From assembly GCF_024639605.1 (NCBI RefSeq), contig NZ_JAHEHZ010000007.1:1-45698 (forward strand): a stretch of 45,698 nt of DNA, in the 5' to 3' direction. This DNA comes from Roseobacter sp. GTDB lineage: Bacteria > Pseudomonadota > Alphaproteobacteria > Rhodobacterales > Rhodobacteraceae. Of this stretch, positions 1 to 45,698 are shown in pieces. The stretch's first letter is position 1, and the number at the start of each line of letters is the position of its first letter. Both the position numbers and the translations under genes were made by a program. The notes beneath the pieces were generated by a model. The model was given only the letters and a program-made list of their open reading frames with translations. It made no database searches and had not been told where the DNA came from.

Positions 1-432
1 CACCAGGGATATGAGATGTTCGCGGAGCTGATGGAATTTGCCTATGAAAAAGGCCAGCCGTCGGCACTGGCAGCCTTTTCCGCGACCGGACGCGCCTATC
101 TTGCTTTTGCGCGCAAATATCCGGGTCACTATATTGCGATGTTTGAAAGCGGGATCAGCGTGAACCGCACGCCGGAGCTTGCAGCGGCCGCGGCGCGCGC
201 CAGTGCGGTTCTGGAAAGGGCCGCGACAGATCTCAGCCAGCACATACCCGAAGACAAACGACCGCCCGCGTCGATGTTCTCAGCGCATATCTGGGCCATG
301 AGCCACGGGGTCGTCGAGCTTTTTGCGCGCAATTCCCCGGGACGCGCCTCGCCTTTTCCGCCGGATGATCTTCTGGAAACAGGCATCGGCATCTACCTTC
401 GTGGCCTCGGCCTGATTTCCCCGGATCAGTAA
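1..432 (+). CDS. TetR/AcrR-family transcriptional regulator, C-terminal part (5' truncated by window edge)
   Basis: Frame open from base 1 (HQGYEMFAELMEFAYEKG...); 'GRAYLAFARKYPGHYIAMFESG' resembles the WHG-type TetR C-terminal ligand domain; DNA-binding N-terminus is outside the window. Confidence 0.7.
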   Translation, partial: HQGYEMFAELMEFAYEKGQPSALAAFSATGRAYLAFARKYPGHYIAMFESGISVNRTPELAAAAARASAVLERAATDLSQHIPEDKRPPASMFSAHIWAMSHGVVELFARNSPGRASPFPPDDLLETGIGIYLRGLGLISPDQ

Positions 433-813
433 CCCCGTACCGCAAAATCTGCGCGTGTCCCGGGTGGGATCCGTCGCAGGTTGTTCTTTCACGCGACATC
501 CAATTCGAAATTTGCGTTAATTTGCCTGTCAGGTGTACGGAACAGAGAAGTTCCTCGTCTGATTTCTGAGTTGCGGAAGCCGCTGTCTGCAGATCTCTCA
601 TTCCCCTGCCCGTCACGTGACAAACCACGTCCATCGACGTGTTGTGGAACTCCGGCAATGATGCCCGCGGGATCAAAGACGATTCTGAGTGCCCCGGGCT
701 GCCCGGAGCGGCCATGCGCCGTCGCCGGACCTGAAAGGCTGAAGGCTGGCGGAATGACCTGTCGTCCCAGGGCCCTGGCGGCCACACCGGAGCTCGAAAA
801 GCTCTCATCGCAA

Positions 814-842
814 TAAAAAAAGCCGCCCCCGAAGGAGCGGCC
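814..842 (-). terminator. Rho-independent terminator of rplM-rpsI
   Basis: Minus strand reads GGCCGCTCC-TTCG-GGGGCGGC followed by a TTTTTTT run, just after the rpsI stop. Confidence 0.85.
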
Positions 843-864
843 TTTCCGATAGAATGATGGTCGG

Positions 865-1374
865 TCAGCGCTTGGAGAACTGGAAGCTCTTACGCGCTTT
901 GGCTTTACCGTATTTCTTCCGTTCCACGACACGGCTGTCGCGGGTGAGGAAGCCTGCGGCTTTCAGAGCGCCACGCAGCGAGGGGTCGTAAAGCTGCAGC
1001 GCTTTGGAAACGCCGTGCTTGACCGCACCGGCCTGACCGGACAGACCGCCGCCTTTGACGGTGGCAACCACGTCGAACTGGCCCTCTGTGCCGGAAACGG
1101 TGAACGGCTGAGCGAGGATCATTTGCAGCACGGGACGCGCGAAATATTCGTTCTGCGGCTTGCCGTTCACGGTCACCTTGCCGGAACCCGGCTTGATCCA
1201 GACACGGGCAACCGCGTCCTTACGCTTGCCTGTGGCATAGGACCGGCCGAGGTCGTCACGGACCGGCTCACGCTGGATCGCTTCTTCGGCGGCCACGCCC
1301 TGAGCGGCACCGATGTTTTCGGTCACAACGTCTTTAAGGTCTTCGAGTGTGTTGATTTCGTCAGCCATGCTCAT
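865..1374 (-). CDS. rpsI: 30S ribosomal protein S9
   Basis: Translation ends ...[29 protein letters not shown], typical S9 C-terminus; [27 protein letters not shown] motif. Start could be 1374 or 1368. Confidence 0.97.
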
Positions 1375-1832
1375 GCACTCCGGGTGTTTTTGCTGTTCAT
1401 GGATGCGACATCCAGAACTTCGGGGCTCTGGGCCTCGTGAGGGTGTTCACCGCCTGCGTAAACGCGCAGGTTGGTCATCACCTGACGGCTCAGACGGTTG
1501 CCGGGCAGCATACGCTTGACGGCAAGGGTCACGACCCGCTCGGGGTGTGCGCCTTCGAGGATCTGCGCTTTGGTGCGCGATTTGATCCCGCCGGGGTGAC
1601 CGGTGTGCCAGTAATGATGCTCGTCCCGCTTCTTGCCGGTCAGCTGGATCTTGTCAGCGTTGATGACGATCACGTTGTCTCCGCAATCCATATGCGGCGT
1701 GAAGGACGGTTTATGTTTGCCGCGCAGGCGCTGTGCGACGATCGATGCAAGACGTCCCAGAACAACGCCTTCAGCGTCGATCAGGATCCATTTCTTGTCG
1801 ATATCTGCGGGTGTGGCAGAAAAGGTTTTCAT
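1371..1832 (-). CDS. rplM: 50S ribosomal protein L13
   Basis: [52 protein letters not shown]; upstream of and overlapping rpsI. Confidence 0.97.
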
Positions 1833-1993
1833 GGACGGTTCCCCGTTTAGGATGGAAAGCCGTGCAGGGCGCCCGGCTCGTAATCAGATCGGGTGGTTAT
1901 ACAGGCGGTGTTTTTCACGTCAAGCGCAGTGATTTTGAAATAATCAAATAAAAACAAAAGGATATAAAATAGGTATTATTTTACCCCATAAAA

Positions 1994-3409
1994 TCATACA
2001 GTCAGTTGTTCAGGGGGATTGTCGAGCAGCTGGCGCAGGCGCAGCACGGCAGCCTCGAAGCTTTTCAGCGAGACACCGGCGTTGATCGCAAGGCGCACGG
2101 CATGTGGCGCGCGCGCGTCCCGGCAGACAAATTCCTCTGCCGCGCGGATCTGCACGCCCTGTGCTTCTGCAGCCTGACAAAAAGCGCCCGACCGCCACCC
2201 CAGCGGCAGGCGCAGCCACAAGAACGGAACATCCGGCCGCCAGGACACATCGTACCCGCCAAGAATATTGACCGCGCTGCGGACGTATTCACCGGAGACC
2301 CTGCAGGTCTCGGCGGCCAGCCGGTCAATCCGGGGATGGGCAAGCAGCATCGCACAGAGGTCAATCAGCGGCGTCGCCAGCCCGAAACAGTTGTATTCGG
2401 CAACCCGGCGCAGATCGGGCGTGCGCCCGTCCGGGGCAATGGCAAAACCGATCCGGAGCGCCGGCGTCAGCGTCTTGGCAAGTGAAGAGACATACCACCC
2501 CCGCTCAGGCGCGAGCATCCTGTAGGTCGGTGCGCGATCGACGCGCATGCGGTAGCAATCGTCCTCGACAATCTGCAGATCGTTGCGCCGGGCGACGTCC
2601 ACAAGCGCTTCGCGCCGCGTCACGGGCGTGAAAAGGCCGGTCGGGTTATGAACCTCTGGCGAGGTGCAGAAAATCTGTGCGTCGTGTTTTTTTGCGGCCT
2701 CTTCCAGGGCTTCGGGGATCACACCCTGAGCATCCATCGCAACCGGGATCACATCTGCCCGCAGGAGTTCCGCAGCCCTTCGGAACCCGGGATAGGACAA
2801 CTCCTCGATCAGTACAGCAGGCTTGCTGCCGCGCAGGATCGCCTGAAAGATCAGCGACAAGCCGTTCTGCCCGCCATGGGACAAAACGATGTCAGTCTGT
2901 GAAAACGCACCCAGAGGTGTGCCGGTGAGCCAGCGCACGACCGCCTCGCGCGCGGGCCTGGCGCCGGACCGGCTGGGATAATGCATAATGCCCGAGGGCG
3001 GATCCTGAGCGATACGTTCCAGCATGTCACGGATCAGCCTGTCCTGCCCCACCGCCGGAAGATGCGGAGAGAACATACTAACAGCAAACGGGTTTCCATT
3101 CTCTTCGGCGCGGTGCGGGATCACATCAATCTCAATCGGAGCTTCGGCGAGAGGAACAGGCTTCGTCGCCGCCACAAATGTTCCGCGCCCCACTTCTGCG
3201 CGCAGCGTGCCGTTTTCGGTGAGGATTTTATAGGCCCGCGCGACTGTGCCGGGGGTGATCTTCAGCGTCCAGGCCAGATCGCGTACCGGCGGGAGCCTGT
3301 CGTTCTCCGACAAGAGCCCCGATTCAATGCCACGCCGGATCATCTCCATTACGGCTTTGTACTTGGGTCCCTGCCCTTCGACCTGTTCCGGTCGCCAAAT
3401 TGTACCCAT
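1994..3409 (-). CDS. MocR-type (GntR HTH + aminotransferase class I fold) transcriptional regulator
   Basis: Start taken as MGTIWRPEQVEGQGPKYKAVMEMIRRGIESG; winged HTH 'LPPVRDLAWTLKITPGTVARAYKILTENGTLRAEVGRGTFVA' fused to a PLP aminotransferase fold ('VSSLAKTLTPALRIGFAIAP'). The longer ORF to 3754 runs into the divergent gene. Confidence 0.92.
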   Translation of the reverse strand: MGTIWRPEQVEGQGPKYKAVMEMIRRGIESGLLSENDRLPPVRDLAWTLKITPGTVARAYKILTENGTLRAEVGRGTFVAATKPVPLAEAPIEIDVIPHRAEENGNPFAVSMFSPHLPAVGQDRLIRDMLERIAQDPPSGIMHYPSRSGARPAREAVVRWLTGTPLGAFSQTDIVLSHGGQNGLSLIFQAILRGSKPAVLIEELSYPGFRRAAELLRADVIPVAMDAQGVIPEALEEAAKKHDAQIFCTSPEVHNPTGLFTPVTRREALVDVARRNDLQIVEDDCYRMRVDRAPTYRMLAPERGWYVSSLAKTLTPALRIGFAIAPDGRTPDLRRVAEYNCFGLATPLIDLCAMLLAHPRIDRLAAETCRVSGEYVRSAVNILGGYDVSWRPDVPFLWLRLPLGWRSGAFCQAAEAQGVQIRAAEEFVCRDARAPHAVRLAINAGVSLKSFEAAVLRLRQLLDNPPEQLTV

Positions 3410-3444
3410 TACAATATTTCCGTAGCGAGGAAGTGTGAGGTATC

Positions 3445-3490
3445 GTATCAATACAGTATGGCAAACCCGCCACATTGTGTCAATACAATA
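3445..3490. promoter_or_regulatory. Putative MocR operator: two direct repeats GTATCAATACAGTA / GTGTCAATACAATA
   Basis: 12/14 identical repeats at 3445-3458 and 3477-3490, starts 32 bp apart, in the divergent intergenic region of the MocR gene and the DUF1127 gene. Confidence 0.65.
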
Positions 3491-3502
3491 CAGGAGATCC
3501 CC

Positions 3503-3736
3503 ATGACACAGGATATGACCCTCTCGCCCCGCACGCTGGACTATCTTAACCGCACCCGTACGGTTCCGATGCTGTCGCTGATCGCGGTCGAATTCGCGGT
3601 CTGCCTGTCGCAATGGGTCACGCGGCGCCGCACAAGGCAGGCGCTCCGGCAGCTGACAGTCTGGCAGCTGGAAGACGTGGGGCTGACACCTGAGATGGCT
3701 CATCGCGAGGCATCCAAGGTGTTCTGGCGCGCGTAG
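3503..3736 (+). CDS. DUF1127 domain small protein (77 aa)
   Basis: MTQDMTLSPRTLDYLNRTRTVP...WVTRRRTRQALRQLTVWQLEDVGLTPEMAHREASKVFW; matches the DUF1127 pattern (RxLxxLxxxxLxDIGLxxxxxxxEAxKxFW); GGAG upstream of ATG. The ORF track reports a longer ORF from 2981. Confidence 0.85.
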   Translation: MTQDMTLSPRTLDYLNRTRTVPMLSLIAVEFAVCLSQWVTRRRTRQALRQLTVWQLEDVGLTPEMAHREASKVFWRA

Positions 3737-3769
3737 TCTCCCCGGTACGCGCAACAGACCTCTTCCCTT

Positions 3770-3797
3770 CGGCCGGGCCTGTCCCGGCCGCTTTTTT
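3770..3797 (+). terminator. Rho-independent terminator after the DUF1127 gene
   Basis: CGGCCGGG-CCTGT-CCCGGCCG-CTTTTTT. Confidence 0.9.
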
Positions 3798-3912
3798 GCG
3801 CACCCGCGGATCCGGCTGCGCGACAGACCGGTTGCTTTCCGCTGCTGTCGCAGTAGGCTCAGATCACTTCAAACGGTTTTAAACCCGACCAGACTTTTCA
3901 GAAAGACCTGAT

Positions 3913-4326
3913 ATGACCCTCAAAGACACAGCCATGGAATTCTTCGATGCATGCGAAACCGGGAAAGGCTGGGATGCCTGCGCCAGATACTGTGCCACGG
4001 GTGCGACTTTTTCGGCCCAGGCCGGCGCACTGGGCGATGTCACCACGCTCGAAGCCTATACAGAATGGATGAAGGGGCTGCTTGTCCCGCTGCCGGACGG
4101 ACGCTACGAGCTTATGTCGGTTGGCGTGGATGAGGAACGCGGCAGTGTCTGCATTGCCGCCACGTTCCACGGCACGCACACCGTCGATGCGGGAGGCAAC
4201 CCGCCTACCGGAAAATCAGTGGCTTCCGAATACGCTTATGTCATCCGGCTCAAAGGCGATAAAATCACCCACATGACCAAGATCTGGAACGACGTCTATG
4301 CGGTTCAGGCGCTCGGATGGGCGTGA
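3913..4326 (+). CDS. NTF2-like / SnoaL-type protein
   Basis: MTLKDTAMEFFDACETGKGWDACARYCATGATFSAQ...EYAYVIRLKGDKITHMTKIWND; alpha+beta SnoaL-like fold pattern. Confidence 0.75.
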   Translation: MTLKDTAMEFFDACETGKGWDACARYCATGATFSAQAGALGDVTTLEAYTEWMKGLLVPLPDGRYELMSVGVDEERGSVCIAATFHGTHTVDAGGNPPTGKSVASEYAYVIRLKGDKITHMTKIWNDVYAVQALGWA

Positions 4327-4368
4327 TGCCGGTGTCTCTGCCAGGCCCGGCCGCCCTCAAACCGGCCC

Positions 4369-4740
4369 ATGGCTGACGATGCGGCAAGCCATACGCGCCT
4401 GCTTGTCTATGGCACGCTGGCGCCCGGCGAAGTCAATCACCACCAGTTGTGGCCCCTCGCCGGCACATGGGGCCGTGCCACGATCCGCGGGCATCTGGAT
4501 CCTACAGGCTGGGGGGCGGCGCATGGCTGCCCGGGTTTCATTCCGGATCCAGGGGGCGCGGAAGCTGACGTACACCTTTTTATCTCCGACGATCTGCCCG
4601 CCCACTGGAAACGTCTTGATGCATTCGAGGAGGCTGATTACTGCCGCACTGTGATTGTGGCGCAGACTGAGAGCGGCCCGTGCCGGGCCTGCATCTACGC
4701 CTTTACCGCATTACCGGCCGGGCGTGGCGGCAGCGCGTAG
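4369..4740 (+). CDS. Gamma-glutamylcyclotransferase-like (AIG2/GGCT fold) protein
   Basis: LLVYGTLAPGEVNHH...GHLDPTGWG..GCPGFIPDPGG...LDAFEEADYCRTVIV; the YGTL motif is diagnostic. Confidence 0.85.
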   Translation: MADDAASHTRLLVYGTLAPGEVNHHQLWPLAGTWGRATIRGHLDPTGWGAAHGCPGFIPDPGGAEADVHLFISDDLPAHWKRLDAFEEADYCRTVIVAQTESGPCRACIYAFTALPAGRGGSA

Positions 4741-5138
4741 GTCAGACCGGCCCGCGCCACCAGCTGAGCAGAGCCATCCGACCGGATCCGCACATCCGTA
4801 ACGGCCAGCTGTCTGCCGAGCTTCAGAAGCGTGGCCTCGGCGATCAGATCCTTACCTGCCGCCGGTTTGCGCATGAAATCGATCGAACAGTTTGTCGTGA
4901 CTGCCAGCGCTTGCCGCCCGATCATCGCCAGCGTCACAATGTAGGCCGCGACATCGGCCAGGGCGAACATGGACGGCCCTGAGATCGTGCCACCCGGACG
5001 CAGATGTTTTTCGCGCGTCACCAGACGAACGCGCGCTGCGTTTTCCGTCACTTTCTCAATGACGAAATCCCCTTCCACCTGCGGGAAAACCTCTTCGAGA
5101 AAGGTCCCGATCTCGGACGCGCTCAGTTGTACCGGCAT
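4695..5138 (-). CDS. PaaI-family hotdog-fold thioesterase
   Basis: MPVQLSASEIGTFLEEVFPQ...HLRPGGTISGPSMFALADVAAYIVTLAMIG...TTNCSIDFMRKP; start shortened from 5213 to the conserved region. Confidence 0.82.
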   Translation of the reverse strand: MPVQLSASEIGTFLEEVFPQVEGDFVIEKVTENAARVRLVTREKHLRPGGTISGPSMFALADVAAYIVTLAMIGRQALAVTTNCSIDFMRKPAAGKDLIAEATLLKLGRQLAVTDVRIRSDGSAQLVARAGLTYALPPRPAGNAVKA

Positions 5139-5305
5139 CTGTGCTCTTCCCCCTGCCCTGTCGTCCGAGTTTCGCGAAATCTGCGGCCAGAGCAACCCAT
5201 CTGCGGGCAGCAATCATAGCAGTGGCGATTGTTTCCAGTCCGGGGCTTCAGCGTTTCGAAAACTATGCTTCCAATTCAGGCGGTAAAGTGGCACTTCTGG
5301 GGCGA

Positions 5306-5400
5306 AGGGTATGCGTACCCTGCGACTGTTTCGGGTCGCTGCCGGCGGAGGGTCCCTCCGGGTCAGTCTCTCCTGGCCGACATTCCCGCGGCGGCGACCC
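5306..5400 (+). ncRNA. Structured RNA element (trmFO leader or independent sRNA), family not identified
   Basis: AGGGTA-TGCG-TACCCT hairpin (5306-5321); 12-bp stem GGGTCGCTGCCG(5333-5344)/CGGCGGCGACCC(5389-5400) enclosing hairpins CGGAGG-GTC-CCTCCG (5346-5360) and GGTCAG-TCTCTC-CTGGCC (5361-5378). Confidence 0.55.
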
Positions 5401-5502
5401 CAAAACTCTTTCATCTTTGTATCGACGTGCCTGCGACCGGGGCGGTGCGACATGAGGCGCGGCGCGGTTGCACCGGACCCCTGGCTGTTTTACACGGCGG
5501 GT

Positions 5503-6855
5503 ATGACACAGGAACTTCATATCATCGGCGGCGGCATGGCTGGCTCCGAAGCGGCCTGGCAGGCAGCAAACGCAGGCATTTCCGTTGTTGTGCATGAAAT
5601 GCGCCCTGCGGTCGGAACCTTTGCGCATCAGACCGGGCTTCTGGGTGAGATGGTCTGCTCCAACAGCTTCCGCTCGGACGATCATGAGCAGAACGCCGTG
5701 GGCCTGTTGCATTGGGAGATGCGCGAGGCCGGCGGGCTTATCATGCGCACGGCTGACAAACACCGGCTGCCGGCGGGTGGCGCGCTGGCGGTCGACCGCG
5801 ACCCTTTTGCACAATCGGTTACGGACGCATTGCTGGCGCATCCCAATGTGCGCGTCGAATATGGCGAAATTCGCGCACTGCCGCGAGAGGGACACTGGAT
5901 CATTGCCACCGGTCCGCTGACGTCCTCGGCTCTGGGAGAGGCGATCGCGGCCGAAACCGGCGCGGAAGCGCTGGCTTTTTTCGATGCCATCGCGCCGATC
6001 GTTTATCATGACAGCATCGATATGAGCAAAGCCTGGATGCAGTCACGCTATGACAAAGGCGAGACCGAAGAAGAGCGCACCGCCTATCTCAACTGCCCGA
6101 TGGATAAAGCACAATACGAGGCTTTCATCGACGCGCTGATTGCTGCGGATAAAACCGAATTTCACGAAGGAGAGACTGCGGGTTATTTCGACGGCTGTCT
6201 GCCCATCGAGGTGATGGCCGAACGCGGGCGAGAGACCCTGCGCTTTGGACCGATGAAGCCGGTTGGTCTGACCAATCCGCACCAGCCTGATGTGAAGCCC
6301 TATGCCGTCGTGCAGTTGCGCCGCGACAACAAACTGGGCACGCTTTACAATATCGTGGGCTTTCAGACGAAGATGAAGTATGGCGCGCAGGCCGATGTTT
6401 TCAAATGCATTCCAGGTCTTGAAGAGGCACGCTTTGCACGTCTGGGCGGCATCCACCGCAACACCTTTCTGAATGCGCCGACGCTGCTCGACGGGCAGAT
6501 GCGGCTGCGCTCACAACCCAATATCCGTTTTGCGGGGCAGATTACCGGCGTCGAGGGGTATGTGGAATCTGCCGCCATGGGCATGCTTGCGGGTCGCCTC
6601 GCCGCCGCTGAGATACGCGGCGAGACGCTGGAAACACCTCCCGACACCACGGCGACGGGTGCGCTGATCACCCACATTTCCGGCGGGGCAGAAGCGAAAA
6701 CCTTTCAGCCGATGAATGTCAATTTTGGTCTCTTTCCGCCTGTGGAAGGCCTTAAAGGCGGGCGGCGCGGGCGCAAAGACCGGTACAAAGCGTATACCGA
6801 CAGGGGCAAAGCTGACTGGAAAGCCTGGCTCTCGGGGGCTATGGCGCCTGCGTGA
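5503..6855 (+). CDS. trmFO: Methylenetetrahydrofolate--tRNA-(uracil(54)-C5)-methyltransferase
   Basis: [35 protein letters not shown]...[16 protein letters not shown]...; start trimmed from ORF start 5311 to the conserved FAD-binding N-terminus. Confidence 0.96.
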
Positions 6856-6935
6856 TACGCAGGTGATCGCCGCGCAGTGGGGGTCCCGGGCGCTCCACTG
6901 GACAGTCCGGGCGAAACTATTTTAACTTTGTCGTC

Positions 6936-7550
6936 ATGAGCAAAACTTATCTCGACAAGGTTTATGAGGCCCGCGATGCGGCCTCGACACGCGAACTTTA
7001 CGATAAATGGGCTGGAAGCTACGAAGCTGAAACCGCCGCAAACGGCTACGCAACGCCCGGTCGGTGTGCCAGAGCGCTGCGCCGCTTCACCGATGATCTC
7101 AGCGCGCCGGTGCTCGACTTCGGCTGTGGCACCGGACTGTCGGGGCTGGCACTGAAGCTTGAGGGATTTGAGGTGATCGACGGGTATGATCTCTCTGCCG
7201 ATATGCTGCGCGAGGCGCGGGCCAAGAACATCTACCGCACTCTGGAACAGATCGAAGCAGACGACCCGTTACCCTTCACGCCGGGCGACTATCCGACGAT
7301 CGCGGCGATCGGCGTGATCGGTGCCGGTGCCGCCCCGATCAGTTTGCTTCACACGCTGATCCGCAGCCTCAGACAGGGCGGCAAGATGGTCTTTTCCTTT
7401 AACGATCACGCGCTGGAAGATCCGGCAAACGAGGCCGGTCTTTGCGAATGGCTTGATTGCGGTGCCGCCCGGTTATTGTTTCGCGAGCACGGGCCACATC
7501 TGCCCGGTATTAACCTGAAGTCCATCGCCTACGTTATTGAAAAGGCGTGA
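6936..7550 (+). CDS. Class I SAM-dependent methyltransferase
   Basis: VLDFGCGTGLSGLALKLEGFEVIDGYDLSADMLREAR, SAM motif I/II. Confidence 0.85.
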   Translation: MSKTYLDKVYEARDAASTRELYDKWAGSYEAETAANGYATPGRCARALRRFTDDLSAPVLDFGCGTGLSGLALKLEGFEVIDGYDLSADMLREARAKNIYRTLEQIEADDPLPFTPGDYPTIAAIGVIGAGAAPISLLHTLIRSLRQGGKMVFSFNDHALEDPANEAGLCEWLDCGAARLLFREHGPHLPGINLKSIAYVIEKA

Positions 7551-8407
7551 TATTTACAACACGCTTTGCGCCGTCTCCGACGGGTCCGCTGCATCTGGGG
7601 CACGCTTTTTCGGCGCTTCTTGCCTCGGATCAGGCACGGCTGTCGGGGGGGCGGTTTCTGCTGCGCATAGAGGACATTGACCGGTCGCGGTCGCGCGACC
7701 GCTGGGAGGCGCAGATTTATGACGATCTGGCCTGGCTGGGGATCTCATGGGAAATGCCTGTGATGCGCCAGTCTGACAATATGCACGCCTATCATTCGGC
7801 TCTCAAAGGCCTCTGGGCGCGAGGTCTGCTCTATGCCTGTCACTGCAACCGCCGCGATATTCTGGCGGCGGCATCGGCCCCGCAGGAAGGCGCGCCCCTC
7901 ACCGGCCCTGACGGTGTGATCTATCCCGGCACCTGCCGCGATCTGCCGCGTGATCCCGCCTCTGAGATGCCGCAGGACACGGCGCTGCGCCTCAATCTGC
8001 GTGCGGCGGCAACTGTGCTCAGCGGTCCGCTGTCTTATGTGGAGACAGGCCGGCCCGGCCCGCCGCAGACTGTGACTGCCGGTATTGCCGATCTGCAGCA
8101 GTCCGCGGGCGATGTGGTGGTTGCGCGACGCGACATGGGCACGTCTTATCATCTTTCCGTGGTCGTCGATGACGCGGCACAGCAGATAACCGATGTGGTG
8201 CGCGGAAAAGACCTTTCTGAGGCCACGGTGATCCATGTGCTGCTGCAGCACCTGCTCGGGCTGCCGGTGCCGCGTTATCATCACCACCGGCTGATCCGTG
8301 ACGAGGCGGGCAGACGACTGGCCAAACGGGACGATGCGCGCGCAATCGCAACGTATCGCGAAGCAGGTGCAACGCCTCAGGACATCCGGCGCATGGTCGG
8401 GCTATGA
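7547..8407 (+). CDS. gluQ: Glutamyl-Q tRNA(Asp) synthetase (GTG start, overlapping the previous stop)
   Basis: FAPSPTGPLHLGHAFSALLASDQAR...RIEDIDRSRSRDRWEAQIYDDLAWLG; class I GluRS-like catalytic domain of short length (286 aa). Confidence 0.93.
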   Translation: MIFTTRFAPSPTGPLHLGHAFSALLASDQARLSGGRFLLRIEDIDRSRSRDRWEAQIYDDLAWLGISWEMPVMRQSDNMHAYHSALKGLWARGLLYACHCNRRDILAAASAPQEGAPLTGPDGVIYPGTCRDLPRDPASEMPQDTALRLNLRAAATVLSGPLSYVETGRPGPPQTVTAGIADLQQSAGDVVVARRDMGTSYHLSVVVDDAAQQITDVVRGKDLSEATVIHVLLQHLLGLPVPRYHHHRLIRDEAGRRLAKRDDARAIATYREAGATPQDIRRMVGL

Positions 8408-8412
8408 CGCAA

Positions 8413-8799
8413 TCAGACCGGGTCTGAAAGAGAAACTTCCAGGCCTTCCCGCACCCCTGTGTAGAAACAGCTGCGTCGTCCGGTGTGACAGGCGGGCCCG
8501 GTCTGACGCACAAGGACAAGCAGGCAGTCACGGTCACAGTCCACCCTGAGTTCCACCAGCTCCTGGATGTGGCCGCTTGTCTCACCTTTGATCCAGAAAT
8601 CCTTTCGTGACCGGCTCCAGTATGTCACCCGGCCGGTCTCCAGCGTGCGTACGATGCTTTCTGCATTCATCCAGGCCAGCATCAGAACCTCGTCAGTGCC
8701 TGCGTCCTGAGCAATTGCGGGAACCAGGCCTGCTTCATTAAAGGTCAGGGACTTAGGGTCGAATGTGACCGCTCCGGGGTCATTGCTGTGATCTGTCAT
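8413..8799 (-). CDS. hisI: Phosphoribosyl-AMP cyclohydrolase
   Basis: [77 protein letters not shown]. Confidence 0.96.
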
Positions 8800-8873
8800 G
8801 AAAAACCCTTTGCATCTGCGCGCGCTGTCTTATGTATTAACAGGGATCAGAAAGTGAAACCGCAAAGGCGCAT

Positions 8874-9326
8874 ATGTCTGACGAGACCGATCTTATTAAG
8901 CTCTATTCGGGCCGTATACTGGCGCTGGCGTCGGATATTCCGCACCATGGCCGGCTGGCGGCACCGATGGCCACCGTGCGCAAACGCTCACCGCTCTGCG
9001 GATCGGCTGTCACTGTCGATCTGAGCGTTGAAGGCAACCGGATTTCGGAGTTTGGCCAGGACGTGAAAGCCTGCGCACTGGGTCAGGCCGCAGCAGCCGT
9101 AACCGGTGGTGCTGTGATCGGACGGACCCTTGCGGAAGTCGAAGCGGCCCGGGACGCACTGCGCGCGATGCTGAAAGAGAACGGTCCGGTGCCCGGGGCC
9201 CCCTTTGACGGCTTTGAAGTGCTGGAGCCTGCGCGGGATTATAAAAACCGCCATGCCTCGATTCTGCTGAGCATTGAGGCGACCTGTGAGGCGATGTCCC
9301 AGGCACTTCAGTCTGACTGCGCCTGA
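8874..9326 (+). CDS. NifU/IscU-like iron-sulfur cluster assembly scaffold protein
   Basis: MSDETDLIKLYSGRILALASDIPHHGRL...RKRSPLCGSAVTVDL...VKACALGQAAAAV; conserved Cys positions of NifU-N/IscU fold. Confidence 0.85.
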   Translation: MSDETDLIKLYSGRILALASDIPHHGRLAAPMATVRKRSPLCGSAVTVDLSVEGNRISEFGQDVKACALGQAAAAVTGGAVIGRTLAEVEAARDALRAMLKENGPVPGAPFDGFEVLEPARDYKNRHASILLSIEATCEAMSQALQSDCA

Positions 9327-9394
9327 CCCTTTCGTATTAGCAGTTTTTAAGTAAAACTGTGCCAAAGCTTCCGCAAGTTTACTCGCGGGGACCT

Positions 9395-10789
9395 ATGACT
9401 GCTCATCAGACTATTGCGACACCGGAGAAAAACCGCGCGCTTGCCGAGGCTGCGGCAGCGCTGGGGTATGAGATCGTCGATATCGCGGGCTTTCTTGATC
9501 TGGTCGAAGAGCACGCGCTGGCGCAGCGAAAATGCCTGAAGGTGCTGACAACCCGGGCCGGCGATATGACAAAGGCAAATAACGATGTGCGCGAGGCAGT
9601 GCGCACCATGGCCGGCAGCACGTCAGAGACCGCGCGCGACGTACAGTCTTCGGCAGCACTTGTGCGCCGTTCAGGAGAAAAGACCCAGGCGGTGGCGGAA
9701 TGGGTCACCGAACTGGCGGAACGTACAAACCGGGTCACCGATACGCTGGCTGCCGCCCGGGCAAATAACCAGCAGATTGCGACGATAGCGACCCAGGTAA
9801 ACACCCTTGCCATCAACGCCAAAATCGAGGCCGCGCGCGCGGGCGATGCGGGCAAGGGGTTTGCGGTTGTGGCGGATGCGATTAACAGCCTGTCGGGTAT
9901 GACGCGGGAGGCCGCCCGGGAAATCTCGGAAAATATCGAGACGTTGACGGCCTGGATCGGCGAACTGGGCCGTGAAGCCGCCGATATTGCCGGCGAGGCC
10001 GCCAGCGTTCTGGAGCACGCCGGTGACACTGATACAGCTCTGATCCGGATAGAATCATCCGTTGATGCCGCGAGCCTTCAAGCCCAACGCATTTCCGAGC
10101 AGGCAGACCGGGTGGAGGCGGCGATGACCGATTTCACCCCCGCCGTGAACGAAATCAGAAACGCCGTTGAGAGCACATCAGGAGGGATCGAGCAGACGAA
10201 CAGACGCGTGCTGCGGCTCATCGATACCTCTGAAAAAATCGTTCAGTTTACCGCTTTCCTTACAGACCGGTCAGTGGACACCCCCTTTATCAGTAAGGTT
10301 CGCGAGGTCGCTGCCGGAATCGGTGCGGCCTTTGAGCGGGGCCTTTCAGAGGGCCGCGTTACCAAAGAGCAGCTTTTCGACCGCAGCTACCGCCAGACGG
10401 CAGGTACAGAGCCGGAACAGTTTACTACTGCGGCCACGGCTTTTTTCGACCGGGTGCTGCCAGCGCTGCAGGAACCGGTGACGGCCTTTGACCCGCGGGT
10501 GGTTTTTTGTGCCTCAGTGGATGTGAACGGCTATCTGCCGACCCATAACAGGAAGTTCTCACAGCCGCCGGGACCGGATCCGGTGTGGAATACCGCACAT
10601 TGCCGGAACCGCCGTATCTTTAACGATCGCGTGGGCCTCAAGGCGGGGCGCAATACCGACCCCTTCCTGCTCCAGGTCTATCGCCGGGACATGGGTGGCG
10701 GTGAATTCACCATGATGAAAGATCTTTCTGCGCCTGTAATGGTAGGCGGGCGGCACTGGGGCGGCGTGCGCCTCGCCTATACCTTCTGA
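9395..10789 (+). CDS. Soluble methyl-accepting chemotaxis protein with C-terminal sensor-like domain
   Basis: '[40 protein letters not shown]' MCP signalling tip; no TM segment; C-terminal '[87 protein letters not shown]' resembles a PAS/Cache-type module. Confidence 0.88.
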
Positions 10790-10794
10790 GCGGC

Positions 10795-10833
10795 AAAAAA
10801 AAGCGCCGCACATCCGGGACAGGATGGCGGCGC
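10795..10833 (-). terminator. Rho-independent terminator downstream of the small ORF 10959-11087
   Basis: Minus strand: GCGCCGCCATCCTGTCCCGGATGTGCGGCGC followed by TTTTTTTT. Confidence 0.85.
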
Positions 10834-10958
10834 AGGTGAAAGCGTCTCTCATGTGGGACCCGGTCATACGGTCAGAACGGGGAACAGGCAGTGTTCGTTC
10901 TGAGCACAGTGTTGGGACAGTGCAACAGGTATGGCCGGCACGAGATCGCAGGCAGAAA

Positions 10959-11087
10959 TCAGATAAACGAAGGCAGATGCAGGCCGACCATGAGGATCAC
11001 CACAAGAGCCGCAGCCCCGGCAACATCCTGAACCAGCGTGGCCTGTGACCGTGTCGCTAAAGTTTTGATCATCGAAAGCGTTTGCAT
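10959..11087 (-). CDS. 42-aa putative single-pass membrane protein (not in ORF track)
   Basis: ATG CAA ACG ... translates MQTLSMIKTLATRSQATLVQDVAGAAALVVILMVGLHLPSFI*; GGAG 7 nt upstream of ATG; hydrophobic VAGAAALVVILMVGLHL; own terminator at 10795-10833. Confidence 0.7.
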   Translation of the reverse strand: MQTLSMIKTLATRSQATLVQDVAGAAALVVILMVGLHLPSFI

Positions 11088-11140
11088 CTGCTGTCTCCGT
11101 TTGTTGCTTATTTGTTCTCATATCCTTAAGGACATGTAAA

Positions 11141-11155
11141 GAACTTTTTAAGAAC
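11141..11155. promoter_or_regulatory. Putative LexA (SOS) box, alphaproteobacterial type
   Basis: GAAC-TTTTTAA-GAAC: exact match to GAACN7GAAC (= GTTCN7GTTC), 53 bp upstream of the small ORF start. Confidence 0.68.
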
Positions 11156-11183
11156 ATTAGTGAACATTCTGATGCGCGCGCAG

Positions 11184-15400
<4,217 letters not shown>

Positions 15401-15486
15401 TCACACATCGTTTGTCTGAAGACAGATATGCCGCTGTGGGGTGCAGGTCCAGTCGTTTCCGGCAACGCCTGCAGGCTCAGCCGTCT

Positions 15487-15518
15487 GGTCCGGAGCAGGA
15501 TCCTCTCTGCTCCGGACC
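15487..15518. other. Perfect 12-bp inverted repeat (hairpin) between ligA start and ctrA stop, no adjacent T-tract
   Basis: GGTCCGGAGCAG-GATCCTCT-CTGCTCCGGACC. Confidence 0.8.
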
Positions 15519-15531
15519 GGTGCTGCATATA

Positions 15532-16251
15532 TCAGGCTCCGACGGCTATAGGCTGCGGATCGTCGGCAAGGGAAGGGTCGGGATCGCGCAGGACATACCC
15601 GCGTCCCCAGACCGTCTCGATATAATTGTCACCGCCCGTGGCCTGCGAGAGTTTCTTGCGGAGTTTGCAGATAAACACATCGATGATCTTGAGCTCCGGC
15701 TCGTCCATGCCGCCATAAAGATGGTTGAGAAACATTTCTTTTGTCAGTGTCGTGCCTTTTCTGAGCGAAAGAAGTTCAAGCATCTGATATTCTTTGCCTG
15801 TCAGATGCACCGCCTTGTTCTCGACGCTGACCGTCTTGGCATCAAGGTTCACCGAGATCATACCGGTATCGATAACTGACTGCGAATGTCCCTTGGAACG
15901 TCGGATAATGGCGTGAATACGCGCAACCAGTTCTTCGCGGTGGAAAGGCTTGGTCAGGTAATCATCCGCGCCGAAGCCGAAACCCTTGATCTTGTTCTCG
16001 GTATCGTCGGCACCTGAAAGTATAAGGATCGGCGTCTCAATCCGCGACAGGCGCAACTGGCGCAACACCTCATGGCCGTTCATATCCGGCAGGTCGAGGT
16101 CGAGCAGAATTAGATCGTAATCATACAGCTTCGCAAGATCGATCCCCTCTTCGCCAAGATCTGTCGCATACACATTCAGATTGGCATGGGTCAGCATCAG
16201 TTCGATACTTTTCGAGGTGGTGGGGTCATCTTCCACTAGCAGTACACGCAT
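15532..16251 (-). CDS. ctrA: Cell-cycle response regulator CtrA
   Basis: [67 protein letters not shown]...[22 protein letters not shown]; start trimmed from 16314. Confidence 0.96.
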
Positions 16252-16286
16252 CACGTTCTCCACAAAGGGCCGGTTGTTGTCTTGCG

Positions 16287-16321
16287 TTAACCTTGACGAA
16301 AAAAGGTTAACCACACGTTAC
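16287..16321. promoter_or_regulatory. Putative CtrA binding region in the ctrA promoter
   Basis: 8-bp inverted repeat TTAACCTT-GACGAAAA-AAGGTTAA (16287-16310) overlapping TTAA-CCACACG-TTAC (16307-16321), one mismatch from TTAAN7TTAA. Confidence 0.55.
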
Positions 16322-16348
16322 CGTCACAGAAAAAGATAAGCGAACAAC

Positions 16349-16627
16349 TTAAGGTTGTCTATACTTTTGTAGAGTTGTTGTTTTGAGTGCTTCCTCTCCG
16401 TGCTCCGAGACCGCTTTGACCCATGCCTGAAACTCGTCTTCACTGAGCGAATACCGCTTAAGGGCCTCGCCCTGCGGGATCAGCCCGTAGGCGACGCCCC
16501 GGACAACGGCTGCTTTGCGCGACGCGACCCAGCGCCTTGTCGTCGCGGGCGGAAGATCCGCCTGGGTCATCACTGTCCCGTCTGCAAGGGTGACAGAGCG
16601 TGGCCCGTCCACTTTCCTGAGGTACAT
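16349..16627 (-). CDS. sciP: DUF1153 protein, SciP-like (small CtrA inhibitory protein)
   Basis: MYLRKVDGPRSVTLADGTVMTQADLPPATTRRWVASRKAAVVRGVAYGLIPQGEALKRYSLSEDEFQAWVKAVSEHGEEALKTTTLQKYRQ, the DUF1153/SciP pattern. Confidence 0.85.
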   Translation of the reverse strand: MYLRKVDGPRSVTLADGTVMTQADLPPATTRRWVASRKAAVVRGVAYGLIPQGEALKRYSLSEDEFQAWVKAVSEHGEEALKTTTLQKYRQP

Positions 16628-16701
16628 AACAGATCACTCTTTACTGGTTCTTCCGCTCTGCACCTTGACCTGCGGGCCTTAAAGACCCATGAAGCGCCCT
16701 C

Positions 16702-16729
16702 TTGAGAGTAATTAGACTTTTCTTATATT
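16702..16729 (+). promoter_or_regulatory. Candidate sigma70-type promoter for mnmA
   Basis: TTGAGA-N16-TATATT about 26 bp upstream of the mnmA ATG. Confidence 0.45.
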
Positions 16730-16754
16730 TCCCCGGAATCGCCGGAGACACTTA

Positions 16755-17897
16755 ATGCCACTGGATCAGACCCCTCCTTTGAACTCGCTGGGCTTTGCCA
16801 AAGCACCGGCAGACACGCGCGTGATTGTTGCCATGTCGGGTGGTGTGGACAGTTCCGTTGTCGCCGCCATGCTGGCCGAAGAAGGCTATGATGTGGTCGG
16901 TGTCACCCTGCAGCTTTATGATCACGGCGCCGCACTCGCGAAAAAGGGAGCCTGTTGTGCCGGTCTGGATATCCATGACGCCCGCCGTGTCGCTGAAACT
17001 ATGGGGTTTCCGCACTATGTGCTCGACTATGAAAACATCTTCAAAGACGCAGTGATCGACGAGTTTGCTGAAAGCTACCTGGGCGGCGCTACGCCGGTGC
17101 CCTGCATCCGGTGCAACGAGCGGGTTAAATTCCGCGATCTCCTGGAAACGGCAAAAGATCTGGAGGCCGATTGCATGGCGACCGGTCACTATATTCAGCG
17201 CAAGACCGGTGATGGTGGTGCCGAGCTGCACTGTGCTGCCGACAGCAACCGTGATCAAAGCTATTTTCTGTTCTCAACCACGCGCGAGCAACTGGAATAC
17301 CTGCGTTTTCCGCTGGGGCACCTGCCGTCAAAAAACGATACCCGGGCACTTGCTGCAAAATACGGGCTCAGCGTGGCCGATAAACCCGACAGTCAGGACA
17401 TCTGCTTTGTCCCTAACGGTGATTACGCCTCGGTGATCCGCAAGCTGCGCCCCGAAGCCGCAGACCCGGGAGAAATCGTACATGCCGACGGCCGGGTGCT
17501 GGGGCACCATGACGGTGTGATCCATTACACCATCGGGCAGCGCCGCGGTCTGGGAATCGGCGGGCTCTCTGAGCCGCTCTATGTTGTGAAACTCGACGCT
17601 GATGCAAAAAAGGTCGTGGTCGGTCCGAAAGAAATGCTTTCCACCCGCACGGTACCGGTGCGCGAGATCAACTGGCTCGGGGATGCGCCCCTGACCTCAC
17701 AGCCCGCATGGCAGGTCAGCGTGCGCGTGCGCTCGACCCGTCCGCCTACAGAAGCCATCATCCGGCCGCTCAGTGATACCGAAGCCACGGTTGAACTGAT
17801 CACACCGGAGGAAGGCATTTCGCCGGGACAGGCCTGTGTATTCTATGACCGGGACAGCAGCCGCATCTTCGGTGGTGGCTGGATCCACAAGGGCTGA
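16755..17897 (+). CDS. mnmA: tRNA 2-thiouridine(34) synthase
   Basis: [36 protein letters not shown]...[11 protein letters not shown]...[10 protein letters not shown]...[13 protein letters not shown]. Confidence 0.97.
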
Positions 17898-17982
17898 ATT
17901 TTTTCCCGACAGAAACATTCTGCGCGTGGCGCCCCGCCTGCAGGGGCGCAAAAATGGTGTCCGGCGCAAGCCGGCCTTCGGA

Positions 17983-19143
17983 TCAGCTGCGCGCGAGCCC
18001 GTCAATCACCGCTCTTGCCGCGCGCAGACCCGGCGCTTCGCCTCCCTCGCCCAGACGCTGCATGGTCAGCTCCATGGCCGCCATCTGATCGCCCGGGTTT
18101 GCGAGTACCCGGCGCAGGCCTGCGGCGATATTCTCCGGCGTACAGGCCGGTCCGAGATACTCCGGCACCACCCGCGTATCGGTCACCAGATTGACCAGCG
18201 TGACCGTATCTATGAGCGCCATGGCCTTTATGATCCGGAATGTCAGCCACTGCATGTTGTAGGCAATGACCATAGGAGTGCGCGCCGCGGCCAGTTCCAG
18301 CGATACGGTGCCGGATGCGGCCAGCGCCACATCCGCGGCGCGAAAGGCCGCACGCTTTTCCGCAATGGCCCTGTCTGTCGTCTCTTCCCGCGGGTCGAGC
18401 ACCAGAGCGGGCACCGGCCACTTGCCTGCCAAGTCGCGCACCATATCCGCCACAGGGGCGGCTGCAGGCACCACGATCCGCAGGCCGGGCACGTCATTTT
18501 GCAAAGAGCCCAGTGCTGCGCCAAAGACCGGTGCGAGCCGGCCGACCTCACCCCGGCGGGAGCCGGGCAATACCAGCACCAGAGGCGCCTCACCGATCCC
18601 GTGACGCGCACGGAATGCGAGCGCCTCATCGTTATCGGCCTGACGTTCGGCCACCACAGGATGGCCCACAAAATCACAGTCCATGCCGTGAGCGGTCATC
18701 AGAGGCGGCTCAAAGGGAAGCACGGCGAGCACATGATCGATAAAGGCTGACATTTTCCGTGCCCGTCCCGGACGCCATGCCCAGACCGTCGGGGCCACGT
18801 AATGCACCGTGCGCACGTCTGAGGCTGCTTTAACCCGGCTGGCGACCCGCAGCGAAAAATCGGGGCTGTCGATGGTAATCAGAACATCTGGCCGGGTGTC
18901 GATCACCGCCTGCGCCGTCTCGCGGATCCGCGCCATCAGGGCGCGGTATCTGGGCAAAATCTCGGTAATGCCCATGACGCTGAGCTCTTCCATGGGAAAG
19001 CGGCTGGTTAACCCCTGTCCCTGCATCCCGTCGCCGCCGATACCGTCAAACGTGACACCGGGTACCAGTTCCTGCAATCCGGCCATCAGCGCGGCCCCCA
19101 GCCGGTCGCCTGAGGGCTCACCGGCAATGATGAAAACGCGCAT
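17983..19143 (-). CDS. lpxB: Lipid-A-disaccharide synthase
   Basis: MRVFIIAGEPSGDRLGAALMAGLQEL...FDGIGGDGMQGQGL...HYVAPTVWAWRPGRARKM. Confidence 0.96.
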   Translation of the reverse strand: MRVFIIAGEPSGDRLGAALMAGLQELVPGVTFDGIGGDGMQGQGLTSRFPMEELSVMGITEILPRYRALMARIRETAQAVIDTRPDVLITIDSPDFSLRVASRVKAASDVRTVHYVAPTVWAWRPGRARKMSAFIDHVLAVLPFEPPLMTAHGMDCDFVGHPVVAERQADNDEALAFRARHGIGEAPLVLVLPGSRRGEVGRLAPVFGAALGSLQNDVPGLRIVVPAAAPVADMVRDLAGKWPVPALVLDPREETTDRAIAEKRAAFRAADVALAASGTVSLELAAARTPMVIAYNMQWLTFRIIKAMALIDTVTLVNLVTDTRVVPEYLGPACTPENIAAGLRRVLANPGDQMAAMELTMQRLGEGGEAPGLRAARAVIDGLARS

Positions 19144-19934
19144 CAGCTGATGTCCCGTGACCAGATGACGAGCCCTGCCTGATCCGCGCGGGCAAGTGTT
19201 TCGGCAGCCTCCAGCAGGATCACCTTGCCTGCGGCAATCACCAGTCCGGCAAGCCCTGCCTTTATCAGTGCGTCTATTGTATCAGGGCCTACGGTCGGCA
19301 CATCGATCCGCATGTCCTGACCCGACTTCGGCACTTTTATCAGCAGGGCGCGGGACTGTACGGTGCGCGCAGGCAGCGTGGCCAGCATATGATCCGTGCC
19401 GCCGCGCGCCTCAATGCCCCAGACCTGGCCCGCGCCCACCACGCAGCCCTGGCCCACATCCAGCGGCGCGAGAGCCGCAAGCACGGCAAGGCCGCGGTCT
19501 GCATCCGCGCGCATTTTATCATCGGGCTCTTTACGGCTCAGCACGCCGGCCGGTGCCAGCAACTCAGGCGCCAGCTCATGTGCAGCGCGAACCCTGAAGC
19601 CCCGCTCCTCGAAGGCGCCGACCACCGCGCGCAGAGCGGCGTCATCACCACCGCCAAGCGCGCGCAGCATTGCAGGCACCAGCGGCAGCGTCGCTGCATC
19701 AAATTTCATCGGGCTGATCGACGGGCGGTCTATCGCGCCGCAAAAGCAGACTTCTGTTACACCACGTGCGCGCAGTGTTTTCAGAAAGGAGCCCAGACGC
19801 TCCAGCCGGAAACTCAGGTCAACGCGCAACCCGTCGGGCTCGAACCCTTCGAGCACACAGATAAGCGGTGCGGTATCCAGCTTTGCGACCACCTGCGCCG
19901 GCAGCCCGCCGCGCCCTGCGATCAGCGCAAGCAT
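19143..19934 (-). CDS. lpxI: UDP-2,3-diacylglucosamine diphosphatase, LpxI type
   Basis: LALIAGRGGLPAQVV...GAIDRPSISPMKFDAATLPLVPAMLRALGGGDDAALRAVVGAFEERGFRV; between lpxA and lpxB. Confidence 0.92.
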   Translation of the reverse strand: MLALIAGRGGLPAQVVAKLDTAPLICVLEGFEPDGLRVDLSFRLERLGSFLKTLRARGVTEVCFCGAIDRPSISPMKFDAATLPLVPAMLRALGGGDDAALRAVVGAFEERGFRVRAAHELAPELLAPAGVLSRKEPDDKMRADADRGLAVLAALAPLDVGQGCVVGAGQVWGIEARGGTDHMLATLPARTVQSRALLIKVPKSGQDMRIDVPTVGPDTIDALIKAGLAGLVIAAGKVILLEAAETLARADQAGLVIWSRDIS

Positions 19935-20716
19935 CAGCGCGGTGTCAGGAAATGGCGATCACTGTCGGCCAGCACGAAATCAACAATCTCGCGCACGTAA
20001 TCGCTTGTTGTCTCATCGCGCAGCCGTGCTGCGCGGTTATGAAAGGTGCCCTCGCCCTGGGCCAGCATCTGAAAGCCTGCCCGCAGCGCGGTGATATCGC
20101 TCCGCGACACGCCGCGCCGTTTGAGCCCTACAAGATTGAGACCGTGCAGTTCGCCGCGCGGGGCCTGTACCAGGCCATAGGGGATCACGTCATTGGTCAC
20201 CATCGTAACGGCCCCGATGATCGCCCCGCGCCCGATACGCACAAACTGGTGCACGCCCGACAGCCCGCCGACGATCACATCATCCTCAAGCACGCAATGC
20301 CCGGCAATCGCCACAGAATTCACGATGACGCAGTTGTTGCCGATCATCGCGTCATGGGCGATGTGACAGCCGGCCATAAAAAGACAGTCATCGCCGATGC
20401 GGGTAAGCCCGCCGCCGCCTTCGGTGCCTGTGTTCATTGTCACATGCTCGCGGATGCGGTTGCGTTTGCCGATGACCAGACGGGTGGATTCGCCTTTGAA
20501 TTTCAGGTCCTGCGGGATCTCACCGATCACGGAAAAGGGAAAAATCTCCGTATCCTCGCCGATTTCGGTCTGGCCGGTCACAACCACGTGGCTTTTGAGC
20601 ACAACGCCGGGCGCGATGGTCACATCCGGTCCGATCACACAGAACGGGCCGATTGTCGCGCCCGGATCAATCTGTGCGCCGTCTTCGATCACCGCACTGG
20701 GATGAATACCGCTCAT
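19934..20716 (-). CDS. lpxA: Acyl-ACP--UDP-N-acetylglucosamine O-acyltransferase
   Basis: MSGIHPSAVIEDGAQIDPGATIGPFCVIGPDVTIAPGVVLKSHVVV hexapeptide repeats; start trimmed from 20755. Confidence 0.96.
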   Translation of the reverse strand: MSGIHPSAVIEDGAQIDPGATIGPFCVIGPDVTIAPGVVLKSHVVVTGQTEIGEDTEIFPFSVIGEIPQDLKFKGESTRLVIGKRNRIREHVTMNTGTEGGGGLTRIGDDCLFMAGCHIAHDAMIGNNCVIVNSVAIAGHCVLEDDVIVGGLSGVHQFVRIGRGAIIGAVTMVTNDVIPYGLVQAPRGELHGLNLVGLKRRGVSRSDITALRAGFQMLAQGEGTFHNRAARLRDETTSDYVREIVDFVLADSDRHFLTPR

Positions 20717-20721
20717 GTGCC

Positions 20722-21180
20722 TCAGCCCAAGTCCATCATCGCGGTGAATTCGCATTCAGCGGCCATTTCGCCTTCGACGGATGCAACTCCGCCAAACCGC
20801 CAGACTTTTGCGCCGGGTTTGCCGCGCAGCGTCTCGACCTTCATTTCCAGCACATCACCAGGGCCGACCTTGCGGCGGAACTTGGCTTTGTCGATGGCCA
20901 TGAAAAAAACCTTCATGTTCTTGTCCGCCATATCCATGGAGACACCCACCATAACGGCGGCCGACTGCGCCATCGCCTCGATGATCGTAACGCCGGGCAT
21001 GACGGGCATGCCGGGAAAATGCCCCTGAAAATGCGGCTCGTTCATGGTGACATTCTTGATGCCGGTGGCCGAGGCCGTGCCATCGATATCGATCACCTTG
21101 TCGACAAGCAGGAACGGATAACGGTGGGGCAGAATGCGCTGGATCAGCTGAATGTCAGCCTGTACGGGCGTGCTTGTCAT
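20722..21180 (-). CDS. fabZ: 3-hydroxyacyl-ACP dehydratase
   Basis: [21 protein letters not shown]...[29 protein letters not shown]. Confidence 0.96.
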
Positions 21181-21262
21181 TGAAGGTGTCCTTTTATCGT
21201 CAAGGGCTTGTACCTGCCTAGCAAGTCAGATCACCGGGGGCAAGCGCCGCCTGGCGGGGGCA

Positions 21263-21838
21263 TTATTCGTCAGGCACCGTGCCTTCTTCGGCGAGCACGC
21301 TGTCGATACGGGTGATGGCGGTCAGGGTGATATCCACCGCATTAGAGCTGATAAAGACCGAGCGGCGCTCCATAACGACCGCTGCACCTGCCTCACGCAT
21401 CATCTGTTCCAGCACCGGGGCTGCTGCATTGAGAAAGACCACGCGGGCCTCTTCAAGCGTGTTGTTGAGTTCGCGCGCCTTGGCATCCTGTTCGCGGCGC
21501 GTGTTCTGGACTTTTTCATCAAAGGCATCGGCCAGTTCGCGGAATTCAGCAGGCGTGATGGTCGAACGCAGATCGGTCAGGTTCTTTTCTTCGACACCCA
21601 GCGCGTCTTCAATGCGGCGGTTTTCCGCAGCCAGTTCCGCACCCCTTGCATCAACCTCACCGATGATGCGCCGGCCATAAGCGCTCTGCTCAAAGAGCCG
21701 TTCCGCATCAATGGTCAGCACCGGGCTCTGAATTGTGAGCCCGCCCTGGGCGGTCTGCTGCTGTGCACCCGCCAGGGGTGCCGCCAGACAGAGTGCGACT
21801 GCGGCCATCAGCAGTGCGCCGGATGCCTGCACCGTCAC
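21263..21838 (-). CDS. OmpH/Skp family periplasmic chaperone (GTG start)
   Basis: VTVQASGALLMAAVALCLAAPLAGAQ signal peptide; ILTIDAERLFEQSAYGRRIIGEVDARGAELAAENRRIEDALGVEEKNLTDLR coiled coil; directly downstream of bamA. Confidence 0.85.
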   Translation of the reverse strand: MTVQASGALLMAAVALCLAAPLAGAQQQTAQGGLTIQSPVLTIDAERLFEQSAYGRRIIGEVDARGAELAAENRRIEDALGVEEKNLTDLRSTITPAEFRELADAFDEKVQNTRREQDAKARELNNTLEEARVVFLNAAAPVLEQMMREAGAAVVMERRSVFISSNAVDITLTAITRIDSVLAEEGTVPDE

Positions 21839-21842
21839 CGGA

Positions 21843-24200
21843 TCAGAACGTTGTGCTGAGGGTGAGCTCGAAGGACTGATCCCGGTCGAAATCTTCTTTC
21901 TGAAGCGCCTCGGTGAAGTTGAACCGCAGCGGCCCCACCGGCGTATCCCACAGAATGGCAAAGCCGATCACATGGCGGAAGGACCCGCCCTCGCCCACGA
22001 TCGTGCCGCCGGCTGTGTTCACATCCGACAGATCCCAGAAATTGCCGACGTCGTAGAAGAGGCCGCCCTGAATGCCATATTCCTCAGGCAGGCCAATCGG
22101 GAATTCCGCTTCAAAACGGGCGGCCACATAGAAGTTGCCCCCCAGAGGGTCTTCATCACTGAGCGACAGATCCCGCGGACCGATCCCGCCCGGCTCAAAG
22201 CCACGGATGATATTGGTGTTGTTGAGAAAGCGGTCAACAGCGCGGTTTGTCCCGCTGCCCCAGCTCAGCGCGCCGCCTTCGAGCGAGGCGCGCAGTGTGA
22301 TTTCTTCGGAGAGTACCCGCGTTTCACCAATGACCTGTGCCCGGGTGCGCACAAAACTGTTGTCCCCGCCTACGCCGGCGAAATCCTGGCCGAACTCGAA
22401 AAGATAACCCGAATTCGTATCAATCCCGCTGGTGCGGGTATCATAGGTAAAGACATATCCCAGCGAACTGCTGACCAGTGCGCCGGCGGCAATCTCGTTG
22501 CCGATGACCACACCGTTGGAGGCCGGGTCACGCGCCAGCATCTCGCTGTCTTCATAGCTGTAGCGCAGCTGCAACGAGGAGTTTTCACCGACCGGGAAGG
22601 TCAGCGAAGGCGTAAATATCACACGGTCGGTGTCATATGTGGTGAAAGAACTGTCCGTCTTTGCGATGTCAAAACGCAGGCCAAACGCCAGATCGCGCCC
22701 GAGGAATGCCGGCTCGACAAAGTTCAGGCCATAGCGGCGCGATTCCTCGGCTGTTGAAACGGTCAGGCTAAGGCGCTGGCCCCGGCCCAGCAGGTTCTGC
22801 TCAGCAAAACGGATCGCAAAGCCGATACCGTCATTGTTTGAGAAAGACGCGCCGAAGGTAAGCGAGCCTGTCGGCTGTTCGACGACATCAACATCGACCA
22901 CAACCTGATCAGGGCTGGAGCCTTCACGCGCATTTACTTCAGCGGTTTCGAAGTATTCCAGCGCGCGGATCCGTTCGGCCGCCTCGCGGATTTCGCGCGG
23001 ATTGAAAGGGTCGCCCTCAACGCTGGTAAACTGACGCCGGATCACCTGATCGAGCGTGGTGGTGTTGCCTTCGATATCGATCCGCTCGACAAAAACGCGC
23101 GGCCCGCGGCTCAGCACATATTCGACGTCCAGTTCGAGATTGCGCTCGTCCCGGGTAACGCGCGGCTCGACCCGCAGGAAATCAACACCGTCCCGCAGCG
23201 CCTGACGCTCCATGCGGGCAATATCGATTTCAAGAAGCGTCGGGGAATATACCTCGCCGTTTTTAATCGCGGCAATAGAGCGGTAGATGTCGGCGTCGGC
23301 GTCGCTGACTTCACTGGTGACAGTAATCTCTCCGATGCGGAACTGCTGGCCTTCCTGCACATTAAAAACGAGGAAATAACCGTCACGCTCTTCAGTCAGT
23401 TCGGCGTTGGCCGAAAGTGTGCGAAAATCGACATACCCGCGGGACAAATAGAAATCACGCAGCACCTGTTTGTCGAATTCGACGCGGTCGGCCACAAGCG
23501 TGTCACGCCGCACGAAGGTCCGGAACAGACCGGCCTGTTTGGTTTCCAGCACGCGGCGCAGCCTGCGGTCTGAATAGACCCGGTTGCCGGTAAAGCTCAG
23601 GCGTTCGATCTCAATATTGTCGCCTTCGAAAATCTCAAAGACGAGATCGACGCGGTTGTCGGAGCGCCGGATGATCCGTGGGGTAACCCGGGCCGCCAGG
23701 CGCCCTTCATTGGCGTAGGCATCTGCAATCAGAGCGGCGTCACGCTCGACCTGACTGGGATTGAAGACACGGCGTTCGTTGGAGTTAATTGCGGCTGCCA
23801 GCACATCATCGTCGATGCGCCGGTTGCCCTCGAAATTGATCCGGTTGATCGTCGGCAGTTCGACGACGCTGATCTGAAGGGATGACCCGCGCGGCGTAAA
23901 GACGACACTCTCGAAAAGCCCCGAGTCCACAAGGCGCTGATAGGCGGCGTTCAGCTGACCTGCGGTCAGGGTCTGACCGGGTGCGATTCCCGCCCGCGAG
24001 ATGATCGCGGCATTGCCGATGCGCGCATTGCCCTCCACCGAAATGGAATTCAGTGTGATCTGCTGGGCCAGCACCGCAGGGGGCGCGGCCATCCAGGCGC
24101 CTGATAATGCCAGTGAAAACAGGCCGGCACGCATGCCGGCGCCAAGCGGTCTGTGAGCCGATAAGAAGGCGCTGCGCGCCCGCGAAATGCCCCGTGTCAT
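21843..24200 (-). CDS. bamA: Outer membrane protein assembly factor BamA
   Basis: POTRA repeats and C-terminal Omp85 barrel, ending ...DRDQSFELTLSTTF. Confidence 0.96.
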   Translation of the reverse strand: MTRGISRARSAFLSAHRPLGAGMRAGLFSLALSGAWMAAPPAVLAQQITLNSISVEGNARIGNAAIISRAGIAPGQTLTAGQLNAAYQRLVDSGLFESVVFTPRGSSLQISVVELPTINRINFEGNRRIDDDVLAAAINSNERRVFNPSQVERDAALIADAYANEGRLAARVTPRIIRRSDNRVDLVFEIFEGDNIEIERLSFTGNRVYSDRRLRRVLETKQAGLFRTFVRRDTLVADRVEFDKQVLRDFYLSRGYVDFRTLSANAELTEERDGYFLVFNVQEGQQFRIGEITVTSEVSDADADIYRSIAAIKNGEVYSPTLLEIDIARMERQALRDGVDFLRVEPRVTRDERNLELDVEYVLSRGPRVFVERIDIEGNTTTLDQVIRRQFTSVEGDPFNPREIREAAERIRALEYFETAEVNAREGSSPDQVVVDVDVVEQPTGSLTFGASFSNNDGIGFAIRFAEQNLLGRGQRLSLTVSTAEESRRYGLNFVEPAFLGRDLAFGLRFDIAKTDSSFTTYDTDRVIFTPSLTFPVGENSSLQLRYSYEDSEMLARDPASNGVVIGNEIAAGALVSSSLGYVFTYDTRTSGIDTNSGYLFEFGQDFAGVGGDNSFVRTRAQVIGETRVLSEEITLRASLEGGALSWGSGTNRAVDRFLNNTNIIRGFEPGGIGPRDLSLSDEDPLGGNFYVAARFEAEFPIGLPEEYGIQGGLFYDVGNFWDLSDVNTAGGTIVGEGGSFRHVIGFAILWDTPVGPLRFNFTEALQKEDFDRDQSFELTLSTTF

Positions 24201-24357
24201 GCTCTGCCCCGTTCCTCAGATTATTATATTTATCTGAGTACCGGCAAAGCACCGTCTTGTCAAAACCATGTGGTCAGAAAAAGCGAAACAACTAAATGCG
24301 CGCCTGTCGTCACATCCGGAGCGCAGCCCGAAAGCCGCGCGCCTTGTCACAAAAGGG

Positions 24358-24489
24358 TCACTGGAAGACTGTTCCCAGCCATGCACCCGCTGCGAGTGCC
24401 AGCACAATTGTGCTGACATAAAGAATGCGGTCCCAGTTCAGATCCACCAGGAGGCTGAGTCCGCGATATCCACTGTGTACTGCCTGCAT
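24358..24489 (-). CDS. 43-aa putative single-pass membrane protein (not in ORF track)
   Basis: MQAVHSGYRGLSLLVDLNWDRILYVSTIVLALAAGAWLGTVFQ*; GGAGAG Shine-Dalgarno upstream; hydrophobic ILYVSTIVLALAAGAWLGTV. Confidence 0.7.
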   Translation of the reverse strand: MQAVHSGYRGLSLLVDLNWDRILYVSTIVLALAAGAWLGTVFQ

Positions 24490-24601
24490 GTCGGCTCTCC
24501 GTTCATTTACAGAACCAGAGATACCCGCAGATTACGGCGTCAGTTTGTCCGATTGTGGCAAAACTGAGGCATTTTCCGCAGCTGCTGCGAAAGAACGGCC
24601 A

Positions 24602-25948
24602 TCACGGGCAAAAGATATCATTGCCGAGCGCAAAGACCATCAGCGTCAGCACCATCGCAAGCCCCAGCGTCATCAGCACTTTCAGCGCACCGTCGCTGGG
24701 TGGTTTGCCGGACACAGCTTCATAGGCGTAAAACACCAGATGCCCGCCGTCGAGCGCCGGCACGGGAAAGAGATTCAGCATACCCACTGCGGTGCTGAGC
24801 ACGGCGATAAACCAGATAAAGGATTCAGCACCCTGGCTGGCCATTGCCCCGGATGTCTGGGCAATGCCGATGGGGCCGCTGAGGTTGCAGGTGCTGATGC
24901 TGCCGGCGATCATATGACCAAGGCCCGAGAGCGAGCTGGTGATGATCCGTGTGGTCTGCTGCACACCGAGGCCGAGCGCCTCAAAAACACCAGGCGTTGT
25001 GGTTGCGGGTGAAAAGGCAAAGCCGCCGGCGATGCCGATCCGCCAGTACGTCTCAAACCCGCCGTCGGGCTGCGGTTCGTCCACGCGGCGCGGTGTCATA
25101 GTCATCGCGAGCGGTTCTGCGGCACCTGCGCGCCAGACGGTCAGATCAAGTGGTGCGCCCTCGCCGCCCTCAACCGCTTCTTTGAGCTGGTCAAAAGCAA
25201 AGATCGGCGTGCCGTCGATGGCGGTGATTACGTCGCCCGCCTCAAGACCCGCGTCAAAGGCTGCCGACTGGGGGCTCAGTGAGCTGACAATCGGCGGAAA
25301 GATCCACGACCCCTGCACGGTTTCTTCGCGCCCTGCCCGTTCGACGGTGATGTCAACGACCGGGCTGCGCTCAAGTCCGTCGAGCGCGCCTGAATAGGTT
25401 TCTTCGTCCGTCGCCGGCAATGGCACGCCACCGACCGCCAGCAGCACGTCACCGGCCTGAAGGCCGCGGTTTTCGACAGGCAAAGGATGCAGTTCACCAA
25501 CGGTCAGCTGTCCGCGTGTAACGCCGGTGCTGAGCAGGATCAGCGCAAAAACAGCAATCGACAGCGCGAAGTTAAAGACCGGACCCGCCGCAACCGTCGC
25601 AGTGCGGGCCCAGAGCGGTGCGCCATGCATCGTCGCCCGTAGCCGGACCGGGTCATCCGAGACCTCGGCCATGGCCTCTTCATCCTTGCCGGATGCCGCG
25701 TTGGCGTCGCCTGCGAATTTCACATAGCCGCCGAACGGCAGTGCCGCGACCTGCCAGCGCGTGCCGCGTTTATCGACGCGCGACCAGAGCACCGGTCCGA
25801 AGCCCAGCGAGAACACATCCGCATGAATGCCTGACCAGCGGCCGACGATATAATGCCCGTATTCGTGGATCGCAACGATGACCGAGAGCGCCAGAACGAA
25901 GGCCGCGATGGTCCAGAGCAGGCCACCAAACTGAGGAATAAACGACAT
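24602..25948 (-). CDS. rseP: Site-2 zinc metalloprotease RseP
   Basis: HEYGHYIVGRWSGIHADVFSLGFGP (HExxH), PDZ-like 'GLQAGDVLLAVGG', 'NLFPVPALDGGHLVF'. Confidence 0.95.
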   Translation of the reverse strand: MSFIPQFGGLLWTIAAFVLALSVIVAIHEYGHYIVGRWSGIHADVFSLGFGPVLWSRVDKRGTRWQVAALPFGGYVKFAGDANAASGKDEEAMAEVSDDPVRLRATMHGAPLWARTATVAAGPVFNFALSIAVFALILLSTGVTRGQLTVGELHPLPVENRGLQAGDVLLAVGGVPLPATDEETYSGALDGLERSPVVDITVERAGREETVQGSWIFPPIVSSLSPQSAAFDAGLEAGDVITAIDGTPIFAFDQLKEAVEGGEGAPLDLTVWRAGAAEPLAMTMTPRRVDEPQPDGGFETYWRIGIAGGFAFSPATTTPGVFEALGLGVQQTTRIITSSLSGLGHMIAGSISTCNLSGPIGIAQTSGAMASQGAESFIWFIAVLSTAVGMLNLFPVPALDGGHLVFYAYEAVSGKPPSDGALKVLMTLGLAMVLTLMVFALGNDIFCP

Positions 25949-25958
25949 AAAATCCAAA

Positions 25959-27134
25959 CTACTGACCTGCTCTTTTGTTGATGACGGACCATGCTTCTCT
26001 GCGTGCGAGATGGTCCGTTGCGGCGACGTTATCAAGGGTCATGGTGGCATCAATGTGACCTGGTTGCGCGTCGACGAGGTTCAGAACCTCTTCGACCACC
26101 TCTGCCATGCCGGTAAAACCTATCTTTCCGGCGATAAACCCGTCGAGGGCGGTTTCCTTGGCTGCGTTGAACACGGCGCCCGCCAGGCCCCCCGTCTGCA
26201 TCACCTCGCGCGCCAGACGCAGCGCGGGCCAGCGGGTGTTACAGGGGGCGCGGAAGCTCAGCTGTCCGATGGCCGCCAGGTCCAGCCGTTCAACCGGCAG
26301 AGCGCGGCGCTCCGGCCAGTGCAGCGCGTACCCGATGGCGTGGCGCATATCGGGCGGGCCCACATGCGCCATGAGCGCACCGTCTTTGAATCCCACCATG
26401 GCGTGGATCAGCGACTCCGGATGCACCAGCACTTCGATCTGATCAGGGAAGACGCCAAAATATTCCCGCGTTTCAATCAGTTCCATGGCTTTGTTAAACA
26501 TTGAGGCGGAATCGATTGTTATCCGCTGCCCCATATCCCAGTTCGGATGTGACGAAGCCTCGTCAAGCGTTGCATGCGCCAGATCATCGATGTCCCAGTC
26601 GCGGAACGCGCCACCCGAGGCGGTGATGATCACGCGCTCGACAGCATTTATATCTTCACCGGCCAGCGCCTGAAAAACGGCGGAATGTTCGCTGTCCACC
26701 GGCAACAGACGCGCCTCATGCCGGCGGGCTGTCTCCAGCATCAGATGACCGGCGCAGACGAGTGACTCCTTATTGGCAAGGGCGAGTGTCGCGCCCTGCT
26801 CAAGGGCCGTGAGGCCAGGCGCCAGCCCCGCCGCGCCGACAATTGCTGACATCACCCAGTCTGCCGGGCGCGACGCGGCTTCGGTCAGCGCGGCAGTGCC
26901 GGCCGCCGCCTCGACATCCGAGCCGCTGAGTGCTGTGCGCAACTCTTCCAGCAGATGATCATGCGCGGTGATCGCGATGTCCGCCCCGAGGCGTCTGGCA
27001 TCGGCGGCAAGCTGTGCAATATTGCCCGCACCGGTCAGCGCCACCACGTCATAGTCGTCAGGAGCCCGGGATATCAGATCGATTGTGTTCTGTCCGATCG
27101 AGCCGGTGGCGCCGAAGATGCTGACCCTGCGCAT
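25959..27134 (-). CDS. dxr: 1-deoxy-D-xylulose-5-phosphate reductoisomerase
   Basis: MRRVSIFGATGSIGQNTIDLI...ALANKESLVCAGHLM...LPVDSEHSAVFQAL. Confidence 0.97.
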   Translation of the reverse strand: MRRVSIFGATGSIGQNTIDLISRAPDDYDVVALTGAGNIAQLAADARRLGADIAITAHDHLLEELRTALSGSDVEAAAGTAALTEAASRPADWVMSAIVGAAGLAPGLTALEQGATLALANKESLVCAGHLMLETARRHEARLLPVDSEHSAVFQALAGEDINAVERVIITASGGAFRDWDIDDLAHATLDEASSHPNWDMGQRITIDSASMFNKAMELIETREYFGVFPDQIEVLVHPESLIHAMVGFKDGALMAHVGPPDMRHAIGYALHWPERRALPVERLDLAAIGQLSFRAPCNTRWPALRLAREVMQTGGLAGAVFNAAKETALDGFIAGKIGFTGMAEVVEEVLNLVDAQPGHIDATMTLDNVAATDHLARREAWSVINKRAGQ

Positions 27135-27137
27135 GGC

Positions 27138-27929
27138 TCAGACCAGCCAGCCCGGGGTCAGTATCGGGCCTGTGATCAGCAGAAAAACCGACGCCCCCAG
27201 CATGCCGTCAAACCGGTCGAGCAGACCGCCGTGCCCCGGGATCAGATTGGAGCTGTCCTTGACACCGACCCGCCTTTTGATCGCGCTTTCCGCGATATCG
27301 CCCATCTGGCTTGCCATGGAGACCGCGACTGAGACGCCGACAAGCTGCGGGCCCACGCCTGTGCGCGACATGAATAAATACCCTACCAGTGCCGCACCGA
27401 CCCAGCCGAACCCGGTACCGGCCCACGTTTTCTTGGGGCTGACGCGGGGCCAGAATTTCGGACCACCGATAGTACGCCCGGCGAAATAGCCGACAACATC
27501 AGTGGCCACGACCACCAGCACCAGCCAGAGCATCCAGACAAAACCCATGTCGTCGCGCACCTGCATCATGCCGAAGCCGGCCAGCAGGACCATGCCGGTG
27601 AAAACCATAAAGATCGTGCGGTAGGCTGCGAGTTGCCCGAAGCCCACGAGTGCAGGCGCCAGCAACACCGGCAGCGCAAAACCCAGCGGCAGATAAATCG
27701 CCAGAAGGGTCGCCGCCCCCGCGAGACCGCCCAGTTGCAACGCCACGGGCGGTGCGTCGGGATGCACCATGCGCACCAGTTCCCAGACCATCAGCCCGCA
27801 GATCAGCGCCACCATGACGTGGAAAAGATGTCCGCCGACCCAGACGCCCAGCAGACCCAGAACCACCATCGCGGCACCGGATCCCATACGGATCGCAAGG
27901 TCAGACCACTTTTCGGAGGCGCCGCTCAC
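27138..27929 (-). CDS. cdsA: Phosphatidate cytidylyltransferase
   Basis: Polytopic; DVVGYFAGRTIGGPKFWPRVSPKKTWAG...SQMGDIAESAIKRRVGVKDSSNLIPGHGGLLDRFDGML signature. Confidence 0.95.
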   Translation of the reverse strand: MSGASEKWSDLAIRMGSGAAMVVLGLLGVWVGGHLFHVMVALICGLMVWELVRMVHPDAPPVALQLGGLAGAATLLAIYLPLGFALPVLLAPALVGFGQLAAYRTIFMVFTGMVLLAGFGMMQVRDDMGFVWMLWLVLVVVATDVVGYFAGRTIGGPKFWPRVSPKKTWAGTGFGWVGAALVGYLFMSRTGVGPQLVGVSVAVSMASQMGDIAESAIKRRVGVKDSSNLIPGHGGLLDRFDGMLGASVFLLITGPILTPGWLV

Positions 27930-27936
27930 AGCTGCC

Positions 27937-28677
27937 TCACGGCCTTACGCCACCATATCGGCGGTCACGTCCGCCAAAAGCGGAGCACAGGCTTTCGAAC
28001 TCGGCCCGGGTAAAGTCAGGCCAGAGCGTATCGATGAATTCGTACTCGGAATAGGCCGACTGCCAGAGCAGAAAGTTGGAGATGCGCGCCTCGCCGCTGG
28101 TCCGGATCACCAGGTCCGGGTCGGGCAGGACACAGGTATCGAGATAGCGTGGCAGGGTTTCCTCATCGACGTCTTCGGGCCGGAGCCTGCCGTCAGCCAC
28201 ATCCTGCGCCAGACGGCGTGTCGCGCGCGATACCTCATCGCGGCCGCCGTAGTTGATGGCGATGGTCAGATGCACAACATCATTGGCAGCTGTTGCCGCC
28301 TCAAGATCGTTCATCAACGTGATCAGTTTATTGTCCAGGCGGTCGCGGTCACCGATAAAGCGCACGCAGACGCCATTGGCCATCAGCGCCTTGGTTTCGC
28401 GGATGATATAGCGGCGAAAGAGGTTCATCAGACCGGCGACCTCAACCTGGGTGCGCTTCCAGTTTTCGGTCGAAAAGGCAAATATCGTCAGATACCGCAC
28501 GCCCACATGCGGACAGGCTTCGACAATCTCCCGGACCCGGCGCGCGCCGGCGTGATGGCCGAAAAGCCGCGGACGCCCGCGCTGTGTTGCCCAGCGTCCG
28601 TTGCCATCCATAATGATCGCCACGTGATGCGGGCAGCCGGGGACCTGGCCGTGCTGGGGTTGGCGTTTAAGCGCCAT
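27937..28677 (-). CDS. uppS: Undecaprenyl diphosphate synthase
   Basis: HHVAIIMDGNGRWATQRGRPRLFGHHAGARRVREIVEAC...VIRTSGEARISNFLLWQSAYSEYEFIDTLWPDF. Confidence 0.96.
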   Translation of the reverse strand: MALKRQPQHGQVPGCPHHVAIIMDGNGRWATQRGRPRLFGHHAGARRVREIVEACPHVGVRYLTIFAFSTENWKRTQVEVAGLMNLFRRYIIRETKALMANGVCVRFIGDRDRLDNKLITLMNDLEAATAANDVVHLTIAINYGGRDEVSRATRRLAQDVADGRLRPEDVDEETLPRYLDTCVLPDPDLVIRTSGEARISNFLLWQSAYSEYEFIDTLWPDFTRAEFESLCSAFGGRDRRYGGVRP

Positions 28678-28702
28678 ATCAGTGCTCCCTCGGTTACTGC
28701 TC

Positions 28703-28726
28703 GGGCATTTTTATGCCCCTCTTTTT
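28703..28726 (+). terminator. Hairpin GGGCAT-TTTT-ATGCCC followed by CTCTTTTT, terminator-like on the + strand (lies in the uppS leader on -)
   Basis: Read directly; flanking genes uppS and frr are both on the minus strand. Confidence 0.45.
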
Positions 28727-28803
28727 GCGTTACCACACGCGTGTAATCAACTTATTAAACGCGGGAATCTGTCATTTATGTGGAAAACGGAGCGCTCGCC
28801 GCG

Positions 28804-29367
28804 TTAAACCTGCATTATTTCTGATTGTTTTGTCGCCAGCACATCATCGATCATTTTGATGTAGCGATCGGTAATTTCCTGAACTTCACCTTCCCAGAGC
28901 TTCTGATCATCTTCTGACAGACCGTCGCTTTTGGCTTTGCGGATCTGGTCCATACCGTCGCGGCGCACATTGCGCACCGAAACCCGGGCGTGTTCGGCGT
29001 ACTGCCCGGCGACCTTGGTCAGATCGCGGCGGCGTTCTTCGTTGAGTTCGGGGATCGGCAGCATGATGATCGTGCCGTTGAGTTGCGGGTTGATGCCGAG
29101 GCCGCTTTCACGGATTGCCTTTTCGACTTTACCCACCAGCGCTTTATCCCAGACGTTGATTGTGACCATGCGCGATTCCGGAACGTTTACGGTGCCGACC
29201 TGATTAATGGGTGTGCGTTGTCCGTAAGCATCGACCATCACCGGTTCCAGCATCGAGGCCGACGCCCGACCGGTGCGCAATGAGGCGAATTCAGTTTTCA
29301 GCGATGACATCGCGCCGTCCATCCGGCGTTCAAGATCATCGGTATCCAGCATAAAGTCGTCAGACAT
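28804..29367 (-). CDS. frr: Ribosome recycling factor
   Basis: [49 protein letters not shown]; start trimmed from 29424. Confidence 0.96.
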
Positions 29368-29496
29368 GGGTAAATTTCCTGCCGCAGTGATTGAGCGCGC
29401 CCCAAAGGCGCGGTGGGGTGTCATTTATATACGTCGGGACGCCCGCAAAAGGCCAGCCGCAGTTGTCGGAGGCTTCCGGCCCATGGCCTCGCGCCC

Positions 29497-30225
29497 TCAG
29501 CCCTGCACCCGTGTATAGGTGCCCTCGCCCGCCAGTATCCCACGGAACCCACCCGGCTCATCCAGTGAAAAGACGATGATCGGCAGGTTGTTGTCCCGCG
29601 CAAGTGCAATGGCCGAGGCATCCATGACGCCCAGGCGTTTGGCCAGAACATCATCATAGCTGACGGTGTCATAACGCACGGCATCGTCGTGCCGGGCCGG
29701 GTCTTTGTCATAAACACCGTCCACCTTGGTGCCTTTGAAAATGGCCTCGCAGGACATTTCATTGGCGCGAAGGGTCGCCGCCGTATCGGTCGTGAAATAG
29801 GGGTTTCCGGTGCCGGCGGCAAAGATGCAGACCCGCTTTTTCTCGAGGTGGCGCACAGCGCGCCTGCGGATATAAGGCTCGGCCACTTCGTTCATGGTGA
29901 TGGCCGAGATGACCCTCGTGTGAATGCCCAGGCCTTCGAGGGCGGACTGCATCGCCAGCGCATTCATCACCGTGGCGAGCATGCCCATATAATCGGCTGT
30001 CGTACGCTCCATCCCCTGCGCGGACCCCTGCAGGCCCCGGAAGATATTGCCGCCGCCGATCACCATGCAGATCTCGACGCCCATTTCATGCACCGAAAGC
30101 ACTTCTCTGGCGATGCGTTCGACCGTCGGCGGGTGCAGCCCGTAGCCCTGATCCCCCATCAGCGCCTCACCCGATATTTTCAGCATGACCCTCTTGAACG
30201 TGACTTGATGCTCAGACTGGGTCAT
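29497..30225 (-). CDS. pyrH: UMP kinase
   Basis: [33 protein letters not shown]...[41 protein letters not shown]; start trimmed from 30531. Confidence 0.96.
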
Positions 30226-30314
30226 TTTGGGCTCCTGACAGGGGTGTTCGTGCCGCGCAAAATGTCGGAAAACACACGCGACTTCAATGCACCGTGCGAG
30301 GATCCGGGCGAAAA

Positions 30315-31211
30315 ATGACGAATTCTGTCTCAGCGCCGGTAAAAAGGCTCCTGACGGGGCTGTCCGCCGAACAGCCTGTCCTGATCGCGGGGCCCACGGC
30401 TTCGGGAAAATCAGCGCTGGCGCTGGAGATTGTCGCAGCCCAGGGCGGCGTGATCGTGAATGCTGACGCAAGCCAGGTCTATGACTGCTGGCGGGTTCTG
30501 ACCGCGCGTCCTTCCGCGGAGGAAGAGGCACAGGCGCCGCACTATCTTTATGGTCATGTCAGCGCGCATCAGAGTTACTCTGCCGGACACTGGCTGCGCG
30601 AGGTCCGGCCTTTGTTGCGAGACGGCCCGCGTCCGGTCATTGTGGGCGGTACCGGGCTCTATTTCTCCGCTCTGACCCGCGGGCTGGCTGATATTCCGGC
30701 AGTTCCGGCAGAAATCCGCGCGCGCGGCGATGCGGCAGGCCGCGCCGAAATGCTTGCAGCGCTCGACGCCCCGACCCGCGCACAGATCGACACGGCCAAC
30801 CGGGCGCGGGTGCAGCGTGCCTGGGAGGTGCTTCAGACAACCGGGCGTGGTCTTGCAGCCTGGCAGGCGGACACCGGGGCGCCCGCCCTGCCCGAAGCCC
30901 GCGCGCACTGTCTGATTTTTGAGGCAGACAAGGACTGGCTCAACGCCCGTATTGAACGGCGACTTGATCTGATGATCGCCGGCGGCGCGCTGGAAGAGGC
31001 AGAGGCGCTGCTGGCTGACTATGATCCCGCCCTGCCCGCGCACCGCGCCATCGGTGCGCCGGAGCTGATCGCGCATCTGCGCGGTGAGATGACCCTTGAG
31101 CAGGCGCGCGAGGCGGCTGTGATCGCCACGCGGCAGTTTGCCAAGCGTCAACGCACCTGGTTCCGCTCAAAGATGCGCGACTGGCAGCGTGTCCGGGCGG
31201 ACTCAGCCTGA
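30315..31211 (+). CDS. miaA: tRNA dimethylallyltransferase
   Basis: [46 protein letters not shown]...[13 protein letters not shown]. Confidence 0.95.
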
Positions 31212-31302
31212 CAGAACTTGTCTGAAAAGAACTGACAGAGGATCGGATCTGCGCTATGGGGATTAAAACCTGTAAATAAGCGATTTTTCACGGAAAAGTT
31301 GT

Positions 31303-32109
31303 ATGGATGCCTCAGACCTTCGTATTGTCTCTCTGTCGCAGCTGGCCGGCACGCAGAACTGGCGACTGAGCCTTGCGCATGACCGCGCTGAACAGCTGCT
31401 GATCTGGATCACCAGAGGCCAGGGGCGCCTGTTGCTTGACGGCCAGCGCCGCGGGGTCGGCACGCATAATGCGATTGTTGTGCCGGCGCGGCATCTCTTT
31501 GCACTGGATCTTGGCAGGCAGGGCGTGGGCCAGGCGGTGATCGTACCCGAAGGCTGCCAGATCCTCTTTCCGCAATTGCCCCGACTGCTGCGGATCCGCG
31601 AGGTGAGTGCCATGTCTGAACTGACGGTGCTGATGGAGGCGGCGACCCGCGAGCAGAGCACTGCAAGACCGCTTACCGGACAGGCGATGGAAGCGCATGG
31701 CGCGCTGATCTCGGTCTGGCTGCAGCGCCAGATGGCGCTTGAGGAACACGCACCGCAAAAGCGCAACGCGGCCGGAAGGCTGACGGCGGCCTACTGCAGG
31801 CGGATCTCCGAACACTTCCGCGCGCCTATGACGATGGCCGATCATGCCGCGGCCCTCAGTGTTACGCCCACCCACCTTACCCGCGTCTGTCGCGCCTCGA
31901 CCGGGCGCACGGCGGCGGATCTGCTGACTGAACGGGTGCTCTATGAGGCCCGGCTGCTGCTCACGTCGACCCGGGTTCCGGCGCAGGATATCGCCCGGCA
32001 TCTCGGCTTTGGAAGTGCGGCCTATTTTACGCGGTTCATGCAGCAACATACCCGTATGACACCCACGCTACTGCGCCGTGCAGCGCAGCCCGTGGCAGAG
32101 GCCGCCTGA
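31303..32109 (+). CDS. AraC-family transcriptional regulator
   Basis: N-terminal cupin-like region; C-terminal HTH 'SVTPTHLTRVCRASTGRTAADLLTERVLYEARLLLTSTRVPAQDIARHLGFGSAAYFTRFMQQHTRMTPTLLRR'. Confidence 0.92.
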   Translation: MDASDLRIVSLSQLAGTQNWRLSLAHDRAEQLLIWITRGQGRLLLDGQRRGVGTHNAIVVPARHLFALDLGRQGVGQAVIVPEGCQILFPQLPRLLRIREVSAMSELTVLMEAATREQSTARPLTGQAMEAHGALISVWLQRQMALEEHAPQKRNAAGRLTAAYCRRISEHFRAPMTMADHAAALSVTPTHLTRVCRASTGRTAADLLTERVLYEARLLLTSTRVPAQDIARHLGFGSAAYFTRFMQQHTRMTPTLLRRAAQPVAEAA

Positions 32110-32144
32110 GGCGCGACAAGAAGCGTCGCTGACGGGGATGCGGG

Positions 32145-32168
32145 TTTGCGACCCGGACATGTCGCAAA
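32145..32168. promoter_or_regulatory. Perfect inverted repeat TTTGCGAC-N8-GTCGCAAA, putative operator between araC-like gene and ABC transporter
   Basis: TTTGCGAC CCGGACAT GTCGCAAA; about 140 bp upstream of the permease start. Confidence 0.5.
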
Positions 32169-32308
32169 AAGACCAGTTTCGGACGTATGTTCGCGTTGAC
32201 GCGCGCCCCCCGTTCATGCCTGATAGAGTTTCAATGACAAGACCGGGGGCAAAAAATCCCCGATAACAGACGTGCAAAGTCACGCCACAGCCACCAACAG
32301 GGGCACCC

Positions 32309-33358
32309 ATGGGACTATTCATACTCAGACGCCTGGGCGTGATGTTACTGACGGCGTTATGCCTGACGTTCATCGTGTTCTGGCTTACCAATCTGTATCC
32401 AAACCTCGAAAAACTTGCGAAAACGCAAGGAAACTTCCGCATGTCGGATGAGGCCGTGACAAGTTTTCTGGACAAAAACGGCTATCTGCAGCCGATGCCC
32501 GTGAAATTCGGTCAGTGGCTGGGCGTTTTGCCAGGCTGGACATGGGAGGACCCGGAGACCGGTGCCGTTACCGGCAGATGTTTTGCCTCCGGCACACCAG
32601 AAGAGGAACGCGGTAGTTTTTGCGGTGTGATCCAGGGCGACTGGGGATTTTCGACAGTCTTCAAGGAGGACGTGGGCGGTATCGTGGCGACAAGGCTCGG
32701 CCTGACGGGCAAGCTGATGTTCGCGGTGATGCTGGTGATGGTGCCGATGGCGCTGCTTATCGGGGTTCTGGCGGGCATGCGCGAGGGGTCGGTCACGGAC
32801 CGGACGCTCTCGACCTTCTCGATTGCATCGACGGCCACACCGGAATACGTTTCGGGCGTTATTTTCATCGCGGTCTTTGCCTCCTCAGCCGTCGGGCTGA
32901 AATGGTTCAAAGGATCGGCAACCTCTGCCATGGAAAACGCGACCTTCGAGAATTTTACCCTGCCGGTGATTACAATCGCCCTTTACGGCATGGGATATAT
33001 CGCGCGGATGACGCGGGCGTCGATGACTGAGGTCATGACGGCGCAGTATATCCGCACGGCGCGCCTGAAAGGCGTAAAATTCTCCGACATCGTTATGAAG
33101 CACGCTCTGCGAAATGCGCTGATCGCCCCTTTTACGGTGATTATGCTGCAGTTTCCCTGGCTGCTGAACGGTGTGGTGATCGTGGAGACGCTCTTTAACT
33201 ACAAGGGCTTTGGCTGGCTGCTGGTGCAGGCGGCGGGAAACAATGACATCGAGCTGCTGCTGGCGGTCTCGGTCGTCTCGGTCGCCGTGGTTCTGGTGAC
33301 GCAGCTGATATCTGATATCGGCTACGTGTATCTGAACCCGCGCATCCGCATCGCATAA
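32309..33358 (+). CDS. ABC transporter permease, dipeptide/oligopeptide (DppB-like) type
   Basis: BPD-type signature 'ASMTEVMTAQYIRTARLKGVKFSDIVMKHALRNALIAPFTVIMLQFPWLLNGVVIVETLFNYKGFGWL'. Confidence 0.92.
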   Translation: MGLFILRRLGVMLLTALCLTFIVFWLTNLYPNLEKLAKTQGNFRMSDEAVTSFLDKNGYLQPMPVKFGQWLGVLPGWTWEDPETGAVTGRCFASGTPEEERGSFCGVIQGDWGFSTVFKEDVGGIVATRLGLTGKLMFAVMLVMVPMALLIGVLAGMREGSVTDRTLSTFSIASTATPEYVSGVIFIAVFASSAVGLKWFKGSATSAMENATFENFTLPVITIALYGMGYIARMTRASMTEVMTAQYIRTARLKGVKFSDIVMKHALRNALIAPFTVIMLQFPWLLNGVVIVETLFNYKGFGWLLVQAAGNNDIELLLAVSVVSVAVVLVTQLISDIGYVYLNPRIRIA

Positions 33359-33372
33359 GGGAGGACTGAGAG

Positions 33373-34590
33373 ATGGAAGAACTTTCCTGGGCCAGCATCA
33401 TCGCCCGCATGTTCATTCAGCTTGGTCCTGTGTGGATTTCGCTGATTGTCCTTTTCACCCTGTCGATCACCTACAAGCGCCGACTGGGCCTTTATGGTAA
33501 GCTTTTTGACAGCACCATCGGCATGATCGGCTTCGGCCTTGTTATGTTCTGGGTTTTTACCGGTGTTTATGGCGGCCCGCTCGACATGCTGGTCACCCAT
33601 GATCCGCTGAGCCAGGTCTCAGGAATGAAGAACAAATCACCCGGCACCCCGATGCGCAGCCCGGATGAAGGCGAATATGCCTACTTCCTGCTGGGCGGGG
33701 ACAACCTTGCACGTGACGTATTCAGTCGCCTGATCAAGGGTGCCTGGGTCGTGGTGCAGATTGCACCCATTGCCACGCTCTTCGCCTTTATGGTCGGCAT
33801 CACGCTTGGTCTGCCGGCGGGGTATTATGGCGGTCGCCTCGACACGATCCTGTCGTTTTTAGCGAACCTCATTCTCGCCTTCCCGGTCATCCTGCTCTTC
33901 TATCTGCTGGTGACGCCGGAGATCGTGCTGACCGGCATTCCCAATTATATGGCCCTCTTTTTGTTCGTCTTTCCGCTGATCTTCATGTGTATCCTGCTGA
34001 ACTCGCGGTATTACACGCAGCCTAAGGTGCGCACGCCGTTGCTGATCGGCGTGCTGGGTGGTCTGGGCTGGCTTTATCTGTCGCTGGTTTCAACCGACGG
34101 CTCAGTGGTGGCAACACCGACCTACGTCATACCTGGTCTGCCGAAGTTCCTTGATCTTTTTGATATCGATCCGGGCATTCTGGTGGTCTTTGTGTCGGTG
34201 GTTTTCGTGAACTCGCCCACAGTCTTCCGGATCGTGCGGGGCCTTGCGATGGACATCAAGACGCGTGACTATGTGGCTGCCGCCCAGACGCGGGGTGAGG
34301 GTCCCTGGTATATCATGCTATGGGAAATCCTGCCCAACGCCCGCGGCCCGCTGATCGTCGATTTCTGTCTGCGGATCGGCTATACCACGATCCTGCTCGG
34401 CACCCTTGGCTTCTTTGGTCTGGGTCTGGAATCTGAAAGCCCCGACTGGGGCAGCACGATCAATGCAGGCCGGCGTCTGCTGGCCCTTTATCCGCATGCG
34501 GCGATTGCACCCGCGCTGGCACTTCTGACGCTGGTGCTGGGGCTCAATCTGCTGGCGGACGGGCTGCGCGAGGAAAGCCTGCGCGACTGA
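33373..34590 (+). CDS. ABC transporter permease, dipeptide/oligopeptide (DppC-like) type
   Basis: 'IVRGLAMDIKTRDYVAAAQTRGEGPWYIMLWEILPNARGPLIVDFCLRIGYTTILLGTLGFFGLGLESESPDWGSTINAGR'. Confidence 0.92.
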   Translation: MEELSWASIIARMFIQLGPVWISLIVLFTLSITYKRRLGLYGKLFDSTIGMIGFGLVMFWVFTGVYGGPLDMLVTHDPLSQVSGMKNKSPGTPMRSPDEGEYAYFLLGGDNLARDVFSRLIKGAWVVVQIAPIATLFAFMVGITLGLPAGYYGGRLDTILSFLANLILAFPVILLFYLLVTPEIVLTGIPNYMALFLFVFPLIFMCILLNSRYYTQPKVRTPLLIGVLGGLGWLYLSLVSTDGSVVATPTYVIPGLPKFLDLFDIDPGILVVFVSVVFVNSPTVFRIVRGLAMDIKTRDYVAAAQTRGEGPWYIMLWEILPNARGPLIVDFCLRIGYTTILLGTLGFFGLGLESESPDWGSTINAGRRLLALYPHAAIAPALALLTLVLGLNLLADGLREESLRD

Positions 34591-34601
34591 TCTGAAGGGA
34601 T

Positions 34602-34655
34602 GGGGGGCGCTGCCCCCTGACCCCCCGGGATATATAAGAGCCAGAGAAGCCGGAA
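34602..34655. repeat. GC-palindromic intergenic element (REP-like)
   Basis: GGGGGGCGCTGCCCCCTGACCCCCCGGGATATATAAGAGCCAGAGAAG; GGGGGC-GCT-GCCCCC hairpin between permease and ATPase genes. Only one copy in this window. Confidence 0.4.
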
Positions 34656-34692
34656 AAGGTTTCGAACGAGATGCTCCAGAGAGGAGACAAGA

Positions 34693-36783
34693 ATGCCAAA
34701 GCCAGATTACAGCGGTCCCATTCTGGAAATCGACAAGCTGTCTATTTCATTTTTTACGCGGCTGCGGGAAATTCCGGCTGTGATGGATTTTTCCGTGGTT
34801 GTGCAGCCCGGCGAGGCCGTCGGTCTTGTGGGCGAATCCGGTTGCGGCAAATCGACGGTGGCGCTTGGTGTCATGCAGGATCTGGGCAAGAACGGCCGCG
34901 TCGTGGGCGGTTCGATCAAGTTCAAGGGGCGCGATCTGGGGGCAATGAGTGACGAGGAGCTGCGTGACATTCGTGGCTCTGAGATCGCGATGATCTATCA
35001 GGAGCCTATGGCCTCTCTGAACCCGGCGATGAAGATCGGCAAGCAGTTGATGGAAGTGCCGATGATCCACGCGGGCGCCTCCGAGAAAGAGGCTTACGAA
35101 AGGGCCCTTCAGGTTGTCACAGACGTGAAACTGCCGGACCCGAAGCGGATCCTCAGCGCCTTCCCGCACCAGCTCTCGGGCGGGCAGCAGCAGCGCATCG
35201 TTATTGCGATGGCGCTGATGTCCGAGCCCTCTTTGCTTATCCTCGATGAGCCGACGACGGCGCTCGATGTGACCGTTGAGGCAGCGATTGTGGAACTGGT
35301 CAAGGATCTGGGGCGCAAGTACGGCACGTCGATGCTGTTTATCAGCCACAACCTCGGGCTGGTGCTGGAGACCTGCGACCGGATCTGTGTGATGTATTCC
35401 GGCGAGGCGGTAGAGCGCGGTTCTATTGAGGATGTCTTTGACCAGATGCAGCATCCTTATACCCAGGCGCTCTTCCGGTCGATCCCGCTGCCGGGCGCGG
35501 ATAAAAACGCGCGCCCTCTGGTGGCAATTCCCGGCAACTTCCCCCTGCCCCATGAACGCCCCCCGGGATGCAACTTTGGTCCGCGCTGCGACTACTTCGA
35601 GGCAGGTCGCTGTGATCAGGGTCAGATCCCGATGGAGAGTGTGCCCGGGAACGACCGGCATGCGACGCGCTGTGTGAAGTTCAGAGAGATCGACTGGGAC
35701 GCGCCGATGGAACTTGCCGAGGTTAAAACCAAGGGCGAGATCGGCGATGTTGTTCTGAAGATGGACAACCTCAAGAAATATTACGAGGTGGCTGCAAATG
35801 CGATCTTTGGCGGTGGCGACAGGAAGGTTGTCAAAGCGAATGAAACGCTGAGTTTTGAGGCGCGCGAATCCGAGACGCTGGCAATCGTCGGGGAATCGGG
35901 GTGTGGCAAATCCACCTTCGCCAAAGTGTTGATGGGTCTGGAGACGGCGACCGAAGGGGAGATCCTGCTGGACAACCGTTCCATCGGTAACACGCCGATT
36001 GAGGAACGGGACACCAGAACAATCTCCGAAGTACAGATGGTCTTTCAGAACCCCTTTGACACGCTGAACCCGTCGATGACCGTCGGGCGCCAGATTATCC
36101 GCGCGCTGGAAATCTTTGGCATCGGGGAGAGTGAAAAAGACCGCACGCAGCGCATGCTCAAGCTGCTCGATCTGGTGAAACTGCCGCGTGAGTTTGCAAC
36201 GCGCATGCCGCGCCAGCTTTCCGGCGGGCAGAAGCAGCGTGTGGGCATCGCGCGCGCCTTTGCGGGGGATGCGCGGATCGTGGTGGCCGATGAACCGGTA
36301 TCGGCGCTGGATGTGTCGGTGCAGGCGGCGGTCACGGATCTGCTGATGGAAATCCAGCGCGAGCAGAAAACCACGCTTCTTTTTATCAGCCATGATCTGT
36401 CGATTGTGCGCTATCTCAGCGACCGGGTGATGGTGATGTATCTGGGCCATGTGGTCGAGCTTGGCACCACGGATCAGGTCTTCTCGCCACCCTATCACCC
36501 TTATACCGAAGCGCTGCTTTCGGCGGTGCCGATCGCGGATACCTCTGTGAAGAAGAAGCATATCGTGCTTGAGGGGGATATTCCGTCGGCGATGAACCCG
36601 CCGCCGGGCTGCCCGTTCCAGACGCGTTGTCGCTGGAAGTCGGAAGTGCCGGGCGGATTATGTGAAAAAGAGGTGCCGCCTGTGCGACGGTTGCCCGGCG
36701 ATCACCAGATCAAATGCCATCTGAGTGATGAAAAGCTCGCGGAAATGGAGCCGGTCATTGAAATTGGTGTTGCTGCGGAATAG
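34693..36783 (+). CDS. Fused (DppD-DppF-like) two-domain peptide ABC transporter ATP-binding protein
   Basis: Two Walker A (GLVGESGCGKSTVALG; AIVGESGCGKSTFAKV), two LSGGQ signatures, two C-terminal oligopeptide-transporter Cys-containing tails (PPGCNFGPRC; PPGCPFQTRC). Confidence 0.95.
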   Translation: MPKPDYSGPILEIDKLSISFFTRLREIPAVMDFSVVVQPGEAVGLVGESGCGKSTVALGVMQDLGKNGRVVGGSIKFKGRDLGAMSDEELRDIRGSEIAMIYQEPMASLNPAMKIGKQLMEVPMIHAGASEKEAYERALQVVTDVKLPDPKRILSAFPHQLSGGQQQRIVIAMALMSEPSLLILDEPTTALDVTVEAAIVELVKDLGRKYGTSMLFISHNLGLVLETCDRICVMYSGEAVERGSIEDVFDQMQHPYTQALFRSIPLPGADKNARPLVAIPGNFPLPHERPPGCNFGPRCDYFEAGRCDQGQIPMESVPGNDRHATRCVKFREIDWDAPMELAEVKTKGEIGDVVLKMDNLKKYYEVAANAIFGGGDRKVVKANETLSFEARESETLAIVGESGCGKSTFAKVLMGLETATEGEILLDNRSIGNTPIEERDTRTISEVQMVFQNPFDTLNPSMTVGRQIIRALEIFGIGESEKDRTQRMLKLLDLVKLPREFATRMPRQLSGGQKQRVGIARAFAGDARIVVADEPVSALDVSVQAAVTDLLMEIQREQKTTLLFISHDLSIVRYLSDRVMVMYLGHVVELGTTDQVFSPPYHPYTEALLSAVPIADTSVKKKHIVLEGDIPSAMNPPPGCPFQTRCRWKSEVPGGLCEKEVPPVRRLPGDHQIKCHLSDEKLAEMEPVIEIGVAAE

Positions 36784-36804
36784 ACGTTGAAACGGAAACA
36801 AAAA

Positions 36805-36832
36805 GGGGCCGCGCAGGCAGTTGCGCGGCCCC
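36805..36832. terminator. Bidirectional Rho-independent terminator
   Basis: GGGGCCGCGCA-GGCAGT-TGCGCGGCCCC; TTCCTGTTT on + side and TTTTTGTTTCC on - side; between convergent genes. Confidence 0.88.
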
Positions 36833-36855
36833 TTCCTGTTTGATCCCTCCAGAGA

Positions 36856-37272
36856 TCAGGCAACAAGTGCGAGCATCAGTGCGCTCAGATAGCCCAGTGA
36901 GAAAAGTGCGAATCCGGGGCGTCGGGACGCGAGGATGAGTGAAGCCAGCATCAGAACGGCGGCCAGACCAAGTGAGCCCATCGCCGGCCACCAGATGATC
37001 CCGTTGAGTTCGGTGCCCGGCCCCCAGGGGGAGCCTTCCCATGTCAGGCCGACGTTTGTCACGGCTGCCAGTAACCCCAGCAGAGCCCCGCCGCAGAGGG
37101 CGCGCAGATGCTCAATGACCGGGTGGCGGCGACGGCGGATCATGCCTGCCGGAGTGGCGCCGGGCATGTGCGAGCCGAGTTCACGGACCGGCACATTGCG
37201 CAAGGGGGCCGCATTGCGGTTCTGTGATTTCTGAATACGCTCAAGGCGTGCATGAAAGTTTGCGGTAGCCAT
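36856..37272 (-). CDS. Hypothetical membrane protein
   Basis: MATANFHARLERIQKSQNRNAAPLRNVPVRELGSHMPGATPAGMIRRRRHPVIEHLRALCGGALLGLLAAVTNV...; C-terminal hydrophobic segments; start trimmed from 37305. Confidence 0.75.
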   Translation of the reverse strand: MATANFHARLERIQKSQNRNAAPLRNVPVRELGSHMPGATPAGMIRRRRHPVIEHLRALCGGALLGLLAAVTNVGLTWEGSPWGPGTELNGIIWWPAMGSLGLAAVLMLASLILASRRPGFALFSLGYLSALMLALVA

Positions 37273-37367
37273 TTTGTTGCGTCTCCCTAGTTCCGTTATC
37301 CGCAATGTGCCGGGGAATTCGGGCAGGACTGTGGCCCGGACCTGAGCGTAATGTGAAAGGTTAACAG

Positions 37368-37395
37368 AAGGTTATCCCAGAGGGGATACAACCTT
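37368..37395. other. Hairpin AAGGTTATCCC-AGAG-GGGATACAACCTT adjacent to TTAAN7TTAT (37361-37375)
   Basis: 11-bp stem with a 2-nt bulge; the overlapping CtrA-like half-sites have one mismatch from TTAAN7TTAA. Confidence 0.4.
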
Positions 37396-37428
37396 TAGGA
37401 CACGTAAAAAGGGAAGTCGGGCCCGCAT

Positions 37429-38010
37429 TCACTGGCCTGTTATAACTTTAACGTAATTCCGGGTTTCCCGGTATGGTGGAATTCCGCCATATTTTTGTAC
37501 CGCTGCGGGGCCCGCGTTATAGGCCGCCAGTGCGAGACGCCAGGATCCGAAAGTCCGGTACTGATTTGCCAGATAGCGCGCCCCGCCTTCAAGATTTTGC
37601 AGCGGATCCAGCGGATCGACGCGCAGCGCCCGTGCGGTGGCCGGCATCAGTTGTGCCAGCCCGAGTGCGCCCTTGTGCGATTTTGCCTTCGGGTTCCAGT
37701 TTGATTCCTGCTGCACGAGGCGCAGAAAAAGATCTTCCGGCACGCCGTGCTTGCGCGCGGCGGTTTTTGCCATCACCAGAAACGGTCCGGTGTAGGGGCC
37801 CTTGTAGGCCTGGTCCCATTTCGTCGGTACATGCACCGACTGTGGTTTAAGGCGTATGGAGTTGTTGTACTGTTCCGAGGCGCGGTTATCGAGCACGCTG
37901 ATCTGCGACGAAAAAAGCTTGTTCCGGCTCTTGGACGACACGGTCTCGGCAGACAGTGCATTTGCCCCTGTCGCCACGGTCAGTGCCAGTGCATAGACTG
38001 TCCGCATCAT
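37429..38010 (-). CDS. Lytic transglycosylase (SLT domain), start uncertain
   Basis: '[99 protein letters not shown]'. Confidence 0.93.
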
Positions 38011-38233
38011 CACTTTAAATACCCCCGTCACCGTCGACCCGAACATCACTATAGGAAGACCCACTGCGATATGCCACCCCGACAGTGCGTGCCGGTGTTG
38101 TCCGTTTGTTGTCCCTGCGCGGGTTTATGCGTGTTTCAAAGAGGGGGCCGAGGGTATAGGTTCGACGCGATCACGCGCGACCGGATTCGGCCGGTGCGTC
38201 AGAACGAAAAGCAGTATCAGGGGGGGCACCATT

Positions 38234-38743
38234 ATGGCCGGCTCAGTAAACAAGGTAATTCTCATCGGCAATCTTGGGCGTGACCCGGAAGTCCGTAGTT
38301 TTCAGAACGGCGGCAAGGTCTGCAACCTCCGCATCGCCACATCCGAGACTTGGAAAGACCGCAACACAGGCGAGCGCAAAGAGCGCACTGAATGGCATTC
38401 GGTCGCTATTTTCTCAGAGCCGCTGGCCCGCGTCGCCGAGCAGTATCTGCGTAAAGGCTCCAAGGTTTATATCGAGGGCCAATTGGAGACCCGCAAGTGG
38501 CAGGATCAGTCCGGCCAGGACCGTTACTCAACCGAAGTCGTTCTGCGCCCCTACAGATCCGAACTGACCATGCTTGACGGGCGCGGTGAAGGCGGCGGTG
38601 GTGGATTTGGCGGAGGCGGAGGCGGCGATCAGGGCTATGATGACCGCGGAGGCGACAGCTATGGCAGCGGCGGTGGTAGCGGTGGCGGCGGCAACTCCGG
38701 CCCGGCACCTTCGCGTGATCTGGACGACGAAATCCCGTTCTGA
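38234..38743 (+). CDS. ssb: Single-stranded DNA-binding protein
   Basis: [60 protein letters not shown]..., Gly-rich linker, acidic tip DLDDEIPF. Confidence 0.98.
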
Positions 38744-39177
38744 TGTTCCGGCCTGCCGTGCGCCTGCTGACCCGGGCGGACACTGCGGCAGCACTTGAGC
38801 TTTACACTGACCTCACCCTCGGGTCGCCGGCCTGTGACCGACCGGCCTTTCACAAGATGCTGGAACACCCCGGCACCACAGTCACCGGTGCCTTCGAGGG
38901 TGACGTGCTGATCTCGATGGTGACACTGCATCTGCTGCCAGATGTCACCCGGGAGGCCCGGCCCTGTGCGCTGATCGAGAATGTAGTGACGCGAGCGGAC
39001 CGGCGCGGCCAGGGATTCGGACGGCTGGGAATGGAGGCGGCTTTGAAGCGCGCATGGGCGGCAGACGCCTGTAAGGTCATGCTGCTGACCGGCCAGCGCC
39101 GCGACGCGAAAGGGTTCCGCGAGGCCGTTGGATTTTCCTCAGAGGACAAGCACGCGATGGTTATCCGCCGGTCCTGA
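38743..39177 (+). CDS. GNAT-family N-acetyltransferase
   Basis: 'ALIENVVTRADRRGQGFGRLGMEAALKRAWAADACKVMLLTGQRRDAKGFREAVGFSSEDKHAMVIR'; ATG overlaps the ssb TGA. Confidence 0.9.
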   Translation: MFRPAVRLLTRADTAAALELYTDLTLGSPACDRPAFHKMLEHPGTTVTGAFEGDVLISMVTLHLLPDVTREARPCALIENVVTRADRRGQGFGRLGMEAALKRAWAADACKVMLLTGQRRDAKGFREAVGFSSEDKHAMVIRRS

Positions 39178-39182
39178 CGGTG

Positions 39183-40289
39183 TTACTGCAACGCGTCTTT
39201 CAGCACGCGCAGCACCTCTGACGTTGGCACGTCCCCTGTCACAAAAGCCTCACCGATGCCCCGCGCCAGAATAAACCGCAGCTTTCCCTGAACCACCTTT
39301 TTATCCTGCCCCATCAGATCAAGCAGCGCGGCTGCATCCGGCAGGTCGCCGTCGATATCCGACAGGTCAGTTTTCATGTTCATGGCACGCAGATGCGTGC
39401 GCACCCGGCCGGGTGTCTCCTGCGCGCAAAGACCCAGACGTGCGGAAAGCTCAAAGGCCAACGCGCAGCCGATGGCAACGCCCTCACCGTGCAGCAGGCG
39501 GTCAGAATATCCTGTCGCGGCTTCAAGCGCGTGCCCGAAAGTATGGCCGAGATTGAGCAGTGCGCGGTCGCCCTGTTCGGTTTCGTCCCGGGTCACGATG
39601 TCGGCTTTCATCTGCACCGACCGGCGCACGGCTTCGACGCGGGTGGTCATGTCACCCGCCGCCAGCGCGGGACCGTTCGCCTCCAGCCATTCAAAAAACC
39701 CGGCGTCACCCAGAAGCCCGTATTTTACTACCTCACCATAGCCTGCGATAAAATCACGCGGCGTGAGGGTGCCCAGCACCTCTGTGTCCGCCAGCACGAG
39801 GGACGGCTGATGAAAAGCGCCGATGAGGTTTTTGCCCTGTGGCGCGTTGATGCCGGTTTTGCCGCCGACAGAGCTGTCAACCTGGGCAAGCAGCGACGTG
39901 GGGATCGCCACAAAGCGCACCCCGCGGCGCAGAATGGCGGCGGCAAAACCCGCCAGATCCCCGATAACGCCCCCGCCAAAGGCCACAACGATATCACCGC
40001 GTTCGGTTTTCTGATCCAGCAGCCACTCTGTGCACTGCTCAAGCGGCCCCCAGGATTTGGTCGCCTCACCCGCCGGCAATACGAGAGCTTCCATCTCAAT
40101 TCCTTCAGCACGCAGACCGCGGCGCAGGGCGTCCAGATGCAGACCGGCCACTGTCGCATCGCTGATCACGCAGACCCGCGGACGTCTGAGCAACGGCGCT
40201 ATAAGCACGCCGGACTGTGCGATAAGGCCCGGGCCGATGCGCACATCATAGGCGCGGCCCGGCAGGTCCACTCTGACGATCTCAGTCAT
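39183..40289 (-). CDS. aroB: 3-dehydroquinate synthase
   Basis: MTEIVRVDLPGRAYDVRIGPGLIAQ...VVAFGGGVIGDLAGFAAAILRRGVRFVAIPTSLLAQVDSSVGGKTGINAPQGKNLIGAFHQP; start trimmed from 40538. Confidence 0.97.
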   Translation of the reverse strand: MTEIVRVDLPGRAYDVRIGPGLIAQSGVLIAPLLRRPRVCVISDATVAGLHLDALRRGLRAEGIEMEALVLPAGEATKSWGPLEQCTEWLLDQKTERGDIVVAFGGGVIGDLAGFAAAILRRGVRFVAIPTSLLAQVDSSVGGKTGINAPQGKNLIGAFHQPSLVLADTEVLGTLTPRDFIAGYGEVVKYGLLGDAGFFEWLEANGPALAAGDMTTRVEAVRRSVQMKADIVTRDETEQGDRALLNLGHTFGHALEAATGYSDRLLHGEGVAIGCALAFELSARLGLCAQETPGRVRTHLRAMNMKTDLSDIDGDLPDAAALLDLMGQDKKVVQGKLRFILARGIGEAFVTGDVPTSEVLRVLKDALQ

Positions 40290-40875
40290 CGGTGCGCTCC
40301 AGAACGTCGGGCCGTGCCAGCAGCGCGCGCGCCACCCGTGCGGCCATGGCTTCGATCGAGACCGGCGGGGCGCAGGGCACGCGCAGATCGGCCTTGCTGT
40401 ATTCCGGTACCCGCTCCGCACAGAGCTTTTCCAGCGTGGCGCGCGGATCGGGCGTGCGCAGCAACGGCCGGGTGTCGCGGTGTTTAACCCGGCTCCAGAG
40501 CAGGTCGATATCCGCATCAAGCCAGATTGCGACACCATGCTGGCTGATCCGGGCCTGGTTTGCAGCGGACAGAAATGCCCCGCCGCCTGTCGACAGGACG
40601 CAGGGTTTGCCCTGCAGCAGACGTGTGATGACTTCGGTCTCGCGCGCGCGGAAAAAAGGCTCGCCGTCGCGTGCGAATATCTCGGGCACCGTCATATTGG
40701 CCGCAAGCTCGATCTCAGCATCAGAATCGAGAAACTCGACATCGAGCAGCTGCGCCAGCCCCCGTCCCACAGCCGTCTTGCCGGCGCCCATCATGCCGAC
40801 CATCACGATGGTCTTTTTCAGATGAAACGCTCCTGCGGCGCTCTGATCGGCCAGGGATTGCTCAATTTCACTCAT
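40282..40875 (-). CDS. aroK: Shikimate kinase
   Basis: KTIVMVGMMGAGKTAVGRGLAQLLDVEFLDSDAEIELAANMTVPEIFARDGEPFFRARE...VLSTGGGAFL. Confidence 0.96.
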   Translation of the reverse strand: MSEIEQSLADQSAAGAFHLKKTIVMVGMMGAGKTAVGRGLAQLLDVEFLDSDAEIELAANMTVPEIFARDGEPFFRARETEVITRLLQGKPCVLSTGGGAFLSAANQARISQHGVAIWLDADIDLLWSRVKHRDTRPLLRTPDPRATLEKLCAERVPEYSKADLRVPCAPPVSIEAMAARVARALLARPDVLERTDD

Positions 40876-40957
40876 AATCTTTTGAATGACGTGATATTCA
40901 TGAAAAGGCCATATATAAGTTCATCAAAACAACAGGCATTGCAGGCAGGACGGGCAA

Positions 40958-41107
40958 ATGGGACGCATTTTCAAACTGATCGTATTTCTCCTGATACTCG
41001 GATTTATCGGGCTGACCGGCTATGCCTATGTCGGCCCATTCTTTGGCGTGGATTTTGCCGCCCCGCAAAATGAGGTACGCGTCCCTGTCACCCTGGAAAC
41101 TAATTAA
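40958..41107 (+). CDS. 49-aa putative membrane protein (not in ORF track)
   Basis: MGRIFKLIVFLLILGFIGLTGYAYVGPFFGVDFAAPQNEVRVPVTLETN*; AGGA upstream; divergent from aroK; overlaps the next CDS out of frame. Confidence 0.75.
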   Translation: MGRIFKLIVFLLILGFIGLTGYAYVGPFFGVDFAAPQNEVRVPVTLETN

Positions 41108-42629
41108 GCCTGCACCCGGAGTGCTGGCGGCTCTGCTCTGGAGCGGTCAGGCGCTTGCACAGCAGCAACCCCTGTCGGTAATTGACTGGGTGCACCGGCA
41201 TTCCGAGCCGGAACCCGTTGTCGTGACGCCCCTGCCGGATCCGGGCACGGCTCCGGAAGCCCGCGTGCCCCCTGAGGTCGATGTGACGCCGCTGGAGCAG
41301 GAAACCTGGCGCACGGTCGGGCTGGTGCCTGCACGCGTGACCAACCTGCCCCGCACGCTCTGGACCGGCAGCGACCCTGATGCGCTCGTCAGGCTGATCA
41401 CGCGGCTGCCCGATCTGCGGGTGCCGGCGGGTCAGGCGCTGCTCTACCGTTTGCTGCTTACAGAGAGTTTCGGGCCGGGCAATGATCTGGCGGCGCGCGA
41501 CAGTTTCACCCTGGCGCGCGCCGGGGCACTGGTGCGCGCCGGTGCGCTTGATCCGGCGCGCGCGCTGATCGAACAGGCCGGTGCCACCCGGGATGCGGCG
41601 CATTTTGCCGCCTGGCTCGATGTTGCTCTGCTGACCGGCGACGAGGACCTGGCATGTGACAGTCTCAACAGCATGCCGCATCTTGCGCCCTCGGCGGGCC
41701 ACCGCATCTTCTGTGCGGTCCGGGGCGGGGACTGGCGCACCGCGGCACTGCTTTTTGATGCAGGCCGGGCGATCGGGGCGGTGCCGCCTGCTCAGGCCAG
41801 CCTGCTGGAGCGGTTTCTGGACCCTGATCTCTTTGAGGGCGATCCGGCGCTGGCGCCACCGGCTGTGATTACCCCCCTGCTCTTTCGCCTGCACGAGTCA
41901 GTGGGCGAGCCGCTTCCGACGCGGTTTTTGCCACGCGCTTATGCTGTGGCCGATCTGCGCGATCTTTCCGGCTGGAAATCGCAACTCGAGGCCGCAGAAC
42001 GCCTGGCGCGGGCAGGCACGCTTGCGGATAATCAGTTGCTGGGTCTTTACACAGCCCGCGAGCCTGCGGCATCGGGTGGCATCTGGGAGCGCGTGACGGC
42101 GGTTCAGGCGTTCGAGACCGCGCTCAACGCTGGCGATGCCGCGACAATATCTGCAACGCTGGTCAAGGCCTGGGAGGCGGTCCGGCCTGCCGGCCTCGAG
42201 GTGCCTTTTGCAGAATTGTTTGCTGACAGTCTGACAACGGCGGAACTTACCCCTGAGGCGGCCGGGATCGCGCGTACGCTTGGCCTGTTGTCCGCTGATT
42301 ACCGAGAAGACGCGCAGCATCCGGGCACCGAGCCGCTTTATGCTGCACTCGCGGCAGGTCAGCCGGGAGATCCCTCTGGCTGGCCGCTGAGTGCAATGGC
42401 CATCTCGGATGCCTTCGCGGGCAATGGGGTGCGCACCGATCTGACGGCACTGGCGGCGCGCGAGCAGCTGGGAGAGGCGCTTCTGCGCTGTCTGGTGTTG
42501 CTTGAGCAGGGCGCTGCCGGTGACCCTGCAGCGCTGACCGGGGCGCTCGCTACCCTGCGCGCGCTGGGTCAGGAAGACACTGCGCGCCGTGCCGCGCTGC
42601 AGATCCTGCTGCTGGACAGGTACAGCTGA
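41070..42629 (+). CDS. Hypothetical exported protein, about 519 aa
   Basis: MRYASLSPWKLIKPAPGVLAALLWSGQALAQ signal-like N-terminus; Ala/Leu-rich helical repeat-like body; stop overlaps the xerD start. Confidence 0.75.
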   Translation: MRYASLSPWKLIKPAPGVLAALLWSGQALAQQQPLSVIDWVHRHSEPEPVVVTPLPDPGTAPEARVPPEVDVTPLEQETWRTVGLVPARVTNLPRTLWTGSDPDALVRLITRLPDLRVPAGQALLYRLLLTESFGPGNDLAARDSFTLARAGALVRAGALDPARALIEQAGATRDAAHFAAWLDVALLTGDEDLACDSLNSMPHLAPSAGHRIFCAVRGGDWRTAALLFDAGRAIGAVPPAQASLLERFLDPDLFEGDPALAPPAVITPLLFRLHESVGEPLPTRFLPRAYAVADLRDLSGWKSQLEAAERLARAGTLADNQLLGLYTAREPAASGGIWERVTAVQAFETALNAGDAATISATLVKAWEAVRPAGLEVPFAELFADSLTTAELTPEAAGIARTLGLLSADYREDAQHPGTEPLYAALAAGQPGDPSGWPLSAMAISDAFAGNGVRTDLTALAAREQLGEALLRCLVLLEQGAAGDPAALTGALATLRALGQEDTARRAALQILLLDRYS

Positions 42630-43597
42630 TGGCCGGGGACAGGTGGATTTCTGTCTTTCTCGAAGCGCAGGCCGCCGAGCTTGGGGCGGCGCGCAACACC
42701 CTGCTGGCCTATGGTCGCGACCTGCAGGATTTTGCGGCCTGGCTCTCCGCCAGGGATCTCGCATTTGAGGCGGCGACAAAGGCGGATGTGGAAAGTTACC
42801 TGATCAGTTGCGACGCCGAGGGGCTGTCGCGCGCGACCCGGGCGCGGCGCTTGTCGGCGATCAGACAACTCTACCGGTTCGCTTTTGAGGAAGGTTGGCG
42901 CAGCGATAACCCCGCCATTCAGATCACCGGACCCGGGCGCGATAAACGCCTACCGAAAACGCTGTCCGAAGATGAGGTGGACAGGCTGCTTGACGCGGCA
43001 CGTACAGCGGGCCGTTCGCCGTCAGACCAGGCGCGCAATACCTGTCTGATGGAACTGCTTTATGCTACCGGCATGCGGGTCACGGAACTCGTTTCACTGC
43101 CTGTCAGCGCCACGCGGGGTGATCCGCGAATGCTGCTTATTATGGGTAAGGGCGGAAAGGAACGCATGGTGCCTCTGTCGGCGCCCGCACGTGACGCTCT
43201 GGCGCAGTGGCTCAGGTTGCGCGATGCGGAGGAGGACGCGCGCCGGGCAGCAGGTACTCCCGCATCGAAATTCCTTTTTGCCTCGCGCGGTGTGTCCGGG
43301 CATCTGACACGGCATCGGTTTTACACGTTGATCAAAGAGTTTGCCGTGGCCGGTGGGGTCAGCCCGCAGAAGGTAACGCCACACACGCTGCGCCATGCCT
43401 TTGCCACGCATCTGCTGGCCCATGGCGCCGATCTGCGGTCCATCCAGACGCTTCTGGGGCATGCTGATGTGGCGACGACCGAGATTTATACCCATGTGCT
43501 CGAAGCGCGGCTTTCTGAGCTGGTGCTCAAACACCATCCGCTTGCGGAAAATCCCGCTGTCGGGGGTAAGAGCAAGACCCAGCGGGAGGGTGAGTAA
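42629..43597 (+). CDS. xerD: Site-specific tyrosine recombinase XerD
   Basis: MELLYATGMRVTELVSLPV..., TPHTLRHAFATHLLAHGADLRSIQTLLGHADVATTEIYTHV with catalytic R..HxxR..H..Y. Confidence 0.93.
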   Translation: MAGDRWISVFLEAQAAELGAARNTLLAYGRDLQDFAAWLSARDLAFEAATKADVESYLISCDAEGLSRATRARRLSAIRQLYRFAFEEGWRSDNPAIQITGPGRDKRLPKTLSEDEVDRLLDAARTAGRSPSDQARNTCLMELLYATGMRVTELVSLPVSATRGDPRMLLIMGKGGKERMVPLSAPARDALAQWLRLRDAEEDARRAAGTPASKFLFASRGVSGHLTRHRFYTLIKEFAVAGGVSPQKVTPHTLRHAFATHLLAHGADLRSIQTLLGHADVATTEIYTHVLEARLSELVLKHHPLAENPAVGGKSKTQREGE

Positions 43598-44025
43598 CAC
43601 TGCCTCGCAGCCCCGCGGCGGTTTCCAGAAACCTGAGCGGGCTCGTGGCGATGGCACGGTGCGGCGCAGTTTCAGACGGTAAGCCAGAAGTGTCAGGTCC
43701 CGGACCCGCGCGGCCCTCGTCGCACGCCGCTGCCCCGGCTTTTCGTCTCCGCCTGGTCCGGAATAGCGCTGCAAACCTGTACACGATAGGCGCATCCTGT
43801 AAAATCGCGGGTACATTGCCGGCTTTTGCACGCGGCACAACCCGCGTAGGATGGACCAGCACGAACGGCATTTACACTCCGAAGCGCCGGTGCCCCTGCA
43901 AGGTAACAGGTAATTCAGGGTGTGTTTTCCGGCGACTGTCAGGGAATGGCGTGTCTCAGCCCCCTTGAATGACGCCCCGCCCGCCCCCATAACCAAGGGA
44001 TCGGCTTTCAAAGGTAATTTTCCAG

Positions 44026-45333
44026 ATGGACCCCGCCTCCGCAACGCTTGATGCAGCATTCTGGATCACAAGTTGCGTCATCCTCTTTCTGCTGGTTCTG
44101 TCCGGCTTTTTCTCAGGGTCCGAAACAGCGCTCACAGCGGCCTCGCGCGGTAAACTGCGCAGCCAGGCTGACAAAGGCTCGCGCGGTGCAGAACGCGCGC
44201 TCAGGATCACTGAAGACAACGAACGGCTGATCGGTTCGGTGCTGCTCGGCAACAACCTGGTCAATATCCTTGCTGCATCGCTGGCCACTTCGATCTTTAC
44301 GCGTGCTTTTGGCGAAAGCGGTGTGGCGCTTGCCACGCTGGTCATGACGCTTCTGGTGCTGATCTTTGCCGAAGTCCTGCCGAAAACCTATGCGATTACC
44401 AATTCTGAAAGGGCCGCCGCCCTGGTGTCGGCGCCGATTGCGATCATCGTCAAAGTGTTCTCGCCCGTGGTGGCGGCCGTGCGCTTTTTCGTGCGCGGTG
44501 TGCTGCGGATTTTCGGGGTTCGCATCGATCCGGACAGCAACATTCTTGACGTGCACGCAGAGATCGAAGGCGCGTTGCATCTTGGTCATTCTGAAGGTGT
44601 GGTCGAGAAAGAGCATCGTGACCGTATCCTGGGCGCGCTTGATCTTAATGAGCGCGCGGTCGAAGAGATCATGCTGCATCGCTCCGGCATTGAGATGATT
44701 GACGCCGATGCAGAGCCCGAAACAATTCTCGAGCAGTGTCTGCAGTCGAATTACACCCGCCTGCCGGTCTTCAAAGAGGATCAGGAAAATATCGTCGGCG
44801 TGATCCACGCGAAAGATCTGCTGCGCGCGATGTACAAGATTATCGGTGGTCCTGAGGGGGATGCGTCGAAACTGCGCGATTTCGACATCGCGGATGTGGC
44901 GATGAAGCCTTATTTCGTGCCCGAAACCTCTACGCTTGATGAGCAGATGCGCCAGTTTCTGCGCCGGCGCACGCATTTCGCGCTTGTGGTGGATGAATAC
45001 GGCTCGCTGCAGGGACTGATCACCCTGGAAGACATTCTCGAAGAGATTGTCGGCGAAATTACCGACGAGTTCGACCCGGATGGCGAATATCCGGTGAAGC
45101 AGACCGGTGACGGCATGTATGTGGTCGACGGGGCGATGACGATCCGGGATCTCAATCGCGCGACTGACTGGAACCTGCCCGACGAAGAAGCAAACACCAT
45201 CGCCGGCCTCGTCATTCACGAAGCGCAGATGATCCCGACTACAGGCCAGGTGTTTTCGTTTCACGGCTTCCGCTTTGAGGTCTGCGCGCGGGACGGCAAC
45301 AGGATCACAGAACTTAAGATCAGGCCGCTGTAG
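44026..45333 (+). CDS. HlyC/CorC (CNNM DUF21 + CBS pair + CorC_HlyC) family protein
   Basis: N-terminal DUF21 TM region 'FFSGSETALTAASRGKLRSQADKG', CBS 'SNYTRLPVFKEDQENIVGVIHAKDLLRA', 'ALVVDEYGSLQGLITLEDILEEIVGEITDEFD'. Confidence 0.95.
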   Translation: MDPASATLDAAFWITSCVILFLLVLSGFFSGSETALTAASRGKLRSQADKGSRGAERALRITEDNERLIGSVLLGNNLVNILAASLATSIFTRAFGESGVALATLVMTLLVLIFAEVLPKTYAITNSERAAALVSAPIAIIVKVFSPVVAAVRFFVRGVLRIFGVRIDPDSNILDVHAEIEGALHLGHSEGVVEKEHRDRILGALDLNERAVEEIMLHRSGIEMIDADAEPETILEQCLQSNYTRLPVFKEDQENIVGVIHAKDLLRAMYKIIGGPEGDASKLRDFDIADVAMKPYFVPETSTLDEQMRQFLRRRTHFALVVDEYGSLQGLITLEDILEEIVGEITDEFDPDGEYPVKQTGDGMYVVDGAMTIRDLNRATDWNLPDEEANTIAGLVIHEAQMIPTTGQVFSFHGFRFEVCARDGNRITELKIRPL

Positions 45334-45627
45334 CCGCCCGTTACCAGAGGCCGCAATGCAGCAGATGGTGCTGTCGCTCACATCGGATTATCAAAGCGCT
45401 CCCGGCCCGTTGTTGGCATTACGGGTCCGCCCGGTGCTGCGGCGCAGCTTCGCCGGACCAGCCATTCGCGCGTGCTGCAGCCCTTAGCTGCTTCAATCCT
45501 CGCCAGGCGATTGAACTGAGATGGCATCCGGACGCACATCAGATCGCGGGCACCCGGGATAGCAGCCCGGTTTCCTGGTTTGGAAGTTGTCGTCAGCTTC
45601 ATTAAAAAAATCAGGCATTACAACCAG

Positions 45628-45653
45628 AAGCGGCGGACCATGGCCCGCCGCTT
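45628..45653. terminator. Hairpin terminator candidate near window end
   Basis: AAGCGGCGG-ACCATGGC-CCGCCGCTT; downstream of a minus-strand ORF end. Confidence 0.5.
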
Positions 45654-45680
45654 TCAGCTTCTGAGTAGTATATCGGAATC

Positions 45681-45698
45681 TCAGGATTTGCGCTTTTT
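45681..45698 (-). CDS. Possible C-terminal end of a minus-strand gene (...KKRKS*)
   Basis: AAA AAG CGC AAA TCC TGA entering from the window edge, followed by the terminator-like hairpin; too short to identify. Confidence 0.35.
   Translation of the reverse strand, partial: KKRKS

Follow-up and report, generated by a model that had tools for sequence, protein, structure and literature searches.

A conserved structured RNA of Rhodobacteraceae found upstream of trmFO and, in some genomes, inside the first codons of a peroxidase gene

Our results show that the DNA upstream of trmFO in a Roseobacter sp. genome carries a conserved, structured, plus-strand RNA element with two nearly invariant pyrimidine loops. 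The window is the whole stretch of DNA analysed, 45,698 nucleotides. The element belongs to a family of homologous RNAs; in ten genomes it coincides with the first codons of an intact peroxidase gene, while the stand-alone copies, that of the window included, do not maintain the peroxidase reading frame. We propose, with a probability of roughly 0.6, that it is a free-standing, single-copy small RNA (sRNA) of the plus strand, which would have its own promoter, act in trans by base pairing and have originated in the peroxidase gene. Expressed from the conserved DNA ahead of it, the sRNA would use its CCCUCC and CUCUC loops to pair with GA-rich Shine-Dalgarno regions at the translation starts of target mRNAs, and this pairing would lower their translation or stability.

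Fold, strand and distribution of the element

The initial annotation had placed a structured RNA at 5306-5400, within a 364-nt gap upstream of trmFO. The length of the gap (5139-5502, the trmFO ATG being at 5503) was given correctly and a structured element does lie there, but the conserved unit spans 5329-5405. Its parts, and the hairpin that precedes it, are:

5329-5405, plus strand: the structured element as conserved in the family, matched over its full length by the covariance model (77 nt in the window copy; single copy)
5330-5342, plus strand: 5' strand of P1, partner 5391-5404
5391-5404, plus strand: 3' strand of P1, partner 5330-5342, with C5401 bulged
5345-5348, plus strand: 5' strand of P2 (GCGG), partner 5386-5389
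5386-5389, plus strand: 3' strand of P2 (CCGC), partner 5345-5348
5352-5354, plus strand: 5' strand of P2b (GUC), partner GAC at 5379-5381
5379-5381, plus strand: 3' strand of P2b (GAC), partner GUC at 5352-5354
5355-5359, plus strand: CCUCC, nearly invariant, inside CCCUCC/CCUCCA and complementary to the Shine-Dalgarno sequence GGAGG
5361-5378, plus strand: P3 hairpin, stem 5361-5366/5373-5378
5367-5372, plus strand: UCUCUC, apical loop of P3, its CUCUC core nearly invariant in the alignment
5306-5321, plus strand: 5' hairpin of the type GGGUA-UGCG-UACCC, its position kept across copies and its stem sequence variable

The plus strand of 5300-5410 folds with -54.7 kcal/mol (z=-2.46; 3 of 200 shuffles were equally good), and the minus strand of the same stretch has z=-1.52. 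In GC-rich DNA folding energy alone is suggestive evidence of moderate weight, and a comparative test was therefore made. The window copy scores 82.6 bits (E 1.6e-15) against R1, a covariance model from 14 sequences, and 78.1 bits against a second model, R2, the E-values of both models being rough. P1 is a long terminal stem and P2/P2b a short inner helix; the hairpin P3 completes the fold. In P1 (13 pairs) 97.2% of cells are paired and two-sided changes occur in 10 pairs; the window copy has one mismatch, C5332-A5402. The corresponding values are 94.8% with two-sided changes in 4/4 pairs for P2, 80.3% with 2/3 for P2b, which seems to have moved to GGU/ACC in some lineages, and 95.4% with 6/6 for P3. 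Over the 89 aligned copies, standard pairs fill 94.5% of cells and two-sided changes affect 22 of the 26 pairs, against a mean of 10.7 after shuffling and 7-11 after sliding; the cells with two-sided changes number 210, against 54.3 and 15-44 respectively. One of the 89 alignment rows is a reverse-strand match, which weakens this result slightly, and the alignment, fitted to a model built from the same structure, leans towards that structure; RNAalifold recovered the same helices from an unfitted alignment. Orthologues from many genera carry compensatory changes in every helix. We judge this covariation decisive for a structured RNA. The 5' hairpin lies outside the scored helices and, by eye, seems to covary.

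The plus strand is the RNA strand, since G.U pairs outnumber A.C pairs 130 to 43 (in 22 and 11 pairs, respectively; reverse row left out). That strand had already been proposed from two wobbles, T5340-G5393 and T5363-G5376, which by themselves were thin evidence for a correct conclusion. On these counts a minus-strand RNA with purine loops was rejected. A protein-binding palindrome in the DNA, or an RNA of the minus strand, would account for the outer stem being an inverted repeat and for both strands folding, but we consider it highly improbable: besides the excess of G.U, a palindrome requires neither fixed loops nor two-sided changes in helices separated by 20-70 nt, and the promoter-like conserved block lies 5' of the element on the plus strand.

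The comparative fold retains most of what had been seen in the window alone. The 12-bp stem 5333-5344/5389-5400, with its T5340-G5393 wobble, is present and its outer stem is kept; the hairpin at 5361-5378 is family-wide and corresponds to P3; and the 5' hairpin with its UGCG loop is there in the sequence. The other proposed inner hairpin, 5346-5360 (CGGAGGG-U-CCCUCCG), is by contrast peculiar to the window and its nearest relative, and is visible because a G has replaced a neighbouring A, so that GGAGGG can pair with CCCUCC. In the family fold, long-range pairing replaces this hairpin: G5345-G5348 pairs with C5386-C5389 and G5352-C5354 with G5379-C5381, leaving CCUCC (5355-5359) single-stranded, so that CCCUCC is exposed beside the CUCUC apical loop. 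Predicted unpaired probabilities average 0.94 for CCUCC across 123 copies and 0.99 for the CUCUC loop; in the window copy CCUCC is predicted to be partly paired (0.30-0.63 per base).

A BLASTN search of 146 relatives with 5250-5520 as query found 15 same-locus copies in other genomes, mostly spanning 5329-5405. With R1, 46 of the 397 genomes searched in the family proved to carry the element, once each. R2 detected it in 77 of the 296 genomes searched in the order and in 2 of the 289 searched in the class (alphaproteobacteria), both Rhodobacteraceae; since strict filters drop weak matches, these counts are lower bounds. By these searches the family is confined to Rhodobacteraceae in the samples covered. 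A pattern scan of named genomes pointed mostly to Sulfitobacter, Ruegeria, Tateyamaria and Roseobacter relatives; its few unrelated matches, in Streptomyces, Clostridia and others, had no covariance-model match. Ruegeria pomeroyi itself was absent among the loci found; one of its trans-sRNAs (PMC4809877) was considered as a possible counterpart of the element. The window assembly is fragmented (260 contigs), but assembly error is of no concern because the nearest relative, 91% identical across the region, has the same element. Several Roseobacter genomes possess trmFO without the element, which is therefore dispensable. A very divergent relative (locus L207, genome G286; 20.7 bits) lies ~60-150 nt upstream of trmFO; its stem sequence is swapped, yet GUCCCUC and the hairpin with the CUCUC loop are retained.

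Upstream DNA and relation to trmFO

Two regions of conserved DNA flank the element, one ahead of it and one immediately ahead of trmFO:

5229-5304, plus strand: upstream block of fixed spacing, presumed promoter/activator region, with position-specific conservation in 136 copies
5231-5236, 5253-5257 and from 5268, plus strand: motifs of this block, GTTTCC, GTTTC and CTTCCAATTCAGGC, respectively
5289-5293 and 5300-5303, plus strand: further motifs of this block, TGGCA and GGGC
5468-5496, plus strand: predicted trmFO promoter (TTGCAC 5468-5473, 17-nt spacer, TACACG 5491-5496)
5503-6855, plus strand: trmFO, tRNA m5U54 methyltransferase (Pfam GIDA, 1.6e-94)

In 129 distinct sequences upstream of trmFO, a TTGC box, the spacer and a CCTAnnT box are conserved at a fixed distance from the ATG, the second box being 12-13 nt ahead of it in 105 of them; further upstream these sequences show no conservation. 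This arrangement suggests that the trmFO mRNA is leaderless, or nearly so, across these Rhodobacteraceae. The block ahead of the element is the putative source of a separate transcript. The window's upstream region contains no match to the sigma-70 consensus, and a sigma-54 promoter was discarded: the GG-N10-GC spacing is suggestive, but the second G is just 42% conserved. The block's pattern, which matched at most once per genome in the 9 genomes scanned, gave no clue to the regulator. Between 5279 and 5304, and in the homologues, GGC(A) recurs three times with an 11-nt period, as expected of a regulator bound to one face of the helix.

One alternative, also raised in the initial annotation, is that the element is a cis-acting leader controlling trmFO from within its 5' UTR, as a riboswitch or a protein-binding attenuator. 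All 160 copies for which trmFO could be placed lie upstream of it and on its strand, most of them within 150 nt, and no U-rich intrinsic terminator was found 3' of the element, so a read-through transcript could carry it into trmFO. Against this, trmFO has its own conserved promoter at the start codon, with no conserved DNA between promoter and element; the ATG lies 49 to 340 nt away, or 1.3-1.5 kb where a whole peroxidase gene intervenes; neither a terminator nor a fold masking the start site was found; and there are the Roseobacter genomes that have trmFO alone. Since trmFO has its own promoter and a whole gene can separate the two, the element is probably not its leader, a role that we regard as decidedly unlikely. 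The part of that annotation that proposed a functional plus-strand RNA was borne out by the covariation, the G.U excess and the constant orientation towards trmFO.

The peroxidase gene and the direction of evolution

In ten genomes, which include a few of the same genus and one near-identical pair, the element occupies codons ~3-28 of an intact ORF for a di-haem cytochrome c peroxidase of the CCP/MauG type, in the order thioesterase/enoyl-CoA hydratase - peroxidase - trmFO. We first met this frame in weak-scoring genomes; its consensus is M-x-x-W-V-T-x-x-x-x-S-L-Q-A-x-L-S-L-A-A-x-L-P-x-P-V-T-H..., and the codons concerned specify the signal peptide and the first mature residues (one such ORF, at locus L177, matches Pfam CCP_MauG with 5.7e-35). 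The reading frame is kept in 10/10 embedded copies (distance 67 or 94), as against phases of 66/37/22 and a stop in 30 among 125 stand-alone copies, the state of the window copy. P1 is perfect in all ten embedded copies despite differing between lineages inside the codons, where its arms occur as GGGTCACC/GGTGACCC, as GGGTCGCC/GGCGACCC (Thr to Ala together with Val to Ala) or as GGGTTACC/GGTAACCC. Two near-identical genomes of one genus (loci L252 and L253) have an embedded element of 107 nt; it has gained 27 nt, inserted in frame after P3 and ahead of the 3' strand of P1, and its outer stem is intact.

The peroxidases at the trmFO locus fall into a single clade, with support 100, to which none of 19 paralogues belongs. 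Rooting a TrmFO tree with other alphaproteobacteria places embedded copies in several deep lineages, with stand-alone copies nested around them and 7 changes needed between the states. These trees were built quickly and contain many weakly supported forks, 42 of the 109 inner branches of the TrmFO tree being open, which makes the number of losses uncertain. Both states occur in one genus (g338), one genome has the element without the peroxidase alongside an embedded relative (L229), and two have the peroxidase and no detectable element (L246, L247). At locus L179 the peroxidase gene carries a frame shift, located in or close to the element's CU repeat, followed by a truncation; it may show a gene in decay whose RNA is retained.

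The simplest reading of these patterns would be a single origin inside the gene followed by repeated loss of the gene body. The structure would have arisen inside promoter-proximal codons of the peroxidase gene, between the enoyl-CoA hydratase gene and trmFO, and the 5' RNA would have been retained each time the gene body was lost. We give roughly even odds to the full form of this proposal, in which a trans-acting RNA was born in the signal-peptide codons of the peroxidase, constrained them, and repeatedly outlived the gene with its fold and loops kept. The reverse course, in which the stand-alone state is ancestral and the peroxidase gene captured the element as a signal peptide in some lineages, seems improbable to us. 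Stand-alone copies are indeed far commoner, and in Sulfitobacter-type genomes an intact orthologous peroxidase with an ordinary signal peptide lies upstream of a stand-alone element. But in embedded copies the first residues of the mature protein, LPxPVTH, are native ones (the element-free orthologues have LPAPVSD/LPAPVTD) and their codons form the 3' strand of P1, so that a capture would have had to recreate the pairing by chance. An identical in-frame fusion would moreover have been required in each of the separated embedded lineages; the alternative, one capture with many losses, again amounts to repeated survival of the RNA without the gene.

Under an origin within the gene, the Sulfitobacter-type arrangement would need a duplication or rearrangement. 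A partial tandem duplication of the promoter and the 5' codons would explain both the arrangement and a shared upstream motif, the pair GTTTC...TTTYC, which is found at 8/10 embedded genes, 5/6 Sulfitobacter-type peroxidases, 45/141 stand-alone copies and 0/19 paralogues.

The origin of most bacterial sRNAs is untraceable. Here one syntenic locus preserves the intermediates: the gene whole, its codons containing the RNA; the frame-shifted gene at L179; the RNA alone; and neither. With them, the birth of sRNAs out of protein genes can be tested directly. The signal that once controlled the peroxidase could also be read out from the stand-alone RNA or its promoter. Retention of the RNA after loss of its host gene argues for an action in trans and against a cis role for the peroxidase gene, and its repeated survival is evidence for a selected trans function.

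Mode of action and comparison with known RNAs

How would such an RNA act? Its two loops suggest an anti-Shine-Dalgarno sRNA, which likely works as do the RNAs of the alpha-r14 family. This family (NfeR1 of Sinorhizobium, grouped with the cuckoo RNAs) comprises trans-acting sRNAs with identical anti-Shine-Dalgarno motifs in unpaired regions and strongly different stem sequences (PMC10746234). We favour translational repression by pairing of the loops with Shine-Dalgarno regions because fixed anti-Shine-Dalgarno-like loops on varying stems are the hallmark of alpha-r14/NfeR1 (PMC10746234); the complementarity of the loops is short and of low specificity. The main rival to mRNA pairing is a sponge or scaffold role in which a protein, for example a pyrimidine-binding or ribosomal protein, binds the C/U loops. 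Covarying helices that keep two nearly invariant pyrimidine loops in place, in a fold more compact than that of many base-pairing sRNAs, are compatible with such a role. We nevertheless think it unlikely, as both loops are complementary to GA-rich Shine-Dalgarno sequences, as in alpha-r14 (PMC10746234), and no protein partner is indicated.

A match to a known family was looked for and none was obtained. A scan of the whole window with Rfam 15 found no family at the element, the element alone gave a single chance lncRNA match (9.8 bits; E<=10), and six homologous loci matched no family. SRP, RNase P and tmRNA, whose signatures the initial annotation had not recognised, were dismissed for want of an Rfam match, as were riboswitches and 6S RNA, which had been kept as a possibility. 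Judged by Rfam and by the main texts of earlier comparative papers, in which an unnamed sighting is possible, the family may be previously uncatalogued; if so, it adds an RNA with two clear loops to those of a major marine bacterial group. The window's only Rfam match is a full-length RF02647 Cis52_sRNA (Ruegeria cis52) at 32935-33113 on the minus strand (99.9 bits).

Other order-restricted structured RNAs of the Rhodobacterales have come from comparative genomics, among them the SAM/SAH, HRC-8-4 and uORFC-8-2 motifs (PMC2864571, PMC8632094). In the portions of these reports available to us, the first precedes metK, the second sits between cco operons and the third precedes cysS; none is at trmFO. 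As far as the accessible portions of the sources go, the element shares with sRNAs derived from mRNAs, such as 3'-end-derived sRNAs (PMC9438474) and MalH (PMC8081044), the taking of a regulatory RNA from the transcript of a protein gene, and differs from them in coming from the 5' coding end and persisting after loss of the gene. In the searches made, we found no precedent for an RNA of a 5' coding end outliving its gene. GsrN of Caulobacter has an exposed C-rich loop as its most conserved part, lies near general-stress-response genes and has a BLASTN range limited to Caulobacteraceae (PMC5869019). The C-rich exposed loop is common to both RNAs, but context and fold differ, and homology was set aside as general likeness only.

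The resemblance to alpha-r14 and the cuckoo RNAs, fixed pyrimidine loops on varying stems, is one of working and not of membership. The alpha-r14 RNAs have three separate hairpins, each with CCUCCUCCC, whereas the present element has one long stem with CCCUCC in an internal loop and CUCUC in the apical one, occurs in Rhodobacteraceae only and occupies another genomic place. We claim no membership because the defining motif CCUCCUCCC is absent from the aligned copies. The CcsR1-4 RNAs of Rhodobacter sphaeroides, which are grouped with the cuckoo family, come from the same bacterial family as the element. Their genes lie 3' of the DUF1127 gene ccaF1 and share its operon, which has an RpoHI/RpoHII promoter and a Rho-independent terminator (PMC10253847). 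The element, in contrast, is present in single copy, has no DUF1127 operon and no Rho-independent terminator, and its neighbours across genomes are trmFO, thioesterase, enoyl-CoA hydratase or peroxidase genes. The window does encode a small DUF1127 protein at ~3503-3736 on the plus strand (Pfam PF06568, 3.1e-08). In Rhodobacter, proteins of this type go with CcsR/cuckoo sRNAs; here 1.6 kb and other genes separate it from the element.

Follow-up and report, generated by a model that had tools for sequence, protein, structure and literature searches.

How members of the family Rhodobacteraceae halt cell division in response to DNA damage is mostly unsettled. These are abundant marine bacteria that include model phototrophs and producers of gene transfer agents. 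The question addressed here is whether a 42-codon open reading frame (ORF) next to recG, in a 45,698-nucleotide stretch of Roseobacter sp. DNA (hereafter, the window, that is, the whole stretch analysed), is a genuine gene, and whether it belongs to a LexA-controlled damage response. An earlier note, made from the sequence alone, had described a minus-strand ORF with GGAG 7 nt before the ATG, a GAACN7GAAC box 53 bp upstream of the start and a terminator with a T8 tract, and had read them as a compact, independent transcription unit for a hydrophobic single-helix micro-protein. All these elements are present, and our analysis supports the reading of the unit; the note's further proposal, a SidA/TisB-like protein induced by DNA damage, is treated here as a hypothesis. 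Beyond that description, we identified a second LexA-like site further downstream, overlapping the putative -10 element, and a 3'UTR occupied by a conserved cloverleaf RNA.

All features of the unit lie on the minus strand. The conserved 5' neighbour, recG (11184..13274; NCBIfam RecG equivalog, 1094 bits), was found directly upstream of the peptide gene at every homolog locus checked. The recG stop is located 28 bp from the first LexA-type box (box 1; GTTCTTAAAAAGTTC, 11141..11155, reading GAACTTTTTAAGAAC on the plus strand), and no terminator is visible in this interval (11156-11183), so that read-through from recG could supply basal expression. An additional GTTC half-site (11162..11165) is found 6 bp upstream of box 1, which is followed by a putative -35 element, TTTACA (11135..11140), the second LexA-type box (box 2; GAACAAATAAGCAAC, 11103..11117), the Shine-Dalgarno sequence GGAG (11095..11098), the 42-codon ORF for a predicted single-pass membrane micro-protein (10959..11087, stop codon included), the cloverleaf RNA (10839..10958) and an intrinsic terminator with a GC-rich stem and T8 (10795..10833). 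The terminator was not listed by a simple terminator scanner, but folding does show the hairpin. Judged by its sequence, the locus is a compact, independent transcription unit that combines a protein, a composite operator and a structured RNA. The convergent plus-strand gene (9359-10789), in which only an MCP signalling domain was recognised (Pfam PF00015), stops a few bases short of the shared terminator; its C-terminal region is distinctive and has no Pfam match.

The ORF (frame 11087->10959) encodes MQTLSMIKTLATRSQATLVQDVAGAAALVVILMVGLHLPSFI. Six-frame searches recovered the peptide from each of 18 genomes sampled within the genus and from the greater part of the family, and a profile built from 28 peptide sequences (A1) has matches in 265 of the 298 Rhodobacteraceae genera. 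This count is a lower bound, because in the three HMM-negative genera that were inspected a divergent peptide is still encoded behind the operator, twice with recG just upstream and once near a contig end. Beyond the Rhodobacteraceae, the profile retrieved nothing credible in a 190-genome sample of the class. For informative close pairs within the genus, dN/dS of the peptide gene is 0.03-0.16, with 0.38 for one pair that is almost identical and differs at very few sites; pN/pS averages 0.34, synonymous sites being almost saturated, and variation is highest at the third codon position. A second reading frame is also open at most loci, which is uninformative by itself. Peptide conservation and purifying selection, which the earlier note had named as the checks on its proposal, are thus both borne out. 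Codon-level selection together with homologs across the family rules out a spurious ORF, and on this substitution pattern the 42-codon ORF is a real gene under purifying selection.

AlphaFold2 predicted a single helix comprising residues 2-41 (mean pLDDT 89), in line with the proposed single-helix micro-protein. The N-terminal half of the peptide is polar and carries K/R residues, and the C-terminal half is hydrophobic; under the positive-inside rule, the polar, K/R-bearing N-terminal half suggests an N-in topology with the C-terminal helix in the membrane. In the alignment to profile A1, D21, G24 and L36 are invariant, and L28 and P39 nearly so. The profile matched no family in Pfam, NCBIfam or PADLOC, and there was no convincing match in PHROGs (at most one of the 28 members, best E 0.042); on the PHROGs and PADLOC results, a phage or defence origin was rejected. 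Homology to solved structures was not found. By these searches, the micro-protein is a new protein family.

The bare GTTCN7GTTC box occurs twice in the window, with 1.2 expected, and 74 times in the organism's own genome. Because the bare box is no commoner than chance, the case for it rests on conservation. Box 1 is found at the same position in all inspected promoters of peptide-selected homologs. Approximately 70 bp are conserved upstream of the ORF, and two LexA-like sites flank and overlap the putative -35 and -10 elements. The consensus of 173 loci, in an alignment anchored on the box for which about two-thirds of the loci were chosen with a related pattern and with which the peptide-selected loci agree, is GTTCnCAAATGTTCTYAAAAAGTTCTTTACA-N11-AnaTGAGAACAAAgnggCAACA, with the N11 variable. 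The operator thus reads GTTC-N6-GTTC-N7-GTTC, followed by the -35 element, of which TTTAC is nearly invariant, and each letter of the extra GTTC half-site is kept in ~92-95% of the 173 loci. Box 2, also conserved in this set, is GAACN7CAAC in the window, and the putative -10 lies inside it: its first six bases, GAACAA, are located 17 bp from TTTACA. In most species, box 2 has one mismatch to GAACN7GAAC; it is perfect in L016, L085, the Rhodobacter sphaeroides-like chromosome L244, G099 and G137. From the inferred transcription start, the predicted 5'UTR measures 16 nt in the window, and its median across 53 loci is 25 nt.

When 85,462 species genomes were scanned with the composite operator, at least 118 stretches matched. 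Among the matches listed, all titles are Rhodobacterales-type or unclassified alphaproteobacterial, the peptide follows directly 3' in 117 of 118, recG precedes directly and in the same orientation in 116 of 118, and the spacing from TTTACA to the second element is 16 in 110 of 118. With a looser composite pattern, 225 of 298 genera show exactly one occurrence per genome, and the reversed control shows none. The box is therefore conserved at orthologous loci, a further check that the earlier note had named, and conservation together with the reversed control rules out a chance box.

The published LexA motif of alphaproteobacteria is GTTC-N7-GTTC (PMC8565304), and boxes of this type are carried by the recA, lexA and imuA-/imuB-like genes of the same genome, with names taken from translated ORFs rather than from a profile search. 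These boxes (L042, recA; L109, lexA; L108 and L115, imuB-/imuA-like) have the form TGTTC-N6-TGTTC and can serve the genus as an SOS reference set. Box 1 ends in AAGTTC, compared with TGTTC in the reference boxes. Three further loci (L111, L112 and L113) have AT-rich GTTCN7GTTC boxes in front of genes without confident identity, and could possibly mark additional SOS genes.

LexA itself (TIGR00498) was found in 284 of the 298 family genera. The peptide is absent in 5 of 14 LexA-negative genera vs 28 of 284 LexA-positive genera (Fisher p = 0.012, ignoring phylogeny and MAG incompleteness), and, when only good genomes are considered, in 3 of 6 vs 24 of 257 (p = 0.016, ignoring phylogeny and assembly gaps). 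One complete genome in three contigs (G193; L248, L255) keeps the operator and the peptide yet lacks a canonical LexA: all that it shows is a match to the LexA C-terminal half with 26% identity and S24-peptidase-like fragments. Either LexA was lost or replaced in G193, or another regulator would act on the operator. Several other genera with the operator and without a detected LexA are represented by fragmented assemblies. Since G193 retains the operator without canonical LexA, we consider LexA control of the peptide unit likely rather than certain.

Conserved blocks were also seen downstream of the ORF across relatives. In the window, this tail folds at -62.7 kcal/mol (z = -6.1), and the tails of many relatives fold individually into the same plan, namely, an unpaired UUUCUGCC leader, a long closing stem, two to three inner hairpins and then the terminator. 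The leader in the window carries an unpaired CUGCC, the closing stem (GCG.UCUCGUG.CCGG/CCGG.GUCCCA.CAUGAGA..CGC) contains a C-rich 3' bulge, GUCCCA, and the inner hairpins, including GAACA-CUGCC-UGUUC, have C-rich loops. With all loci in a plain MAFFT alignment, RNAalifold found the terminator and nothing else, and a covariance model was therefore built instead, from 12 sequences (R1). This model matches 46 of 55 loci and has exactly one match, 3' of the ORF, in every genome of the same genus. The alignments follow the modelled structure by construction, so the comparison that counts is with shuffled and slid versions. In the 46 sequences, two-sided changes are found in 39 of 43 pairs, 87.5% of cells pair vs 66.1% after shuffling, and covariation scores 0.494, compared with 0.167 for shuffles (0 of 500 reach 0.494), with slid structures scoring ~0.05-0.09. 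A second model, built from the 46-sequence set (R2) and applied to promoter-pattern loci with few genomes in common, gave closely matching results: 41 of 43 pairs with two-sided changes, 85.9% vs 59.2% pairing and a score of 0.521 vs 0.153 shuffled. Under strict filters, R2 was found in 42 of 121 family genera, with one copy each, and had no match among the sampled genomes of the class outside the family. Among the 4227 families of Rfam, none matched at gathering; the best, sX13, scored 17.9 bits vs a gathering score of 50. The cloverleaf, at ~120 bp, is thus apparently a new, undescribed RNA family that is absent from Rfam.

The C-rich motifs are enriched in the tails. CUGCC, the commonest predicted loop, occurs 2.45 times per tail vs 0.59 in shuffled sequences, CUGUCC 0.91 vs 0.11 times, and CUGCCUG has 1.53 copies per 3'UTR vs 0.04. 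The anti-Shine-Dalgarno motif CCUCC is depleted, on which ground a classical CCUCC ('cuckoo') sRNA was rejected. The predicted accessibility of the start region is the same with and without the 3' module (0.32 vs 0.33), which lends no support to hiding of the Shine-Dalgarno sequence in cis. Given that the tail leaves the predicted start accessibility unaltered, action in trans, on a protein or on mRNAs, is tentatively favoured over cis control. The tail of the R. sphaeroides-like L244 is clearly shortened, and at L082, L025, L024 and L030 the operator and peptide are followed by a short tail, by one with no discernible terminator or by one that the model misses. The cloverleaf RNA thus seems to have been reduced or replaced in some lineages.

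Taking these observations together, we regard it as fairly probable that the locus is a LexA-repressed, monocistronic damage-response unit, encoding a membrane protein that holds growth or division and a regulatory cloverleaf RNA. In the undamaged cell, LexA would occupy the series of GTTC/GAAC half-sites that lies on either side of the -35 and extends across the -10. Upon damage, RecA would trigger LexA self-cleavage, releasing a transcript of ~310 nt with a short leader, which would be translated into the 42-residue single-pass inner-membrane protein and would end in the ~120-nt cloverleaf RNA and the terminator. The micro-protein would most likely bind a membrane partner, either in the division machinery at the septum or in a membrane complex coupled to energy, and thereby hold growth or division while repair proceeds. 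The cloverleaf, which exposes the similar C-rich motifs CUGCC and CUGUCC, is most likely a regulatory RNA that would pair with, or titrate, a partner.

By analogy with known systems, a SidA-like division brake and a DinQ/TisB-like membrane effect would be the two serious options for the protein. That it binds a late divisome component (FtsW, FtsI or FtsN) and delays septation during repair is a tentative but plausible reading, given that in its size, its one TM helix and its LexA-type control the protein resembles Caulobacter SidA (PMC4211646), and that the invariant D21, G24 and L36 and the near-invariant P39, in or beside the helix, suggest a specific partner; against it, no homolog was detected outside the family in the 190-genome class sample. 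We find it rather doubtful that the protein is instead a toxin that depolarises the membrane or induces dormancy, with the 3' structure only stabilising or processing the mRNA in cis. A single hydrophobic helix of ~40 residues and a multi-site operator consistent with tight repression would fit such a toxin. Near-universal, single-copy conservation, as seen for the peptide, is unusual for type I toxins, and neither the database searches (no Pfam, NCBIfam or PADLOC family, no convincing PHROGs match) nor the short predicted 5'UTR (median 25 nt), which leaves scant room for an IstR-type antisense site, point in this direction. A precedent does exist in Escherichia coli DinQ, an SOS-regulated, toxic single-TM peptide of the inner membrane (PMC3567139).

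The regulator and the RNA raise alternatives of their own. The operator could belong to another regulator, or represent a core promoter with an UP element and an activator site, such that the gene would not be SOS-controlled; conservation exceeding the LexA half-sites (the A-tract, TTTAC and the fixed spacing), the dissimilarity of box 1 to the LexA sites of the same genome and the case of G193 all speak for this. We nevertheless judge it unlikely, as the columns of the GTTC/GAAC half-sites rank with the most invariant and stand at LexA spacing, several lineages carry box 2 as a perfect GAACN7GAAC, and LexA is present in nearly all genera. Least probable, in our view, is a locus whose chief product is the RNA, as an SOS-induced sRNA, with the ORF in a secondary role. 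The strong covariation and repeated loop motifs would agree with this, but selection at the protein level is strong, the protein is found in 265 of 298 genera vs 42 of 121 for the RNA model at strict filters, and the L244 tail is shortened. The LexA-repressed unit that couples a membrane protein to a regulatory RNA is the reading we prefer.

If so, the locus probably represents a damage response common to a whole bacterial family, unannotated beside recG and overlooked so far. A near-universal, single-copy, LexA-boxed micro-protein at recG would be a candidate for the missing division-arrest effector of these bacteria. A bolder version, to which we give little weight, is a family-wide dual-function SOS RNA, in which the micro-protein would brake division or energetics and the CUGCC/CUGUCC loops would titrate an RNA-binding protein or silence mRNAs. 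In that case, the SOS response of Rhodobacteraceae would have a post-transcriptional arm.

Finally, we compared the unit with known systems. The openly searchable main texts of the literature yielded no description of the locus, and recG is unmentioned in the main text of the sRNA papers on Ruegeria pomeroyi and Paracoccus and of the D. shibae LexA-site papers. Regulation of TisB rests on a long structured 5'UTR and an antisense RNA. With its short predicted 5'UTR, of 16 nt in the window and a median of 25 nt across loci, the peptide unit departs from this TisB/IstR type, which makes TisB a poor structural analogue. Like DinQ and TisB, the micro-protein is very short, has a single membrane helix and appears to be under SOS control; however, a repeat or antisense arrangement was not recognised at the peptide locus, the structured RNA lies 3' rather than 5', and the peptide is near-universal in one family, whereas DinQ and TisB are patchy. 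DidA of Caulobacter, which is controlled by DriD, is likewise a small TM protein linked to damage, but it is SOS-independent (PMC4211646), in contrast to the LexA-type operator described here.

Within the same family, R. sphaeroides UdsC is an sRNA in the 3'UTR of the ~300-nt small-protein mRNA RSP_7527 (PMC6238624, PMC9779115), and resembles the peptide unit in mRNA length and in the position of the RNA. It differs in its RpoHII promoter, unrelated sequence and location ~25 kb away (1,264,762 for the peptide gene vs 1,289,874 for the RSP_7527 start), and the RSP_7527 region has no match to the peptide profile; identity of the two loci is ruled out by location and sequence. sX13, the top sub-threshold Rfam match, and CcsR-type sRNAs also display C-rich motifs in hairpin loops, but the score is far under the family threshold and CCUCC is depleted in the cloverleaf tails. 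The dual-function RNAs SgrS/SgrT and Pos19 similarly combine a small ORF and a putative regulatory RNA on one short RNA, but with another stimulus and structure, and trans action in the peptide unit would be our extrapolation. In Caulobacter, SidA is a small LexA-controlled TM inhibitor that acts on FtsW/I/N (PMC4211646); both it and the peptide are small single-TM proteins behind an alphaproteobacterial LexA box, but the synteny with recG and the conserved 3' cloverleaf RNA belong to the roseobacter locus.
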